DNA of 64,000 nt from Planctomycetota bacterium (GTDB lineage: Bacteria; Planctomycetota; UBA8742; UBA2392): contig JAMQHL010000012.1 in the NCBI GenBank assembly GCA_025993795.1, positions 1-64,000 of the forward strand, read 5' to 3'. The notes beneath the pieces are model-generated. The model did no database searches, was not told the origin of the DNA, and worked only from the letters and a program-made list of their open reading frames with translations. The translations under genes were made by a program, and so were the position numbers. Positions within the stretch are counted from its first letter, which is position 1; every line of letters begins with the position of its first letter. Of the stretch, positions 1 through 64,000 are shown in pieces.

Positions 1-1100
1 GCGCCCGCAGTGCCCGCCAGTGTCGTGACCACACCGGCGGATGTGATCTTGCGGATCGTGTGGTTGCCGGTGTCTGCCACGTACACGTTGCCGGAGCTGT
101 CCACAGCTACGCTGGAAGGAGATCTAAAACTCGCGGCCGCACCCGTACCGTCGGTGCTGCCTGGCGAGCCCGCAGTGCCCGCCAGAGTGGTGACCACACC
201 GGCCGACGTGATCTTGCGGATCGTGTGGTTGCCGGTGTCTGCCACGTACACGTTGCCGGAGCTGTCCACCGCCACGCCGCGAGAGTATGTAAACCTTGCG
301 TCCGTACCCGTAGCGTCGGTGCTGCCTTGTGCGCCCGCAGTACCCGCCAAGGTCGTGACCAGACCAGCCGATGTGATCTTGCGAATCGTGTGGTTGTACG
401 TGTCTGCCACGTACAGGTTGCCGGCGCTGTCCACCGCTACGCCGGACGGTAGGCTAAACCTCGCGGTCGCGCCCGTACCGTCGGCGCTGCCGTCCAAGCC
501 TGCAGTTCCCGCCAGTGTGGTGACCACACCGGCCGAAGTGATCGCGCGGATCGTGTGGTTGTTGGAGTCCGCCACGTACACGTTGCCGGCGCCGTCCACC
601 GCCACGCCGGATGGATTGTCAAACCTCGTGCCCACACCCGTACCGTCGTTGCTGCCTTGTGAGCCCACAGTGCCCGCCAGAGTCGTGACCACTCCGGCCG
701 ACGTGATCTTGCGAATCGTGTGGTTGTACGTGTCTGCCACGTACAGGTTGCCGGAGCTGTCCACTGCCACGCCGTATGGATAGTAAAACCTCGCAGCCGC
801 ACCCTTACCGTCGGTGCTGCCGGGCGAGCCCGCAGTGCCCGCCAGTGTGGTGACCACTCCCGCCGACGTGACCTTGCGGATCGTGTGGTTGTCGCGGTCC
901 GCCACGTACACGTTTCCGGCGCTGTCTACCGCGACGCTGGCTGGTAGGCCAAACCTCGCGACGGCGCCAGTGCCATCTCTCTCACCGGCTCCACCGCCTC
1001 CTGCCCATGCCTCTGCGGTCAGCTCGTCCGCACACTGCATCGTTGAGGCGAAGGAAATGCTGAGGACTACGACAAACAGCACTCTGGTCAGTGTTGTCAT
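1..1100 (-). CDS. NHL-repeat beta-propeller secreted protein (3' end outside window)
   Basis: The minus strand is open from an ATG at 1100 to the left edge of the window with no stop, so the gene is incomplete at its C-terminus. A GGAG ribosome binding site lies just upstream of the ATG. The product starts with a short hydrophobic signal-like segment, then repeats a 55-residue unit with the recurring phrases GVAVDSSGNVYVADTGNHTI and RKITSAGVVTTLAGTAG. These are typical NHL repeats, which fold as beta-propeller blades and usually mediate binding. At least six units are present. It is probably exported and surface or periplasmic. The open frame on the opposite strand is an artefact of the repeat. 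Confidence 0.88.
   Translation of the reverse strand, partial: MTTLTRVLFVVVLSISFASTMQCADELTAEAWAGGGGAGERDGTGAVARFGLPASVAVDSAGNVYVADRDNHTIRKVTSAGVVTTLAGTAGSPGSTDGKGAAARFYYPYGVAVDSSGNLYVADTYNHTIRKITSAGVVTTLAGTVGSQGSNDGTGVGTRFDNPSGVAVDGAGNVYVADSNNHTIRAITSAGVVTTLAGTAGLDGSADGTGATARFSLPSGVAVDSAGNLYVADTYNHTIRKITSAGLVTTLAGTAGAQGSTDATGTDARFTYSRGVAVDSSGNVYVADTGNHTIRKITSAGVVTTLAGTAGSPGSTDGTGAAASFRSPSSVAVDSSGNVYVADTGNHTIRKITSAGVVTTLAGTAG
25..1014. repeat. 165-bp tandem repeats encoding NHL blades
   Basis: The string gtgacc followed by an acaccggc-like sequence starts at 25, 190, 355, 520, 685 and 850, an exact 165-bp spacing each time. The units are coding (55 residues each, minus strand) and differ by scattered substitutions. 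The spacing is kept by the protein repeat and no indels are seen between copies. Confidence 0.9.
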
Positions 1101-1226
1101 TTGGAATCTCCTACGAAATGCGCGCGAGTAACATATAGCACACCTTTCGGACGCGCCAACAGATACTCAACAATCCCTTGAACCGCCGGCGGTGGAGTCC
1201 CTTGGCTGGGTGCGCGGCGTGTTCGC

Positions 1227-1985
1227 TTACTGTGGGCCTGTTCTTAAGGCTGCTGCGGCTTCGGACTGCGACTTGGGCTGTTGCTTGCTGTACTCGCCGG
1301 CTTTCCAGCGGCGGCGGATTCTTCTTACTGCCTTCAGCATGCGCCAGCCGTCCCTTGCCAGCCTTACTTTGCTGCCGGGGATTTCTTTCCAGTTCACGGG
1401 GACTTCGGCTGTCGGGATGTTCTGCCTTTGCGCCAGAAACAGCAGTTCCACATCGAACGCGAAGCCGTTCTCTTTCGCCGCTTCAAACAGCGCATGGGCG
1501 CGCGGCGTCGCAAACAGCTTGAAGCCGCACTGCGTGTCGCGAATGCCCTTCACGCTGCCCATCCGCACGGCCCGATTGAACCAGCGGCCCAGAAAGCGCC
1601 GCAGCCAGCTTGATACGATCACCGTGCCTTCGCCCTCGCGGCTTGCGATGGCGATTTCGGCGCCCTCAGCCACGGCCTTTTCCAGCGCCGCCAGCTCGGT
1701 CATCCGGGTTGCGCCGTCGGCATCGGCAAACAGGCGAAGCCGCCCCCGGGCCTCGAGCATGCCGCGCCGCACGGCGGCGCCCTTGCCGCTGTTGCGCTCA
1801 AGGCTGATGACGCGTGCGCCCTCGCTGGCTGCGACCTGGGCAGTGGCGTCGGTGCTGCCGTCGTTGACGACGATGATTTCGATGTCGCGCCCGTCGGCTT
1901 TGGCCCACTGGTTGACGTGCCGCAGAAACGCGGGCAGGCGGTCGGCCTCGTTGTAGGCCGGGATGATGATGGAAAGGTCAGGCAT
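1227..1985 (-). CDS. Glycosyltransferase family 2, dolichyl-phosphate glucosyl/mannosyltransferase-like
   Basis: The 252-residue protein opens with LSIIIPAYNEADRLP, continues with IIVVNDGSTDAT and NSGKGAAVRRGM, and has the metal-binding DADGATR motif. This order is that of GT2 enzymes of the DPM1/ALG5-like group. It also has the family's DTQCGFKLF segment and a basic C-terminus. Such enzymes move a hexose from a nucleotide sugar to a polyprenyl phosphate at the cytoplasmic face of the membrane. The donor and acceptor cannot be read from sequence. It is divergent from bshC with about 124 bp between them. No clear ribosome binding site precedes the ATG. Confidence 0.85.
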   Translation of the reverse strand: MPDLSIIIPAYNEADRLPAFLRHVNQWAKADGRDIEIIVVNDGSTDATAQVAASEGARVISLERNSGKGAAVRRGMLEARGRLRLFADADGATRMTELAALEKAVAEGAEIAIASREGEGTVIVSSWLRRFLGRWFNRAVRMGSVKGIRDTQCGFKLFATPRAHALFEAAKENGFAFDVELLFLAQRQNIPTAEVPVNWKEIPGSKVRLARDGWRMLKAVRRIRRRWKAGEYSKQQPKSQSEAAAALRTGPQ

Positions 1986-2109
1986 CAGAGCAGGTTGGTA
2001 GCAGGGAACCGCATCACGGGCAAGCGGAGAGCCAATATGGAACCTTGGGTCCTTTTGCCTTCTTGTGCCCCCAGCTTACGCCGGGGGCTGTTGGGTGTAA
2101 GTTGCGGCT

Positions 2110-3696
2110 ATGTCGATCAAGCCCATGGACCCGAACCTGTTTGATTCCGGCAGCGACCTGGGGCGCCGGTACATCACGGATTTTCCGCGTGTAGAACCGT
2201 TTTATGCGGGCGACTATCGCCGGCCCGAACATCTGGCCGGCTTTGCAAACCGCCTGCTCAACCGCACCTGGAAACCGCGCTTTGACCGCAAGCTGACGGC
2301 GCAACTGCTGCGCGAGTACGCCGCCCGCCACCCTTCGCCGCAGGCGGTGATGGCCAACATCGACAAGCTTGAAAGCCCACAGTGTGTGTGCGTGCTGACG
2401 GGCCAGCAGGCGGGCTTGGGCGGCGGACCGCTGCTTACGCTGTACAAGGCCCTGTCGGCCATCAAGCTGGCCCGGGAAGTGGAACGCGCCTCGGGGCAGC
2501 CCTGCATCCCGGTCTTCTGGAACGCAAGCGACGACAGTGACGTAGAAGAAGTAAACCGTCTGCGCGGCATTGGCGACGGCAAGCTGCTGAAGTTCCGGTT
2601 CAAGTTGCAGGCCGGCCGCACCCATGTGCGCAACCTCCAGCTTCCGGGCCCTGAAGATGCGCAATGGAAAGACGCGGCGCAGGCGCTGGGCAACGGGCCG
2701 TATCGGCAGCGCGCCGAGGTGCTGCTGCGCGACGCCGCCGGGCGTGATTTCGGCGCGGCGTTCACGCGGCTGATGCTTGAACTGCTGGGCTCACGCGGCC
2801 TGGTATTGATTGAGCCCTATGCATTGGCTTCGCACCCGGCCTGGAAGCGCATCCACGCCGCAGAAATCGAGCAACGCGAAGAGAACCGGCAGACGCTGCA
2901 ACGCACCGCCGAGCGCCTCGAGAGCCTGGGGTTGCCTGCGGGCGTGCCGGTCACCAGCCAACTGAACCTGTTCGTGACAATCAACGGCGAGCGCCGCCAC
3001 GTCAGCGGCGAAGGCAAGCGCTTGATCGTTGAGGGCCGCGCCGGCAGCCAGTCTATGACAGGGCTGCTGAAAGAACTGCGCGACACGCCCGAAACGTTCA
3101 CACCCAACGTGCTGCTGCGGCCGCTGGTGCAGAACGCGATTTTTCCCACGGTCGCCTACGTCGGCGGCATGGCCGAGATTGCATATCACGGCTTGCTGAA
3201 GCCGCTGCACCGCAACCTTGGCGTGTTCATGCCGGCGCTGTTTCCGCGGCTTTCGGTCACGATTCTGCGTGCTGAGGACGCCCATGGTTTCGACGATGCG
3301 GTGGCGTTTCGGCGACGCCTGAAGTGGCGCCAGAAAGAAGCGCAGATCGTGGAAGAGTCGGCCAAAGCCGGCACCAAAGAGGCCTTCGCGTCGTTGAAAG
3401 AAAACCTGCTTGGCTTGGGCCGCGGGCTTGATGGTGAGATCCAGCGCCTTGAACAGCGCACACAGCGTGGGCTGAGCGACATGATGACCCGCGTGAAACA
3501 TGACGCGCTAAGCCTGATAGAAGCGGGCACCAGCATGGAGCCGATGCTCAACCGCTACTTTCCTGAAGACAAGCCACAGGAAAGGGTGACGACATTGCTG
3601 GCAGCGTACGCCGAACTGGGGCCCGGGCTGATCGAACTGGCAGAGGACAGTGGTGACGTGTTTGACTTCCAGCACAGGGCGGCAGTGATGGGATAG
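2110..3696 (+). CDS. bshC: BshC, putative cysteine-adding enzyme of bacillithiol biosynthesis
   Basis: The 528-residue length and the motifs VLTGQQAGLGGGPLLTLYKA (around residues 95-115) and PVFWNASDDSDVEEVN match the BshC family, as does the C-terminal coiled-coil region. BshC joins cysteine to glucosaminyl-malate in the last step of making bacillithiol, a low-molecular-weight thiol. BshA and BshB are not in this window, so the pathway cannot be confirmed here. The start at 2110 has no good ribosome binding site; an in-frame ATG at 2125 is an alternative. The sequence directly upstream (TGTAAG, then 8 nt) is a weak candidate for a leaderless promoter. Confidence 0.9.
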   Translation: MSIKPMDPNLFDSGSDLGRRYITDFPRVEPFYAGDYRRPEHLAGFANRLLNRTWKPRFDRKLTAQLLREYAARHPSPQAVMANIDKLESPQCVCVLTGQQAGLGGGPLLTLYKALSAIKLAREVERASGQPCIPVFWNASDDSDVEEVNRLRGIGDGKLLKFRFKLQAGRTHVRNLQLPGPEDAQWKDAAQALGNGPYRQRAEVLLRDAAGRDFGAAFTRLMLELLGSRGLVLIEPYALASHPAWKRIHAAEIEQREENRQTLQRTAERLESLGLPAGVPVTSQLNLFVTINGERRHVSGEGKRLIVEGRAGSQSMTGLLKELRDTPETFTPNVLLRPLVQNAIFPTVAYVGGMAEIAYHGLLKPLHRNLGVFMPALFPRLSVTILRAEDAHGFDDAVAFRRRLKWRQKEAQIVEESAKAGTKEAFASLKENLLGLGRGLDGEIQRLEQRTQRGLSDMMTRVKHDALSLIEAGTSMEPMLNRYFPEDKPQERVTTLLAAYAELGPGLIELAEDSGDVFDFQHRAAVMG

Positions 3697-3962
3697 GAGT
3701 TCCGGGTTTGGGCTTCAACCTTGCCCAAGTTCCTGCCTGCTGCTCCCCGCCTCCTAAGCCTTCCACTCCTAACAACTTCACCGGCAATGACTTGCGACTG
3801 CATCGCTGGCTATGTAACGTTTGCGCCATACTTCTGACTAAATTCAGGCAGAAAAGTGCATTGCAGGCTGAACCGCCTAACGTGCCCTCCGTTTATTCAG
3901 GAGTTACAAGCTACATCATTTGAATCCCGGGTGTTCCGAGGCACCCAAACCAGGAGAGCGCT

Positions 3963-5642
3963 GTGGCAGGCCAACAGCAACAGTACTACGAACAGCCGGC
4001 GGACCAGCAGTTCTATGGGCAGGAAGAGGCCCCCGTTGGCGAGACCGGTGAAGACCTTACCGCACTGGCATCGGTGCCGTGGGTCGCGATTGCGCTGGCG
4101 GTGCACGTGATCATGCTCGTGATCATGTGGTTCATCATCCCGCAAACGCCGACAAGGGCCAAGGTTGAGATCATCAAGGCTCAACAGGAACAGATCGCCG
4201 AGCCGCCTCCGCCCGAGCAAAAGCCCGAGAACGAGACGGAATTCCCGAAGGATGAGCCAGAACAGGAAAATCCGACGGAGGACGAAAAGATCGTTGAGGA
4301 CCCCAAGGACGAGGTCAACGAAGACCCGACCGACAAGCCCAACAACGACCTCGCCGAAAACCCGAACGACGACCCGTCTGACAACGAGTCGCCGCACCCG
4401 AACCGCAACAGCACCACCAGCGCCGTGGGCTTGGGCGGTGGCGTGGGCGGCGGCGGTGGCCGTGGCGGCGCGGGTGGCTTCGCATATCGCCGGGCTCGTG
4501 GCGGTGGCGGTCGTCCCCGTGAAGACCGTGCACGCGCAGCCCTTGAATGGCTCAAGGACCACCAGAACAACGAGGGCCACTGGAGTGCAACCACCTTCAC
4601 GCAGGACAGCAAGCGCGTGAACGCCAGCAAGACCTTCAACATCGACCACGTCAACGTCGGCCAGGCTGACGGCGACAAGGGCTGGGAACAGACCACTGAC
4701 ATCGGCCTTACGGGCATGTCGCTGCTGGCATTCGTCGGCGCCGGCTATGACCACAAGGAAGGCGATTACCGCGCCACCTGCCGCCAGGCGATTCTGTACC
4801 TGCGCAAGGTCCAGAGCAACGATGGCTGCTTCGGCCCCAAGGAAGACGACCACTTTGTCTATAACCACAGCATCTGCGCCATGGCCATGGCTGAGGCTTA
4901 CGGCCTGAGCCTAGACCCGGTGCTGAAGCCGATTGCCGACAAAGGCGTCGAGTTCATCCTGCGGGCACAGAACCCGGGCTTGGGCTGGCGCTATGGCGTG
5001 CAGCCGGGCATCAACGACAGCTCGGTTTCGGGCTGGATGGTTCTGGCACTCAAGAGCTGCAAGATGGCCGGCTTGGAGTTCGACAGCACCAAGTGCTACG
5101 CCGACGCCGCCGAGTGGTTCAAGATGGTGACCGTGGACGTGAACGGGTACCCCAAGTGCGGCTACGACAGCCCGGGCAGCAACAACGCCCGCCTGCGCAC
5201 CGCCGGCGACTACGAACACAACCCGGCGATGGACTCAATCTACGTCATGAGCATGCTGTTCATGGACATCTCCGACCTGAACGACAAGAACATCAAGGCA
5301 CTGGCCAAGATCTGCGTCGAGAAGGACTACCTGCCCAGCTGGGAAAAGAACAAGATCGACTACTACTACTGGTACTACGCCAGCTTGGCGCTGTACCAGG
5401 TTGGCGGCTCGATCTGGTCCACCTGGGAAAAGGCGATGTCCAAGACTCTGCTTGACTACCAGCGCGGCTATCACGCTGAGGACGTCAAGAAGGGCCTGAT
5501 CAACAAGGACATGCTTGATGAGCACGGAAGCTGGGACGCATGCGACGCATGGAGTGCAGCCGGCGGCCGGGTTTACGCCACAGCGATCAACTGCCTTACG
5601 CTTGAGGTGTACTACCGCTATCAGCGCCTGCACAGGGACTAA
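3963..5642 (+). CDS. Membrane-anchored squalene-cyclase/prenyltransferase-repeat protein
   Basis: The GTG start is preceded by AGGAGAG at 6-nt spacing. The 559-residue protein has a Gln-rich N-terminus, one transmembrane helix (about residues 39-61), a Pro/Glu/Asp-rich stretch (about 70-150), a Gly-rich hinge (about 155-185) and then a long domain starting at RAALEWLKDHQNNEGHWSA. That domain has the repeated QxxxGxW-like helices of the alpha/alpha-barrel found in squalene-hopene cyclases and prenyltransferases. The DXDD-type cyclase motif was not found, so catalysis is doubtful. The layout recalls TonB-like proteins: inner-membrane anchor, extended periplasmic spacer, distal domain. A secreted paralogue lies at 18503-19765. 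Confidence 0.8.
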   Translation: MAGQQQQYYEQPADQQFYGQEEAPVGETGEDLTALASVPWVAIALAVHVIMLVIMWFIIPQTPTRAKVEIIKAQQEQIAEPPPPEQKPENETEFPKDEPEQENPTEDEKIVEDPKDEVNEDPTDKPNNDLAENPNDDPSDNESPHPNRNSTTSAVGLGGGVGGGGGRGGAGGFAYRRARGGGGRPREDRARAALEWLKDHQNNEGHWSATTFTQDSKRVNASKTFNIDHVNVGQADGDKGWEQTTDIGLTGMSLLAFVGAGYDHKEGDYRATCRQAILYLRKVQSNDGCFGPKEDDHFVYNHSICAMAMAEAYGLSLDPVLKPIADKGVEFILRAQNPGLGWRYGVQPGINDSSVSGWMVLALKSCKMAGLEFDSTKCYADAAEWFKMVTVDVNGYPKCGYDSPGSNNARLRTAGDYEHNPAMDSIYVMSMLFMDISDLNDKNIKALAKICVEKDYLPSWEKNKIDYYYWYYASLALYQVGGSIWSTWEKAMSKTLLDYQRGYHAEDVKKGLINKDMLDEHGSWDACDAWSAAGGRVYATAINCLTLEVYYRYQRLHRD

Positions 5643-5661
5643 CCGAGCACTTGAAGATCAC

Positions 5662-5686
5662 CGGGGCGGCCAATAGGGCCGCCCCG
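5662..5686 (+). terminator. Intrinsic terminator-like hairpin after the alpha-barrel gene
   Basis: GGGGCGGCC (5663-5671) pairs with GGCCGCCCC (5677-5685) around the loop AATAG, extended by one C-G pair. The following sequence is only moderately T-rich. It lies 20 bp after the stop codon. Confidence 0.6.
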
Positions 5687-5768
5687 CTTGCATTTGTCGC
5701 GCCAATGCTGATCGGCTGCAGGCCAACCTTGCGCTTCGCAGGTCGGTTCTTCACAATCCGCTGCTCGT

Positions 5769-7277
5769 ATGGGCAAGAAGAAGAAACAGAACCAGGGTGG
5801 CGCCGGCCAAGCACGTCCAATGCCGAAGCCGCCGGCAGCAGGCATGAGCACTGAGACTCTGGCCAATCTGCCTGCGCCGTTGCGCGCACTCGACGCGGAT
5901 TACTCGGCGCTGCTGCGCATGCGAAACGTGCGCTGGCTGATTGTCGTCGGCGCCGTGATTGCTGCGCTGTTGCTTGGCTGGTACTTGTCCAGCGTGTTCG
6001 TGCCGCTGCTGGTGGCGCTGGCAACGGCGTACATACTGAACCCGCTTGTCGGCAAGCTGCAGAAGAAGGGCGTGTCGCGCACGCGTGCTGTTTTGTGGAT
6101 ATTCCTTCTGTTCATCGTGCTCTCGGCTGCCATCGGCACCTGGTTTGTCGCCAGCATTGTTCGTGACGTAAGCCAGATGGGCACGCAACTTGGCGATCTC
6201 ATCAACAAAGCCGATGAAGACCAGGAAAGCTGGGTGGCCTCGTACAACGAGTTCGTGCCGGCAAGAATGGAACTGGACCCCGCCGAAGTAAACCTTGAGG
6301 CGATCTTTGATGTTGCTCGCGCCCAGCTGGTCACCACGCGCTCGCAAGTCGAGACCGCAGAAGAGAGTTCCGCCCGGGCCTCGATTGCCGCAGCGCGTGC
6401 CGACCTGCTGGTCAGCTTTCAACGCCTGGACCAGAACAACGACATGCAGTTGTCGAACACAGAGCTGACCGGCGCGACCTTTGCCGAAATCGACGCCAAC
6501 AAAGACGCCACCGTCACAACCGGCGAATGGTTCGCTCACTTTGGCGCCGCGGTCCCCAAGTCAGACTCAACTACACTCACGCCCGAAGCCCAGAAAGCCG
6601 CCGAAGGCGTCTGGTCTGTGGTCAGCGGCGGACTGATGACGCTGTTCAGTTTCCTGCTCTTCATCACGCTGGTGCCTATCTACACGTGGTACTTCATGAC
6701 CGGCTTTGACCGCGTGGTGGCCAAGGGCCGCCAGTACCTGCCCGGCGCCCACCGCGACCGCATTGAGCGCATCCTGAAAGAAGTTGACGGCATGCTGCGC
6801 GCGTTTTTCCGCGGGCGCATTGTGGTCGTCATCATCATTACGGCTGCCACGACCATCGTGTATCTGGTCTTCGGCATCCAGTACGCCGTGCTGCTTGGCC
6901 TGATGAGCGGGCTGGGTGTGCTGATCCCGTACTTCAGCATGGTCGCCGGCTGGATTCCCGCAATCCTGATCTGCCTGGTCACCAAGGAAGACCCGTGGCC
7001 GGCGATCATCGGCATGAGTATCGGCTTTCACGTAATCCAGGCGTTGGAGCAATACGTGCTCACGCCCAAGCTGCTCGGCGACGCCGTTGAATTGCACCCC
7101 GTCACGCTGCTGGTCGGCGTGTTCGTGATGGCAAGCCTGTTCGGCATCTTCGGAGCGCTGCTGGCGGTGCCGCTTACTGCGATTGCCAAAACACTCGGTC
7201 GCGAATTCCTGCTGCCCTACTTCAAGAGCCTCGCCGCCGAAAAACCGTCTGCCCGCGCACCGCCCGCCGGCGCATGA
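5769..7277 (+). CDS. AI-2E/PerM-family permease with an inserted EF-hand pair
   Basis: The 502-residue protein has the hydrophobic profile of the AI-2E exporter (UPF0118/PerM) family: helices near residues 54-90 and 108-130, a long soluble loop, then several helices to the C-terminus, including the family's GLMSGLGVLIPYFSM and HPVTLLVGVF segments. Members export small molecules or cations; the substrate here is unknown. The loop contains two canonical EF-hand calcium loops, at about residues 220-231 (DQNNDMQLSNTE) and 242-253 (DANKDATVTTGE). These are not part of the usual family architecture. The start ATG has no strong ribosome binding site. Confidence 0.82.
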   Translation: MGKKKKQNQGGAGQARPMPKPPAAGMSTETLANLPAPLRALDADYSALLRMRNVRWLIVVGAVIAALLLGWYLSSVFVPLLVALATAYILNPLVGKLQKKGVSRTRAVLWIFLLFIVLSAAIGTWFVASIVRDVSQMGTQLGDLINKADEDQESWVASYNEFVPARMELDPAEVNLEAIFDVARAQLVTTRSQVETAEESSARASIAAARADLLVSFQRLDQNNDMQLSNTELTGATFAEIDANKDATVTTGEWFAHFGAAVPKSDSTTLTPEAQKAAEGVWSVVSGGLMTLFSFLLFITLVPIYTWYFMTGFDRVVAKGRQYLPGAHRDRIERILKEVDGMLRAFFRGRIVVVIIITAATTIVYLVFGIQYAVLLGLMSGLGVLIPYFSMVAGWIPAILICLVTKEDPWPAIIGMSIGFHVIQALEQYVLTPKLLGDAVELHPVTLLVGVFVMASLFGIFGALLAVPLTAIAKTLGREFLLPYFKSLAAEKPSARAPPAGA

Positions 7278-7328
7278 GTCGATGCACCCCGCTGCTCTCT
7301 TCAGCTTCGCGTTCGGACCACGGCGAAC

Positions 7329-7334
7329 TACAAT
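7329..7334 (+). promoter_or_regulatory. -10 box TACAAT for a probably leaderless Nudix gene
   Basis: TACAAT ends 6 nt before the ATG at 7341, which would put the transcription start at or next to the start codon. No Shine-Dalgarno sequence lies in between. No convincing -35 box was found. Confidence 0.5.
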
Positions 7335-7340
7335 CCGGTC

Positions 7341-7838
7341 ATGGCCGATGAACCCCATACCGACACCGTGCCCGGGGCAATTCGCGTGGCAGCCCGCGCC
7401 CTGATCATTGAAGAGGGGCGCTTGCTGGTCATGACCTATCGCGACGACAAGGGCCAGTGGTGCGTAACGCCCGGCGGCGGCATCGCCAAGCTGGAAACGC
7501 TCGGCGACGGCCTCAGGCGCGAAGTGCGCGAAGAACTCTGCATCGATATTGATGCAGGCGACATCGTCTACGTCCGTGAGCTGCTGGGCAAGAACGCCAA
7601 GGTCAAGCACGGCGGCATCACTGAGCAGACCCACCAGCTTGAAATCTTCTTTCGCTGCAAGCGCCACGGTGAAGTGAGACTCGGCGCCCACCCCGACCAG
7701 TACTGCACCGGCTTCGACTGGGTGCCACTGACCGAGCTTTCCGACCGCAACTTCTACCCGCACGCCCTGGCAGGCCGCCTGAGCCAGGATGTCACAGCCG
7801 GCTTTCGCCCCCACCGCAACTATCTCGGCGACGCCTGA
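7341..7838 (+). CDS. Nudix hydrolase
   Basis: The 165-residue protein carries a Nudix box around residues 50-75: a Gly, five residues, Glu, seven residues, then REVREEL. The usual Gly of the terminal Gly-hydrophobic pair is Cys here. The REVREE core, which binds magnesium, is intact. Nudix enzymes split nucleoside diphosphates linked to another group (NDP-X); the substrate is not readable from the sequence. The start lacks a ribosome binding site and lies directly after a TACAAT box. Confidence 0.87.
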   Translation: MADEPHTDTVPGAIRVAARALIIEEGRLLVMTYRDDKGQWCVTPGGGIAKLETLGDGLRREVREELCIDIDAGDIVYVRELLGKNAKVKHGGITEQTHQLEIFFRCKRHGEVRLGAHPDQYCTGFDWVPLTELSDRNFYPHALAGRLSQDVTAGFRPHRNYLGDA

Positions 7839-7962
7839 ACTGCACCAATCGCGCAGCACAACCTGAACAATCATCTTTTGCTCAATCCAAACCGCCTCGC
7901 TTGCCGAACAGGGACATGGCGCGTCGTCCTCTGAACGCGCCCTTACACACCCGAGGTGAGAT

Positions 7963-8913
7963 ATGGCATCACGCAGAAGCGGACGCAGGGGCAAGAAAAA
8001 CGGCATCGGCAAGTTCGTGGTGATCGGCGCGATGCTCGTGGCGCTGGGTGTCGGCGGCTGGTTTATGTTCGGCGGTCGCGACGGCAACAACGTCACTGAA
8101 TCCGGCATCAACGACCTGATTCCCGGCATCCATGGTCCCGGCGCCGGCGATGCTGACAGCGAAAGGCCTGCGCAGTCACTGGCCCAGGTCCAGATGCTGC
8201 TGACCGAAGTGTCGGCCGGCCTGGCCACAGGCGAAGACGCGGCCCGCGAGGGGGCCCTGCGCGACGGATACAAGCGGCTAACAGCACTGCTTGAGTCACC
8301 GCTTCCGGTCGAAGAGCGCGAACGCGCCATCGAGCTGTTTCACGCGATCACCGACGAGCTGTTCTTGAGCAACGCACACAACGAATTCAGCGAGAACTAC
8401 ACCGTCAAAAGCGGCGACAGCTTTGACCGCATCGCCCGCAAGTACGGCATCAGCAACAATCTGCTGTATGACCTGAACAAGCGCCCACGCGGCAACTCCA
8501 ACCTGCACCCCGGCGAGAATCTGAAAGTTCCCAAGGGCGAGCCGCGCGTCGTGGTCCGCAAAGGCGACTTCACGACCAGCTTGTACTTCGGCGACAACCT
8601 GGTGCGCCAGTACATCGTGGCACACGGCAAGAACGACAACACACCCGTCGGCACGAGCACCATCACCAGCATGGGTATCGACCCCGAAAAGTCCTCCCGC
8701 GGCGCCAACGACCCCGTCAACGAAATGAAGCTGCGCTGGATTGGCTTGGCCAACTATGCGGGCGGACGCACCGGCATCGGCTTTCATGGCACCCAACATC
8801 TCGACAGCATTCCGGGCATGACAAGCCGTGGCTGCATCCGCATGCGTGACCACGACGTAGTTGAGCTGTACGACATTCTTCGCATCGGAAACAAAGTCGA
8901 AGTCCGCGCCTGA
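7963..8913 (+). CDS. LysM and L,D-transpeptidase (YkuD) protein, membrane-anchored
   Basis: The 316-residue protein has a basic N-terminus, one transmembrane helix (about 20-40), a helical spacer, a LysM domain (about 145-190, starting YTVKSGDSFDRIARKYGI) and a C-terminal YkuD domain. The catalytic motif is HGT followed by SRGCIRM, with the active-site Cys. Such enzymes make 3-3 crosslinks in peptidoglycan or attach proteins to it; LysM binds the glycan. The start follows a GAGGTGAG ribosome binding site. It is followed after 28 bp by a paralogue of the same domain order. Confidence 0.9.
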   Translation: MASRRSGRRGKKNGIGKFVVIGAMLVALGVGGWFMFGGRDGNNVTESGINDLIPGIHGPGAGDADSERPAQSLAQVQMLLTEVSAGLATGEDAAREGALRDGYKRLTALLESPLPVEERERAIELFHAITDELFLSNAHNEFSENYTVKSGDSFDRIARKYGISNNLLYDLNKRPRGNSNLHPGENLKVPKGEPRVVVRKGDFTTSLYFGDNLVRQYIVAHGKNDNTPVGTSTITSMGIDPEKSSRGANDPVNEMKLRWIGLANYAGGRTGIGFHGTQHLDSIPGMTSRGCIRMRDHDVVELYDILRIGNKVEVRA

Positions 8914-8941
8914 ACCAACACCCACTCTCCAGGAGTCAGCT

Positions 8942-9910
8942 ATGAAACGCTTTCTGTTCGGACTGGCCTTCTGCGCGATTATCGCCGGTTGCACACTCAC
9001 CAACGTGCGCTCCGGCAGCGTGCAGAAAGACACTGACAACACCACGCCCGACCGCACCACGGCAGCAGACGCGCTGGGCGACCCGACCTTTGAAAAAGAA
9101 ACAGTCGAGAGCAAGCCGATCGCCGGCTATGAACGCAAGGTGCCCGAAGACGCAGTAGTAGACACCCACAAAACCGCGCCGAAGATCGAGCCCGAGTTCA
9201 ACCAAGACCTTGTTACCGGCATGAAGTGCCATGACGAAGGCCGCCTGCGCGAGGCGCGCCTGCACCTGACCAAGGCGCTGGACGGCAACCTGTCGGGGCA
9301 AGACGAAGGCATCGCGCTGGCCACGCTGCGCGGAATCAATGAGAAGATTTTCCTGAGCAGCGGCGCCGACGGCGACCTGAAAGTGTACGTCGTTGAGAAA
9401 GGCGACTTTCCCGCCCGCATCGCCAGCAAAATGGGCACGACCTGGGAAATGATCGTGCGCCTCAACGGACTGACCGACAAGGACATTAAGACATTGCAGA
9501 TCGGGCGCGAACTGAAAGTTCCTGCCGGCACCTTCACGCTGGTAGTGCGCAAGTCGCGCTTCGTGATGGACCTGCTGCTGGATGGCGCGTTCATCCAGCG
9601 CTATGAAGTCGGTTTGGGCGTCGGTGGATGCACGCCGCTGGGCGAATTTACCGTCAAGAACCGCATTCCCAAGCCCGCCGACGGCAGCTATCCCTACGGC
9701 CACGAAAAGCATCGCCTGGGATCGCGCTGGCTCGGCCTCAAAGCCGGCGAAGAGTACAAAGGCTATGGCATTCACGGATGCAAGCCCGAAGAAGAAACCC
9801 AGATCCCGGGCGAGTGCAGCCAAGGCTGCGTGCGGATGCGCAACGCGGATGTCGAAGAGTTGTACGACATTGTGCCGCCTGGGACATGCGTGACGATCCA
9901 GGAGAAGTAA
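8942..9910 (+). CDS. LysM and L,D-transpeptidase (YkuD) lipoprotein
   Basis: The ATG at 8942 follows AGGAG and gives a lipoprotein signal peptide ending in the lipobox IAGC; a longer in-frame extension from 8861 lacks these features. The mature protein has a helical spacer, a LysM domain (YVVEKGDFPARIASKMGTTW) and a YkuD domain with HGC and SQGCVRM, holding the catalytic Cys. It is 322 residues long. It is clearly a duplicate of the gene before it, but lipid-anchored rather than helix-anchored. The pair is probably cotranscribed and acts on peptidoglycan. Confidence 0.9.
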   Translation: MKRFLFGLAFCAIIAGCTLTNVRSGSVQKDTDNTTPDRTTAADALGDPTFEKETVESKPIAGYERKVPEDAVVDTHKTAPKIEPEFNQDLVTGMKCHDEGRLREARLHLTKALDGNLSGQDEGIALATLRGINEKIFLSSGADGDLKVYVVEKGDFPARIASKMGTTWEMIVRLNGLTDKDIKTLQIGRELKVPAGTFTLVVRKSRFVMDLLLDGAFIQRYEVGLGVGGCTPLGEFTVKNRIPKPADGSYPYGHEKHRLGSRWLGLKAGEEYKGYGIHGCKPEEETQIPGECSQGCVRMRNADVEELYDIVPPGTCVTIQEK

Positions 9911-10004
9911 GGGCAGGCCATGCGATTGAGCCGGACAGCGCCGCTGGGACGTTGGGCGGTGCGCTTGCCCTTGTTTCAGCGACGCACATTGCGACCATAC
10001 GTGC

Positions 10005-10652
10005 ATGGAAGAACAGTCGGCCACTCAACTGCTGGTGGGCCGCGCACGACGCGTGCAGTGGGCATGCGGGCTGAGCTTTGGCCTGCTGTTCCTGATGGGC
10101 ATCTCGGGTATTGCCAGCATCACGTTGCTGTACGATGACCCGCTTTACCATGAAAGCACCCGCGACATCGAGGGCGCAACACTACGCACCGCGATTGCAA
10201 TGAAGTGGCTGATTCGCGCGCTGCACGTATGGGGTGGCTATGCAGCGATATTGCTCTCGGGCTGGGCGGCCATGGAAGTCTTCTCATTCTCAAGGCTGCT
10301 GCGCCGCAGCGACAGCCCGGGTTGGCGCAGCACGGCCCGATGGGTTGGCCCCGCCGGCCTTCTGGGCGGCGCGACGATTGTACTGGCGGTGGTGCTGCTG
10401 CTGGCCAGCGGTGTGGCAGCCAAGGGCTATGTGCAGCACATCACGCGCTACAGCGAAGTAAAAGGCGAAATCGAGGGCAAGCCCGGCGAGCACGATGCAG
10501 CTGAGGCGTTGGAAGGCTACCCCGATTCCGGTTTGGCAGAGTTGCATATCCGTGAGATGAACTACCTGCTGGCAATCGGGGCGATCGTGCTGGTTGCCGC
10601 TGCGGCCGCAGTGCGACGCATCTCGATAGAGGCCCGCAAGCCAAAGGCCTGA
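10005..10652 (+). CDS. Four-helix membrane protein, possibly cytochrome-b-like
   Basis: The 215-residue protein has about four transmembrane helices (about 18-42, 66-92, 112-136 and 185-205) with a charged loop between the third and fourth. The segment MKWLIRALHVWGGYA resembles the heme-binding helix B of cytochrome b, and a second His precedes the last helix (AELHIREMNY). Only one candidate His is present per helix, so bis-His heme binding is uncertain. There is no recognisable redox partner next to it. It converges with the Mrp operon, with only 4 bp between the stop codons. Confidence 0.5.
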   Translation: MEEQSATQLLVGRARRVQWACGLSFGLLFLMGISGIASITLLYDDPLYHESTRDIEGATLRTAIAMKWLIRALHVWGGYAAILLSGWAAMEVFSFSRLLRRSDSPGWRSTARWVGPAGLLGGATIVLAVVLLLASGVAAKGYVQHITRYSEVKGEIEGKPGEHDAAEALEGYPDSGLAELHIREMNYLLAIGAIVLVAAAAAVRRISIEARKPKA

Positions 10653-10656
10653 TGCG

Positions 10657-12459
10657 CTACAACGTCGGCAGCACGAAGTAGACGACCAGGTACACAAGCA
10701 ACATCAGCACGATCAAGAAGACGGGCACGCTGACCGCCCACATGGCGGCTGCCCGCCGGGCAATCGGCGCTGGCAGTGAGGAATCATGCATGCCCCGCCC
10801 GGGCAGGGTTTCCAGCACAGTCTTCTGCGCGCTTTGCAGCATGGCCAGCAGCGGCGACAGCACCTCACGGTACATGCGCGGAATGAAGGCCCGCCAGATC
10901 CAGTCCCAATCCAGGGTGATGGTTTCCTTGCGCTTCAGAATCGGCAGCAGCACAAAGAACGCAAGCCCGCCGAACAGCAACAGGCCAAGCATCTCGATCA
11001 CATGCTCGAAACTGTAAACCACCCGGGCGTACCTGGCGGCTGCAAGCTTGTACGGCAGAATCTCGTACAGGATGCCGGGAAAAACGCCCAGCAGGACGCA
11101 GATGGCCGCAAACCCGATCATCGCGGCTTTCATGTTCCAGGGCGGGTCCGGCGGGCGCAGGCCCGAATCCTTCTGGAAGAACACAAACCACGGAAACTTG
11201 ATGCCCGCGTGCAGAAACACGCCCGCCGTCGCTGCTTCAAGTATGAACCACGCCACAATCAGGTGCGTGTGCGAAGCACCCGTCTGTGCCAGCAGTTCGC
11301 CTTGCTGGTAAATGCCCGTCACGATCATGCTCTTGGTGGTAAACCCGCTGGTCAGCGGAAAGCTTGAGATCGACAGCGCCCCGATGATCCCGCACCACAT
11401 CGTGACCGGCATGGTGCGGTACAGGCCGCCAAGCTCGGTGCACTTGCGCTTGCCCGTGGCCGCCAGCACGCTGCCCGCCGACATCATCAGCAGGCCCTTG
11501 TAAACGATGTGCGCGAACGCGTGTGCGGCGGTGCCGTCGATGGAGAGTTTTGTCCCCACGCCGATGCCGACCATCATGAAACCCACCTGGTTCACGATGG
11601 AGTAGGCAAGGATTCGTCGCACGTCGTTTTCAAGAATCGCATAGACAATGCCGTAACACGCCATCCACAGGCCCAGATAGATCAGCGCTTCAAACCCCGC
11701 AAAGCCCACCAGCAGCGTGAAAATCGCCGTTTTCGTGGTAAAGGCGCTCAGAATCACCGTACCTGAAGAACTGCCCTCCGGGTACGCGTCGGCGATCCAT
11801 GGGCTGAACGGGGGGGCGCCCACATTGACCAGCATCCCGATCAGAATCAGCCATGGGCCGGCAGTCTGCCACGAAAACTCCGGCCAGGCCGCCGCGAACT
11901 CCGCGAAATGGCTGAATGCGAGCGGGTCGGCATGGCCGGTCTGGATGCGCTGCGTGACGAGCATGACGATGCCGATCATCATCGCCACACCGCCCAGCGC
12001 GTGCATGCCGAAATACCGCAGACCCGCGCCATAGCTGTGCTTCTGGCCGCCCGACCAGATGATGGCCAGGCTGCCCAGGGTCATCAGTTCCCAGAACACC
12101 AGCAGCGTGACGAGATCGCCTGCGAACACGACGCCAAGTGCGCCACCGGCGTGCCACAGGCCGGAGGACTGCTCAACTTTGCGGTCCTGGTGCAGTGAAA
12201 ACAGCATGCCGCCCAGCGCCGCGATGCAGAAAATCGTCGCGAACACGGGCGTTGCATGGTGCAGATGCACCGGGTTCAGGGTATGGCCAAGGAACGGGAC
12301 AAAGCTCTCGGCGCCTTCGGTGATGACGTACCACGAGTCCGCCAGCGCCAGTATGGGCGCGCCAAGACCGATCACCCAGCGCGCCTTGCCGCGCGCGAGG
12401 GTCATGGCAACGGCGCCCGCCATCAGCGGCAGCGCCGGGGGCAGGTCAATCATCGCCAT
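10657..12459 (-). CDS. Mrp/NADH-dehydrogenase-like antiporter subunit D, third copy
   Basis: The 600-residue, about 15-helix protein belongs to the proton-translocating NuoL/M/N-MrpA/D family. It has LVFWELMTLGSLAIIWSGG (conserved Glu in a helix), a ILAYSIVNQVGFMMVGIG segment and HAFAHIVYKGLLMMSAG with the conserved His and Lys. It is the last gene of the minus-strand Mrp operon and overlaps the 82-residue gene by 14 bp. It has a longer C-terminus than a standard MrpD. It probably supplies one of three ion channels in this antiporter. Confidence 0.85.
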   Translation of the reverse strand: MAMIDLPPALPLMAGAVAMTLARGKARWVIGLGAPILALADSWYVITEGAESFVPFLGHTLNPVHLHHATPVFATIFCIAALGGMLFSLHQDRKVEQSSGLWHAGGALGVVFAGDLVTLLVFWELMTLGSLAIIWSGGQKHSYGAGLRYFGMHALGGVAMMIGIVMLVTQRIQTGHADPLAFSHFAEFAAAWPEFSWQTAGPWLILIGMLVNVGAPPFSPWIADAYPEGSSSGTVILSAFTTKTAIFTLLVGFAGFEALIYLGLWMACYGIVYAILENDVRRILAYSIVNQVGFMMVGIGVGTKLSIDGTAAHAFAHIVYKGLLMMSAGSVLAATGKRKCTELGGLYRTMPVTMWCGIIGALSISSFPLTSGFTTKSMIVTGIYQQGELLAQTGASHTHLIVAWFILEAATAGVFLHAGIKFPWFVFFQKDSGLRPPDPPWNMKAAMIGFAAICVLLGVFPGILYEILPYKLAAARYARVVYSFEHVIEMLGLLLFGGLAFFVLLPILKRKETITLDWDWIWRAFIPRMYREVLSPLLAMLQSAQKTVLETLPGRGMHDSSLPAPIARRAAAMWAVSVPVFLIVLMLLVYLVVYFVLPTL

Positions 12460-12694
12460 AATAGTTGTCCTTGCGTGACAGCGCCACGCCCAGCGCCTTT
12501 GCCACCACGACCATCACAAAACCGCTGAGAAAGCCGTATAGCGGAAAGAACTCGGGCAGCGTATCGATCGTTACGCCGTCGCCCTCAAAGTGCGGGTGGT
12601 GCGGCACGAACGCATCGACCAGCATCACCACGGCGAGCAACACCAGGCCGCCGGCCCACAACCACTTGATCGCCTGGGGATCGTCCAGCTTCAC
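12446..12694 (-). CDS. Small two-helix protein of the Mrp operon
   Basis: The 82-residue product has two transmembrane helices (about 10-27 and 50-70) separated by a short His/Asp-containing loop, and a charged C-terminus. It overlaps the upstream D-type subunit by 4 bp and the downstream one by 14 bp, so it is translated with them. It matches none of MrpA-G as I know them. It is probably an accessory subunit of the antiporter. Confidence 0.7.
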   Translation of the reverse strand: MKLDDPQAIKWLWAGGLVLLAVVMLVDAFVPHHPHFEGDGVTIDTLPEFFPLYGFLSGFVMVVVAKALGVALSRKDNYYGDD

Positions 12695-14223
12695 AGCGCG
12701 GCCCTCCGCACCAGCTCTGCCAGATCCAGCGCCGGCTTGTGCCAGAAGAAGAACAGCACGGTCAGTGCCGCAGTAAAGCTGAGCGCATACACCATCGGCA
12801 TGGGCGCCTCGCCGTGCGGGTGCTTCAGGTCGTCGTCCGCTAACGGCCTGAAGAACGCGCGGTAGATGATGGGCAGGAAGTAACTGGCATTGAGCAGCGT
12901 GCTCGCACCGATCACTGCCAGCACGAATCCCTCACTGAAGTCCACGCCGGACAGTGTGCCGCGCTCAATCACCGAACTGATCAGCCACCATTTGCTGACA
13001 AATCCCACCAGCGGCGGCACGCCGATCATGCTCAGCGCGCCGATCGTGAACGCCGCCATCGTCGCCGGCATGCGGCGGCCGATACCATCAAGCTGACTTA
13101 CCTGCGTCTTGTGGGAGGCGGTGTAGACACTGCCCGCAGCAAAGAACAGCGTGATCTTGCCAAAGGCATGCGCCACGATGTGAAACGTCGCAGCCATGAT
13201 GCTCAGCGGCGTCAGTAACGCCGTCGCCATCACCACGTAACTGAGCTGGCTGATTGTGCTGTATGCCAGTCGCTTCTTCAAGTTGTCCTGGAACGCTGCA
13301 ATCAGCGAGGCAATGATGATCGTCGCGCCCGCCACGTACAGCAGCCAGTTGCCCAGCCCGTACTGCTGCATCGTGCCCACACCGAATACGTAAACACTCA
13401 CCTTGATCACGCAAAACACGCCGCCCTTCACGACCGCAACGGCATGCAGGAACGCACTGACCGGGGTGGGTGCAACCATCGCCGCCGGAAGCCAACGGTG
13501 CACGGGCATCAAAGCGGCTTTGCCGATGCCGTAGATGTACAGAAAGAACAGCAAGCCGATGATGCCTGGATCAATACGGTTGCTTGCCAGTCCGTCGCGG
13601 AACACGCCGCCCACCGTGAAATTGATGCTTTCGACGGCGGGGGTGTCGCCCATGCTGAGCACATAGATCCACAGCACGGCAAAGAGCTGAAAACAGACCG
13701 AGGTGGTGAGCAGGATGCCCAGGTACACGCGCCCGCTGCGCATGGCATCAGAAGTACCCTTGTGGGTAACCAGCGGGAATGTGCTTAGCGTAAGCATTTC
13801 GTAGAAAACGAACATCGTGAAGATGTTGTCGGCGAACGCAATGCCGACAGCACTGGCAATCGCCAGCGGATAGCATGCGTAAAAGCGCGTCTGGTTTTTT
13901 TCATGGTTGGCGCGCATGTAGCCGATGCTGTACAGCGAGTTCGGTATCCACAGCAGCGTCGCGACCAGCGCATACACCATGCCCAGCGGTTCAACCCGAA
14001 AGCTCAGCGGCACGCCCGGCATCACCTCAAGCAGGGCGAACCGCACTTCTTCACCGCGCATCACGGCAGGGTACAGACCGGCCACGCAGGCAAACGTCAC
14101 CAGCGCCGTCAGCAGCGTGAACGCTTCACGCACATTCGGGACGCGCCCCGACATCGCCACCAGCACGAACCCGATTAATGGCACCCCCAGAGCCAGCATC
14201 GCCAACTGCTCAGGTGTAGTCAT
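12691..14223 (-). CDS. Mrp/NADH-dehydrogenase-like antiporter subunit D, second copy
   Basis: The 510-residue polytopic protein has the NuoL/M/N-type features: MFVFYEMLTLSTFPLVTHKG with the helix Glu, GKAALMPVHRWLPAAMVAPT with Lys and His, and AVVKGGVFCVIKV. The YSIGYM segment near residue 100 recalls NuoL and the N-terminal half of MrpA. It might therefore replace the antiporter half of MrpA. It starts with ATGA overlap to mrpD upstream. Confidence 0.85.
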   Translation of the reverse strand: MTTPEQLAMLALGVPLIGFVLVAMSGRVPNVREAFTLLTALVTFACVAGLYPAVMRGEEVRFALLEVMPGVPLSFRVEPLGMVYALVATLLWIPNSLYSIGYMRANHEKNQTRFYACYPLAIASAVGIAFADNIFTMFVFYEMLTLSTFPLVTHKGTSDAMRSGRVYLGILLTTSVCFQLFAVLWIYVLSMGDTPAVESINFTVGGVFRDGLASNRIDPGIIGLLFFLYIYGIGKAALMPVHRWLPAAMVAPTPVSAFLHAVAVVKGGVFCVIKVSVYVFGVGTMQQYGLGNWLLYVAGATIIIASLIAAFQDNLKKRLAYSTISQLSYVVMATALLTPLSIMAATFHIVAHAFGKITLFFAAGSVYTASHKTQVSQLDGIGRRMPATMAAFTIGALSMIGVPPLVGFVSKWWLISSVIERGTLSGVDFSEGFVLAVIGASTLLNASYFLPIIYRAFFRPLADDDLKHPHGEAPMPMVYALSFTAALTVLFFFWHKPALDLAELVRRAAL

Positions 14224-15743
14224 GGCTTCACCTTGAGCAGAAAGTCCGCCGCTTCGCCCGCGATGTGTGTGGTGAAGCTGGAATCAACACCGAAGTAAAT
14301 GCTTGCGCCAACCAGGATTAACGTAGGCACCAGCATGCTTGCCGGCGCCTCGCGCACCGTGACTTCATCCTCGCGCTTGCCAAAATAGATCGTCTCGACC
14401 ACGCGCCACACATACACCAGCGCCAGTACGGAACCGACCAGCACAACGCCCGCAAGCTCGTAGCGGCCCCGCTCAAGGCACGCGCTGACCAGGTACCACT
14501 TGCTGATGAATCCTGAGGTCAACGGCACGCCGATCAGCCCCAGCCCGCCGGCCGTGAACGCCCCCATGGTGATTGGCAGTTTGCGGCCCAGCCCGCGCAG
14601 ATCACTCAGGCGTGTGCCACCAACGCGATACATGACAATGCCCAGCGCCAAAAACATGCCGCCCTTGGTCAAGGCGTGATTGAATAGATGGATCACGCTG
14701 GCCGTGATGCCGTCCCTGTTGGCCAGCGCAAATCCAAGCGCAATGTAGCCGATCTGGGCGATGCTTGAGTACGCCAGCAGCTTCTTGACGTTCGTCTGCC
14801 GGATCGCCAGCCATGAGCCAACCAGAATCGCCGCGCCGGAACAGACCATGAGCGCAACATCGGTGTGAAGCCGCCCGAACGCAAACCCGACTCCCACCAG
14901 CGTGAAAATCACGCGGATGAAGGCGTAGGCCCCTACCTTGGTCGCAGTACTGGCAAGCAGCGCAGATACCGACGATGGCGCGTAGGTGTAAGCGTTGGGC
15001 AGCCAACCGTGCAGCGGAAACAGCGCCAGCTTCAGGCTCAGGCCCACGGCCATGAAGGCAAAGCCGGTGATCACGGTCTTCTGGTAGACCGGCTCGTCGG
15101 TTCCCCAGCTTGCGTAGATCGGTTGCAGGCGCTCGGCAATGTCGGCGATGTTCAAGCTGCCGGTGGCCATGTACAGGTACGCCACGCCCACCAGGTAGAA
15201 ACACGCGCCGATACTGCCCAGCACTAGATAGTTGACGGCAGATGTCAGGGCGCGGCGGTTGCGGTCTTTGCCCAGCGCGACCAGCGTGTAAGTGCTCAGG
15301 GACGAAATCTCGAGCAGCACATACAGGTTGAAGGCGTCGCCGGTGATGGTGATGCCAAGCAGCCCGGTGATGCAGAACAACCACAGCGCATAAAAGAAAT
15401 TCAGCTTGCCTGCGGGTACTTCGCTGGCGACGCTCTTGCGCGCGTACAGCGTGATCACCGCTGAAAGCAACGAGACGATCAGCAGCACCGTCGCGTTCAG
15501 CGGGTCAACGCTGTAGCCGATGCCGAAAGGCACGGGCCAGTTGCCCATCAGGTACTCGAGCGTGCGGTCGCCCTGCGAAAGCACATCGACGAGCAGTTGC
15601 ACCGACATCGCCAGGCCGGCTGCCGTCGTTCCCATGGCCATCCACCAGCCCAGGCCCCGCCGGCCGATGATGGACGTGAGCAGGCCCATGACCAGCGGCG
15701 TCACGACAATCAGGGCAGGAAGGTTGTGCCGGATCAGCTCCAA
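14220..15743 (-). CDS. mrpD: Na+/H+ antiporter subunit D (MrpD/MnhD)
   Basis: The 507-residue protein has the typical MrpD segments: GDAFNLYVLLEISSLSTY with the conserved Glu, LALFPLHGWLPNAYTYAP, and SALLASTATKVGAYAFIRV with the conserved Lys. It directly abuts mrpC at the 1-bp level. In Mrp complexes, MrpD exchanges protons against sodium or another cation across the cytoplasmic membrane. Confidence 0.9.
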   Translation of the reverse strand: MELIRHNLPALIVVTPLVMGLLTSIIGRRGLGWWMAMGTTAAGLAMSVQLLVDVLSQGDRTLEYLMGNWPVPFGIGYSVDPLNATVLLIVSLLSAVITLYARKSVASEVPAGKLNFFYALWLFCITGLLGITITGDAFNLYVLLEISSLSTYTLVALGKDRNRRALTSAVNYLVLGSIGACFYLVGVAYLYMATGSLNIADIAERLQPIYASWGTDEPVYQKTVITGFAFMAVGLSLKLALFPLHGWLPNAYTYAPSSVSALLASTATKVGAYAFIRVIFTLVGVGFAFGRLHTDVALMVCSGAAILVGSWLAIRQTNVKKLLAYSSIAQIGYIALGFALANRDGITASVIHLFNHALTKGGMFLALGIVMYRVGGTRLSDLRGLGRKLPITMGAFTAGGLGLIGVPLTSGFISKWYLVSACLERGRYELAGVVLVGSVLALVYVWRVVETIYFGKREDEVTVREAPASMLVPTLILVGASIYFGVDSSFTTHIAGEAADFLLKVKP

Positions 15744-16115
15744 CTATTCGCCTCGCTCGTGTTCCATGGTTTCAATATCGAGTTCGTCGATCGTGCCATA
15801 GGCCTGGCGGATGTTCACGATGATGGCCAGCGCAACGGCCATGGTGGAAACACCAACGACAATCGCCGTCAGCATCAGCGCGTGTGGCAGCGGGTTTGAG
15901 TAGACGGCCTCTGCTGCACCTTCGGCAACGCGCACCGGGCCGGTGCCGCCATCGATCTTCCCCGTGGAAATGTAGAAGACCAGGATGCCGGTCTGGAAAA
16001 TCGCCAGCGAAATCACCTTCTTGACCAGGTTGCTCTTGGCCATGATGCCGTAGAACCCGATCATCATGATCAGGATGCAGGCCCAGTAATTGTAGTAGTC
16101 CAGGACGATCTGCAT
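15744..16115 (-). CDS. mrpC: Na+/H+ antiporter subunit C (MrpC/MnhC, NuoK-like)
   Basis: The 123-residue protein has three transmembrane helices. Its sequence LVKKVISLAIFQTGILVFYIS and the ALMLTAIVVGVSTMAVALAI helix match MrpC/NuoK. It sits between mrpB and mrpD, the usual order. Confidence 0.9.
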   Translation of the reverse strand: MQIVLDYYNYWACILIMMIGFYGIMAKSNLVKKVISLAIFQTGILVFYISTGKIDGGTGPVRVAEGAAEAVYSNPLPHALMLTAIVVGVSTMAVALAIIVNIRQAYGTIDELDIETMEHERGE

Positions 16116-16124
16116 GTTCGCGGC

Positions 16125-16595
16125 TTAGTTTCCGTACTCCGTGTCTGCGCTTTCACCAGTAGGTTCGTTGTCTTCCGGATTTGTGCCTTCCGTAATCTCG
16201 TTGAAGATGGTCATCATCACGCCAAACACGGTAATGCCGACGCCGTACTCGACGATGGTCATGCCCCACGGCTCGGCACCGCCTGGGTTGCCCGGCATCA
16301 AGGCGGCATAGTCAAGAAACTCATAGCCCATCGCCATGGTGTACACGCCCGCGCCGGCGTAAATCAGCACGCCCAACGCCCCCAGCAGGTCAGTGAACCA
16401 GCGCGGCACGACACGCCGCATCTCGGCACCGCCGAACACGAGGCCGTAAAGTATGAACGCCGCGGCCATAATCACGCCTGACTGGAACCCGCCGCCCGGC
16501 CCGAGCTCGCCGTGGGTCTGGGTGTACAGCGCGAAAATCGCCATGAAGGGAATGTTCCAGCGCACGGCAAGGCGCATGATCGGGTTGTCTTTCAT
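16125..16595 (-). CDS. mrpB: Na+/H+ antiporter subunit B (MrpB/MnhB)
   Basis: The 156-residue protein has four helices and the MrpB signature FALYTQTHGELGPGGGFQSG, followed by GVIMAAAFILYGL. The C-terminus is acidic. It overlaps the preceding gene by 4 bp and precedes mrpC by 9 bp. MrpB is a membrane subunit of the cation/proton antiporter. Confidence 0.92.
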   Translation of the reverse strand: MKDNPIMRLAVRWNIPFMAIFALYTQTHGELGPGGGFQSGVIMAAAFILYGLVFGGAEMRRVVPRWFTDLLGALGVLIYAGAGVYTMAMGYEFLDYAALMPGNPGGAEPWGMTIVEYGVGITVFGVMMTIFNEITEGTNPEDNEPTGESADTEYGN

Positions 16596-17260
16596 AACAG
16601 ACCGCCCTTCAGCGGGTTGCCCCGCCGCCCCCGCAGCAGAACGATCAGCCCCATGCCCGCCGTGAAAATCACCGCCGTCTCAAACAGTGTGTCGAGTGCC
16701 CGATACGTCACGATCACGCTTGTGACCTGGTTCGGCACATGTCCGTGAAAGTAGTCGCCGCGCCCACTTGTTGTTTCGCCGTGGGCCTCGGCTCTACTCT
16801 GCGCATCGGCGTTCTCAGTGGCGACGATGTCGCCGTGGCTCTTGCCGCTGGGGTCTTTACGAACGTCCTGCTGCGTGTATCCCGCGTAAACCGGGTGTAC
16901 ATGTGCCGGTGCGTTTGCGTCGCCGAATTTGGGCATGTCCAGCGTGCCGTACACCAGCAACGCCCCCACCAGCAGGCACGCCCCCAGTGCCGGCCAGTGC
17001 ACCGCCCGCCGAACGATCTCCGTCTCGCCGGTCAGCACCAGCGCGCCAATCAGCAGAATTGTCGAAATGCCTGCCCCGACAGCAGCTTCGGTGTAGGCCA
17101 CATCGACAGCGTCCATCGTGGTCCAGAAGCACGCCATCAGCAGGCTGTAGACGCTTGCCAGCATCACCGCCGCGAACAGGTTGCGCACCTCTATGGCGGC
17201 GATGCCGGCAATAATCACCAGCGCCAGCAGCACCACATCCAGCAAAATCGTCGGGCTCAT
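16592..17260 (-). CDS. DUF4040/MbhD-like plus MbhE-like Mrp subunit (MrpA C-terminal half)
   Basis: The ATG at 17260 follows GGGAGAG and overlaps mrpG by 4 bp; an upstream extension would run through mrpG and is rejected. The 222-residue protein begins with three helices containing VRNLFAAVMLASVYSLLMA and DAVDVAYTEAAVGAGISTIL, the DUF4040/MbhD signature. Then follow a helix, a His-rich soluble loop and a last helix pair containing ALDTLFETAVIFTAG, which resembles MbhE. In canonical Mrp these modules are the C-terminal part of MrpA; here they form a separate protein. Confidence 0.85.
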   Translation of the reverse strand: MSPTILLDVVLLALVIIAGIAAIEVRNLFAAVMLASVYSLLMACFWTTMDAVDVAYTEAAVGAGISTILLIGALVLTGETEIVRRAVHWPALGACLLVGALLVYGTLDMPKFGDANAPAHVHPVYAGYTQQDVRKDPSGKSHGDIVATENADAQSRAEAHGETTSGRGDYFHGHVPNQVTSVIVTYRALDTLFETAVIFTAGMGLIVLLRGRRGNPLKGGLL

Positions 17261-17586
17261 CTGGGCTGCTCTCCCTTTTTCCAGGGACGCAGTCCGGAAA
17301 CCCATGCAGCTTGCGTGATTGCGTGCGCCGCAATCGGGCTGGCCATCTGCATGAACAGCACCATCAGCAGCAGGCGACCGACCACCAGCCACGAGTAATC
17401 ATAGCGGGCGCACTCAACCAGCATGGCGCCCGCGAACAACAGCACGCCCAGCGTGTCGTTCTTGCCCGCGGGGTGAATGCGTGAATAGAAGTCAGGAAAA
17501 CGCAGCACACCCACGCCGGCCGTAAGCGAGAAGAAGGCCCCGCCCGCCAGCAGCACCCACGTCAGGATCTCGAGCGCAACGTCCAT
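17257..17586 (-). CDS. mrpG: Na+/H+ antiporter subunit G (MrpG/MnhG)
   Basis: The 109-residue, three-helix protein shows the MrpG hallmarks GVLRFPDFYSRIHPAGKND and TLGVLLFAGAM. It abuts mrpF and overlaps the next gene by 4 bp. Confidence 0.93.
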   Translation of the reverse strand: MDVALEILTWVLLAGGAFFSLTAGVGVLRFPDFYSRIHPAGKNDTLGVLLFAGAMLVECARYDYSWLVVGRLLLMVLFMQMASPIAAHAITQAAWVSGLRPWKKGEQPR

Positions 17587-17882
17587 CAGCCCAGCCTCCG
17601 TGTGCGCGCGTACTTGAGGATGGCGATGGTGGCCAGAAAGTTCAGGATTGCGTATACGAGCGCGATATCAAGAAACTCAGGGCGCTTGGTCATGAAGCCC
17701 AGCAGCGCCACCACGAGCACGGACTTGGTGCCGATGGCGTTCAGCGCCAGAATGCGGTCCCAGACCGTAGGTCCCGCAATCGCGCGCACAAGCATCAACA
17801 GAATGCTGAACAACAGCACGATCCCCGCCACCAGCGTGGGGATGTCAGTACCAAAAAACGCGCTTGTAGCGGCGAGCATCAC
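17586..17882 (-). CDS. mrpF: Na+/H+ antiporter subunit F (MrpF/MnhF)
   Basis: The 98-residue, three-helix protein has the MrpF pattern VRAIAGPTVWDRILALNAIG and RPEFLDIALVYAILNFLATI. A GTG at 17882 (7 nt after GGAGG) is directly followed by an ATG at 17879; either may start. It overlaps the mrpE stop. Confidence 0.92.
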   Translation of the reverse strand: MMLAATSAFFGTDIPTLVAGIVLLFSILLMLVRAIAGPTVWDRILALNAIGTKSVLVVALLGFMTKRPEFLDIALVYAILNFLATIAILKYARTRRLG

Positions 17883-18370
17883 TTGCCGCCCTCCATGCGC
17901 ACCACGCGGTCGTGCATCGCCTTGACTTCCTGCCCGCCGGGATGAATGGCGTGCACCAGCATTTCTTTCTTTTCCGCATCGATGGCAATCGTCACCGTTC
18001 CCGGTGTCAGCGTGATGCTGTTGGCGAAAGTTGCAGCGCCGAGATCCGACTTGATTTGGTACTTCGTCGTGAACACCAAGGGATCAAGCCCAGGGTCGCG
18101 GCTCCAGACACGTTTGGCAACGTCAAGGTTCGACACCACGATCTGCCACGCCAACCACGGCAGGTACGTCAGCGCACCAACCAGTATGCGGCCGACCGGA
18201 CCCTCGTCGTTCAGGAAGCCCACGCGCCGCGCAATCCATGTCGCAAGCGCGCAACTGACCACGCCGCAGATCATCAGGTAGCGCTGGTGCGTGTCGGCCC
18301 AGTCAAGCTGGCCCGACAGCATGGCCCAGAACCCCAGCAACACGACAAACAGCATCAGGTGGCGAAGCAA
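17879..18370 (-). CDS. mrpE: Na+/H+ antiporter subunit E (MrpE/MnhE)
   Basis: This is the first gene of the operon. The TTG start at 18370 is preceded by GGAGAG at 6-nt spacing. The 163-residue protein has two N-terminal helices, LTYLPWLAWQIVVSNLDVAKRVW, and a C-terminal soluble part with ATFANSITLTPGTVTIAIDA, the MrpE signature. MrpE is needed for assembly or full activity of the Mrp complex. Confidence 0.92.
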   Translation of the reverse strand: MLRHLMLFVVLLGFWAMLSGQLDWADTHQRYLMICGVVSCALATWIARRVGFLNDEGPVGRILVGALTYLPWLAWQIVVSNLDVAKRVWSRDPGLDPLVFTTKYQIKSDLGAATFANSITLTPGTVTIAIDAEKKEMLVHAIHPGGQEVKAMHDRVVRMEGGK

Positions 18371-18502
18371 GGCGCTCTCTCCGCAGATGCAAAGCCTGTT
18401 CGCCGGGGGGCGGCGGACAAGCCGGCTGCAGTCTAGTTCTGCAGCCGGCTGTCAAAAGGGTATCGTGGTGAAATGGGCGAATGTCAATGGAAACCGCCCC
18501 AG

Positions 18503-19765
18503 CTACTTCAGTCGTTCGTATCTTGCGACCACTTGCAGGCAGAGGGTAGCCATCGCCGTTGTCCCGACCCGGCCGCCCCATGCGTGCCATGCGTCGATGG
18601 CGTCCCAACTTCCGAACTCGTCAAGGACGGCTTCAAAGGTGTCTTTGTCCTTCTCATGCCAGCCGCGCTGGTTTTCGAGCAGGGCCTTCAGCAGTGGCGC
18701 TTTCCACGCTTCGAAATCTTTCTTGTCACCTATTTGGTGCAAACCAAGCGTGCCGAAGTAGAGGTAGGCCATGTCTACCTTCTTGTCCTGCCACTCGGGA
18801 AGGTCTTTCAATATCAGCGCCGCCTGGCTTTTCAGCTCTTTGCTTTTTGGCGTCCACTTCTTGTCGCCGCTGAGCAGGCGCACTGCAATGTTGACGGCGT
18901 CGGAATCCGGGTGCGACACCCAGTCCGCGGCGCTTCGCAGCCGGGGCGACGATCCGCCGGCGTTTCCGGGCATGTAACCGGTGCGGTAGTTGCCTTGTAT
19001 GTCGGCGCTGGCGCTGTCCAAGTACTTGTGGATGCCGGCCCAGAACTTCGCGAAATCGCCCTCAAGCCCTGCAACCTGGGCGGACTTCACCGCCATCACG
19101 CACCAGCTTGTCATCTGTGTGTCGGCTTGCCCGTCGTCAAACCCGTAGCGCCAGCCGGACTCTTTGCTTTGGGCAGCAAGCAGGTATTCGGTCGCCTTCT
19201 GCGCCGCGGGCTTCAGGTCGGCGTCGCCGGAGAGTGCGAAGGCTTCGCACAGTGCCATCGTCGCGACGGCATGGTTGTGCGCGTAACTGGAGTGCCCCCC
19301 GCCGATCAAGCCGCTGCTGCCCTGCTTGGAGCGCAGGTAGTTCAGCCCCTTGGCAACGTATGACTTGTACTGGCCATCGGTATGGACGTGTCCGCTGCCA
19401 AGAAAGCACAGCAGTGTCAACGCAGTCCATGGCACGTCGGCGTCGTTGTCCATCCCGTCGTCGCATGTATCGCCGCCTTCCTGGCCCGGCTTGACCCACT
19501 CAAGGTTATGGGTGTGTGCAGCGCGCAGCCGCAGCGTGTGGCTGTCATAGTCCTTTGCGCTCCATTGGCCCTCGGGACCCTGATGGTCACAGAACCATTC
19601 CAGCGACGCGACGATGCGCCGGTTGATGTCGTCCGCCGAGTAAAGCTTTTCTTCGGGTTTGGTCTCTTTGGGTTTAGGTTTGGGCTTGCTTTGTGAGTCT
19701 GCCGGCGACGCCGAAACTGCCAGCATTGCCAGCGCCAATGCGCTGAGCGCAATCATCCGCCTCAT
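18503..19765 (-). CDS. Secreted squalene-cyclase/prenyltransferase-repeat protein
   Basis: The 420-residue protein has a cleavable signal peptide (about residues 1-25) and a Lys/Pro linker, then repeated alpha-barrel helices with the phrases RIVASLEWFCDHQGPEGQWSA, YLLAAQSKESGWRYG and GSWDAIDAWHAWGGRVGTTA. It is a clear paralogue of the protein at 3963-5642: both share the N-x-E/G-W repeats and the final GSWDA-DAW segment, but this one lacks the membrane anchor and acidic spacer. No catalytic DXDD motif was seen. It is probably a periplasmic binding or scaffold protein of unknown role. Confidence 0.8.
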   Translation of the reverse strand: MRRMIALSALALAMLAVSASPADSQSKPKPKPKETKPEEKLYSADDINRRIVASLEWFCDHQGPEGQWSAKDYDSHTLRLRAAHTHNLEWVKPGQEGGDTCDDGMDNDADVPWTALTLLCFLGSGHVHTDGQYKSYVAKGLNYLRSKQGSSGLIGGGHSSYAHNHAVATMALCEAFALSGDADLKPAAQKATEYLLAAQSKESGWRYGFDDGQADTQMTSWCVMAVKSAQVAGLEGDFAKFWAGIHKYLDSASADIQGNYRTGYMPGNAGGSSPRLRSAADWVSHPDSDAVNIAVRLLSGDKKWTPKSKELKSQAALILKDLPEWQDKKVDMAYLYFGTLGLHQIGDKKDFEAWKAPLLKALLENQRGWHEKDKDTFEAVLDEFGSWDAIDAWHAWGGRVGTTAMATLCLQVVARYERLK

Positions 19766-19895
19766 GGAAAACCCTCCGTTCGATTGCCGTGTACCTGAGC
19801 AAACGGAATTGCAGGCGGGACGTTCAATGTGCGGCAGCAGCGTTTCGCGAATTTCAGCAATCGGGCCGGGTATTGCGTATCGGCATTGGCCGGAA

Positions 19896-20333
19896 TCAGA
19901 TGTTCAGAAGTATCAAAAGCAGCGCCACAGCCGCAAGGATGGCTGCCAGTTTCAGAACCATGCCGACCCAGCGGCGGCTTGGCTCTTCTGTGTTGTCGCC
20001 CTCACCGACGTCGTGTTCGGATTCGCGGGAGATCATGCGCTCACGGATGTGGCGACCGGTGTGTACACCGGTCTTGCTGGCACTCTCCTGCATCGGCGGC
20101 GCGATGGCGCTGTCGAGCGGCTGATGTACCGAGACCGCTTCTTCGAACTGACTGAGCGGAACCTCGACCGTGAACCGGCCCGCCTGGCTGCCGACACGTG
20201 CCTCGATGCCGGCAGATTCAAGGTAAGTAATGGTCATGCGCGCCGTGACCTGGTCCGGGGCATAGGTCAGGGGCACCCACTCGCGCGCGTCGCGGGGAAC
20301 CCACTCGACGTTGCTTTCATCTGGCTCGGGCAT
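19896..20333 (-). CDS. DUF2007-like protein with C-terminal membrane anchor
   Basis: The 145-residue protein starts with an ATG that overlaps the stop of the gene upstream (TGATG); a GTG one codon earlier is an alternative. PLTYAPDQVTARMTITYLESAGI followed by a hydrophobic strand looks like the DUF2007 small ferredoxin-like domain. A polar, charged middle is followed by a single hydrophobic helix at the extreme C-terminus (about 124-145). This would place the domain in the cytoplasm, tail-anchored to the membrane. Confidence 0.6.
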   Translation of the reverse strand: MPEPDESNVEWVPRDAREWVPLTYAPDQVTARMTITYLESAGIEARVGSQAGRFTVEVPLSQFEEAVSVHQPLDSAIAPPMQESASKTGVHTGRHIRERMISRESEHDVGEGDNTEEPSRRWVGMVLKLAAILAAVALLLILLNI

Positions 20334-20848
20334 CACGAAGGCTCAACGCGGCCGGTACGCCGTGGCGCGGCCGCAAGCTCGGCCGAAATCGCCTGTGCAA
20401 AGCTAATCAATGCGTCAAAGGTGCTGTGCATGCCGCAACGATGCTCTACATTTCCGGCGCCGCCATGCTGGCGGTATGTAACGCCGACGCTGGCGCGCAA
20501 CTCTTCCAGTGCGCCATCGGGCTCGGCTTCGGCGTTCGGAACGCCTGCCAGGCCCGTCACGTTGATCTTCTGCGTCCACTTACTGCGTCGGGCCGCAAGG
20601 CTGATCTCAAGCTCGCGGGTGTCGCTACGCAACTGCATCATGCCGGAGCGCTTTTCGCCAAAGGAAAGCAGCTTCTCGACCATTCGGGTCAAGCCATCCC
20701 GCGACATCAGCAGTTCGCCGTTCACCGGCTCGCCGTAGGCTTCAAACTTGACTTCGCAGACAACACCATCTGCCCCGCCGCCGCGGGTTGTGTGGACGGG
20801 CGTAAGCTCGAACCACGAGGTGTTGTCAGGAGAGCTCAATCGAGCCAT
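20333..20848 (-). CDS. Hypothetical soluble protein, 171 residues
   Basis: I do not recognise this protein. It has no signal peptide or membrane helix and looks like a mixed alpha/beta domain with a central strand-rich half (VCEVKFEAYGEPVNGELLMS) and two C-terminal helices. It is translationally coupled to the DUF2007-like gene. No ribosome binding site is visible before the ATG. Confidence 0.6.
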   Translation of the reverse strand: MARLSSPDNTSWFELTPVHTTRGGGADGVVCEVKFEAYGEPVNGELLMSRDGLTRMVEKLLSFGEKRSGMMQLRSDTRELEISLAARRSKWTQKINVTGLAGVPNAEAEPDGALEELRASVGVTYRQHGGAGNVEHRCGMHSTFDALISFAQAISAELAAAPRRTGRVEPS

Positions 20849-20946
20849 GTCGCGAGTGTGCCATCAGGCGCACCGTGCGCAAGCTGTTCGCAGCCGCTTC
20901 TGTGCAGTTGCCGGCACACATAGCACCCGAAATCCGCGTAACTAAA

Positions 20947-20972
20947 CACCCCCCGCACGGTGGCGGGGGGTG
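20947..20972 (-). terminator. Intrinsic terminator after the low-complexity/TPR gene
   Basis: CACCCCCCGC (20947-20956) pairs with GCGGGGGGTG (20963-20972), loop of 6. Read on the minus strand it is followed by TTTAGTT. It lies 20 bp beyond the stop of the gene at 20992. Confidence 0.75.
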
Positions 20973-20991
20973 GGAATTCGCTGGTTGCGGA

Positions 20992-22902
20992 TTACTCGCC
21001 TTCCAAGGCTTCCATTGCTTCCTTGTGAAGCGCCCTGGTGGCTGCATCCTGCGGCAACTGTGCCAGCGCGCGGTCAAGCATCGCGGCCGCCGTACGCGCG
21101 TCGCCGGTGCGCAGCGCAGTGAAGCCGCGCAGCAGCAGCAGGTCAGGGTCTTCGGGCAGGTCTTTGAGTTCGCCGTCCAGGTGTTCCACGTAGCCCTTGA
21201 GCACATCCGGGCCGCCGAATGCCTTGGCCATGTCGATGTTGCTGCGCTCTGCATCAAGCACAATGCCGCGGCGCAAGGCAAACGCGCTGAAAGCGTACTT
21301 GCCCTGTCCAAACGCGCTGATTGCCAGGCTGTAACGGGCGTCGGCGCTGCTGGGGTCAAGGATCACAGCCTCTTTGAACGCCTTGGTTGCTGTGCCGTAG
21401 TCGCCCTTGGCAAACGCGTCGCTGCCGCGGTTCATTTCGTGGCGGTATTCGCCGGCTGCATCGCCGCGGGCGCGGTCTTTCTCTGGTTGCGGGCGCTTGC
21501 CGCTGTTGCCGACGCTGTCGCGGCGGCGGTTGTCGCGGTAGTTGCTGACGTCTTCTGCGCCGTCTTCGTAGCCACGGTCGTAACCGCTGTCGTAACCGCT
21601 GTCGTAGCCATCGTCATACAATGAATCATAGCTGAGCGCCGTATACCCGTAGCTGTAGGGACGCCAGTCCCACCAGCGCGTGTAGCCGTACCAGTATGGG
21701 CGCGTGACGCGGCAATAGGAGCCGTGATAGCTGAACCAGTGGTGGCTGCGCCACGAGTGGGCGTGAAAGTAGCTGCGCGGGCCATAGTTGTAACCCCACC
21801 ATCCGTGATGGTACGGCTGGATGTACCAGGCCCCGTTGCCCAGAATCGCGATCGAATGCGAGCCGAAGTACACGAACGGACGCCACCATTGGCCGATGTG
21901 CCACGGGCGGTAGCCCCAGCCGATGCCCCAGCCGACGCTCCAGCCGATGCCCCAACTACCATAGTGGCCGCCCCAGTAGCCACCGGAGCGTCCACCGTAA
22001 TACCAAGGGTACGAATAGCCGCTGGAACCGTAGGTGCCGTAGTAACCGCGGCCGTAGCTTTGCGTTGACTTGGGCAGCGCAGACTGGGGGCTGGAAGCAT
22101 CGCCTCGCACGACGCCCGTTGAGCCGGGCGTGCGCAGTGACGTGAGCGTACTGCGCTCAGAAATTGTGCTGCGGCTTGTGGTGGAACGGGTTTGCGGGCT
22201 GCCACTGCTCCCGTCACGCGAGATGCTGGTCGTGCGCGGCATGGCCGCCGTGCGCGAAGCCGTGCTCGCGCGGCTGGGCGTCGCGGCGGTGCGTGGCGCG
22301 GCTGCTGACGGCTGAGAAGATGACCGTGCAAGGCTGGAGCTGCCGGGCGCGCGCGAAACGGTCGGTACCCCGCTTGAAGTCGTACGCGAAGGCGTCGAGC
22401 TTGAGCGGTACGAGGTGCGGGGAAGCGTGGATGATGGCGTGCTTGACGCTGCACTGGGCGTGCGTGTCGTCGCCGGTGAGCTGGATGATGTCCGGGAGGG
22501 CGTGCTGGAAGAAGTACGCGACGGGCTTGAACGATAGGTTGATCCGCTGCTGCTGCGGGTTGCACTTGGCGAGCTGGAAGTGCGCGACGGCGAACTCGAA
22601 CGCGAAGAAGAAGGCGCCGGTGCCGTTGAACCCCGAGTCGCGGGCGCACGGGAAGAACTTGAACCGGCAGACCGGCTGCTCGAACCGCTGCTTGCCCCCG
22701 CAGACCGACTGCTGGAGCCTGAGCTTCCGGAAATCCGCGAAGAACTCGAGCCGCCTGAACCGGCCCGCGACCCGCCCAAGCTGCTGCCTGAACTGCCACT
22801 GCGCGAAATACGCTGCGCGTCAACATCAATCGTTGGCGCCGCGAACGCAATCACTGCCAAGGCCAGAATGCCGCTGAACATCACCCTGTGTAGGCTGAAC
22901 AT
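20992..22902 (-). CDS. Secreted Ser/Arg- and Tyr/Gly-rich low-complexity protein with TPR domain
   Basis: The ATG at 22902 follows GGAGAGGG and gives a signal peptide (about residues 1-30); a longer upstream frame is not needed. The 636-residue product has three parts. About residues 33-270 are almost entirely Ser, Arg, Thr, Pro and Gly. About 280-440 are rich in Tyr, Trp, Gly and His, ending in repeated DxGYDSGYD units. About 470-636 form a tetratricopeptide domain (AKGDYGTATKAFKEAVILDP and later repeats). TPRs bind other proteins; the low-complexity part may be an extended or phase-separating cell-surface segment. The gene ends at a strong terminator. Confidence 0.7.
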   Translation of the reverse strand: MFSLHRVMFSGILALAVIAFAAPTIDVDAQRISRSGSSGSSLGGSRAGSGGSSSSRISGSSGSSSRSAGASSGSSSRSAGSSSSRAPATRGSTAPAPSSSRSSSPSRTSSSPSATRSSSGSTYRSSPSRTSSSTPSRTSSSSPATTRTPSAASSTPSSTLPRTSYRSSSTPSRTTSSGVPTVSRAPGSSSLARSSSQPSAAAPRTAATPSRASTASRTAAMPRTTSISRDGSSGSPQTRSTTSRSTISERSTLTSLRTPGSTGVVRGDASSPQSALPKSTQSYGRGYYGTYGSSGYSYPWYYGGRSGGYWGGHYGSWGIGWSVGWGIGWGYRPWHIGQWWRPFVYFGSHSIAILGNGAWYIQPYHHGWWGYNYGPRSYFHAHSWRSHHWFSYHGSYCRVTRPYWYGYTRWWDWRPYSYGYTALSYDSLYDDGYDSGYDSGYDRGYEDGAEDVSNYRDNRRRDSVGNSGKRPQPEKDRARGDAAGEYRHEMNRGSDAFAKGDYGTATKAFKEAVILDPSSADARYSLAISAFGQGKYAFSAFALRRGIVLDAERSNIDMAKAFGGPDVLKGYVEHLDGELKDLPEDPDLLLLRGFTALRTGDARTAAAMLDRALAQLPQDAATRALHKEAMEALEGE

Positions 22903-23134
22903 GGGTACCCTCTCCAGATCAATCCAACGGCCCCAACGAAAAAAGGGCCACCCGGCATACATGCCGTAAAGGGGCCCCAATTCCCGCACAACTATAACCT
23001 CTCATGTGACCGATTGCATCCCTCCATTTGGAAATATAGACCGGTCCGCCGCCGCACTTCTGTGGACCCTTTTTTGGCGCCGAAGCGTCCAAGGAAATGA
23101 GTCGCTTAAGTCGGACAACGGAAAGGGAGACACG

Positions 23135-24061
23135 ATGAAACCGACATGGATGCTGGCCCTCGCGGGCATGCTTTGCGCGGGCGCGCTGCAAGCCCAGGAC
23201 ACGCCGGGCTCGCGGGAATCAATAGGTGTAGGCAAAGAAGTAAAGTTCAAGAACACCGACACCGACGCCGACGGCAAAATCACTTTCGCCGAGATGAAAA
23301 AGGTTCATCACGCGGGCCTGAAGGCATGGCGCGAAGCCGGCGAATCGCTGGATGAGAAGAAGGTTGCCGAGGCCCAGAAGTGGCTGGACGAACGCTTGTT
23401 CATGTTGGAATTTGTGGTGTGGGACGGCAACGACGACCGCGAACTTACGAAAGAGGAATACCTGAAAGATGCGGCAGACGCGCCCGAGTTCAGCAGGCAG
23501 GACAAGCTGGACATCGAAGACGTCGAGTTCGACGACATGCTGCGCTACGACAGCGACAAAGACGGCAAGCTGAGCCTGGCCGAACTTACATCGGGCACAC
23601 AGGCCAAGCTGAAGAAGTACATGGAGATCGCCAAGGACGATAACGACAAGCTTGAGAAGCTGCTGGACATCGAAAACCACATGATGACGGCCTACACCAT
23701 GCTCAACCGCGACCTTGACGGTGATTCCGTCCTGACTCGCGAAGAAGTCAAGAAGTACATGGAGCGGGTGTTCGAGGGCGAAGAGCTCCACATGCTGTCC
23801 AAGCAAGCCATGAAGAAGTATGGCCAGTTCATTGCCGACACGATGTTCACCCTGTACGACAAGAACGGCGACAAAGCCTTGTCATGGGACGAACTCAAGA
23901 ACGTGAAGAACCCGCCCACCGAAGAGGAGTTCAAGAGGATCGACAAGAACGGCGACGGCAAGCTCTCCGGCGAAGAAGTCGCGGTCGCCATGGGCGAAAG
24001 CGACGGGGACGACGGCATTGAACCGGGCGATACCCCGCCGCAGCCGCCCGAAAAAGACTAA
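23135..24061 (+). CDS. Secreted protein with six EF-hand calcium loops
   Basis: The ATG at 23135 follows AAGGGAGA and opens a signal peptide ending in ALQAQ; an in-frame upstream extension lacks a signal. Six canonical 12-residue EF-hand loops begin at residues 42 (DTDADGKITFAE), 97, 139, 193, 242 and 270 (DKNGDGKLSGEE). The 308-residue product is acidic. It is probably a periplasmic or surface calcium-binding protein, either a buffer or a calcium-dependent adhesin. No partner gene is evident nearby; it converges with a helicase gene. Confidence 0.85.
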   Translation: MKPTWMLALAGMLCAGALQAQDTPGSRESIGVGKEVKFKNTDTDADGKITFAEMKKVHHAGLKAWREAGESLDEKKVAEAQKWLDERLFMLEFVVWDGNDDRELTKEEYLKDAADAPEFSRQDKLDIEDVEFDDMLRYDSDKDGKLSLAELTSGTQAKLKKYMEIAKDDNDKLEKLLDIENHMMTAYTMLNRDLDGDSVLTREEVKKYMERVFEGEELHMLSKQAMKKYGQFIADTMFTLYDKNGDKALSWDELKNVKNPPTEEEFKRIDKNGDGKLSGEEVAVAMGESDGDDGIEPGDTPPQPPEKD

Positions 24062-24102
24062 GAGAAGAAAAGGAAGCGAAGAACTAATCTACAGACACCA
24101 CC

Positions 24103-24134
24103 AAAGTGCCACGCGTGATCGCGCGTGGCACTTT
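24103..24134. terminator. Bidirectional terminator between EF-hand gene and helicase
   Basis: AAAGTGCCACGCG (24103-24115) and CGCGTGGCACTTT (24122-24134) form a 13-bp stem with a 6-nt loop. It sits between two converging genes and ends in A/T runs on both sides, so it can act in both directions. Confidence 0.8.
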
Positions 24135-24144
24135 GCGTTTCGAA

Positions 24145-26169
24145 TTACAGCTCGAACGGGTTGGCAGGCACGGGCTTTCGCGCCCTGGGTTGGCCGCCCT
24201 TGCCGTCGGTGATCGGGCATTCCGGCAGCGCACGCAGGATCTTCTTGCCATAGCCCTTCTTGATCACGCGGCTGTCCAGAATCACGACGGTGCCGTAATC
24301 ATCCTTGCGGCGGATCAGCCGGCCGAAACCCTGGCGCAGCTTGATCGTGGCCTCCGGCACCATGTAATCGTTGAAGTCGTTGCCGCCGCTGCGCACCACT
24401 TCTTCCATGCGCGCGGCAATCAGCGGGTCGCTCGGCACCGGAAATGGCAGGCGCACCAGGATCACCGTCGTCAAAGCCTCGCCGGGCACGTCAACGCCCT
24501 GCCAGAAGGTCTCCACGCCGAACAGCACCATCTTCGGGCCTTCCTTGAAGCGCTCCAGCATGCGCCCGCGGCTTAGGCCTTCGCCCTGGCGCAGCAACGT
24601 ATAGCCCTGAAACTCAAGCTGGTTGCGCACGCCGTCATGCACCTTGCGCAGTTGCGAGAAGCTGGTGAACAGTACAAACGTGCCGCCCCGGCTGCGCTTG
24701 ACCGCCGCAATCACTTCTTCCTGGATGCGCCTGTCGTAATCGTCGGCTTGGCCGCCCGCCTTCGGCGGCTCCGGCACGTCGGGGATCACGATCTGCGCAC
24801 GCGCCTTGAAATCAAACGGGCTGCCCACCTGCAGCGCCGTCACGCCCTCATCGGGCACGCCAAGGCGGTTGCGGATGTAGCCGAAGTCGTTGGGGCCGGT
24901 CGCCAGCGTGGCGCTGGTCAGTACCACACTCTTGCAGCGCTCGAACAGCAGCTTGTTCATCAAGGCGCCGACGTGAATTGGCGCCGCCCGCAGCTCGGTG
25001 TTCTGGTCGCGGCCTGAGGTCTCGACCCAGTACACCTGGCCCTCCAGCGACTGCCGGTTGAACGCATCCATGCTCTCGGCGTATTCACCGACGCGGTTGA
25101 CATTCGCCTCAATTTCAAGCCGGTCTTCCTCGTTGCGCGCCTGCAGCATGCCCTCTTTCAGGCGCAGAGCCAACTCGCGCAGCGCGTCGGCCCCTTCGGG
25201 CGGAAACAGTTCGGGTTCATTGACGCGCGCGGGTTTCTGGCGCTGCTCGTGCAGCCAGTTCTCGACTTTCAGGAAGAAGCGTTCGCCTTCGTCGCGGGCC
25301 TTGCGCAGCGCCTCGTGCCCGCCGCGCAGGAAGTCATAGCGCACCAGCAGGCCTTTGTTGCGCCGCGCGTTATAGACCTGCGAAAGCGTGTAGTTCCAGC
25401 CGGCGTGGGTCAGGCGCAGGCCCAGATGCTCACTGGCATAGCGCTCAAGGTCATGGGCCTCGTCGACGATGAGATAGCGGTAGTCGGGCAGGTAATTCAC
25501 GCCTGCGGCTTTCAACGCAAGGTCCGCGCACAGCAGCGCGTGGTTCACGACCAGAATGCTTGAGTTGTACATGCGCCGCTTGGCGGCCTGGTAGAAGCAC
25601 TTTTTCTCGAAGTTGGGGCACTGGCGGCCCATGCAGTTGTTGCGGTCGGACACGGCAAGCTGCCAGACTTCGCTGCTGGGCTCAAAGTCCATGCTGCCCT
25701 TGCTGCCGTCGGGCGTGGTTTCGGCCCAGGCGCTCAGGCGCATCAGCTCGCGCTTTTCGTCGTTGGCGAGCATGCCGTCGGCTTCTGTGCGCAGCGCGGC
25801 TTCAAGCCGCCGCAGCGATACGTAGTTGCTGCGGCCTTTGGCGAGCACGGCGGTGAATTCCTGGTCCCAGACGCTGCGCAGGAACGGAATGTCTTTGCCG
25901 TAAAGCTGCTCTTGCAGCGCAATCGTGCCGGTGCTGATGACCACAGGCCGGTCGTCGACTTTGCCGGCGACGGCGCGCTGGATTGCGGGCACCAGATAGG
26001 CGAAGGATTTGCCGACGCCGGTGCCGGCTTCGACCACGAGATGGGTGTTGCCGGTAAGCGCCAGTTCAACGGCGCGGCCCATGGCAAGCTGTTGCGGGCG
26101 GTCTTCATAGCCGTGCAGCTTGCCGGCAATCAACCCGCCCGGCCCAAGGATGGAGTCCACAAAACTCAT
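24145..26169 (-). CDS. dinG: DinG/XPD-family ATP-dependent helicase
   Basis: The 674-residue protein has Walker A EAGTGVGKS at residues 47-55, a DEAH box (LIVDEAHDLE), and four Cys in the iron-sulfur region (CMGRQCPNFEKKCFYQ with one more outside), followed by SSILVVNHALL. C-terminal motifs LFTSFSQLRKVHD and LPFPVPSDPLI with RRKDDYGTVVILDSR match DinG-type superfamily 2 helicases. DinG unwinds DNA 5' to 3' and resolves R-loops and forks. It is the only DNA-repair gene seen in this window. Confidence 0.9.
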   Translation of the reverse strand: MSFVDSILGPGGLIAGKLHGYEDRPQQLAMGRAVELALTGNTHLVVEAGTGVGKSFAYLVPAIQRAVAGKVDDRPVVISTGTIALQEQLYGKDIPFLRSVWDQEFTAVLAKGRSNYVSLRRLEAALRTEADGMLANDEKRELMRLSAWAETTPDGSKGSMDFEPSSEVWQLAVSDRNNCMGRQCPNFEKKCFYQAAKRRMYNSSILVVNHALLCADLALKAAGVNYLPDYRYLIVDEAHDLERYASEHLGLRLTHAGWNYTLSQVYNARRNKGLLVRYDFLRGGHEALRKARDEGERFFLKVENWLHEQRQKPARVNEPELFPPEGADALRELALRLKEGMLQARNEEDRLEIEANVNRVGEYAESMDAFNRQSLEGQVYWVETSGRDQNTELRAAPIHVGALMNKLLFERCKSVVLTSATLATGPNDFGYIRNRLGVPDEGVTALQVGSPFDFKARAQIVIPDVPEPPKAGGQADDYDRRIQEEVIAAVKRSRGGTFVLFTSFSQLRKVHDGVRNQLEFQGYTLLRQGEGLSRGRMLERFKEGPKMVLFGVETFWQGVDVPGEALTTVILVRLPFPVPSDPLIAARMEEVVRSGGNDFNDYMVPEATIKLRQGFGRLIRRKDDYGTVVILDSRVIKKGYGKKILRALPECPITDGKGGQPRARKPVPANPFEL

Positions 26170-26206
26170 GCCGCGAGTGTATCAACGCCTGCGACAAGGT
26201 CTTCGT

Positions 26207-27757
26207 CTACTCAAGGTAGTAAACAGCGAATGGGCCGCGTGTGCCCCTGACTGACGACGCGAAGTACACGCCATCTGGCCCCTGCGCGCAACTCCACGCG
26301 CGATGACCCATGTCCCAGAGTTTCTCCTTCTGTTCGCGCTGCAAGGGCTCAATCTTGCCAGCAGAATTGACCAGCCCAAAAGTGTACTCGGACGAATTCT
26401 CCGGGTTCACCCACGACACAATCTCTACACCATCGTGCACGATCAGCCCAAGCACTGCGGAGGCAGGCACAAGCGCTGCTGAGTCCTCCAGCTGCACCGC
26501 CGAAGTTCCCTTCACACGATACCGTCCATGCTTCGGCAGCCAGGCGTGCAGGACCTCTCCCGCTCGACAAAACCAGGCAGCATATCCACGAGTTGATGTC
26601 AGCGTGCCGCCGTCCGGAAGTGTGATCGGCTTGAGCGTATCGCCCTCGATCACCATGTACTCATAGGCAGACTCGGTGTCATGCTGGATGATGTCGCATG
26701 CGTCTTCGGCCACGAAGCGCGTGCGGTTAGAGATAGGCTGGTCGCACTTGATCTTGTGCGCGACATCGCCCTTCACCCGATAGAGTGACACCTGCTCCGA
26801 CACTGCTCCCGCCGCATCCTTGATATCCTGCGACGCGCGCACCCAAAGCGCGCCTTGCCGCACGAAGGTCGTGAGTCGCGAGCACTTGAACGGCACACCC
26901 TCACTGTCGTTAATCCATTGGGGCTCTCCTTCAACCAACCGCCAGAGCCCGGCAACCCTTTTGCTGCCACTGCTACCTATGTACAAAACACCCCCGCTGT
27001 ACCCAACAGGCCAACTCTGGGTATCAAGCCACCGAATGTCCTTCGGCGCACGCGGCACCGTCACGGGGGAGCACACTCCGTCGCGCATGACCCAAACCGT
27101 TGTGCCATCTATGTAAAAGCCCCCGTCGGCCATCTGCGTTACGCTGATAGTTTCACCTGCACTCACAAAGGCGCCATCTGCGTCCACTGCTCGCTTCAGA
27201 GCGGCACCGTCGGTGTACCAGAGTTCAACCCAGCGTTCCGTGCGGCGCGTGTCGCCTTCTGTCTCCGTTTTCCAATTGGTGACTGTTACCCAGTAGCGAC
27301 CGGCTTGGAATGTGAGCCGTCGATCGCCTATGCCGCGCGGCAACCGCTGCTCGTGGATGATCACCTTGCCGTCCTGAATCGTAAGCAGTTGGACATGACC
27401 CTCCCACTTCTCTCGGTACCACAGTGCACTCGGTGTCTCGTCCCGCACTCCACCATGACGATGGTCGGCCTTGCTGAATTCGGAACCCAAACTCGCGTTT
27501 CCTTCTGCGTCGGTTGCCGCTACAGCCTTACCGTCCCTTAGGAAGTACAGCCTGCTAACGCGCTTTTCCAAGTCACCGACGGACGTGACAAGCAAGGGTG
27601 GCGTGCCTTGGTAGATCTCGCACGCGACAACGTCCTTCAGTAGCGGGTCAGAGTATGCATACGCAACACGCACGATAGGCTTGGCCGGCTGTTCCTGCGC
27701 TACCGAAAGCGTGCACAGCAGAATCGACGCAAAGCCGGCAACCATGAATCTGCGCAC
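26207..27757 (-). CDS. Secreted protein of unknown function
   Basis: The GTG at 27757 with GGAG six nt upstream gives a signal peptide (MVRRFMVAGFASILLC, cleaved after SVAQ); an in-frame ATG at 27745 is also possible. The 516-residue protein has no domain I can name. It is strand-rich, with many short Trp/Gly/Asp turns such as GGFYIDGTTVWVMRDG and YFLRDGKAV, which looks like a beta-propeller or a repeat of beta-sheets. It lies between a helicase and glnA and is transcribed away from glnA. Confidence 0.65.
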   Translation of the reverse strand: MRRFMVAGFASILLCTLSVAQEQPAKPIVRVAYAYSDPLLKDVVACEIYQGTPPLLVTSVGDLEKRVSRLYFLRDGKAVAATDAEGNASLGSEFSKADHRHGGVRDETPSALWYREKWEGHVQLLTIQDGKVIIHEQRLPRGIGDRRLTFQAGRYWVTVTNWKTETEGDTRRTERWVELWYTDGAALKRAVDADGAFVSAGETISVTQMADGGFYIDGTTVWVMRDGVCSPVTVPRAPKDIRWLDTQSWPVGYSGGVLYIGSSGSKRVAGLWRLVEGEPQWINDSEGVPFKCSRLTTFVRQGALWVRASQDIKDAAGAVSEQVSLYRVKGDVAHKIKCDQPISNRTRFVAEDACDIIQHDTESAYEYMVIEGDTLKPITLPDGGTLTSTRGYAAWFCRAGEVLHAWLPKHGRYRVKGTSAVQLEDSAALVPASAVLGLIVHDGVEIVSWVNPENSSEYTFGLVNSAGKIEPLQREQKEKLWDMGHRAWSCAQGPDGVYFASSVRGTRGPFAVYYLE

Positions 27758-28008
27758 GAGCCGCTCCAATTGGTGGGAGGCGTCACTATAGCCGATCGGG
27801 CCAAGGAGTGAATAAACCGTTCCAAATCCCGGCGCCCGGGCACACGGCGAAACAGCGAAAGAACTGCGCGCTTCCTTTGGACTGTGGCCAACTTGGTAAA
27901 TGGTTGCGTGCGTGACACTTGGCGCGTGGACAACTGGTTGAATGCCTGTGGACGTGCATTTTAAGCGCGTTTGCACTTGATGGCAGGAAAACCCGTGCTA
28001 ATGTGCTG

Positions 28009-28023
28009 TCCCCGTAGCGGGGA
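28009..28023 (+). promoter_or_regulatory. Small hairpin in the glnA leader
   Basis: TCCCCG (28009-28014) pairs with CGGGGA (28018-28023) around the loop TAG. It is about 100 bp upstream of the glnA start. Confidence 0.4.
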
Positions 28024-28059
28024 TACAAAACCCACCCGATACACCAACTGAGTTGTCGA

Positions 28060-28088
28060 CCCGCCGTGGGCGGGCCGCTGCTTTTTTT
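28060..28088 (+). terminator. Terminator-like hairpin in the glnA leader
   Basis: CCCGCC (28060-28065) pairs with GGCGGG (28069-28074) with the 3-nt loop GTG; a run of seven T follows at 28082-28088 after a 7-nt spacer. It lies 33 bp before glnA with no gene in front of it, so it may be an attenuator rather than the end of a gene. Confidence 0.5.
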
Positions 28089-28120
28089 GATTTTGCCCAG
28101 CGCTGCCGGAGAGTGACGCC

Positions 28121-29575
<1,455 letters not shown>

Positions 29576-29585
29576 AAAATCAGGG

Positions 29586-29612
29586 AGCCCCGACCGTACG
29601 GTCGGGGCTTTT
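29586..29612 (+). terminator. Intrinsic terminator after glnA
   Basis: AGCCCCGACCGT and ACGGTCGGGGCT (29586-29609) form a perfect 24-bp palindrome, followed by TTTT. It starts 10 bp after the glnA stop codon. Confidence 0.85.
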
Positions 29613-29717
29613 CATCAAGCGCACTTGCCCCTCGCGGACGCTTCGGGCTCTCTCTCTTGCCGGGCTTGCACTTACCCGCCTTGCGCTCTGGCGCCCCCTA
29701 TCCCAATATTCCCCCCC

Positions 29718-30431
29718 ATGTCGCGCACCCTTGAACTGGAAATTCTCCCGCAACCCGATGACCAGACCTGTGGCGTGACGTGCCTGCACGCGGTGTATGG
29801 CTATTACGGGCTCAAGCTCGAGCTGCCGGCGCTGATTGACGAGGTCGAACACCTGAAATCAGGCGGGACGCTTGGCGTACTGCTGGGGATTGATGCCCTG
29901 CGGCGCGGCTTTGACGTCACCCTGTACACCTACAACCTGAACCTGTTTGACCCGGTCTGGTTCCAGGCGGGTGTGAACATCCAGGACAAGCTGCTCCAGC
30001 AGGCCGCCTTCAAGAACCACCCAAGGCTAACGGCTGCAACGCGCGGCTATGTCGAATTCCTGGACACGGGCGGCAAGGTGAAGTACGAAAACCTTTCACC
30101 CAACCTGATTCGCCGCCACCTGAAAAAGGGCGTGCCGCTGCTGACGGGCCTCAGCGCGACTTACCTGTACGGCACAGCCCGGGAGTTCGGCCCCAAGGAC
30201 GACTACGACGACGTGCGCGGTGTACCCAGCGGTCACTTCGTCGTGCTCGTCGGCTACAGCCCGCGCGGGCGCGCGATTGAAGTCGCCGACCCATGGCGCC
30301 AGAATCCGATCACGGGTGAAGACCAGCACTACAGTGTCGATGTGGACCGCCTGATCGCGGCGATTCTGCTGGGTATTGTCACCTACGATGCCAACCTGCT
30401 GGTCATACAACCCAAGAAGGGCGGCGCGTGA
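29718..30431 (+). CDS. C39-like cysteine peptidase, first gene of a putative peptide-amidoligase cluster
   Basis: The 237-residue protein starts at the ATG at 29718, which has no ribosome binding site; an in-frame upstream extension lacks conservation. It contains the C39/papain-like catalytic set: QTCG (Cys), GHFVVLVGYSP (His) and EVADPW (Asp). No signal peptide or transporter domain is present, so it acts in the cytoplasm. It overlaps the next gene by 4 bp. In this cluster it could cleave a peptide or protein that the ligases build or modify. Confidence 0.78.
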   Translation: MSRTLELEILPQPDDQTCGVTCLHAVYGYYGLKLELPALIDEVEHLKSGGTLGVLLGIDALRRGFDVTLYTYNLNLFDPVWFQAGVNIQDKLLQQAAFKNHPRLTAATRGYVEFLDTGGKVKYENLSPNLIRRHLKKGVPLLTGLSATYLYGTAREFGPKDDYDDVRGVPSGHFVVLVGYSPRGRAIEVADPWRQNPITGEDQHYSVDVDRLIAAILLGIVTYDANLLVIQPKKGGA

Positions 30432-31882
30432 ACACACTCATCGTCGTGAACAATCCCGACAACTGGCCGCTGCATATCCCGGGCGTGCAGGTTGTGGGTG
30501 CCCGGGCATACCTGACGGACCGGCGCTTCAGTGACCTCAAGGGCACCAAGGTCTTCAACCTATGCCGCTACTACACATACCAGCGACTGGGCTATTACGT
30601 GTCCCTGCTGGCGGAAGCGCGCGGGCATCGGCCCCTGCCGGACATCAACACGATCACGAACCTTCGCAATCTCAGCATGCCGCGCGGCGAGTCGCAGGAA
30701 CTTGACGAAGAAATTCAGCGTGTGCTGAAGCCCCTCAAGAGCGACGAGTTCACGGTCAGCATCTACTTCGGCCGCAACATGGCGGCGCGCTACAAGCGCC
30801 TGGCGCTCATGCTGTTCAACCTGTTCCCTGCACCGTTCCTGCGCGCCGAGTTCGTGCGTGAAGCCAAGTGGTGGTCCCTGACGCATATCGGGACCATCCC
30901 CTACTCCGAGGTGCCCGAAAGCCACAAAGAGTTCGTGCAGACCAGCGCCGCAGAGTACCTGACGCGCGCTCACCGGCGCCCGTCCAGGCGCAATCGCCCA
31001 AGGTACGACATGGCGATCCTGTTCGACCCCGATGAAGAACACAGGCCCTCCAACGAACGCGCGATCAAGCGCTTCATCGACGCGGCCTGGGATGTCGGGT
31101 TCAACAGCGAAGTCATCAGCAAGGGCGACTACGGGCGCCTGGCCGAATTCGACGCGCTGTTCATCCGCGAAACCACGGCGGTCAACCACCACACCTACCG
31201 CTTCTCGCGCCGCGCATCGAACCTTGGGCTTGTTGTCATGGACGACCCGCTCAGCATCCTGCGTTGCACCAACAAGGTGTACCTAGCGGAGCTGCTGGAG
31301 CACGCCAACATCCCGGCCCCGCGTACAATCATTGCCCATGAGGACAACCTCGACGACGTCATCGTGCACCTTGGATTGCCCTGCGTGCTCAAGCGCCCGG
31401 ATGGCGCATTCAGCCAGGGCGTGAAGAAAGCCACCGACGTCGATGAGCTGCGCCGCATCATCGAAAGCATGCTCGAAGACAGCGACCTCGTCATCGCCCA
31501 GGAGTGGACGCCCACCGACTACGACTGGCGCATCGGAGTCATCGACGGCAAGCCGCTGTACGCCTGCCGCTACCACATGGCTGCGCGTCACTGGCAGATC
31601 GCCAGCGGCGACGACTTCGGCAAGGTGGACACGATGGCCGTGGCGGACGCGCCGCCCAAAGTCATCGACGTGGCTGTGCGCGCCGCGAACCAGATCGGGC
31701 GTGGCCTGTACGGTGTTGACCTGAAAGAGGTCAACGGCCAGCCGATGATCATCGAAGTCAACGACAACCCGAACCTCGACGCGGGCTATGAGGACGCCGT
31801 GCTGAAGGAAGAACTCTGGCGCGAAATCGCCCGCGTGTTCCTCAAGCGCATTGAGGCCAAGCGCGCAGGAGGCGCCCCATGA
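30428..31882 (+). CDS. RLAN-domain RimK-like ATP-grasp ligase
   Basis: The GTG at 30428 overlaps the preceding stop (GTGA). The 484-residue protein has an N-terminal RLAN-like domain (about residues 15-170, with FNLCRYYTYQRLGYYVSLLA) and a C-terminal ATP-grasp domain. The latter shows PCVLKRPDGAFSQGVKKA, an AQEWTPTDYDWRIGVIDG segment and a metal-binding motif MIIEVNDNPNLDAG near the end. ATP-grasp enzymes of this type join a carboxylate to an amine using ATP, as RimK does with glutamate. The substrate is unknown. It ends in a 4-bp overlap with the next gene. Confidence 0.88.
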   Translation: MNTLIVVNNPDNWPLHIPGVQVVGARAYLTDRRFSDLKGTKVFNLCRYYTYQRLGYYVSLLAEARGHRPLPDINTITNLRNLSMPRGESQELDEEIQRVLKPLKSDEFTVSIYFGRNMAARYKRLALMLFNLFPAPFLRAEFVREAKWWSLTHIGTIPYSEVPESHKEFVQTSAAEYLTRAHRRPSRRNRPRYDMAILFDPDEEHRPSNERAIKRFIDAAWDVGFNSEVISKGDYGRLAEFDALFIRETTAVNHHTYRFSRRASNLGLVVMDDPLSILRCTNKVYLAELLEHANIPAPRTIIAHEDNLDDVIVHLGLPCVLKRPDGAFSQGVKKATDVDELRRIIESMLEDSDLVIAQEWTPTDYDWRIGVIDGKPLYACRYHMAARHWQIASGDDFGKVDTMAVADAPPKVIDVAVRAANQIGRGLYGVDLKEVNGQPMIIEVNDNPNLDAGYEDAVLKEELWREIARVFLKRIEAKRAGGAP

Positions 31883-33093
31883 CGCTGCATCTCTGGCAGG
31901 GCTTCGGCGTTGAGCTTGAGTACATGATCGTCGATCGGCAGACGCTTGCAGCACGGCCCATCAGTGACGATTTGCTCAAGGCGGTCGGTGCGCAAGGCGG
32001 CGACATCGAACGCGGCGATGCGGCATGGTCCAACGAGCTGGTCCTGCACGTGATCGAGTTCAAGACCAACGGCCCGGCGCCCGCCCTGGCCGCCCTGCCC
32101 GCCTTGTTCAACGAGCAGGTTCGCGCCGCCAACGCCGCACTTGAGCCCATGGGCGCGATGCTGCTGCCCGGCGGCATGCACCCATACTTTGACCCCGCCA
32201 CCGAAACGCGCATCTGGCCCCACGACTACAACGTCGTCTATGAAACCTACAACCGCATCTTTGACTGCCGCGGCCACGGATGGAGCAACCTGCAGGCCAC
32301 GCACCTGAATCTGCCATTTGCCGACGACGCCGAGTTCGCGCAACTGCACGCCGCCATCCGCTACATCCTGCCGCTGCTGCCGGGGCTGGCCGCCGCGTCG
32401 CCGGTCGCGGAAGGGCGCCTGCAACCGGCGCTGGACTTCCGGCTTGTGAACTATGCTCAAAACAGCGCGCGCATCCCAAGCTCCACGGGCGAAGTCGTGC
32501 CTGAGCCGATCTACACGCAGCAGGGCTATTATGAAGGCATCCTGCACAAAATCTGGGCTGACACGGCGCCCTTTGACCCCGACGGCAACCTGCGGGGCGA
32601 GTTCGCCAACGCGCGCGGCGCCATCGCCCGCTTTGACCGCATGGCCGTCGAGATCCGGGTGCTGGACATCCAGGAGTGCCCGCTGGTTGATATCGCGATC
32701 TGCGCCGCGACCGTCGCCGCGCTCAAGGCGCTGATTGCACAGCGCTGGGCGCCACTGGACCAGATTGCCCGCACCGAGGTAAAGCCGCTGGCGGCCATGT
32801 TCCGTGCCGCGATGGTCGATGGCGAAAACACGGTAATCGATGACCTGCCCTATCTGCGCGGCCTGGGTATCGACGAGCCGTTGACCATTGGCGAGGTCTG
32901 GCACCACATCGCGTTTGAAACCGAGCTGGCCGACCCGTGGCGAAAGGTCGTGCGCACGATCGAGCAGCAGGGCACGCTGGCAACTCGCATTCGCCGGGCG
33001 CTCGCCGCTGCGCCCTCCCGCGCGCAGATCGATGGCGTGTACCGGGCGCTCTCGCAGTGCCTTGCCGATGGCCGCATGTTCGAGCCGCAATGA
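31879..33093 (+). CDS. GCS2-like carboxylate-amine ligase
   Basis: The 404-residue protein begins GFGVELEYMIVDRQT, the ELE motif of the glutamate-cysteine ligase 2 (YbdK-like) family. It then has SNELVLHVIEFKTNGPAPA, HNDYN-like PHDYNVVYETYNRIF, the NLQATHLNLPF and ALDFRLVNYAQNSA segments. Family members couple glutamate or another amino acid to an amine with ATP. Start and stop codons overlap both neighbours by 4 bp, so its product is made with theirs. Confidence 0.85.
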   Translation: MTLHLWQGFGVELEYMIVDRQTLAARPISDDLLKAVGAQGGDIERGDAAWSNELVLHVIEFKTNGPAPALAALPALFNEQVRAANAALEPMGAMLLPGGMHPYFDPATETRIWPHDYNVVYETYNRIFDCRGHGWSNLQATHLNLPFADDAEFAQLHAAIRYILPLLPGLAAASPVAEGRLQPALDFRLVNYAQNSARIPSSTGEVVPEPIYTQQGYYEGILHKIWADTAPFDPDGNLRGEFANARGAIARFDRMAVEIRVLDIQECPLVDIAICAATVAALKALIAQRWAPLDQIARTEVKPLAAMFRAAMVDGENTVIDDLPYLRGLGIDEPLTIGEVWHHIAFETELADPWRKVVRTIEQQGTLATRIRRALAAAPSRAQIDGVYRALSQCLADGRMFEPQ

Positions 33094-33776
33094 GGTTCAA
33101 GTCCGTCATTGTCTCGTGCGAACACGCAAGCAACGCGGTGCCGGCGCGCTGGCGCGGCGCATTTCACGGCCACGAAAGCGTGCTGCAGACACACCGGGCG
33201 TGGGACCCGGGTGCCGCGCTGGTGGCGCGAGAACTGGCGCAGGCGCTGAACGCGCCCGCCTTCTTCGGCGAAGTCACGCGCCTGCTGGTTGACCTGAACC
33301 GCAGCGCCGATCATCCGGGCCTGCATTCTGAGTTTATGCCGCAGAGTGCCCGTGCCGAGATGCTGAAACAGTATTGGCAACCATACCGCAAGGCCGCGCG
33401 CGCAGCCGTTGCGCGCGCCCTGAAGCACGGGCCGGCGCTGCATCTTTCGATTCACAGCTTTACCCCCGTGCTGGATGGCAAGGTGCGAACCACCGAGTTC
33501 GGGTTGCTTTACGACCCCGCACGACATGGCGAGAAACAGTTTGTACTGCCATGGCAGCGGGCGCTGAAACGCCTGCTGCCCAACATGCGCACCAGGTTGA
33601 ACAACCCGTACCGGGGCACCAGCGACGGCTGCACCACCGCACTGCGGGCCGAGTTCGGGCCGAGCTATTGCGGTGTTGAACTCGAGATGAACCAGGCATT
33701 CTGTGCCAAGCCGGCGCACGATTGGGCCGATGTGCGGGCCGCCGTCGTTGCGTCCGTCTTGCGAGTACTTGCCTGA
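33090..33776 (+). CDS. N-formylglutamate amidohydrolase-like enzyme
   Basis: The start ATG at 33090 overlaps the previous stop by 4 bp; a frame extended to 32937 would run into the ligase gene. The 228-residue protein has VIVSCEHASNAVP, HRAWDPGAALVAREL and RLLVDLNRSADHPG, matching zinc-dependent N-formylglutamate deformylases. These cleave an amide bond of a glutamate derivative. In this cluster it probably removes a protecting or acyl group from a glutamyl product rather than taking part in histidine catabolism. Confidence 0.85.
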   Translation: MRFKSVIVSCEHASNAVPARWRGAFHGHESVLQTHRAWDPGAALVARELAQALNAPAFFGEVTRLLVDLNRSADHPGLHSEFMPQSARAEMLKQYWQPYRKAARAAVARALKHGPALHLSIHSFTPVLDGKVRTTEFGLLYDPARHGEKQFVLPWQRALKRLLPNMRTRLNNPYRGTSDGCTTALRAEFGPSYCGVELEMNQAFCAKPAHDWADVRAAVVASVLRVLA

Positions 33777-33850
33777 ATTGGCTGACCGTGCAGACCCGCT
33801 CTCATCGTATTGATTAGGGTCGGCATGGTCGCATTTGGGCCACCTGCTAC

Positions 33851-33856
33851 TACAAT
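33851..33856 (+). promoter_or_regulatory. -10 box TACAAT before the DUF3352-like gene
   Basis: TACAAT lies 25 bp before the ATG at 33882, giving a short leader that includes a GGGAG ribosome binding site. No clear -35 box. Confidence 0.4.
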
Positions 33857-33881
33857 GGCAGACCTTGGCGGGAGACGCTGC

Positions 33882-36323
33882 ATGCACGGGCTTACGGTAC
33901 TATGCGCAGTCGCGCTGCTTGCGACAACGCTGTATGCGCAGGACAAGGCAGTCGATATTGCCGTCGCATATCCATCGACCACCATGGTCTATGGCTCGAT
34001 GGACAACAGCCGCCTTACCAAAGACCTTGAACTCGACGAATTGATCAAGTCCCTGGGCAGCGAAACCGGCATGCCGGGCCTCGACGACCTGCTTGTGGAC
34101 CGCCTTGAGCTGCAGCTCACGCCCGCCGAGATCAAGAAACTCATTTCTGACCTCAAGCGTAGCAGTTTCGGGCTGCTTGATGTGGGCGTCACAGGCCCCA
34201 AGTTGCTGGGCGTGTTTGAAGTTGCAGATCTAGCGGCAGTCTCGCGTGCGCTGAGACAGGCAAGGCAGCAGGACCGCGCCACCATCCCTGCTGTCAAGGA
34301 TCACTACGGCACAGATATCTACGCAGTTGAATTTCCAATGCCCGCTGAGGCGATTCAGCCCGGGCGCGGCATGCGCATGAACCCCTTCGGCGGCTGGTTG
34401 CAGGACCAGGAATTCTGGATCAGTGTGTTTCAGGGCCGCTGGCTGGTGGTCAGCAACAGCTTCACAGCAGTCACCGACGCCCTGGACTTCCTTTCGTTTC
34501 CTGATGACACCGTTGACACGCTGATCTCCAGCGCACGGTACCGCGAAGCGATCAAGGAATACAGCAAGCCCGACGCGCTGCTGTATGTCAGCATCGAGTC
34601 GGTAATCAATGCCGTGGAGCGCCTGGGGGGCGACCAGGGTCGCGGCATGATGTGGTGGCAGATGCTTGGGTGGTGGTTCCCGATGGATATAGATGATGGC
34701 GCTGCCGGGTTCATGGTGCGCCTGCTGCAGTATGAGCAGTTCAAAAGTGCATCGGCCGCCATGTGGCTGGATGAAGCCAAAGCCACCATGCGCATTGACG
34801 TCGGGTTTGCGTTTCACAATGCACCGGGCTGGTTTGACGCGCTGCGCATTGAGCCGCAAAAGCGGCCGTTTGCGGACATGATTCCCAGCGACACGACGCT
34901 GGCGCTGACCGAGTGCGTGAAAGACCCGATGGCTCTGTATCGCGAGGTCCAGGAATTCTTCGTAACGCGCGCCAGAACTGCGGGGCAGGACGAACTGGCC
35001 GAAGCATGGGAAAGGTGGGAACAGGGCCTGACCGCCGAAGGCGCCAACCTGGAAGAAATGCTGGGCCACCTCGCCGGCGAGCAGGCGTTGATCCTGCTGC
35101 CCAAGCAGGAAGAGAGCGATACACCGTTTGATCTCCAGCCCGCAACCTATGCCGCCATGTTCTCCGTCAAAGACTGCGCCGCTGCCGAGAAATACCTGTT
35201 CGAGAACCTGCTGCCAAGCCCGCTGGGCGAGTTCCTGCGCCCCGCCGAGGGCGGCTTGACGCCGGTCGAGATTCACAATGGCATCGAGATTCACTATGCG
35301 TCCGTCGGCAACGTGGCGTTCGCGCTGGTGCCGAAGCAAGACGGCTCGGGCGTGCTGATGTTCGGCGAATCCGAAGCCATCAAGCGCATCGTTGACGCGC
35401 ACACCGCGGGCAAGAACGTCGCCACGCTGACTTCATGGAAGGCCGCACAGGCAATGCTGCCTGAGAAATCGAGCATGGGGATGTACCTGAACGCGGGGGC
35501 GCTGATCAAAGCCGTCGGCAACATCTTCAGCTTGTTCAATAACGCATGGTGGTGGGACCAGGAAGGAAACGACGGTTTCGACCGCGACGACACCGACAAA
35601 GACCAGGACCAGATTCCGTACGTATCGGAATTCTTTGGCAACACCGTGATTGCAGGCGGCGCGCAAAGCGAACAGGCGGGCGTGATGCTGCGCCTTGTCG
35701 CTGCGGGTTGGCCGGCGCGCGCGCAAATGCAGGAAATGGTAAGCCATTTCCGCGACGTGAAGCGCAACAGAGAAGTCCGCGACGACCTGTTGAAGGTACG
35801 CGAAGGCGTCCTGGCGCACCTGGCCATCAAGGGCAGCTTGCCCAAGGACATGCCGGCGCTGGTCACCAACGGTTATGTGCGCGATACGGAAGTCACCCAG
35901 GATCCCTTCAGTGGCGACATGAAACTGGAATACAAGCTGGCAGAGGTACCGGAGACAGTGGATTCACGGCAGGCCATCCTGCTGGCATACCAGCCGGCAC
36001 CCGGGTTGCGCGGCAACCACCTGTGTGTTCTGTATAACCAGCACATCGTCGAACTGACGCCCGAGAACCTGACCAAGGCCATTGCCCGCGCCAAGGCCGG
36101 CGAGTCCCTGGAAGAAGCCCTTTACGCCGAGAAGTTGCAGCCGCTGCATAACCAGAACCTGCGCGTTCCGCGCTTTGTTGAAGAGGACTGGGACAACCAG
36201 CTGGAAGTTGTAGTGATCGACGACCAGGGCGAGGAAGAGGTCCTGGAAGTAGAAGAAGATGCCGCGCGTGAAACCACAGAGCGCGTCTTGGACGAGAAAG
36301 AAGCAGCAAAGAAGCAGGACTAG
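33882..36323 (+). CDS. Large secreted protein, DUF3352-like, copy 1
   Basis: The ATG at 33882 follows GGGAG and starts a signal peptide (MHGLTVLCAVALLATTLYAQ). The 813-residue protein looks like the DUF3352 group: segments such as GTDIYAVEFPMPAE, FWISVFQGRWLVVSNS and TLALTECVKDPMALYREVQEF recall proteins that test for low enzyme-like activity or serve as periplasmic scaffolds, with no known catalytic motif. A short Asp-rich stretch (FDRDDTDKDQDQIPY) may bind a cation. It is followed after 46 bp by a paralogue of similar length and layout, so both are probably cotranscribed. Function unknown. Confidence 0.7.
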   Translation: MHGLTVLCAVALLATTLYAQDKAVDIAVAYPSTTMVYGSMDNSRLTKDLELDELIKSLGSETGMPGLDDLLVDRLELQLTPAEIKKLISDLKRSSFGLLDVGVTGPKLLGVFEVADLAAVSRALRQARQQDRATIPAVKDHYGTDIYAVEFPMPAEAIQPGRGMRMNPFGGWLQDQEFWISVFQGRWLVVSNSFTAVTDALDFLSFPDDTVDTLISSARYREAIKEYSKPDALLYVSIESVINAVERLGGDQGRGMMWWQMLGWWFPMDIDDGAAGFMVRLLQYEQFKSASAAMWLDEAKATMRIDVGFAFHNAPGWFDALRIEPQKRPFADMIPSDTTLALTECVKDPMALYREVQEFFVTRARTAGQDELAEAWERWEQGLTAEGANLEEMLGHLAGEQALILLPKQEESDTPFDLQPATYAAMFSVKDCAAAEKYLFENLLPSPLGEFLRPAEGGLTPVEIHNGIEIHYASVGNVAFALVPKQDGSGVLMFGESEAIKRIVDAHTAGKNVATLTSWKAAQAMLPEKSSMGMYLNAGALIKAVGNIFSLFNNAWWWDQEGNDGFDRDDTDKDQDQIPYVSEFFGNTVIAGGAQSEQAGVMLRLVAAGWPARAQMQEMVSHFRDVKRNREVRDDLLKVREGVLAHLAIKGSLPKDMPALVTNGYVRDTEVTQDPFSGDMKLEYKLAEVPETVDSRQAILLAYQPAPGLRGNHLCVLYNQHIVELTPENLTKAIARAKAGESLEEALYAEKLQPLHNQNLRVPRFVEEDWDNQLEVVVIDDQGEEEVLEVEEDAARETTERVLDEKEAAKKQD

Positions 36324-36369
36324 CAACAGACAACGGGCCTTACCTCGCATTACCGACTCGGGAGACGCA

Positions 36370-38940
36370 ATGAGACTGACGATACTGGCTGTGATGGCGG
36401 CGCTGTTGATGGCGCCGGCGCTCTGTGCACAGAAGGTGGCACCCAAGGACGGCGACTTGATTCCGCGCGCCGGCACGCTGGCCTATGCCGTAAGCGACCG
36501 GCCGGAAGCGCTGCTGCACCTGTTTGGGCGTGACGCATCGGGCAAGTGGCGCATCCGCGGCTTTCTTGAGGGCAAGCTTGAAGAAGAGTTTGCCACCGAT
36601 CCCGATGGCGAAGAGGCACGCCGTGCCCGCAGCATCCTCGAATATGTGTCCAACAGCTACGAGGCCATCCAGCGGGCGGAACTCGGCCTGCTGGACGTTA
36701 CTCTCGATGGCCCCAAGTATGTTCTGCTGCTGCACGCGAAATCCGGCCGCAAAATCGACATTGCGCCCGCATTCCTGGCCGAGTACCTGGCCGAAACCCG
36801 CGAGTTCCAGGGGGTAAAATACCTCGAGTACCGCGGCCCGGATGCCACGGAGCCTGCCGACGAAGGTAGTGAGCGCAGAGAAGATGAAGCGCACCGCCCC
36901 GCAGTCAAGATGGGCATGGATCGCTTCTATGTCGCGGCAATGCCCGACGGCGTGATGATCGCCAACTTTGAAAGCAGTATTCGCGAATCCATCCAGCGCC
37001 TCGTCTCCGGGGACTACTCCGAAAGCCTGTCCGGCCGTGCCGAGTTCCAGGAATGGAAAGCTACCCACAAGCCGCACGACCTTTCGTTCTTTCTCGTCGG
37101 GCGCGAACTCCAGAACGCGATTGAGCGCGTTCTCCCCAGCAAAGACCAAAGCGGGGTTGATGCCCAGGGCGTGTACCGCGGCATCGATGACTGGCTGCAA
37201 CTTCGCGAGTACCGGTACGTCGTGTTCGACCTCGACTATGATGAAAGCGCCAGGGCGTTCACGATTGCGGCCGCGTTCAAGACGCGCCGGCAGACGCGCC
37301 TGCTCGAGAAACTGGCGATCGAACCCGCGGACTTCAAGCTTCTTAAGTACGTGCCCACAGGCGCCGTCATGAGCATGGGAGTCCAGCTCGGCGATGCCAG
37401 GAAGACGTTTGAGAACCTGAAAGAGCTCTCGTACGACGTTGAGGGATGGTACGAAGAAGTAATGAAGGGCTTTGGCCGTGCCGTGCCGCCCGATTTTCCG
37501 GACGAGCCGCCGCCCGACGAAGGCATTGAGCCGAAATCGGTACTGCCCGGCATAACGCTGGCCGAGTTGCTGCAGCTGGCCGGCGAGGGAGAAGGCTCTG
37601 GCGACACGGGCGACAAAGAGAGCGAAATCGACCGTATGCTCGCCAAGCTCGACGAAGCACTGGCAGAGTACGGCACCACCGTCGATGAAATCCTGTCGGC
37701 TCTTGGTACCGAGTTGATCGTGCACCTGACGCCAGACCTTGAGCGCGCCAAAGCCAGGGTCTGGGGCACGCCCGACATGGGCGACGTGCTGGCCTCGGGC
37801 ACGCTGGGTGTGGTGATCGGGTTGAAAGACACCGACAAGGCAAGGCAGATCATCGCCGCCGCCCGTGAGAAAGACCCCCGCGGCGCCTTCCGCGGGTTTG
37901 AAAGCCTCGACTATCAGGGTCGCACCCTGATGCTCAGCGCAGAGCATCCCTTCGGATGGTGCTTTACCGACAACGCGCTGGTGCTGACCATCGTGCTGGG
38001 CCTTCAGGACCAGGATGCCACGGCGCCGGTGCTCAGCGGCATCACCGCCATGATTGACGCTTCGCGCAAAACCGGCAGCGGCGGCGCGTTCGTCGCCAAC
38101 GGCAGCAAGTTCCTTGAAGTGGACGTCGGCGCCTTGTCTCGTCTTGAAAACCAGCTGGCCGACCACCAATCCCACAAGCTTGACCGCTACGCGCAGCCGC
38201 CCCTCGAATCCAGCCCGACGCGCTTCATGGACGGCATGACCGTCGCCCTGCGCCTGAGGGAGCACAAAGACGGGGTCGAGATTGCCCTGCGTGTCGCCGG
38301 CATGCCGGACCTGTGGCAGTTTATCAACGGCGAAGCATCGATGATCGGCGGCGCCGGCAGCGCCCGCCGCAACGGCTATAATTATGGCGAAGAAAACCTG
38401 CGCAACCTGTCGCGCGTCCTGCGCGAACGCGCCGAGGCTGAACAGAGCGTAGACCTGGACGAAATGGTCAAAGCGGGCGTGATCCGGGGTGCCGCGCTGC
38501 AACTGCCTTTTGACAAGCGCTGGAAAGGCGAACTTGAGACCCTGGGCTGGATCACGCTTGACCAGGTCACCCGTGACAAAGACGGCAACCTGCCCGAATG
38601 GGTAGACGCCAAAGCCGCCGAAATGATTGAAACCAACGAAAAGGCCGCCTGGCGCTCCCTGAAGCTGATCGACGGAAACGTCGCAGAGCTGGTGCGCAAG
38701 TACAAGACAGGCTACGTCATCGCATATCAGGAGAGCGCCGATACGCTTGAGGGCCACATGGTCCTCTACGCCGACGGCCAGGTCGGATGGCTGGGCGCCA
38801 ACGCGTTCAAGGAAGCCTTGAAGCTGAATGCCGAGGGCAAGCCGGTACCTGCCGAAGAAAACTGGCACGACAGCACGGCACCGGTAGACTCCGGCGAACG
38901 CCTTCCGCCCGATGACCCATGGAACCCGATGGGCAAGTAG
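36370..38940 (+). CDS. Large secreted protein, DUF3352-like, copy 2
   Basis: The ATG at 36370 follows GGAGACGCA and opens a signal peptide (MRLTILAVMAALLMAPALCAQ). The 856-residue protein has the same architecture as its upstream neighbour: an initial RAGTLAYAVSDRPEALLHLFG segment, a GLLDVTLDGPKYVLLLH strand pair, a Pro/Glu-rich linker around residue 385, and a C-terminal half with GHMVLYADGQVGWLG. No catalytic motif is seen. It ends at an inverted repeat shared with the next, opposing gene. Function unknown. Confidence 0.7.
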   Translation: MRLTILAVMAALLMAPALCAQKVAPKDGDLIPRAGTLAYAVSDRPEALLHLFGRDASGKWRIRGFLEGKLEEEFATDPDGEEARRARSILEYVSNSYEAIQRAELGLLDVTLDGPKYVLLLHAKSGRKIDIAPAFLAEYLAETREFQGVKYLEYRGPDATEPADEGSERREDEAHRPAVKMGMDRFYVAAMPDGVMIANFESSIRESIQRLVSGDYSESLSGRAEFQEWKATHKPHDLSFFLVGRELQNAIERVLPSKDQSGVDAQGVYRGIDDWLQLREYRYVVFDLDYDESARAFTIAAAFKTRRQTRLLEKLAIEPADFKLLKYVPTGAVMSMGVQLGDARKTFENLKELSYDVEGWYEEVMKGFGRAVPPDFPDEPPPDEGIEPKSVLPGITLAELLQLAGEGEGSGDTGDKESEIDRMLAKLDEALAEYGTTVDEILSALGTELIVHLTPDLERAKARVWGTPDMGDVLASGTLGVVIGLKDTDKARQIIAAAREKDPRGAFRGFESLDYQGRTLMLSAEHPFGWCFTDNALVLTIVLGLQDQDATAPVLSGITAMIDASRKTGSGGAFVANGSKFLEVDVGALSRLENQLADHQSHKLDRYAQPPLESSPTRFMDGMTVALRLREHKDGVEIALRVAGMPDLWQFINGEASMIGGAGSARRNGYNYGEENLRNLSRVLRERAEAEQSVDLDEMVKAGVIRGAALQLPFDKRWKGELETLGWITLDQVTRDKDGNLPEWVDAKAAEMIETNEKAAWRSLKLIDGNVAELVRKYKTGYVIAYQESADTLEGHMVLYADGQVGWLGANAFKEALKLNAEGKPVPAEENWHDSTAPVDSGERLPPDDPWNPMGK

Positions 38941-38950
38941 AAGCAAGGAC

Positions 38951-38995
38951 AAGGGGAAGCAGGCAGGGAGGTAACTTCCCGCTCAGCTTCCCCTT
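38951..38995. terminator. Inverted repeat between converging genes
   Basis: AAGGGGAAGC (38951-38960) pairs with GCTTCCCCTT (38986-38995); the internal part can also pair. It separates the stop codons of the gene ending at 38940 and the opposing one ending at 39014. Confidence 0.6.
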
Positions 38996-39013
38996 CTTAC
39001 TTTCCACCATCGC

Positions 39014-39487
39014 TCACGCCGCAATCGCGATTGCCACTTCTGTCCTGCGGTAGTACGTCACCTCCAGGCCAAGCGCTGCCAGTTCCTTGACCAGCGCTTC
39101 CGCGCGCTTGCGGCTGTCAAAGGTCTGGCTGTGGACCATTCCCTCCGTGTTGCGGTAGACGACCAGATGCGGGCTGAACTCGCGCAGCACAATCTTGTGG
39201 CGATCAATGCCGCGACGGCCCTTGATTGCCAGCTTGCGGCGATGCTCGCCACGGGACTTCTTGGCGCGTGTGATCTCAGCCATGCTTTCCAGCACGTCAT
39301 CTTCATCACCGAACAGCTCGTCCCACACGCGGTTGAATCCGCCCTTGGAAAACGCAGCCTGCAACTTGCGCGCATCCATCAGGTTCAGCCCCTTGCCGAA
39401 CTTCCGGCGCACGCCGCGTGACAACTCTCCTGCATTGCTCATGCCGCCCGCAATCAGCGCGGCGACGAAGTCCCTTCTCTCGCTCAT
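39014..39487 (-). CDS. Hypothetical protein, 157 residues
   Basis: The ATG at 39487 follows AAGGAG. The protein is basic with an N-terminal helical half (SERRDFVAALIAGGMSNAGEL) and a C-terminal half with strands around SPHLVVYRNTEGMVHSQTFD and KRAEALVKELAALGLEV. I know no family for it. It has no signal peptide or membrane helix. Its neighbours transcribe away from it or toward it, so no operon partner helps. Confidence 0.6.
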   Translation of the reverse strand: MSERRDFVAALIAGGMSNAGELSRGVRRKFGKGLNLMDARKLQAAFSKGGFNRVWDELFGDEDDVLESMAEITRAKKSRGEHRRKLAIKGRRGIDRHKIVLREFSPHLVVYRNTEGMVHSQTFDSRKRAEALVKELAALGLEVTYYRRTEVAIAIAA

Positions 39488-39731
39488 GACGAATCTCCTT
39501 GTGTTCGACGGAACAATCTGGGGCCAATACAGGCGCCCCAATGTCTTCGGATGCTTGTGCCTTGCGGCTTGAGCCAGAGTTAGCGTCGTGCGCGTTGGGC
39601 AATTCTGTCGATAACGGGATAATTGGTTGCGGCGCAGCCGTTATTGCTCGCTATGATGGCCCGTTCGATTCCGGACAGAATGTGGACACGACACATACCC
39701 GATACCGACACCCTATAGAAAGAGGTAACCC

Positions 39732-41504
39732 GTGGTAGAGCAAACACCTGCGCGCAGAATGCGCATTGCCATGGTTCATCCAAAGTTCCCGCCGTCTTTC
39801 TGGAGCTTCGGCTTCATCAAGGACATCGGCGGTTTCAAGACCGTGATGCCGCCGCTCGGGCTGGCGACGCTGGCGGCCCTGACACCGCCTGAGTACGACG
39901 TCGTCATCGTTGACGAGAACATCGAAGAGATCGATTTCGACATGGATGCCGACATCATCGCGCTGTCGTCCATGGCCATCCAGGAAAAGCGCCTGTTTGA
40001 GGTCGCTGACGAGTTCCGGCGACGCGGCTATTTCGTGTGCATGGGCGGGCCGATCTGCAACGTGTTGCCCGGCCGCTGCCGCCCGCACTGCGACGTGCTG
40101 TTTGAGGGCGAAGGCGAATACAACTGGAAGATCTTCCTTGAGCAGTACCAGACGCGCTCGCACAAGGATTACTACTGCCAGGTCGAAAAGATCGACATGC
40201 GCGACACGCCGCCGCCGCGTGTTGACCTGCTGAAGACCGGCAACTATCGCCTGGGCTGCATCCAGACCACTCGCGGCTGCCCGTTCAGCTGCGAGTTCTG
40301 CGACATCATCGTCACGTATGGGCGCAAGGTCCGCGCCAAACCCGTCGAGAATGTCATCGAAGAACTCGAGAACTGGGCCAAAGCCGGCGTAGACTTCATC
40401 ACCATCGCTGACGACAACCTCGTCGGCGACCGCGTGTATGCCAAGAAGATGCTCAAGGCCGTCGGCGACTGGAACCGTGCCCGCAAAGTGCCCATGAGCT
40501 TCTTCGTCGAGATGAGCATCGACGCATGCCGCGACATGGAACTGCTTGAACTGCTGCGCTGGGCCAACGTAACCGAGGCGTTCCTGGGCGTCGAAACGCC
40601 GCGCGCTGCAGGCTTGAAGGAAACCAAGAAGTTCCAGAACGCCGCCACGCCGCTTGCTGATGCCATCAAGATTATCCAGAGCTACGGCATGGTGACTGTG
40701 GCGGGCATGATCGTCGGGTTTGATAACGACGACGCCGCGATTTTTGAAGACCAGTACGTCTTTCTGCAGGAAGCGGGCATCCCCATTGTCATGCTGGGCA
40801 TTCTGCAGGCCATTCCGCGCACACCGCTGTATGAGCGGCTTGAGAAGGCCGGCCGCCTGCGCAGTGCGGCGCAGGGCAACAACACGCTCAGCTTCACCAA
40901 CCTTGAGCCGTTGCAGATGAGCTATGAAGAACTCATCAACGGTTACCGCGAACTGTTCGCGCGCATCTATACATGGGAAGCTGTCGGCGACCGCTGGCTT
41001 GCCAACGTGCGCCAGTGGGGCCGAAAGCGCATCATCCCCGCGCACATCGGAAAAGCCGGCGAGAAGAGTTTCGCCGACGCGCCCGAGCGCAAGTGGCTTC
41101 AGAAGCCGCTGGGCCGCTTCAAGTTCCAGCTTGTGCTGGCGACACTGATGATCCTGAAGTACTACTTCGCGGGCGGAAAGGCCAAGCGCCGCTTTGCTTT
41201 CCGCATGTTCTGGAACACGTTGAAGCTCGCGCCCAGCGCAATGCTGCAGACGCTGAACTACATGGCCTATTTCATTCACCTGCGTGAATACGCCGACCGC
41301 GTCGTCGCCAAGCAGTACCGCTTCGATTACATGCTCACCGAGGCCAACCAGCAGTTGCACGCCAACAAGTTCGGCGAAGGCGGCAACGTCAACATGGTCA
41401 AGCAGGAAAAGAACGCTGCAACCAAGATCAATGTCAACGATGCCTATGCCGGCGCCGAAGTCACCTCTGACGTGGCCGACACGCTGGAAGCGGCAGCCAA
41501 GTAG
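39732..41504 (+). CDS. B12-binding domain radical SAM protein with DUF4070-like C-terminus
   Basis: The GTG start at 39732 follows GAGG. The 590-residue protein has an N-terminal cobalamin-binding-like Rossmann domain (MHPKFPPSFWSF to about 150), then a radical SAM core with Cys183, Cys187 and Cys190 in the CX3CX2C order (GCPFSCEFCDI), which binds the 4Fe-4S cluster. The C-terminal part resembles DUF4070, found in HpnP-like methylases. Such enzymes methylate unreactive carbons, for example in hopanoids. No hopanoid genes lie next to it, so the substrate stays open. A hairpin terminator follows. Confidence 0.88.
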   Translation: MVEQTPARRMRIAMVHPKFPPSFWSFGFIKDIGGFKTVMPPLGLATLAALTPPEYDVVIVDENIEEIDFDMDADIIALSSMAIQEKRLFEVADEFRRRGYFVCMGGPICNVLPGRCRPHCDVLFEGEGEYNWKIFLEQYQTRSHKDYYCQVEKIDMRDTPPPRVDLLKTGNYRLGCIQTTRGCPFSCEFCDIIVTYGRKVRAKPVENVIEELENWAKAGVDFITIADDNLVGDRVYAKKMLKAVGDWNRARKVPMSFFVEMSIDACRDMELLELLRWANVTEAFLGVETPRAAGLKETKKFQNAATPLADAIKIIQSYGMVTVAGMIVGFDNDDAAIFEDQYVFLQEAGIPIVMLGILQAIPRTPLYERLEKAGRLRSAAQGNNTLSFTNLEPLQMSYEELINGYRELFARIYTWEAVGDRWLANVRQWGRKRIIPAHIGKAGEKSFADAPERKWLQKPLGRFKFQLVLATLMILKYYFAGGKAKRRFAFRMFWNTLKLAPSAMLQTLNYMAYFIHLREYADRVVAKQYRFDYMLTEANQQLHANKFGEGGNVNMVKQEKNAATKINVNDAYAGAEVTSDVADTLEAAAK

Positions 41505-41522
41505 CCAAGACCTGTCCTGAAC

Positions 41523-41549
41523 AACGGGAGCGCGAAAGCGCTCCCGTTT
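41523..41549 (+). terminator. Intrinsic terminator after the radical SAM gene
   Basis: AACGGGAGCGC and GCGCTCCCGTT (41523-41548) form an 11-bp stem closed by a GAAA tetraloop, followed by T. Confidence 0.8.
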
Positions 41550-41598
41550 CGGCTTCCGGTTCCTGTGCTGAAAAGTCACAATGCCCCGGGAGGGCCCG

Positions 41599-43797
41599 TT
41601 GAAGCAATCCCGCATTCTGATGCTGCTGCTTGCCATGCTTGCGCTGGCTGTCGCCTGCGTCTGGCTGGTGTTCCTGCCCGACAACCCCGAGCCCGCAGTC
41701 AGCCCGATCGGCCAAGCCGAGAGCACCTGCGGCGACAGTCCGGATGCTGCACCGCCGCCTGCTGACACCGACTCACCCACGCAAGCAACACCGACCGTCA
41801 CACTCACCGAAGAAGAGAAAGCAGCGGCTGAGCAGGCACGCACGGCGGCGGCGGCAGGCTCGCCGGGGTCCACTGACAGCACGTCGGCAGGCTCGACCGG
41901 CAGTACGCCCGAGGGCAGCACACCGGCGGCAGGGACGCCGAATGCAGCGACCCCTGCCGGCACAACGAAGGGTGTCGCGCCCAAACGTCCACCAACGCCC
42001 CGTGAACGCGAAGAAGAACGGCGCCGCACGCAGGGTCGCCCCGCGCTGGCCGAGCGCATGTCACGCTCGCCGGGGGCAAGCAGCGGCCGCGCATCGCTGG
42101 CCAAGTCTGCGGTACAGGAACAATGGGACGAACAATGGACCAGCGAAGGCATCAACCCGCCGCCGATGACGCCAACGCCCGTCACCGGCAAAGTCATGAG
42201 CGAGCAGTCGCGCGAAGGCCTGGCCAACGCCACCGTGCACCTGATGACGTTCTTTCCGCTGGATGGCATTGCCGGCGGGCCGTTGCTTCCGGTGGTCAGC
42301 GAACTGGTCACCGATGCCCAGGGCAACTTCAGCGGCGAAGTGCCCGCCAGCAAGCTTCTTCCGCAGAGCTTTCCCGTTGCCGCCATCGGTATCAGCTGGG
42401 ACAGCAAGCGCATTCTCGCGGCACAGCCGCTCACCGTGCTTGAAGCCGGCAAGCAAAACGCGCTGGGTATTTTCTGGGCGCCCGACTACCCGTACATGCT
42501 CAAGTGCGATGCCCGGCAGTTCAACGGTACACTGAGCGTAGTCTCGACCGGCGAGGTGAACCCGCAACGCGTCCACACGCTCAAGCGCACTGAATTCCTT
42601 GCCTCGTTTCCGGCGTTCAACGTCACCGCGATACAGGCGCAGCCGCCAGAGGGCGCGCCAGAGCCCGGCCACGCGCAACTGATCGGTACTTGGGGCACAA
42701 GCGCGCTGCCCTACATCAGCCTGCGCGACGGCACTGCGCTGCTGCGCACGCAGCGACCCAAGCTGGCATCTGTTGTCAGCAATGGCGGCACAGGCTCGCC
42801 GCTGCAATTGCCCGCGCCGTTTGACGTACTGGTGTTCAGCAACGACGCCTATAAGCCGATCGGCGGAATGGTGATCGACAACGATGGGGCACCCATCAGC
42901 GGCGCCGTAGTGGCCACGCAGGGTGGCGCCATTGGCCACAGTGCCGTGACCGATGCCGGCGGCTGGTTTTTCATAGACAATCCGGACGAAAAGACCGGCT
43001 CGTTGCGCGTCACCCACGACCAGTACATCGAGGTGCTGCAGGCAACCACACCCGGCAACACCGACCTGCGCATTACGCTGGCGATGCGCCGCCCGCGCAT
43101 GCGGCTGCACGTGACAGACCGCGTGACCGTCGCCCCGATTGCCGATTTGACCATCAAGGTAATCGGCTTGTACCCCTGGGGCAAAAACAAGGGCAAACCG
43201 ATGCCCGAGGCGTTCGTGAACCTGGCAGCCTTTGACGGCCACTACGTGCTGGATTGGGAGTACGAAATCAGGTCGATCACGCTTGAGAAGCTGGGTTACT
43301 TCCCGCGCTTCATCGACAAGCCATCCACGACCGAAGAGCTGCAGATAGAGCTGTCGCCGGGCCGTAACCTGGAAGTGCTCCCGCGCAACTACAGCGCCGT
43401 CGAACAGACCGACCGCTGGTTCCCCGACGCCAACCAGGGCCCCGGAATATACACCGCGTGGTCTCACCACTGGATCGAGTACGAAGTGGACTTCGGCGAC
43501 GCACCGTCACAGGGCGAGCAAGGCGGGTTCTTCGACATTGTGCTGGGGTGCACGAACCGTGGCATCGTAGACAACGAATACCGATTCAGCGTCGATGTCT
43601 ACGTAGACGACGTGAAGAAGAAGACGCTGACGATCATGGCCGACAGCCTGACCATCCGCGAGGGCCGCGCCAGCCTTGACGCGCTAAGCGGCGTACATCG
43701 CATTCGGCTGGTATGGACGAACGACAAGTGGATCCCGGACCAGCTCGACGCCAACATCCGCTACGCCACGCTGAAGTTTCTGGAACAACCGCAGTAA
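41599..43797 (+). CDS. Membrane-anchored protein with carboxypeptidase-regulatory-like domains
   Basis: A TTG start at 41599 with GGGAGGG four nt upstream is preferred; an ATG at 41581 is in frame but has no ribosome binding site. The 732-residue protein has a single N-terminal helix, a long Ala/Thr/Pro/Gly/Ser linker (about 40-150), and at least two transthyretin-like regulatory domains (VTGKVMSEQSREGLANATV and GGMVIDNDGAPISGAVVATQ). The C-terminal third is beta-rich with Trp and Tyr (IYTAWSHHWIEYEVDFGD) and may bind carbohydrate. It is probably an extracellular adhesin or scaffold. Confidence 0.75.
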   Translation: MKQSRILMLLLAMLALAVACVWLVFLPDNPEPAVSPIGQAESTCGDSPDAAPPPADTDSPTQATPTVTLTEEEKAAAEQARTAAAAGSPGSTDSTSAGSTGSTPEGSTPAAGTPNAATPAGTTKGVAPKRPPTPREREEERRRTQGRPALAERMSRSPGASSGRASLAKSAVQEQWDEQWTSEGINPPPMTPTPVTGKVMSEQSREGLANATVHLMTFFPLDGIAGGPLLPVVSELVTDAQGNFSGEVPASKLLPQSFPVAAIGISWDSKRILAAQPLTVLEAGKQNALGIFWAPDYPYMLKCDARQFNGTLSVVSTGEVNPQRVHTLKRTEFLASFPAFNVTAIQAQPPEGAPEPGHAQLIGTWGTSALPYISLRDGTALLRTQRPKLASVVSNGGTGSPLQLPAPFDVLVFSNDAYKPIGGMVIDNDGAPISGAVVATQGGAIGHSAVTDAGGWFFIDNPDEKTGSLRVTHDQYIEVLQATTPGNTDLRITLAMRRPRMRLHVTDRVTVAPIADLTIKVIGLYPWGKNKGKPMPEAFVNLAAFDGHYVLDWEYEIRSITLEKLGYFPRFIDKPSTTEELQIELSPGRNLEVLPRNYSAVEQTDRWFPDANQGPGIYTAWSHHWIEYEVDFGDAPSQGEQGGFFDIVLGCTNRGIVDNEYRFSVDVYVDDVKKKTLTIMADSLTIREGRASLDALSGVHRIRLVWTNDKWIPDQLDANIRYATLKFLEQPQ

Positions 43798-44110
43798 CAT
43801 TGCCACCGCCCCCGCATGCAGTGCGTGGTGTGGGCGTCCCGCCCGCATGCCATTAACTTGCCACCGGCCCCGCTTGCGGGATTCTTGGGCTTGGTTTCCC
43901 GATGAGCCCCCGGCGTCCGCTGGGGGCATGTCCTGCCACGACAATTGAAGCATGTTTCAGGATGCCGCCCCTCCGGGCGCGGTTGCGGGCCAGGGGCCCA
44001 CAACACGTGCGGCCAAGATGGCTGCAACACATTCTTGGCACGAACTTGCGCGCGCATCGAGAAGTGCGCGCATACAAGAGGGACCGCCGGCGGCTCTTGC
44101 AGATCGGCAG
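43798..44110. other. Gene-free 313-bp stretch with imperfect direct repeats and hairpins
   Basis: Two 19-bp copies starting at 43801 and 43859 share 17 positions. GGGCG/CGCCC (43832-43844) and GCCCCC/GGGGGC (43906-43927) can form hairpins. No coding frame, tRNA or T-run was convincing. It separates converging genes, so it may hold terminators that work without a T-tract. Confidence 0.4.
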
Positions 44111-45364
44111 CTACCGTTGACTCAAGCTTGTGGTTTCGACCAGTTCGCAGGTCTTTCGCATCCAGCCCTTTACGTCGAAGCGCGATGCCACTTCGGCGCA
44201 ACTGTGCTTGACGCTTGGGCTGTTGGTGAGCACTCGCAGCCGGTCTGCGATCCAGCGGGCCTTGAAGCGTTTCGGTGGACCGCCGTCGCCAACGCCCAGA
44301 TCACGCACACGCGATAGATTATCCAGCTGGTCGTGGGCCATGTGCATCACGAGGTGCGGCGTGCCGGCCCGCAGCGCCTGTGCGCACGTACCGACTCCGC
44401 CGTGATAAACCAGCGCCGCGGCGCGCGGCAGCAGCTCGCTGAAGGGGGCCCACTCGAAGTGACGCACGCCCGGCGGCAACTGCTTCGGCACGGTCTCGGT
44501 ATACTGCGTCATGAGCAAGCCGCGCCTTCCCAGTAGCTTCATGGCGTCCGCAGCCTGCGCAAAAAACCTGTGGCCGTGCGCCATTGCGCTTCCGGGCGTG
44601 AACACCACCGGCGGCTCACCCTGGCTAAGCCATTCCGACAACTCGTCGGGCATGCGCCGCGCCTCGCGTTCGTCGAACATCGGAAAGCCTGTCAGCTGGG
44701 TCTGCGGCGGCCAATCGGGTTGCGGCGGGCCGAACCAGTCCGGGAACAGCCCCAGCACGCGGTCGGGCGAGTGCCACCACCGGCGAATGACGTGCTTGGC
44801 TGGGGCAAGACCGAGCTCGCGCCGAAAGCGGTTCAGTCCGGGCAACACGGCTTTGTCAGAAATCAGGCTGGCGACTTTCCATTGCAGCGCCTTCAGCCAG
44901 CGGGGTGCCCACTGGGGCACCGGAGCACCATGGAACAACGGCATGCGATGGCTGCTGATGAACAGCGAAGGCGCAAGGTGAATCGTCGCCAGCGGAATGT
45001 CGAGTTTGTCGCGCGCATTGCGGGTCGCCCACGCGAGGCTACCGGCGGCCATGACGGTTTCGCCGGGTTTGTTCAGGTCCCGCGCGTGCTGCATGACGGG
45101 CTCATACGAGTACTTGACGGCTTTTTCGACCAGTGTCGCGAACGCGCGGGTGGGGTGCCACAGGTCAGGATCTTCGGTTACGCGCACATAGTCGTCTGCC
45201 GTGCCGATTGGCCGGAATTCAAGCCCTGCGGCACGAACTGCTGTCTCGAAATAGCCGCTGGTAATGATGAAGACCTCGTGATTGCGCGCCTGCAACGCGC
45301 GCCCCAGGCCCAGGAAGGGATGGACGTCACCGTGGCTGCCCATCGGGAACAGCAAAATGCGCAT
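44111..45364 (-). CDS. Glycosyltransferase family 1 (UDP-glucosyl/glucuronosyltransferase-like)
   Basis: The 417-residue protein starts FPMGSHGDVHPFLGLGRALQ, the acceptor-side motif of GT1/GT28 enzymes, and ends with the donor-binding VYHGGVGTCAQALRAGTPHL and HDQLDN motif. Such enzymes move sugars from nucleotide donors to lipids, sterols or small molecules. It is soluble and shares a 46-bp divergent promoter region with clpS. The donor and acceptor cannot be told from sequence. Confidence 0.88.
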   Translation of the reverse strand: MRILLFPMGSHGDVHPFLGLGRALQARNHEVFIITSGYFETAVRAAGLEFRPIGTADDYVRVTEDPDLWHPTRAFATLVEKAVKYSYEPVMQHARDLNKPGETVMAAGSLAWATRNARDKLDIPLATIHLAPSLFISSHRMPLFHGAPVPQWAPRWLKALQWKVASLISDKAVLPGLNRFRRELGLAPAKHVIRRWWHSPDRVLGLFPDWFGPPQPDWPPQTQLTGFPMFDEREARRMPDELSEWLSQGEPPVVFTPGSAMAHGHRFFAQAADAMKLLGRRGLLMTQYTETVPKQLPPGVRHFEWAPFSELLPRAAALVYHGGVGTCAQALRAGTPHLVMHMAHDQLDNLSRVRDLGVGDGGPPKRFKARWIADRLRVLTNSPSVKHSCAEVASRFDVKGWMRKTCELVETTSLSQR

Positions 45365-45398
45365 CGTGATTCGCTTTCAGCCGGGCCAGTCCGCACGC

Positions 45399-45404
45399 TA
45401 TAAT
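45399..45404 (+). promoter_or_regulatory. -10 box TATAAT of the first clpS gene
   Basis: A perfect TATAAT ends 6 nt before the ATG at 45411, with no ribosome binding site between them, suggesting a leaderless mRNA. Confidence 0.55.
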
Positions 45405-45410
45405 CAGTGC

Positions 45411-45755
45411 ATGCCCGATAACAGCCCTACGCAGCATACGCCAGAAGAGCCGCGGTGCCCCTCTGAATCTACGCACGGCGAAGACCAGACCGCTATTGCG
45501 CCCAAGATGGGGATTGTCTTTCACGATGACGATTCAACACCTTCTGACTTCGTGCTGTTTCTGCTGGAGACGTACCTGGGCTATGATGAGCCCGACGCCC
45601 GCACGCTTTGCGAAAGCGTCGCGGCGAACGGACAGTTCCAGGTTGCGGCACTACCCCGCGCGAGTGCAGAGCCGCTGGTACAGCGCATTCATCGCGCGGT
45701 GCAAGCCGCCGGCTACCCGTTCAAGGTAACGCTGTCAGGTTCCGAACCGTCCTGA
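45411..45755 (+). CDS. Divergent ClpS-like protease adaptor
   Basis: The 114-residue protein has a 30-residue flexible N-terminus, then MGIVFHDDDSTPSDFVLFLL, the ClpS core with the degron-binding Asp pair. The later MLxVH segment, which in ClpS supplies a His that holds the N-degron amino group, reads CESVAANG here and lacks the His. C-terminal KVTLSGSEPS matches the last strand. ClpS docks on the ClpA/ClpC N-domain and delivers N-degron substrates. A second ClpS follows after 37 bp; the two may divide substrates. Confidence 0.75.
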   Translation: MPDNSPTQHTPEEPRCPSESTHGEDQTAIAPKMGIVFHDDDSTPSDFVLFLLETYLGYDEPDARTLCESVAANGQFQVAALPRASAEPLVQRIHRAVQAAGYPFKVTLSGSEPS

Positions 45756-45779
45756 CAGTTGATCGCATTGGCCATCTGG

Positions 45780-45785
45780 TACAAT
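45780..45785 (+). promoter_or_regulatory. -10 box TACAAT of the second clpS gene
   Basis: TACAAT ends 7 nt before the ATG at 45793. TTGATC at 45759-45764 could be the -35 box at 15-bp spacing. No ribosome binding site precedes the ATG, so the transcript may be leaderless. Confidence 0.5.
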
Positions 45786-45792
45786 GCACTTT

Positions 45793-46104
45793 ATGCCGGA
45801 CACCAAAACTCTTCCGAAGCGCAGCACCGAGACCGACGCGAAGTCAAAGCGCGCGCCGATGTGGAAGGTGCTGCTGCACAACGACGCCAAGACCACGATG
45901 GACTTTGTGGTCTGGGTACTCATGCGGTTCTATGGACACGACATCGACAAAGCCAAAGCCGTGATGCTTGAAGTCCACAACACCGGCCAGGGCCTCGCCG
46001 GCGCCTACCCACAGGAAGTGGCTGAGCTGAAGAAAGACCAGACGATCAGCGCTGCCCGTACACAGAAGTTCCCGCTCGTCGTCACGATTGAGCCGGATGA
46101 ATAA
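45793..46104 (+). CDS. clpS: ClpS protease adaptor
   Basis: The 103-residue protein has WKVLLHNDAKTTMDFVVWVL, AKAVMLEVHNTGQGLAGAYP and KFPLVVTIEPDE, the complete ClpS core including the VH histidine of the degron pocket. The usual NDD is NDA. Its 3' end overlaps the opposing ROK kinase gene by 23 bp. It delivers proteins with destabilising N-terminal residues to the ClpAP or ClpCP protease. Confidence 0.92.
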   Translation: MPDTKTLPKRSTETDAKSKRAPMWKVLLHNDAKTTMDFVVWVLMRFYGHDIDKAKAVMLEVHNTGQGLAGAYPQEVAELKKDQTISAARTQKFPLVVTIEPDE

Positions 46105-46957
46105 CCGGCAGGTGCGCGGCGCCGATTACGCCTGCGTGCTCGCCGAGCTGGCTGACCAGCAGCGGTACCTGTGACAGCGGCGGCGCAAACGCGCGTTCAG
46201 CAAGGGCTTTCCGGATGTAACGTTCAATCAGGTGCAGGCTGTTGCTGATTCCGCCCGCAAACACGATCGCATCCAGGTCGAGCGTGTTGTTGATGCTTGC
46301 AAGGCCATTGCCCAGCGCATGCCCCATCTGCCGCCAGGCCTCTTCTGCCGCAGCGCCGCCGATGTCGGCAATCTCCTTCACTGAAGTCAGCGGCGACGCG
46401 AACTCGGCATACTTGCGCAGCAGACCCGCCTTGCCCGCATAGGCCTCCATGCATCCGGTGCGGCCGCACCCGCAGGGCCAGGCGTCGGTCGAACTATCGA
46501 CCAGCACGTGGCCGATCTCACCCGCAAAACCGCTTGCCCCGCGCCGCAGGCTGCCATCCAGCACGAGCCCGCCCCCTACGCCCGTGCCCAGCGTCACCAG
46601 CAGGAAGCTCTTGTACCTGTTCCCCCACCCGTACAGCCGCTCTGCCAGTGCCGCGGCGGTGGCGTCGTTCTCGACGGCGACGGGGCACCCGATGCGGCGC
46701 TGCAGCTGAACGCCAATGTTCACGTTCTCAAAACCGGGCACGTTGGGCAGCCGCCAGCAGCGCCCGTCGTCGCGCACTTCGCCGGGGATGGCAACTCCGA
46801 CCTGTGCGGGTGCAGGCGCAAGTTGCTTCACCAGGGCAGCGATGGCGTCCAGGGCCGTCGCCGCGTGCGTGTCTGCGCTGGCGTGGGCGCGCACGTTCGC
46901 GCCGTCCACGATGGCGGCTTTGATGTGCGTTCCCCCCCAGTCGACGCCGATCAGCAT
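46082..46957 (-). CDS. ROK-family sugar kinase
   Basis: The ATG at 46957 fits the ROK start LIGVDWGGTHIKAAIVD; an upstream extension is not conserved. The 291-residue protein has the phosphate-binding LVTLGTGVGGGLVLDG motif, the catalytic ENDATAAALAE Asp, and the zinc motif CGCGRTGCMEAY typical of ROK kinases. It probably phosphorylates glucose or an N-acetylhexosamine. No ribosome binding site is visible. It converges with clpS, overlapping 23 bp. Confidence 0.9.
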   Translation of the reverse strand: MLIGVDWGGTHIKAAIVDGANVRAHASADTHAATALDAIAALVKQLAPAPAQVGVAIPGEVRDDGRCWRLPNVPGFENVNIGVQLQRRIGCPVAVENDATAAALAERLYGWGNRYKSFLLVTLGTGVGGGLVLDGSLRRGASGFAGEIGHVLVDSSTDAWPCGCGRTGCMEAYAGKAGLLRKYAEFASPLTSVKEIADIGGAAAEEAWRQMGHALGNGLASINNTLDLDAIVFAGGISNSLHLIERYIRKALAERAFAPPLSQVPLLVSQLGEHAGVIGAAHLPVIHPAQS

Positions 46958-47090
46958 GCAATTGCACAGAAATGTAGTTTGAGATTGACGCAATCCTAAT
47001 GAAAGGAAAGCAGTGTAGCCAAGACTTAGGTGAGGGGACAACACGCCCGGCGGGGTGCAACTGCCAGGCGTTCTCACCACCGAGGCAACG

Positions 47091-47264
47091 ATGCGGACTG
47101 TAGTGCTGAAAATCGAGCAGATCGGCGACGAGGGCTACGCGCCCCTGCCGCGTGATTTGCTTGAGCGCCTGGGCATGAAGATCGGCGACGAAGTCACTAT
47201 CCGCGTCGAAGACGGCAAGTTGATCCTCGAGAAAATTGCCGATGGCGGCATCAACCTGAACTGA
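47091..47264 (+). CDS. AbrB/SpoVT-like DNA-binding domain protein
   Basis: The 57-residue protein starts at 47091 after GAGG. PLPRDLLERLGMKIGDEVTI followed by VEDGKLILEK is the swapped-hairpin AbrB/MazE fold. It is often an antitoxin or a small regulator; no toxin gene lies next to it, so a stand-alone regulator is more likely. It overlaps the opposing gene by 14 bp. Confidence 0.78.
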   Translation: MRTVVLKIEQIGDEGYAPLPRDLLERLGMKIGDEVTIRVEDGKLILEKIADGGINLN

Positions 47265-47772
47265 CGCGCCGGTAGTCGATCTCGACGCCGGTGTACTCAC
47301 CGACATCCTTGTATGGGCCTTCGTTCGGCGCGATGTTGAAGTGGGTAATCATCAGCTGATCGGGCCCACGAAGCTCCAGCGTTGTGCGCCAGCCCCAGTC
47401 AGGCCCTGGCGGCGCGGGATAACTGCCCAACACCATCGGCTTGCGCGCGTCGCCGCCGGATTCACCCACCGAAAGCATGATGCGTGTGCCGCTGTGCGCG
47501 CTGTCGGCCCATGCAGTTCCCCAACGTTGGGCCGTGAGGTCATAGCCATGGATGGCCACGCCGCGCATGTCGCCGACTGTCATGCCGCCCTCGTACTCGT
47601 GCATCAGAAATCGCCCGCCCAGCACCAGCCGCGTTTCGCCCTTGATCGGTGCCTCGTCGCCGAGCTTGCCCGGCTCAAACCATGTTCGCGCCGTGCCCTG
47701 CCACTTGCCGACCATCGTGGCCAACAGTGCATGCGGACCATCCTGCTTCGATTGCTCAAGCGCGTCGGCCAT
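47251..47772 (-). CDS. DUF1579-family protein
   Basis: The ATG at 47772 follows AAAGGAG. The 173-residue protein has MVGKWQGTARTWFEPG, LVLGGRFLMHEYEGGM and AIHGYDLTAQRWGTAWADS, matching DUF1579, which is a lipocalin-like beta-barrel domain of unknown function. It is cytoplasmic (no signal). Function unknown. Confidence 0.75.
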   Translation of the reverse strand: MADALEQSKQDGPHALLATMVGKWQGTARTWFEPGKLGDEAPIKGETRLVLGGRFLMHEYEGGMTVGDMRGVAIHGYDLTAQRWGTAWADSAHSGTRIMLSVGESGGDARKPMVLGSYPAPPGPDWGWRTTLELRGPDQLMITHFNIAPNEGPYKDVGEYTGVEIDYRRVSSG

Positions 47773-47801
47773 GATCACTCCTTTGTTGTGTGCGCAACAT
47801 A

Positions 47802-47833
47802 AACGAAACCTCGCCGCTGGGCGAGGTTTCGTT
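47802..47833 (-). terminator. Hairpin terminator after the persulfide dioxygenase fusion gene
   Basis: AACGAAACCTCGCC (47802-47815) and GGCGAGGTTTCGTT (47820-47833) form a 14-bp stem with a 4-nt loop. It lies just past the stop of the minus-strand gene ending at 47854. Its AT-rich base ends in TTTCGTTTATGTT on the minus strand. Confidence 0.65.
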
Positions 47834-47853
47834 CTCACTGGTCGCCCCTGGTT

Positions 47854-49161
47854 TCAGCCGCCTACACTGCAACCGCCGCCGGCGCTGCAACCGCTGGCTG
47901 CGCCGCCCACGCTGCACCCGCCGCTGGTGCCACCGCCTGGTGTCGGCGCGACTTTGTTCCAAGGCATGCGAATCAGGATGATCGCCATGCCGCAAAAGCC
48001 GGTGCTGCCTGCGAACGTGAGGCCCGCGCCGACAAACGCGCTTAGCGCGTAGAACCACGGGTTCACGAACGTCCCCAGAGCCATGCCAAGCAACACCATC
48101 ATCCCTGCACCCAACTGCACCTGGCGCATCAGTGCCATGACCTTCTTGCCCTTCTGGTACGGCAGCGCGGCCCTGATCCAGCTTTTCATGCCGCCATCCA
48201 TGATCTTGAAATTGCTGAACTTGCGCCGCTCAAGAATCTGTGCCGCCATCAGCGCGCGATTGCCGGTCTGGCAGTTCAGGATGACGGTGCCTTTGGCCTT
48301 TGTCAGCTCCTGGATGCGGTCCTCAAGCTCTTCCAGCGGGATGTTCCATGCGCCGTCAATCGCTTCGCCGCTGACTTCCATGGGCGAGCGCACATCCACA
48401 ATCTGCACGGCATGGGGGTCGTCCCTGAGCAGGCCGTACACCGTGGCGCAGTCGATGTGAGCCCCCGGAGCGCTGCCTTTGCGGTTGAACGTCAGGATCT
48501 CGGCCATGCCCTGCGGCAACGGGCCGCGCACCGACAGTTTTTCAACGACGGCGTCCCGGCCGCTTGCCGTGAAGATCATGTTGTGCGCGCGTTCTTTGCC
48601 CAGTGTGCTGTGGCTGCGGCCCTGGTAGTCGTGGCCGGGCCACACGGTGGCTTGGTCGTCGAGGCGCGCGAACTTCTGAAAGCTGTCGAACAGCTCGCCG
48701 GCGTCGCCGCCCATGAAGTCGGTGCGGCCTGAGCCCCCGATCAGCATGGTGTCGCCGGTGAACAGGTTGCCATCCAGGTAAATGCACAGCGAATCCGGCG
48801 TGTGGCCGGGGCTGGCGATGACCTCAAGCTCCAGCTCGCCAAGCCGGAGCTTCTCGCGGTCGCACAGTGCCCGGTCGGCGGTGCTAACGAGCGTGCCTTC
48901 CAGCATGCCGTAGGCTGTACCGGTGCGGCGCTTGATTTCGGCGGCACCGGACAGGTGGTCGGCGTGGGTATGGGTGTCGATGACCAGCACAAGCCTGAAG
49001 CCCTCTTTCTTCAACAGGTCGAGGTACTCATCCACCTGGTCGTTGCGGGGGTCGATGATGATGGCCTGGCAGGTTTCGCGGTCTGCGATGACGTACCCAA
49101 GGCAGCCTTCGCCCGCTTTCTTCATCTGGTGGATGAACGGCCTGGTTGCGGTACGCGACAT
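47854..49161 (-). CDS. Persulfide dioxygenase-rhodanese-DUF2892 fusion with Cys/Gly tail
   Basis: The 435-residue protein joins three modules. Residues 1-230 form a metallo-beta-lactamase fold with THTHADHLSG (His64, His66, Asp68, His69) and PGHTPDS, as in ETHE1-like persulfide dioxygenases. Residues 240-335 are a rhodanese domain with active Cys297 in NCQTGNRA. Residues 345-400 are two helices like DUF2892/YgaP. The last 26 residues read GGC(S)VGG-type repeats with Cys416, Cys425 and Cys431. The enzyme probably oxidises glutathione- or bacillithiol-persulfide and moves sulfane sulfur. It is divergent from an ArsR regulator. Confidence 0.88.
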   Translation of the reverse strand: MSRTATRPFIHQMKKAGEGCLGYVIADRETCQAIIIDPRNDQVDEYLDLLKKEGFRLVLVIDTHTHADHLSGAAEIKRRTGTAYGMLEGTLVSTADRALCDREKLRLGELELEVIASPGHTPDSLCIYLDGNLFTGDTMLIGGSGRTDFMGGDAGELFDSFQKFARLDDQATVWPGHDYQGRSHSTLGKERAHNMIFTASGRDAVVEKLSVRGPLPQGMAEILTFNRKGSAPGAHIDCATVYGLLRDDPHAVQIVDVRSPMEVSGEAIDGAWNIPLEELEDRIQELTKAKGTVILNCQTGNRALMAAQILERRKFSNFKIMDGGMKSWIRAALPYQKGKKVMALMRQVQLGAGMMVLLGMALGTFVNPWFYALSAFVGAGLTFAGSTGFCGMAIILIRMPWNKVAPTPGGGTSGGCSVGGAASGCSAGGGCSVGG

Positions 49162-49206
49162 GCTTTCTCCTGTTGGGGGTGCTACCGTTGTGTCCTATCA
49201 ACACCT

Positions 49207-49226
49207 GGGCATATAGCTATATGCCC
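49207..49226. promoter_or_regulatory. 20-bp perfect palindrome, probable ArsR operator
   Basis: GGGCATATAGCTATATGCCC is a perfect palindrome in the 110-bp divergent region. A related half-matching site, ATAGTTAT, is centred 16 bp further on (49229-49236). AT-rich TATA-containing palindromes are bound by BigR/SqrR-type ArsR repressors that control persulfide dioxygenases. Confidence 0.7.
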
Positions 49227-49271
49227 GTATAGTTATATAGTTTATTTCGTTCCACGGGCAAGGAGCCTCGC

Positions 49272-49607
49272 ATGAGCCGCCGAAAACCCAAACCTCTCAG
49301 CCCCGCCGCGCTTGCCATGGTCGCTGCGCGCTTCAAGATGCTCGGCGAGCCCGCCCGACTTGCCATTCTGAACGCCCTGATGCAGCGAGAGCTGAGCGTC
49401 AATGAAATCGCCGATCTCACCGGCCTCTCGCAGGCCAACACCAGCAAGCACCTGTCGATGCTGGCCGACGCCGGGTTTGTCGCGCGCAGGCGCGACGGGC
49501 TGTTCGCCGTCTACAACATCACCGACGACAGTGTGCACCAGTTGTGCGACCTCATGTGCTCCAGCATCGCGCGCAAGCTCGGCAAGCAGCCTCGGGATAT
49601 CGCCTGA
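49272..49607 (+). CDS. ArsR-family transcriptional regulator, probably of the persulfide dioxygenase fusion
   Basis: The 111-residue protein has the winged helix of ArsR: MLGEPARLAILNALMQRELSVNEIADLTGLSQANTSKHLS then a beta hairpin VARRRDGLFAVYNI. It is divergent from the persulfide dioxygenase fusion, with the perfect palindrome between them. In BigR/SqrR, one Cys sits in ILCxL and another near the C-terminus; here the first position is Asn34 and a C92-x3-C96 pair sits in the last helix. The sensing chemistry may therefore differ. GGGCAAGGAG precedes the ATG. Confidence 0.87.
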   Translation: MSRRKPKPLSPAALAMVAARFKMLGEPARLAILNALMQRELSVNEIADLTGLSQANTSKHLSMLADAGFVARRRDGLFAVYNITDDSVHQLCDLMCSSIARKLGKQPRDIA

Positions 49608-49998
49608 TGTCCTGCGACGGGGCCACTCGCAGGCTGCCGCCATGCGCCGAATGGCTGTTCCGCTATCTGCGCGCGGACCTGCCTGCCGCAAGCGCTAATC
49701 AAGCGCCTTGACCAAGCTGCAGTGACACTGCACTACGCCGAGATCCTGGGCTTGTTCTTGGACCCGCGCAGAAGGTCGATTTCGTGAAGCAGCACGCGCC
49801 GGGGCGGGTGTACCTGGCACCCACGACGCGGTGGTTCCGCTGCAATCGCAACATCAAGCCGCAGATCCGCGGCCGCGTAATCGCCAGTCGCGCAAAGCAC
49901 CACCGCCTATCCCGTATCCGCGAAGACAGGTCGATTCACTTCTTTGCGGGTTCGCCCGTGTCGGCTATCTTTCCTGCATGAGCCCCGGAGGCCCAACC
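49608..49998. other. 391-bp stretch without a recognised gene
   Basis: After the ArsR gene I see no conserved frame, terminator or RNA gene. A possible 65-residue frame (49784-49981) has no ribosome binding site and looks random. It ends at the ribosome binding site of the gene at 49999. Confidence 0.4.
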
Positions 49999-50943
49999 AT
50001 GCGCGCCCTTACCCTGCTGCTGCTGTTTCCCTTCATTTCCTGCCTTTCCGCGCAGGACACTGCTGCCGTGCCGCAACGATCTATTCCCGCCGGATACGCC
50101 CACACGCTTGCGTTCCAGGTTGACCAAGGCGTTACTGCGACTGCGGTGATGTGCTCGGTCACGATTCACTGCCAGTCGCAATCGGGGGTGAAGGTGCGGC
50201 TGCTCGACACTGACGGAAAATCGGTGCTGGCCTCTGGCACTGAGCAGGAGGACCAGGTCGGCGGGGCCGGCACAGTGATCGTGAACCTGCAAATGCCCGC
50301 GCGCAGCGGCCGCCACCCGCTGATCGTGATTCTGCAGCCGGTGCTGCCCGGCACTATTTCGTGCTATGGCAGCGTGAGCACAGATGCCGGCACGTTGCTG
50401 ATGGCCGGCGCCGAAAGCACAAAGGCGCTGGTGCACGGGTTGACCGCGCCGCTGGACATGTTTGCTGTGTTTCGCCAGGACTTTGACGTACCCGCCGACT
50501 TCAACAGCACCGTGGAAGTAGACTTTGGCCCGACGACCGCCCCCCTGACCTTTGCGATCGAGGGCGCGGGGCGGGGCCTTTCCGAAATCCGGGTCTACGA
50601 CGTCACCGGCGGCGATGTGCTGCTTGGCAGCATCACAGCGGCGCCCAGCGGAATCATGCAGACTGCCAATTCGTTCACGACACCGGCCTATGCGGGCACT
50701 GTAACGTTGCGCGTACAGGTAGTCGGTGACGGATTTGCCGGCGATGTGTTCTGGGCGCTGTGGCTGCCGAATGACCACCGCGTTACCGGCCTTGCAGGCA
50801 GTGGCGTCAGCAAGCAGGTGGGCGCCGCCAAGAAAGAAGGCGGAGGTTGCGTTGCGGGCGGCGGCGGCTCGGCCTGGGTTGTGGCAATCGTGCTTGCCCT
50901 GTTCCGGCGTCGCAAGCGGCGCTACACGCCACGACGGGACTGA
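49999..50943 (+). CDS. Secreted protein with a sorting-type C-terminus
   Basis: The ATG at 49999 follows GGAGG at 7 nt and starts a signal peptide (MRALTLLLLFPFISCLSAQ). The 314-residue product is beta-rich with Ala/Gly/Val strands, no recognised domain. Its C-terminus reads GGGCVAGGGG, then a hydrophobic helix (SAWVVAIVLALF) and an Arg/Lys cluster. This matches the CTERM-type sorting signal design (Gly/Cys motif, helix, basic tail), in which the protein is processed at the membrane and anchored or exported. No matching sortase-like enzyme was seen here. Confidence 0.75.
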   Translation: MRALTLLLLFPFISCLSAQDTAAVPQRSIPAGYAHTLAFQVDQGVTATAVMCSVTIHCQSQSGVKVRLLDTDGKSVLASGTEQEDQVGGAGTVIVNLQMPARSGRHPLIVILQPVLPGTISCYGSVSTDAGTLLMAGAESTKALVHGLTAPLDMFAVFRQDFDVPADFNSTVEVDFGPTTAPLTFAIEGAGRGLSEIRVYDVTGGDVLLGSITAAPSGIMQTANSFTTPAYAGTVTLRVQVVGDGFAGDVFWALWLPNDHRVTGLAGSGVSKQVGAAKKEGGGCVAGGGGSAWVVAIVLALFRRRKRRYTPRRD

Positions 50944-50954
50944 CTTATGCCAGC

Positions 50955-51512
50955 TCAGACGCTGCCGGCGTCGTGGCTCTCGGCGTGTTTGTGGATGCCG
51001 CGCCACAGCTGATCGGGGTTCAGACCCTTTGCGGCGATAATCAGGTCGGCAATTTCGCGCACCGCGCCCAAGCCGCCCGGCAGGCTGCACACGTGGCGGG
51101 CGCTGTTGCGAGCGAACTCGGTGGCGTCGGCTGGTGCGCATGAAATGCCCGCGATCTCCAGCGCCTCGGAATCATTGACATCATCACCGACAAACACGGT
51201 TTCGGCGGCGCTTGCACCAAACTGCCGCATCAGCTCGCCCAGCGCGTCGCCTTTGCGCTTCATGCCGGGCTTGTAGGCGCTCAGCATCAGGCGCTTGACG
51301 CGGCTGCTGACGACGGGGCTGTCTTCGGACGTGATTACGGCAACCCTGACACCCGCCGCCTCCAGCAGCCGCAGGCCCATGCCGTCACGAATGAAAAAGC
51401 GTTTTGCCAGCTCGCCCTGTGAACCATAGAGCACGGTTCCGTCGGTCAGCACGCCATCGACGTCTGTCGCGAACAACTTGACGGCTGCCCATTCTTTCGG
51501 TGTGACGCTCAT
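50955..51512 (-). CDS. KdsC/YrbI-family HAD phosphatase
   Basis: The 185-residue protein has FATDVDGVLTDG (HAD motif I, nucleophile Asp), VITSEDS (motif II) and FVGDDVNDSEAL (motif IV), matching 3-deoxy-D-manno-octulosonate 8-phosphate phosphatase. A related function is N-acylneuraminate 9-phosphate phosphatase. It overlaps tatC by 4 bp. No other Kdo genes are in this window, so its substrate is provisional. Confidence 0.8.
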   Translation of the reverse strand: MSVTPKEWAAVKLFATDVDGVLTDGTVLYGSQGELAKRFFIRDGMGLRLLEAAGVRVAVITSEDSPVVSSRVKRLMLSAYKPGMKRKGDALGELMRQFGASAAETVFVGDDVNDSEALEIAGISCAPADATEFARNSARHVCSLPGGLGAVREIADLIIAAKGLNPDQLWRGIHKHAESHDAGSV

Positions 51513-53290
51513 TCGTGGTCCCCGTTGCGGCGCCTGAGTTCGTGTTCAATCCGATCCATCCACGGCTGCAGCTCTTCGTCCATGAACTGGCGCAGGCGTT
51601 GGCTGATGCGGTCGTCAATATAGCGCGCGGTCTGCTCATTCACGTTTTCATCCCAGGGTCGATCCGGGTAGTCCTGGTGCGGGTCGGCTGCCGCCGTGGC
51701 CGCGGGCTTCCGCGCGCCCGTTGCCTGCGCATCTGCCTGTTCATTTTCGGGCGTCCCCGCTGTGCTGGTCTCAAGATCGAACTTGGCATCGTGCAGCTGG
51801 TCAGGCTTGAGGTCGCTTTGGCGCGGCGGCTTGCTTTTCAACTTCACTTCGACGGGTGGTTTCTCGCCGTCTGCGTAATCATCGTCGAAGATGCTCTCAA
51901 CGTCCTTTCCGCTTTCCTTGAATCCGGCCATGAGTTCCTGCGCGAACTTGCGCGCGCCGCCCTTGCTGAACTCTTTCAGGCGCTGCTCCAGGTCAATCGC
52001 GAGCCCCCCGGCCAGCGCCTCGGGGTCAACTTTCTCGCCGCGTGCGGCGGCGGCCAGTGCAGCCTTCTCGGCGGCCTTGAGCACTGAGCGCTTCCAGATG
52101 CGCCCCAGCCAGACGCCGCCCTCGACCAGAAAGAAAACCGGCGCGCCGGCCAGCACCATGTCGATGGGGCTGCCGGTCGGCGAAATGATCGCGCCGATGA
52201 TAACCGCGATCAGCAGCGTATAGCGGCGCTTGGTGCGAAAAAACTCGGGCGTGAGCAAGCCAAAGCGGATCAGTGGCGCCACCACCAGGGGAATCTGGAA
52301 AACGAAGCCAAGGCCAAACGTCAGCGTGAACACCAGGCTCAGGAACTGCGCCAGCGAATAGGTCGTGGTGACGCCGAATTCCTCGACGTTGAAGCTGAGC
52401 AGGAATGGAATGCTGATCGGCATCAGCACATAACGCCCGAATGCCGCGCCCGCAAAGAACAGCACGAAGATGGCAGGTATCGCAAACTGAAAGAAACGAC
52501 GCTCATGCCGGAACAAGCCCGGGGCAACAAACAAGTAGGCCTGGAACATCACCCACGGGTACGCGAACACCAGGGCCGCGTACAGGCTGACGCGCATTGT
52601 GGTGCTGAACGTTTCCAGCGTGGCAATCACCGTAAGCTGGATCTGTTCGCGATACGGCCTGAGCTCGTACTGCATCAGCACTGACTCGAACTCGCGACCT
52701 TCACTGGTTTGCACCTGCTTGATCACCAACCCGCCGGTCTTGGCAATCCAAGTCTGCATGCGAGAGCCATTCACCGTCAGGTCGAGCTTGAAGCACTCGA
52801 ACTCGCCCGCCGGCACAGAAATCGTCTCCGTCGTTTGCGCCGGCAACTCAGGCTCTGTACCCGGCAGTTCCGAAAACGGCGACGCTGCGGGTGCCAGCAG
52901 CGAGTGCCGAATTTCTTTGGTCTCGATCGGTTTCTCATCCGCATCGAGCTGCGTGCGACGAAGCGTTGAGCCGTTGGGCCCGGCTTGCAGCACCTCGTAG
53001 CGGGTGAAAGCCACGCTTTCACTGTCGCCGGTGCGCGTGGTGTTGCGCACCGTCCAGTGGCTGCCTTCGGCGCGATAGGGCATCTGGCTGGCAACATCGG
53101 GGCTGGCGTACTCTTCATCGGCGATGTTGCGGTCAAGCACGGCAATCTCGCGCAGGTAGCGCACGATGTCATCGGCCCAAAAGGAGAAGACAACGGTGAA
53201 TGCCACAAAGACGCCCAGCAGCGACCAGATCATGCGCCGGCGCAACTCGTTCAGATGGCTTGAGAACGGGATGGATTCTTCTTCGGCCAT
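51509..53290 (-). CDS. tatC: TatC with a large periplasmic insertion and C-terminal extension
   Basis: The 593-residue protein is more than twice a standard TatC (about 250). The N-terminus SSHLNELRRRMIW and the later AYLFVAPGLFRHERRFF plus IGAIISPTGSPIDMV match TatC, which binds twin-arginine signal peptides. Between the first helix (about 18-44) and the return to TatC at about residue 213 lies a 155-residue beta-rich segment with repeated Thr/Glu/Arg strands and EFECFKLDLTVNGSRMQTWI. After residue 400 there is a charged, Pro-rich cytoplasmic tail of about 190 residues. TatA/B genes are absent here. Confidence 0.88.
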   Translation of the reverse strand: MAEEESIPFSSHLNELRRRMIWSLLGVFVAFTVVFSFWADDIVRYLREIAVLDRNIADEEYASPDVASQMPYRAEGSHWTVRNTTRTGDSESVAFTRYEVLQAGPNGSTLRRTQLDADEKPIETKEIRHSLLAPAASPFSELPGTEPELPAQTTETISVPAGEFECFKLDLTVNGSRMQTWIAKTGGLVIKQVQTSEGREFESVLMQYELRPYREQIQLTVIATLETFSTTMRVSLYAALVFAYPWVMFQAYLFVAPGLFRHERRFFQFAIPAIFVLFFAGAAFGRYVLMPISIPFLLSFNVEEFGVTTTYSLAQFLSLVFTLTFGLGFVFQIPLVVAPLIRFGLLTPEFFRTKRRYTLLIAVIIGAIISPTGSPIDMVLAGAPVFFLVEGGVWLGRIWKRSVLKAAEKAALAAAARGEKVDPEALAGGLAIDLEQRLKEFSKGGARKFAQELMAGFKESGKDVESIFDDDYADGEKPPVEVKLKSKPPRQSDLKPDQLHDAKFDLETSTAGTPENEQADAQATGARKPAATAAADPHQDYPDRPWDENVNEQTARYIDDRISQRLRQFMDEELQPWMDRIEHELRRRNGDHE

Positions 53291-53340
53291 GCCGCGAGGT
53301 TAGCGGTGGACGCAGTGAATTGGGAGTGTCGGGGTTGAAA

Positions 53341-53363
53341 CTACCGGCGGCATTTGGCGGTAG
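53341..53363 (-). terminator. Possible terminator hairpin downstream of the 191-residue gene
   Basis: CTACCG (53341-53346) pairs with CGGTAG (53358-53363); on the minus strand the hairpin is followed by TTTC. The stem is short, so support is moderate. Confidence 0.4.
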
Positions 53364-53378
53364 GGTCGGGTTGCGGGC

Positions 53379-53954
53379 TCAGGGCTTGGCGTTCGTGTCG
53401 CCAGGTGGTGGCGGCGGCGTGGTTTCTTCTTCAGCCTTATCGGCCTTCTCAGCCTTTTCTTCTGACTTCCCTTCTGCCTTTTCAATCTGTGCGTCGCTTA
53501 CCTGCGTCGAGTCGGGCTCGCGGTCCGTTTCGTCGAGTTCTTCTTCCCCTGCTTCGTCGCCGTCTGCCTTTTCGACCTTCGACGTTTCGGTACGGGCGCC
53601 GGTTTCGCGCTCAAGGATTACGCGGGCCGTGTCTTTGCCGTCATCGGTCAGGGCGACGTTGTAGATCGAGTTCGGGCTGGTCCGCCCCGCCATGATCGCC
53701 CCGCTGCCGTATTTCACGCTGATCAGGCCAAGCTCTTCGAGCGTATGGATCTCCTGCGTGAACACAGCTTCAAAGCCCCAGTTAAACCGGGCTTTCTCAC
53801 GGTTGCGCTCAAGAATGCGCAGCAACTCCATCCGCGCCTGCCGATAGCTGGCCTGGTTCATGCCCAGGTCTTCCAGCCGCTTGTGCAGGTACTTCAGGAG
53901 TTCACGGCCCACTTCCGTGATCGACTTGACTTCTTCTGAACCTTCGTCCGTCAC
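53379..53954 (-). CDS. Hypothetical protein with a winged-helix-like core and acidic tail
   Basis: The 191-residue protein has an N-terminal helical region, then RMELLRILERNREKARFNWG and IHTLEELGLISVKYGSGA, which looks like a winged-helix or helix-turn-helix fold. The last 75 residues are very rich in Glu, Asp, Lys and Ala and end in a Pro run. It overlaps the isomerase gene upstream by 4 bp and may share its operon. Function unknown. Confidence 0.55.
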   Translation of the reverse strand: MTDEGSEEVKSITEVGRELLKYLHKRLEDLGMNQASYRQARMELLRILERNREKARFNWGFEAVFTQEIHTLEELGLISVKYGSGAIMAGRTSPNSIYNVALTDDGKDTARVILERETGARTETSKVEKADGDEAGEEELDETDREPDSTQVSDAQIEKAEGKSEEKAEKADKAEEETTPPPPPGDTNAKP

Positions 53955-54781
53955 CGTTGCTCACCAATTGCCTGGTCCAGAAACCGCTTCGCCTGCGCAG
54001 AAGTCTCCACGGCGTTGCGGCTGGCCTCACTCAACTCAACGCATGCCGGGCCGGTGTAGCCGATGTCTTTCAGCGTCCTGAACACTGCGCCAAAATCAAC
54101 GCTACCTTCGCCAAAGAAGAGGTGGCGGTGCCGCCCCGGCAACATGTCGTCGAGTTGGAGATTGTATAGGACGTCAGCATATCTGGACAGATGTTCTGAT
54201 TCAGGCCCGGATTCCATGCACCTGAGATGACCAATATCAAGCGTGAGACCCGGGCGAAACCCGAGCAGCCCTGACAACTTGTCATAATCCGCCATGCGTT
54301 CAATCAGCATGTCCGGCTCGGGCTCGAGGGCCGCGCGCACGCCGTGTGTGCCGCACACCTGCTCAAGCCTCTCAACGTGATACGCCAGGCGTGTGTAAAG
54401 CTCGTCGTCGCCGCCCTGCCAACCCTGGGGCCGCGCGCCGGACCAGTAACTGAGGGCCAGTGCGCCAAGGTCTTCCGCGATTTCAGCGGCACGGTAGAGA
54501 AACTGCACGCGAAAGTCAGGTTCGTCATCCAGCAGGGTCGGCCGGTGCTTGTGGCGCGGATCAAGCAGGTAGCGAGAGCCGGTTTCGATCACGCACGACA
54601 ACCCAAGCCGATCAAGCTGGCTGGCCACGGCGCCGACCTCGTGGGCGGTACATGTAAACGGATTCAGGTGATGCACGTCCAGCGTGAGCGCAATGCAGCG
54701 ATAGCCCTGCTCGGCAAGAATTTCAAGCGCGTCTTCCAGCCGGTGATAGCCATAGCCGTTGGTGTTATAGCCAAGCTGCAT
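53951..54781 (-). CDS. Sugar phosphate isomerase/epimerase-like TIM-barrel protein
   Basis: The ATG at 54781 overlaps the stop of the sulfatase gene by one base (TGATG). The 276-residue protein has the AP endonuclease 2/TIM-barrel pattern: QLGYNTNGYGYHRLEDALEI, ALEPEPDMLI, TLDIGHLRCM and FFGEGSVDFGAVFR, which line a metal-binding site (Glu, Asp, His, Glu). It probably isomerises or epimerises a sugar or polyol. Its exact substrate is unknown. Confidence 0.8.
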   Translation of the reverse strand: MQLGYNTNGYGYHRLEDALEILAEQGYRCIALTLDVHHLNPFTCTAHEVGAVASQLDRLGLSCVIETGSRYLLDPRHKHRPTLLDDEPDFRVQFLYRAAEIAEDLGALALSYWSGARPQGWQGGDDELYTRLAYHVERLEQVCGTHGVRAALEPEPDMLIERMADYDKLSGLLGFRPGLTLDIGHLRCMESGPESEHLSRYADVLYNLQLDDMLPGRHRHLFFGEGSVDFGAVFRTLKDIGYTGPACVELSEASRNAVETSAQAKRFLDQAIGEQR

Positions 54782-56733
54782 CACTGCTCCCACGGCGCCA
54801 GCTTCAGGGCCTCGCTGCGGCGCATGGTTTCAAGGTGCGCCTGTGCGGCTTTGGAGTCAGCGTCCGAGAGTTTCAGTTCTTGCAGCAGTGGCGCGGCGGC
54901 TTCGGCCACTTGCGCGCGATCTTCAGTGGCAGGGTCGCGGTACGTGGCCAGCGCCGCAAACCATGCAATGCGCGGGTCTTTCACCCGGGCCGCGAGGTCC
55001 TGTGCCGCCTTGCCGTCGCCAAGCCAGGCCAGCAGCAACGCGCGGTTCAGATCTGCGGCACGTTCGCCTTCTGGTTGCCCGTGGCGTGCTGCGCTTCGCG
55101 ACGCGGCTGCCAGCGCCAGCGCCGCTTCGCGCGTAAGCTCGATACACTTTTCGCGCCCGATCTGCCGCCAGTTCGCGGTCACGATGCCTTGGGTCACAGC
55201 CGCCAGCAGCCGCTGCGCCATCGCAAACTCGGGGTGCTGGGCCAGCAGCTTGCGCAGACCCTCAGCGCACGATTCGAACTTCTCTTCATCGTATGCCAGC
55301 TCAGCCGCCTGGTACGCCCGCAGCACATCTTTCATCGCATGGGGCGAAGGCAGGTCGCGCGTGTCGTTCAAGCTTTCCGGGTCAAAGCTCTGGGCCATCG
55401 GCACCTCGCCCGGGTACGGGCTGCCGCTGGTTGATTCGCGCGGCTGTACGCTGCCCTTGCGCGGTGGCACCCAGGCGCCCATCAGGCGGGTGATTTCATC
55501 GCGCGCGGCCCTGACCGCGTCGGGGTTCTCAACCGCATTGCCGTCGCGCAGGTGCACGACCTCGTTGCCGCTGAACAGCGTAAGGTCGTCGTCGTTGCGC
55601 AATCCACGTAACTTGGACCAGTTCGCGTTCAGGTACGCGTAGTGGCTTTCGACAAATGCCGCCAAGCCCGGATCAAGGGCCGGGTCTTTCATCTGCGGCA
55701 CAAGGCTTACGCCGTGAGCCTGCTTGCGAATCACGTCAGACTTGAGTTGCATCAATTCGAGCAGTGTCGGCGCAAGGTCATAGTTACGCACGACCCATGG
55801 CACACGGGTGCCGGCTTTAATTCCCGGGGCACCATGGACAATCAGCGGGACGTGCGTGGTGCTTTCATAGCAGTAGTAGCCGTGGGTCAACTCGCCGTGC
55901 TCGCCCAGGCCTTCGCCATGGTCGGATGTGATCACAATCAGCGTGTCCTTGAACACATCCAGCTTGCGCAGTCTCTCAATGAAGCGGCCTACCTCGGCGT
56001 CGGTAAATGCGATTTCACCATCGTAACGTGCGATGCTGTCATCGCCCTCGGTAAGACTGCTGTGCGATTCATAGGGCGCATGCGGGTCAAACAGGTGAAT
56101 GAAACAGAAAAAGCGTTCTGCCCCCTGCTGCGAAATCCAGTCGCCTGCAAGCTTCAGTGTTTGCGGCGCCTTGCGCTCGGCAATCGTCATGCGCCCCGGT
56201 ATCAGTGAGCGCACGTCGCTGTCGTCGTACACGCCAAACCCGCGCTCAAGGCCGCTTCCGCTTTTCATGGTATGCGCTGACACAAACGCGCCGGTCCTGA
56301 AACCCTCAGCCTGCATGGCCTCAGCCAGCGTACCCAGCTCGTCGGGAAGGCGGTGATAGAGGTTGTCACGCACGCGGTGGCCCAGGGTGCTGACGCCGGT
56401 GAACTGCGTCAGGTGCGCAGGCAGGGTAAGCGGATAACAGGTGAAGTGCTGCTCAAACAGCACGCCCTGCTGTGCAAGCGCATCCATGTTGGGCGAAGTT
56501 TTCTTGGGGTAGCCATAGCTGCCAAGATGGTCGGCGCGCAGAGTGTCGATGCTGATCAGCACAAGGTGGCGCGGTGCGGCCGGCGTTGCAGGCTCAGGCT
56601 CGGGTGCCGCCTTGAACCATGTGTTGTAAGCCCAGACCGAGGCCATGCCGGCCACCAGCGCCAACCCGACATAGGTCCAGATGCCGCCACGGCGGCGAAA
56701 GATCGGGGGATTGGCAGGCGGTGGTTCAGCCAT
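54781..56733 (-). CDS. Sulfatase-like (alkaline phosphatase superfamily) protein lacking the FGly Cys
   Basis: The ATG at 56733 follows GGAG. The 650-residue protein has an N-terminal membrane helix (about 20-37) and a sulfatase fold: SIDTLRADHLGSYGY (metal binding), SDHGEGLGEHGEL (metal binding) and HLFDPHAPYE. The nucleophile region is LTLPAHLTQFTG, where sulfatases have Cys or Ser in C/S-x-P-S-R. Here it is Thr-Leu-Pro, so formylglycine cannot form. It may be a phosphodiesterase or transferase. After residue 460 there is a helical, TPR-like region. Confidence 0.8.
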   Translation of the reverse strand: MAEPPPANPPIFRRRGGIWTYVGLALVAGMASVWAYNTWFKAAPEPEPATPAAPRHLVLISIDTLRADHLGSYGYPKKTSPNMDALAQQGVLFEQHFTCYPLTLPAHLTQFTGVSTLGHRVRDNLYHRLPDELGTLAEAMQAEGFRTGAFVSAHTMKSGSGLERGFGVYDDSDVRSLIPGRMTIAERKAPQTLKLAGDWISQQGAERFFCFIHLFDPHAPYESHSSLTEGDDSIARYDGEIAFTDAEVGRFIERLRKLDVFKDTLIVITSDHGEGLGEHGELTHGYYCYESTTHVPLIVHGAPGIKAGTRVPWVVRNYDLAPTLLELMQLKSDVIRKQAHGVSLVPQMKDPALDPGLAAFVESHYAYLNANWSKLRGLRNDDDLTLFSGNEVVHLRDGNAVENPDAVRAARDEITRLMGAWVPPRKGSVQPRESTSGSPYPGEVPMAQSFDPESLNDTRDLPSPHAMKDVLRAYQAAELAYDEEKFESCAEGLRKLLAQHPEFAMAQRLLAAVTQGIVTANWRQIGREKCIELTREAALALAAASRSAARHGQPEGERAADLNRALLLAWLGDGKAAQDLAARVKDPRIAWFAALATYRDPATEDRAQVAEAAAPLLQELKLSDADSKAAQAHLETMRRSEALKLAPWEQ

Positions 56734-56805
56734 CGAACTCCGGGCGCATCAAGGAGTCGCCGTTCAGGCGACGGGCAGGAAGCGGCAACAGACGCATGCC
56801 ACCCG

Positions 56806-58815
56806 CTAGACCCATTTTCGCCAGAACACAGTGACCAGGTCATTGGCCAGCACGAACACCATCAGGCCCAGCACCGCGATAAAACTGGTCAGGCTTACCC
56901 AGTGCATCGCCCTTTCGGGTAACGGTTTGCCGCGCACAGCTTCAATGGTGACAATCAGCCACTGGCCGCCGTCCAGCACGGGCAGCGGGATGAGGTTCAC
57001 GATCGCCAGGTTGATACTGATGAACGCCAGGAAGAAAATCAGCGTGCCGGTCCCCCACTGCGCCAGGCTGTAACTGCGCTTGGCGATGACCACGGGGCCG
57101 CCCAGGTGCCAGATCTTGACGCGGCCCGTAAACAGCGCCCCCAGCGTCATGATGATTTTGTAACCGACCTTCTTGCTGTGATAGAAGCCCTGCTTCACAG
57201 ACTCCAGCAGGCCGTAGGTCACCGGCTCGCTGCGCTGCTCAGCCGTTGCCATCAGCAGATAGGCGCCGCTGTCCTGCCCGTTATCGTCGGGCTTGACTGT
57301 CACGTCCAGCAAACCGCTGTTGCGCTCGACCTGAAACGTGATCTCGGCAGGCTGGTCAGACTGTGAAGCCGCGATCAATGCCGCTTCCAGCGCCTCGCCA
57401 TCCACCGCCTCAGTTTCTGGATTGCGCTTTTCAACGCCGCCGACCTTGATGCCGACGATCTTGTCGCCAGGCACGAGACCTGCCAACGCGGCCTGGCTGC
57501 CGGGCCGCACGCCATACGCGACAAGTTTGCCTGCCAGTTCAGCGATCTTTTCTGCTTCCTGTTTCTCGTTCAGGCCGCGAGTGTCGATCGGCGAGATCGT
57601 CAGCCCAAGCTGAAAGCGGCCCGGTGAACTCTCGCGAGGCTCGGGCCGAATGTCCACTGTGTGCCTGGCGCCTTCACGCTCAAGCACCAGGGTGATCTGG
57701 TTGCCGTTGCTGGCGTCCACCACTCGCGTCAGGTCGCCGAAACTGTGCAGCTTTTCATCGCCGTTGGGGCCGGCGACGGCAACGAACTTGTCGCCCTCTC
57801 GCAACCCGGCGACGTCAGCCGGGCCGCCCTTTCGCACACGATTCACGAACGGCGCCGGAATGATCGAAATGTCGGCGGCATATGCCCCGCTGTCGGTGAA
57901 AAAGTGGCGGCGCGGGGTGTAAGGCACCTGCCAATCGCGCGCATCTTCGCCAAAACCCCGCCGTAGCGTCAGCATGATCGCGCCGCGCGACTGCTCAATG
58001 AAGCCCTTGGCATCGTACACGTTACGGATTACGCGGCCGTCTACTGCCACCAGTTCGTCGCCGTCCTGCGGGCGGTCTTCGCCCAGGGTTTCCGGAAAGC
58101 GGTCGGCTTCGTCGCCGGTCAGGACTACGCGGTGCTTTGCCTTGATGCCCGGCATCTTGATGCCGAAGACCGGGTCCTCATCCAGGCTGAGAGTGATCTT
58201 CTGGCGTGCTTTCTCGCCGGCCTTCTCGCGCTCAACCAGCAGGTCAATGCTGTCGCCGCCGTCGAAAATGCCGGCATACACCACGTCTTCGAAATCCACG
58301 ACCTCGCGGCCGTTCACTTCGAGGATTTTGTCGCCAACCTGGATCTCGTTGTTTGTCCACGCGCTGCTGCGCGTGTCCACCATGCCCACCGTCGGCTCAA
58401 TGAACGTCACGCCAAGCTGAAACGCGAGAATGAACCCGATCACAGCCGTGATCGCATTCATCGTCACGCCGCCCAGCAACACCTGTGTCTTCTGGAAATA
58501 GGTCTTGTTGCGGTAGTCGCCCTTGTCGTCTTCTTTGGCCTTGTCGATCTGCCCGGGCGAGTCACTTTGCCCCTGCATCTGCACATACCCGCCGAACGGA
58601 ATCCAGCCCAGCCGGTACTCGGTGCCGCGCCACTTGAATTTGAAGATATTGAAGACCTTCCAGCCCTTGGGGGTCCAGATCGGCATTGGAAACCCGATGC
58701 TGAAGGCGGGGCAGTTGATGCCCACGCGCTTTGCGGCAAAGAAGTGCCCGGCTTCGTGAATCGCGATCACAAAGCCGAAGCCGATCAATACTTGCAGTAC
58801 ATAGAGCACATTCAT
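56806..58815 (-). CDS. rseP: RseP-like site-2 protease with multiple PDZ-like domains
   Basis: The 669-residue protein has HEAGH at residues 20-24 (zinc) and a C-terminal NLIPLPVLDGGQWLI (third ligand). Between them lie about four PDZ-like units, for example GDKILEVNGREV, GDELVAVDGRVIRN, GPADVAGLREGDKFVAVAG and GSQAALAGLVPGDKIVGIK. RseP cuts membrane-bound anti-sigma factors and remnant signal peptides inside the membrane. E. coli RseP has two PDZ domains. Confidence 0.92.
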   Translation of the reverse strand: MNVLYVLQVLIGFGFVIAIHEAGHFFAAKRVGINCPAFSIGFPMPIWTPKGWKVFNIFKFKWRGTEYRLGWIPFGGYVQMQGQSDSPGQIDKAKEDDKGDYRNKTYFQKTQVLLGGVTMNAITAVIGFILAFQLGVTFIEPTVGMVDTRSSAWTNNEIQVGDKILEVNGREVVDFEDVVYAGIFDGGDSIDLLVEREKAGEKARQKITLSLDEDPVFGIKMPGIKAKHRVVLTGDEADRFPETLGEDRPQDGDELVAVDGRVIRNVYDAKGFIEQSRGAIMLTLRRGFGEDARDWQVPYTPRRHFFTDSGAYAADISIIPAPFVNRVRKGGPADVAGLREGDKFVAVAGPNGDEKLHSFGDLTRVVDASNGNQITLVLEREGARHTVDIRPEPRESSPGRFQLGLTISPIDTRGLNEKQEAEKIAELAGKLVAYGVRPGSQAALAGLVPGDKIVGIKVGGVEKRNPETEAVDGEALEAALIAASQSDQPAEITFQVERNSGLLDVTVKPDDNGQDSGAYLLMATAEQRSEPVTYGLLESVKQGFYHSKKVGYKIIMTLGALFTGRVKIWHLGGPVVIAKRSYSLAQWGTGTLIFFLAFISINLAIVNLIPLPVLDGGQWLIVTIEAVRGKPLPERAMHWVSLTSFIAVLGLMVFVLANDLVTVFWRKWV

Positions 58816-58879
58816 GCGGTTATCGTAACGGCCGCCCCATCAAAAGGAAGGACGGTACGGCCCGTCCGTTTCTGCAATC

Positions 58880-58885
58880 TATAGT
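58880..58885 (+). promoter_or_regulatory. -10 box TATAGT upstream of the cyclase gene
   Basis: TATAGT lies in the 179-bp divergent region; a transcript from about 58892 would carry a 100-nt leader before the cyclase start. An inverted repeat (GGACGG 58850-58855, CCGTCC 58862-58867) lies just upstream and may be an operator. Confidence 0.35.
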
Positions 58886-58994
58886 TCCCCCATGACCGGT
58901 GACGGTTTCCAATTCATAATCCGGGCCGCCCAGAACAGATGGCATTGAGTGCCCGTTGGTGTCGGGCCGTTGTGATGTGACTGAGGGGAAAGAG

Positions 58995-61385
58995 ATGCAG
59001 AATTTCCTGCCCGCGTTTGTTGAAGCCCAGCTCGCCAAGAAGAAGACCCACGGAAAGCTCGAAGGCACCGTGCTGTTCGTAGACGTAAGCGGCTTCACTT
59101 CACTGACCGAAGTCGCGTTCAAGCTGGGTGACGCCGGCGCTGAGCTGATGAGCCGCGAGCTGACCCGCATTTTCGACCCGATGGTCATCGCCGTGCACAA
59201 CCGCGGCGGCTTCATCGCCAACTTCATGGGAGACGCATTCACCGCCGTGTTCCCTGAGGGCAAGGGCAGCGCGCGCCGGGCCCTGGACGCAAGCCACGAG
59301 ATCATCAAATGGTTTACCAAACACGGAACCAGCAAGACGCGCCACGGCGACTTCGAGTTCGGCGTGAAGATCGGCGTTGAACACGGCCAGATCGAGTGGG
59401 GCATTCCCCACGACAAGAAGTTCAAGGCGCGCCAGTGGTACTTCCGCGGACCCGCCGTTGACGGCGCGGCAGCGGCAGAACACAAGGCCAAGCGCGGCAA
59501 GATTGAATTGGGCAAGGTCATCAAGAAGAATGACGACCGCAAAGCCGAACCCGGCCGCCCCCGCAAGACCACGGCCGTGAGCGAGCGCAAGAAACTGAAG
59601 CTTTTCTTTCAAGACGCGATCATCGACGCCGGCGAGCGCGCCGAGCTGCGCCACGTGGTCAGCCTGTTCCTGCGCTTTGACGGGGCCAAAGACCATGCAA
59701 CCGTCGAAAAGGTGTTCAGCGCCCTGCTTGCCGCCGCCGAGCGCCATGGCGGCACGATCAACAAGATCGACTTCGGCGACAAGGGCTTCACAGCGCTGGT
59801 GTTTTTCGGAGCACCCATTGCCGCCGAGAACGCCGAGAGCGCAGCCGTTGCCTTCGCCCAAAGCCTGCCGGTGAACGGTTTGAACAACATCCCGGGCGTG
59901 AAGATGACGGCAGGCATCGACGCCGGCCTGGTGTACTCGGGCCTGCTGGGTGGCGAAAGCCGTAATGAATGGACCTGCATCGGCGACGCTGTAAATACCA
60001 GCGCCCGCCTGATGACCGAGGCCGAGGTCGGCCAGACGCTCGTGACCGACCGCGTGCAGAAGTCGGCCGAAAAGCGCTGGGAATTCCAGGACAAGGGCAC
60101 CCGCATCCTCAAAGGCAAATCCAAAGAGACGCGGGTGTTGCAGCCCACGGCGCTGCGCGGCCGCATGCGCGGGTTTACCTACCGCAACCCGATGCTGGGC
60201 CGCGACAAGGAACTGGCAGTGCTGCTTTCCTTCGTTGATCCGGCCTACGCCTCTGAGCCGAAGTTCGCCGGCATCCAGCGCATCCTGGGCGAGCCCGGGC
60301 TTGGCAAGACGCGGCTTGTGGCGGCGCTTCGTGCCAAGCTGGAAGAGCGCGGCCGGCCGTTTCACTGGATCACGATGCCCTGCGACGGCGTGCACAAGAG
60401 CGGCTGGAATGCGGTAAGCGCATGGTTGCGGGCATTCTTCGCGATTGCCGAATCAGCAACGCAAGAGGCCAAACGCAAGGCGATTGAGGACAAGTACCGC
60501 GAGTTCGAAAACGACCCGCGCATTCCGGAAAACACCCGCAGCGAACTCAAGCGCACGCTCAGTTTCGCCGCTGACCTGTTGGACTGCCACTGGGATGATT
60601 CACCGTTCGCCAGGCTGGATGACCCCAAGCTGCGCCACGAGAACCGGATCATCGCAGTCAAAGAGCTGCTGCGCGCGCTTGCGTCAATTGCGCCGACGAT
60701 CCTTGAGGTTGAGGACACGCACTGGATTGACGCGTCAACGGCCGCCTGGCTGACGGCCATGACGCGCAACATCGCGACCCTGCCGCTGGCGATTGTCTGC
60801 ACCAGCCGCTTTGCCGACGACGGCAGCAAGCCCGAGTTGCAGATTGCCCAGGACGTCGAGTTGCAGGACTTTGAGCTCAAGCCGATTTCAGGCGACGAGT
60901 TCACGCAGCAGATGGCCAAAGTTCTTCTCGGCGACGACAAAGAGCTCGACAACGACACCGTCAAGCTGATCAGCGGCAAAGCCAAGGGCAACCCCTTCTT
61001 TACCGAGCAGCTGATTCTGCACCTGCACGAAACCGGCGAGCTTGAAAAAGTGCAGGCACCCGCTGCCGCCGATGAAGCGACAAAGCAGCGCACGCGCTTG
61101 AAAATGAAGAGCACCGATACCGCCCGTCTGCCCGGCAGCCTGAGCAGCCTGGTGACAGCCCGCATTGACCGCTTGAGCCCCGAAGTACGCGAGACGGTGA
61201 AGCATGCCAGCATTTTGGGCGTGCGCTTTCTGTCGCGGGTACTGGGCGAATTGCTCAAGCGCAGCGGCAAGGTCACGCGCAGCCTTGAGGAACTTCTTCT
61301 CGAGAGTGAGCGGGAAGGCGTGCTGATACCGGCTGAGCGCGCGGAAGCTGCCGCAGACGAGGCCAGCCAGGCGCAGCAGAAGTAG
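58995..61385 (+). CDS. Soluble adenylyl cyclase-like protein: two class III cyclase domains plus ATPase
   Basis: The ATG at 58995 follows GAGGGG; the frame extends upstream but without a ribosome binding site. The 796-residue protein has a first cyclase domain with the metal-binding Asp30 (FVDVSGFTS) and Asp80 (FMGDAFTAVF). A second, at about residues 210-380, has GDAVNTSARL with the conserved Asn and Arg of the transition state. A P-loop ATPase follows, with Walker A GEPGLGKTR at 432-440 and a VEDTHWID Walker B. This is the order of mammalian soluble adenylyl cyclase. It probably makes cAMP; the ATPase part is likely regulatory. Confidence 0.85.
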   Translation: MQNFLPAFVEAQLAKKKTHGKLEGTVLFVDVSGFTSLTEVAFKLGDAGAELMSRELTRIFDPMVIAVHNRGGFIANFMGDAFTAVFPEGKGSARRALDASHEIIKWFTKHGTSKTRHGDFEFGVKIGVEHGQIEWGIPHDKKFKARQWYFRGPAVDGAAAAEHKAKRGKIELGKVIKKNDDRKAEPGRPRKTTAVSERKKLKLFFQDAIIDAGERAELRHVVSLFLRFDGAKDHATVEKVFSALLAAAERHGGTINKIDFGDKGFTALVFFGAPIAAENAESAAVAFAQSLPVNGLNNIPGVKMTAGIDAGLVYSGLLGGESRNEWTCIGDAVNTSARLMTEAEVGQTLVTDRVQKSAEKRWEFQDKGTRILKGKSKETRVLQPTALRGRMRGFTYRNPMLGRDKELAVLLSFVDPAYASEPKFAGIQRILGEPGLGKTRLVAALRAKLEERGRPFHWITMPCDGVHKSGWNAVSAWLRAFFAIAESATQEAKRKAIEDKYREFENDPRIPENTRSELKRTLSFAADLLDCHWDDSPFARLDDPKLRHENRIIAVKELLRALASIAPTILEVEDTHWIDASTAAWLTAMTRNIATLPLAIVCTSRFADDGSKPELQIAQDVELQDFELKPISGDEFTQQMAKVLLGDDKELDNDTVKLISGKAKGNPFFTEQLILHLHETGELEKVQAPAAADEATKQRTRLKMKSTDTARLPGSLSSLVTARIDRLSPEVRETVKHASILGVRFLSRVLGELLKRSGKVTRSLEELLLESEREGVLIPAERAEAAADEASQAQQK

Positions 61386-61427
61386 GCCGCGGTTTTCCGG
61401 CGCGAACACAATTGGACGACTCTCAGC

Positions 61428-62324
61428 TTGCCAACGCCCACTCCATTTCAGCGCGCGCTCACGGCACCGGTCATGGGTGTGGGCCTCGGCATCGATATTT
61501 TTGATTCGCAGCCGGACTTTCGAACGCTGATTGCAGACCACCGCGCCGGGTTTGACTTTCTTGAAGTCTATTCGCGCGGCGACGCCGACCACACCGATAC
61601 ACTCTTTGCCGAGATCCCTGACGACGTGCCGCGCACGTACCACCACGAGGGCCTGGACCCGGTCGCCCCGGGCCTGTGCCCCGACGCCCCGATTGCCGCC
61701 TGCGTGAAGAACCAGCACCTGCTGACAGCGCCATGGACGGTCGAAGAGTTGGCGGTGCGACGCATCGCTGGCAGGTACACCGACTTCTTTTTTCCGGCAA
61801 TCCTGAACGCGGAGTGCGCGGCCGTCACCATCCGGAATCTTGATGCGCTTCACTCGATCCTGCCGGCACCATTGCTGCCGGAGAACGCACCCTACGAGTT
61901 CGTCGTCGGCGATATGCATTTGGCCGACTTTCTGACCACAGTTGCCCACGGGGCGGACTGCGGGTTGGTGCTCGACCTGGGCCATTACTGGAGCTACCAG
62001 CTCTGCGTAGGCAAGGGCGATCAGCCGGACCACGGCCTTGAGCGCCTTGACCTGTCAAGGGTGCTCGAGGTTCACCTGGCGGGCGCGCGCATCGAGTCAT
62101 ATGCGTCCGGCCGAATCTACCGTGACCTGCATGGCGCTGGCCCGATCCCGGAGGCGTCGTTGTTTCTGCTGCGTGAGCTGTTGCCAAAGCTGGGCAACCT
62201 GAAGGCGATTACCATCGAGGTGGAAAACGCGACGGAGCGCGCCGCCATTGAGCAAGCCGCGCAGGTTCGCGAAGTCGTGCGCTTCACGCTGCCCGCGTGG
62301 CTGGAGGCTGCGAGTGTCACTTGA
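61428..62324 (+). CDS. DUF692 (MNIO) family protein
   Basis: A TTG start at 61428 is used; an ATG at 61473 is an alternative. The 298-residue protein has the DUF692 layout: VGLGIDIFDSQPDFRTLIAD at the start, His72-His73, Glu152-Asn153, LDLGHYW (Asp183, His186), VHLAGA (His216), DLHGAG (Asp233, His235) and Glu264. In MNIOs (MbnB, TglH) such residues hold two or three iron ions for oxidation of Cys in ribosomal peptides. Here LDLGH replaces the usual LDvNN-type motif. It overlaps its partner gene by 11 bp. Confidence 0.8.
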   Translation: MPTPTPFQRALTAPVMGVGLGIDIFDSQPDFRTLIADHRAGFDFLEVYSRGDADHTDTLFAEIPDDVPRTYHHEGLDPVAPGLCPDAPIAACVKNQHLLTAPWTVEELAVRRIAGRYTDFFFPAILNAECAAVTIRNLDALHSILPAPLLPENAPYEFVVGDMHLADFLTTVAHGADCGLVLDLGHYWSYQLCVGKGDQPDHGLERLDLSRVLEVHLAGARIESYASGRIYRDLHGAGPIPEASLFLLRELLPKLGNLKAITIEVENATERAAIEQAAQVREVVRFTLPAWLEAASVT

Positions 62325-63021
62325 AGCCCAGTACTCGGCCCTGTATGCGCTGTTTTACAAGCGCCGCGCGCGCGACGCGTTCTTTCAGGCCGGCCACGCG
62401 CCCGTGGCGGGGTTGACGAACGTTGAGATTCGCCAGCTTCAACTCGCGGACGGCCTGCGCTTCGACAGCGTCGTGGGGCTTCACCAGGGCGACCTGGCGC
62501 ACCAGTGGTACGCGACACGCGTACCCGGCGGCTGGCTGGCGCTGCAGGTGGCGCTGGACACGGACGACCGCGAACTCGTGGCCAGCTTCACCGGCAGCGA
62601 CGCCTTTGAGTTGCGCGTAGATGACGATGCCGACGGCCGCGCGCTGCTGGCGTGGGTCGGGGCTCTTGCAGAAAGCGGTCACCTGCCCGAGGCGCCATGG
62701 CTGCCCGAGTTGCTGCGCTATGAGCTGCTGCTGAACGCGCGCTGGATTGACGCCCACACGCCCCGCGTTGAAGAGTTCAAATACGAAGTGCCCGGCATTC
62801 GCGAGTCACTTGTTGAGCGGCGAACCTTCCCCACCGACGAAGACCCCGTGCGCTACGGCGCGCTGTTTCACAAAGATGAACGCGGTGTCGGCGAAGCCAC
62901 GCTGGATCGTGACGAGGCGCGGGCGATGCATGCAATCCTGGCTGGCGCCGACACCAGCGGCGAGCCGCCGAGACTTCTCAAGCGCTGCAAGGCGCTGCTG
63001 CGCGAGATGTCAGGCTGGTAG
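62314..63021 (+). CDS. HvfC/MbnC-like partner of the DUF692 protein
   Basis: The GTG at 62314 follows GGAGG and lies inside the end of the previous gene. The 235-residue protein begins EAQYSALYALFYKRRARDAFF and continues with strand-rich regions (RELVASFTGSDAFELRVDD) and a helical C-terminus. In MNIO clusters, a DUF2063-type protein of this size binds the oxidase and the precursor peptide. The match is by context and length; the family signature is weak. It converges with rsmH. Confidence 0.6.
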   Translation: MSLEAQYSALYALFYKRRARDAFFQAGHAPVAGLTNVEIRQLQLADGLRFDSVVGLHQGDLAHQWYATRVPGGWLALQVALDTDDRELVASFTGSDAFELRVDDDADGRALLAWVGALAESGHLPEAPWLPELLRYELLLNARWIDAHTPRVEEFKYEVPGIRESLVERRTFPTDEDPVRYGALFHKDERGVGEATLDRDEARAMHAILAGADTSGEPPRLLKRCKALLREMSGW

Positions 63022-64000
63022 CTCAGACGTGAACAATCGCGCCGAGCGCGCGCGCGGGTTGTTGTAGATCTCGACTTTGCCCGCACGCATGCCCGTGAGT
63101 TCGGCTGTTGCAAAGACGCCCGAAGCGACCAGGTCCTTGAACGTGTCGCGCACCTTGCGTTCTTCGCCGCTGTGAAAGGTAAGGATAGCAACGCGTCCGC
63201 CCGGGTTCATGCTTGCCGGCAGCACGCGCAGCAACTCTGCCAGATTTGCGGCCTCGCGGTTCACTGCCATGCGCAGCGCCTGGAAAACGCGCGCGGCGGG
63301 GTGCTTGTCGCGTGCGTTTTCTTTGCGGTAAGTGTCCGGGTCCAGGCCGTGTACCCGCAGCACCAGTCCCGCCAGCGCGTGCGTTGTACGCGGCGTTTCA
63401 CGCTTCAGCACGTGGGCAAGCGCCTCAGCTTTCGGCTCGTCGGCAAAGTCGCGCAGTAGCTCGGCCAATGCAGATTCCTCAGTGGCGTGGATGAACTCAA
63501 GTGCGGTGCGGCCTCGCGTGTCGTCCATGCGCATGTCCAGCGGCCCATCGTGCTTGAATGCGAATCCGCGACTTGGCTGGTCAAGTTGCATGCTGGAAAC
63601 GCCAAGGTCGGCAAGCAGGCAATCCACACCGATGATCTGCTCTGCGGCCAGCACGCCGCCGATGCCCGCGAAGTTCGTGTGATGCGGCGATAGCGACAGG
63701 CCCAGCGATGCCAGCCGCGCCGTGGTGCGCTGCAGCTCAACGCCATCGATGTCAATGCCGATCACACGCGCGCCGGTGCCGGCCAATGCCTCTGCATGGC
63801 CACCATAGCCCACTGTGCAGTCGAGTACCGTCTCGCCCGCCTGCGGGTGCAGCGCCGACAGAATTTCGGCAAGCAGAATCGGCACGTGGGTACCCGCCGG
63901 CGTGCGGCCCTGCGCGCGTACCTTCTCCTGCTCGTCGGGATACTCTGCCGGGTTGAGTTCTTTGTACCGGTCTTCAAATTGTTTCGGGTGCGTGCCCGGG
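63010..64000 (-). CDS. rsmH: 16S rRNA (cytosine-1402-N4)-methyltransferase RsmH (5' end beyond window)
   Basis: The frame stays open to the right edge. It starts, within the window, with FEDRYKELNPAEYPDEQEKV and GRTPAGTHVPILLAEIL before the methyltransferase core; a GTG at 63885 would cut off this conserved leader. The core has VLDCTVGYGGHAEALA (SAM binding), DLGVSSMQLD, GPLDMRMD, PAARVFQALRMAVNREAANL and FHSGEERKVRDTFK. It methylates N4 of C1402 in 16S rRNA at the P site. It overlaps the preceding gene by 12 bp. Confidence 0.93.
   Translation of the reverse strand, partial: PGTHPKQFEDRYKELNPAEYPDEQEKVRAQGRTPAGTHVPILLAEILSALHPQAGETVLDCTVGYGGHAEALAGTGARVIGIDIDGVELQRTTARLASLGLSLSPHHTNFAGIGGVLAAEQIIGVDCLLADLGVSSMQLDQPSRGFAFKHDGPLDMRMDDTRGRTALEFIHATEESALAELLRDFADEPKAEALAHVLKRETPRTTHALAGLVLRVHGLDPDTYRKENARDKHPAARVFQALRMAVNREAANLAELLRVLPASMNPGGRVAILTFHSGEERKVRDTFKDLVASGVFATAELTGMRAGKVEIYNNPRARSARLFTSELPA

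Follow-up and report, generated by a model that had tools for sequence, protein, structure and literature searches.

Introduction

ATP-grasp ligases encoded in operons with COOH-NH2 ligases or with GNAT acetyltransferases are known, and they often carry out successive ligations that give rise to peptide-derived metabolites (PMC4431377). The protein families have been published, as has the concept of operons of this sort, and the cluster reported here belongs to a known kind. In 2009, Iyer, Abhiman, Burroughs and Aravind reportedly described amidoligase neighbourhoods in which ATP-grasp ligases occur with GCS2-type ligases or GNATs and with peptidases, and they are said to have defined the RLAN domain (PF14401) in that context. 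The literature that we searched, which did not include the 2009 amidoligase paper, yielded no article characterising RLAN, PF14401 or the present gene set.

Several described enzymes resemble parts of the cluster. RimK, LysX and ArgX are ATP-grasp alpha-glutamate ligases. N-acetylglutaminylglutamine (NAGGN) synthetase (TIGR03103) carries a GNAT domain and then an ATP-grasp domain in one protein and makes an N-acetylated dipeptide amide. For butirosin, BtrJ is an ATP-grasp enzyme and BtrH a papain-like acyltransferase.

Results

The window that we analysed is a 64,000-nucleotide stretch of a Planctomycetota metagenome-assembled genome (MAG; 3.29 Mb, 84.9% complete), in which a genome search found RLAN and FGase genes once each. 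Four open reading frames at 29718-33776, with three 4-bp overlaps, have exactly the coordinates given in the first-pass annotation of this DNA:

29586..29609, no strand assigned: GC-rich hairpin with a 10-11 bp stem and a 4-base loop, between glnA and the cluster (fold z -2.6)
29718..30431, + strand: putative C39-like papain-fold cysteine enzyme, 237 aa (PF13529/PF03412, invariant residues, AlphaFold model)
30428..30431, + strand: C39/RLAN junction, GTGA, 4-bp overlap (sequence)
30428..31882, + strand: RLAN domain (residues ~25-172) followed by a RimK/LysX-type ATP-grasp ligase domain (~193-470), 484 aa, GTG start (PF14401, PF08443, AlphaFold model)
31879..31882, + strand: RLAN/GCS2 junction, ATGA, 4-bp overlap (sequence)
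31879..33093, + strand: predicted GCS2-superfamily carboxylate-amine ligase, 404 aa (PF04107, invariant residues, weak YbdK profile match)
33090..33093, + strand: GCS2/FGase junction, ATGA, 4-bp overlap (sequence)
33090..33776, + strand: Atu2144-type Zn-hydrolase-like protein with an FGase domain (PF05013), 228 aa, an optional member (PF05013, phmmer, invariant residues)

All four proteins exceed the curated Pfam cut-offs, and the original family calls hold at the domain or superfamily level. Alignments with 41-55 relatives per protein showed the active sites to be intact: the Cys/His and ATP-grasp residues, whose absence was to have marked the cluster as coincidental, are invariant. The functions that we give to the invariant residues are presumed from general knowledge of the folds.

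In the RLAN protein, the N-terminal domain scores 154 bits against PF14401 (cut-off 25) and the ATP-grasp half 41.8 bits against PF08443 RimK (cut-off 21), an arrangement that identifies it as an RLAN-type ligase, together with a gene neighbourhood holding either GCS2 plus a C39-like gene or a GNAT. Lys283, Lys322, Glu443 and Asn445 of the ATP-grasp domain are invariant among the aligned relatives, the last two being the Glu/Asn pair of an EVNDNPN motif. In the AlphaFold model this half matches RimK, LysX, ArgX and Ddl, and a fold search with the whole protein returned ATP-grasp proteins only. The protein thus shares the fold and the ATP-grasp residues of its C-terminal half with RimK, LysX and ArgX, but differs from them in its extra RLAN domain, in its operon and in scoring below the models for RimK (NF007764, 42.2 versus 331; TIGR00768, 78.7 versus 143.4) and LysX (TIGR02144, 73.5 versus 275.6).

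The GCS2 protein scores 80.5 bits against PF04107 (cut-off 21) and keeps the catalytic Glu, His and Arg residues of the superfamily, with Glu12, Glu14, Glu53, Glu60, His142 and Arg260 among those invariant in 55 sequences; it is a predicted amide-forming ligase with an intact site. It shares its superfamily and catalytic-residue pattern with YbdK and the plant-type glutamate-cysteine ligases and weakly matches YbdK (1r8g) in a profile comparison, but it reaches only 38-40 bits against cut-offs of 176-332 for these enzymes (TIGR02050, 38.2 versus 176.4; PRK13517-type model, 40.3 versus 332) and by its sequence forms a subfamily apart from them. This subfamily is linked to RLAN in every genome sampled except G023 and G137 (G and L numbers are our labels for genomes and loci).

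The FGase protein scores 94.7 bits against PF05013 (cut-off 28.9), matches Atu2144 (2odf; phmmer E 6.5e-17) and retains Glu11, His12 and His122 in all aligned relatives; its score against the model for HutG, N-formylglutamate deformylase, is 14.7 versus 278.75 (TIGR02017). Curated sub-family names were accordingly rejected for the ligases and the hydrolase, scores for RimK, LysX, YbdK, glutamate-cysteine ligase and HutG lying far below cut-off throughout. A glutamyl or similar amide had been proposed at first; with none of the models for RimK, YbdK, glutamate-cysteine ligase or HutG passed, 'glutamyl' stays a guess.

The C39-like protein matches PF13529 (36.7 bits, cut-off 24) and PF03412 (26.4 bits, cut-off 22). 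Gln12, Cys18, His173 and Asp191 occur without exception in 51 aligned sequences, as in papain, with Gln12 the predicted oxyanion residue and Cys18 the predicted nucleophile, acting with His173 and Asp191. The AlphaFold model (pLDDT 94) finds its best PDB folds in PeiR, which is a pseudomurein endoisopeptidase, in C39 double-glycine peptidases and in the phytochelatin synthase Alr0975, with TM-scores near 0.5 (normalised by query length). The protein thus has the papain-type catalytic residues and fold expected of Peptidase C39, and this part of the earlier 'C39-like peptidase' assignment stands; the choice of peptidase over acyl-transferase is not supported. An ATP-grasp ligase with a papain-fold partner recalls BtrJ/BtrH, where acyl transfer is the feature of BtrH, but the cluster has no carrier protein, and none of its proteins matched PF14399 (BtrH_N) in the Pfam search. 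PADLOC-DB, the anti-phage defence collection, holds no family matching any of the four proteins.

A search with the GCS2 protein, at one genome per species, gave 455 relatives. The best 80, which were taken further, came from Planctomycetota, Bacteroidota, Balneolota, Acidobacteriota, Thermodesulfobacteriota, Myxococcota, Pseudomonadota (including Gammaproteobacteria), Verrucomicrobiota, Hydrogenedentota, Sumerlaeota, Chlamydiota and others. Among these 80 loci, nearly all with enough flank have the order C39-RLAN-GCS2, and in about two thirds of them the FGase gene comes next. The RLAN-GCS2 junction is at most 30 bp in 60 of 69 related loci and an overlap of exactly 4 bp in 33 of the 69. The proposed operon organisation is borne out by this closeness and by the three overlaps in the window.

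Because these loci had been picked through GCS2, each gene was also sought separately in 292 Planctomycetota genomes. RLAN was found in 77, GCS2 in 61, C39 in 56 and FGase in 52. GCS2 and RLAN occur together in 59 genomes, in all 59 on the same strand and within 6 kb, so the co-occurrence that the first-pass annotation had put forward as a test is upheld. The Fisher p for GCS2 with RLAN is about 1e-43, within a census range of 1e-24 to 1e-51, values that ignore kinship; the co-location of all 59 pairs is independent of them. The triad of C39, RLAN and GCS2 is present in 55 of the 292 genomes and the quartet with FGase in 41, and FGase, absent from 14 of the 55 triad genomes, is an optional member of the cluster. 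Equal membership of all four genes, as first assumed, is not supported, given these 14 triads and the lack of C39 where GNAT and RLAN are fused.

The window comes from an incomplete MAG (84.9%), and the cluster might in principle be a chance neighbourhood or an assembly artefact. The same arrangement in isolate genomes of Pontibacter, Adhaeribacter, Blastopirellula, Thalassoglobus and Nafulsella, and the 59 co-located pairs of the census, refute this explanation, whose probability we regard as negligible. The cluster is a real, conserved pathway with two predicted amide-forming enzymes and not a coincidence, a view supported by domains, residues, census and junctions.

Flanking genes were compared all-against-all (ORFs of at least 70 aa) in the first 102 loci. 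A shared fifth gene, a possibility raised at the outset, was not found: none is common across phyla, and none extends beyond close kin or one Bacteroidota lineage. Upstream of the cluster lies a type I glnA, which was rejected as a pathway member: it precedes the cluster in close relatives only, and the strong hairpin at 29586..29609 stands between. This hairpin is a likely terminator dividing glnA from the cluster; the T-run reported by the strict scan lies on the - strand, and the + strand has four T only. A sigma-70 promoter scan, uninformative for this phylum, found none.

The flanks also bear on a route to a ribosomally made peptide (RiPP), in which the C39 protein would cut a double-glycine leader and the ATP-grasp enzyme would cross-link the core. 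C39 peptidases do cut such leaders, and graspetides are products of ATP-grasp enzymes (PMC8939145). The loci share no ABC transporter, fused or common to them, and no linked gene of at least 70 aa across phyla; a GG-leader precursor, fused or linked, was likewise absent from what the flanks have in common at this ORF size, and the ATP-grasp domain is RimK/LysX-like. We know of no role for GCS2 in RiPP or graspetide pathways, and we consider this route very unlikely.

Where RLAN genes occur apart from GCS2, the neighbour is mostly a GNAT acetyltransferase. In Planctomycetota, a GNAT-DUF3335 fusion lies beside RLAN at L103-L106, L110 and L120, and GNAT is fused to the RLAN N-terminus at three loci (L107, L109, L112). 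A separate GNAT gene accompanies RLAN at L108, L121 and L122 and at the gammaproteobacterial L196; GNAT genes are abundant, and a single unfused neighbour of this kind could be due to chance. RLAN is solitary at L111, L113 and L180. DUF3335 is homologous to the C39 protein of the window (hhalign 97%, E 3.8e-11). In five Planctomycetota genomes (L114-L118), RLAN-ATP-grasp and GCS2 are joined in a single polypeptide some 1000 aa long, from which it follows that both enzymes very probably act on one intermediate. Neither the GNAT version nor these fusions had appeared in the first-pass annotation.

Gammaproteobacteria were sampled by RLAN alone, which was present in 42 of 184 genomes. In the 40 newly fetched loci, RLAN is accompanied by GNAT-DUF3335 in 30 and by GCS2 (type I) in six; this set also includes, besides L196, L190 with C39 and RLAN only, the solitary RLAN at L180 and L161, which is cut by a contig end; G303 and G304 are two further, already known, GCS2-type genomes. 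Every genome with a full-length RLAN in the Planctomycetota and Gammaproteobacteria samples has a single RLAN gene, and the GCS2 and GNAT forms therefore do not coexist in these samples.

The same genomes speak to the idea of a glutathione-like thiol or gamma-glutamyl tripeptide, with GCS2 acting as GshA, RLAN-ATP-grasp as GshB and C39 as phytochelatin synthase. The two enzyme classes match and stand in the matching logical order, and Alr0975 is among the C39 fold matches. However, the GshB N-domain is present in all but G303 and G304 of the 42 RLAN-bearing Gammaproteobacteria, the six newly found type-I genomes included; the GNAT version would make no gamma-glutamyl bond; and the curated glutamate-cysteine ligase models fail. 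Replacement of glutathione is excluded for Gammaproteobacteria by the near-universal GshB N-domain in RLAN-bearing genomes, and we judge the idea as a whole improbable.

In a tree of RLAN proteins, the GCS2-type and the GNAT-DUF3335-type sequences form two groups, and one exchange of GCS2 and GNAT between lineages is well supported. The best trees place the GNAT-RLAN fusions among the GCS2-type sequences, which favours an independent second swap, though not significantly: forcing all GNAT-linked RLAN sequences together costs a delta lnL of 16.7 and is not rejected (p-AU 0.10). These fusions have the domain order of NAGGN synthetase, but the ATP-grasp match to TIGR03103 is marginal (E 0.016), no glutamine amidotransferase partner is in view, and the window itself carries GCS2, not GNAT. 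C39 and DUF3335 are both absent from G131, G130, G274 and G151, which have a GNAT-RLAN fusion or a lone GNAT with RLAN; G131 and G274 are complete genomes with the fusion and no detected protease. C39 is thus dispensable in that form, which leaves RLAN-ATP-grasp plus an amine-acylating enzyme as the common core.

The main rival to a small-molecule product is protein modification, in which a house-keeping protein would receive one or several amino acids from RLAN-ATP-grasp, GCS2 would add or cap a further residue, and C39 and FGase would remove them. The nearest solved ATP-grasp relatives, RimK and LysX/ArgX, work on proteins; writer and eraser enzymes adjoin; no precursor gene is linked; and there is a precedent in RimK and the protease RimB, which act on ribosomal protein S6 (PMC12239564). 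On the other hand, the RLAN protein fails the curated RimK and LysX models, and the fusion with no detected protease in the complete genomes G131 and G274 resembles small-molecule synthesis and not reversible tagging. Protein tagging is, in our estimate, rather unlikely.

Discussion

The cluster resembles the neighbourhoods of the 2009 paper in placing an ATP-grasp ligase in an operon with a COOH-NH2 ligase or GNAT and a peptidase. To these, counts are added here for the alternation of GCS2 and GNAT, the RLAN-GCS2 and GNAT-RLAN fusions, the single RLAN gene per genome and the optional FGase; the evidence for exchange and fusion may or may not stand in that paper already.

We suggest, at about even odds in our own estimate, that the cluster encodes a non-ribosomal two-step route to a short capped peptide or amide, which C39 and FGase would trim or recycle. 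The order of steps, the substrates and the product are inferred as follows. GCS2 would use ATP to form an amide between a carboxylate and a primary metabolite's amine, a step that the GNAT acetyltransferase would perform in other bacteria; with GNAT in place of GCS2, the first step is probably an acylation of the same amine. The RLAN ATP-grasp enzyme would then phosphorylate a carboxylate and couple a second amine, the RLAN domain holding the intermediate meanwhile. Afterwards the papain-like C39 protein may cleave or transfer an acyl or amide group, and the FGase-type hydrolase may remove the acyl cap or recycle the product. Because no precursor gene is needed, the product would be built from ordinary metabolites. 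The missing precursor gene would be explained equally well by tagging of a widely conserved protein.

A broader and more tentative proposal takes RLAN-ATP-grasp as one widespread module, in which GCS2 and GNAT would be exchangeable means of the first acylation and C39 and FGase later add-ons, and which might make one undescribed class of capped dipeptide-like metabolites in roughly one in four of the sampled genomes of Planctomycetota and Gammaproteobacteria.

So common a module, encoding two ligases, points to a widespread undescribed metabolite or protein modification. The alternation of GCS2 and GNAT narrows its chemistry to the acylation of an amine and a second, ATP-dependent ligation, and the fusions point to enzymes that share an intermediate.

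Genomic surroundings of the cluster

The immediate upstream neighbour of the four-gene cluster in the window is glnA, followed by a strong hairpin, and this adjacency is restricted to close relatives. Just 3' of the cluster lie two large tandem proteins, which clustering relates to one another, grouping them with close relatives only; the first of them has no NCBIfam match. Features noted outside the cluster are as follows.

24145-26169, minus strand: DinG/YoaA-like helicase (YoaA model, 544 bits vs a cut-off of 680)
28121-29575, plus strand: type I glutamine synthetase glnA (TIGR00653, 662 bits)
29586-29609: strong hairpin 3' of glnA
33810-38940, plus strand: two large tandem proteins (837 and 893 aa)
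39732-41504, plus strand: B12-binding radical SAM protein, matching the BchE, P-methylase and hopanoid-methylase models, below the cut-off in each

Variant ligase and hydrolase loci

At two loci, on two contigs of a single Pirellulales MAG, GCS2-FGase (L019, 7971-9927; L064, 4963-6913) adjoins prolyl-tRNA synthetase, and C39 and RLAN are absent within the locus; perhaps this is a detached pair, or else a strain mixture. GCS2 is divided between two overlapping frames in L052 (7938-9243) and in genome G014 (C1:1499033-1500260), likely by a frameshift, whether genuine or arising from assembly error.

Some Planctomycetota (L120, L121, L122) carry the RLAN domain and the ATP-grasp domain as two adjacent separate genes. 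In an unusual pairing, a true RimK-type ligase with a TrkA_C domain (L117, 1362-2555) adjoins a cluster encoding the RLAN-GCS2 fusion.

Adjoining the GNAT-type RLAN modules, in which a GNAT acetyltransferase takes the place of GCS2, a divergent ORF cluster is common to L160, L162, L168 and L175. Its L162 member is a zinc carboxypeptidase (Peptidase_M14), and this ORF is possibly the equivalent, in GNAT-type modules, of the FGase hydrolase.
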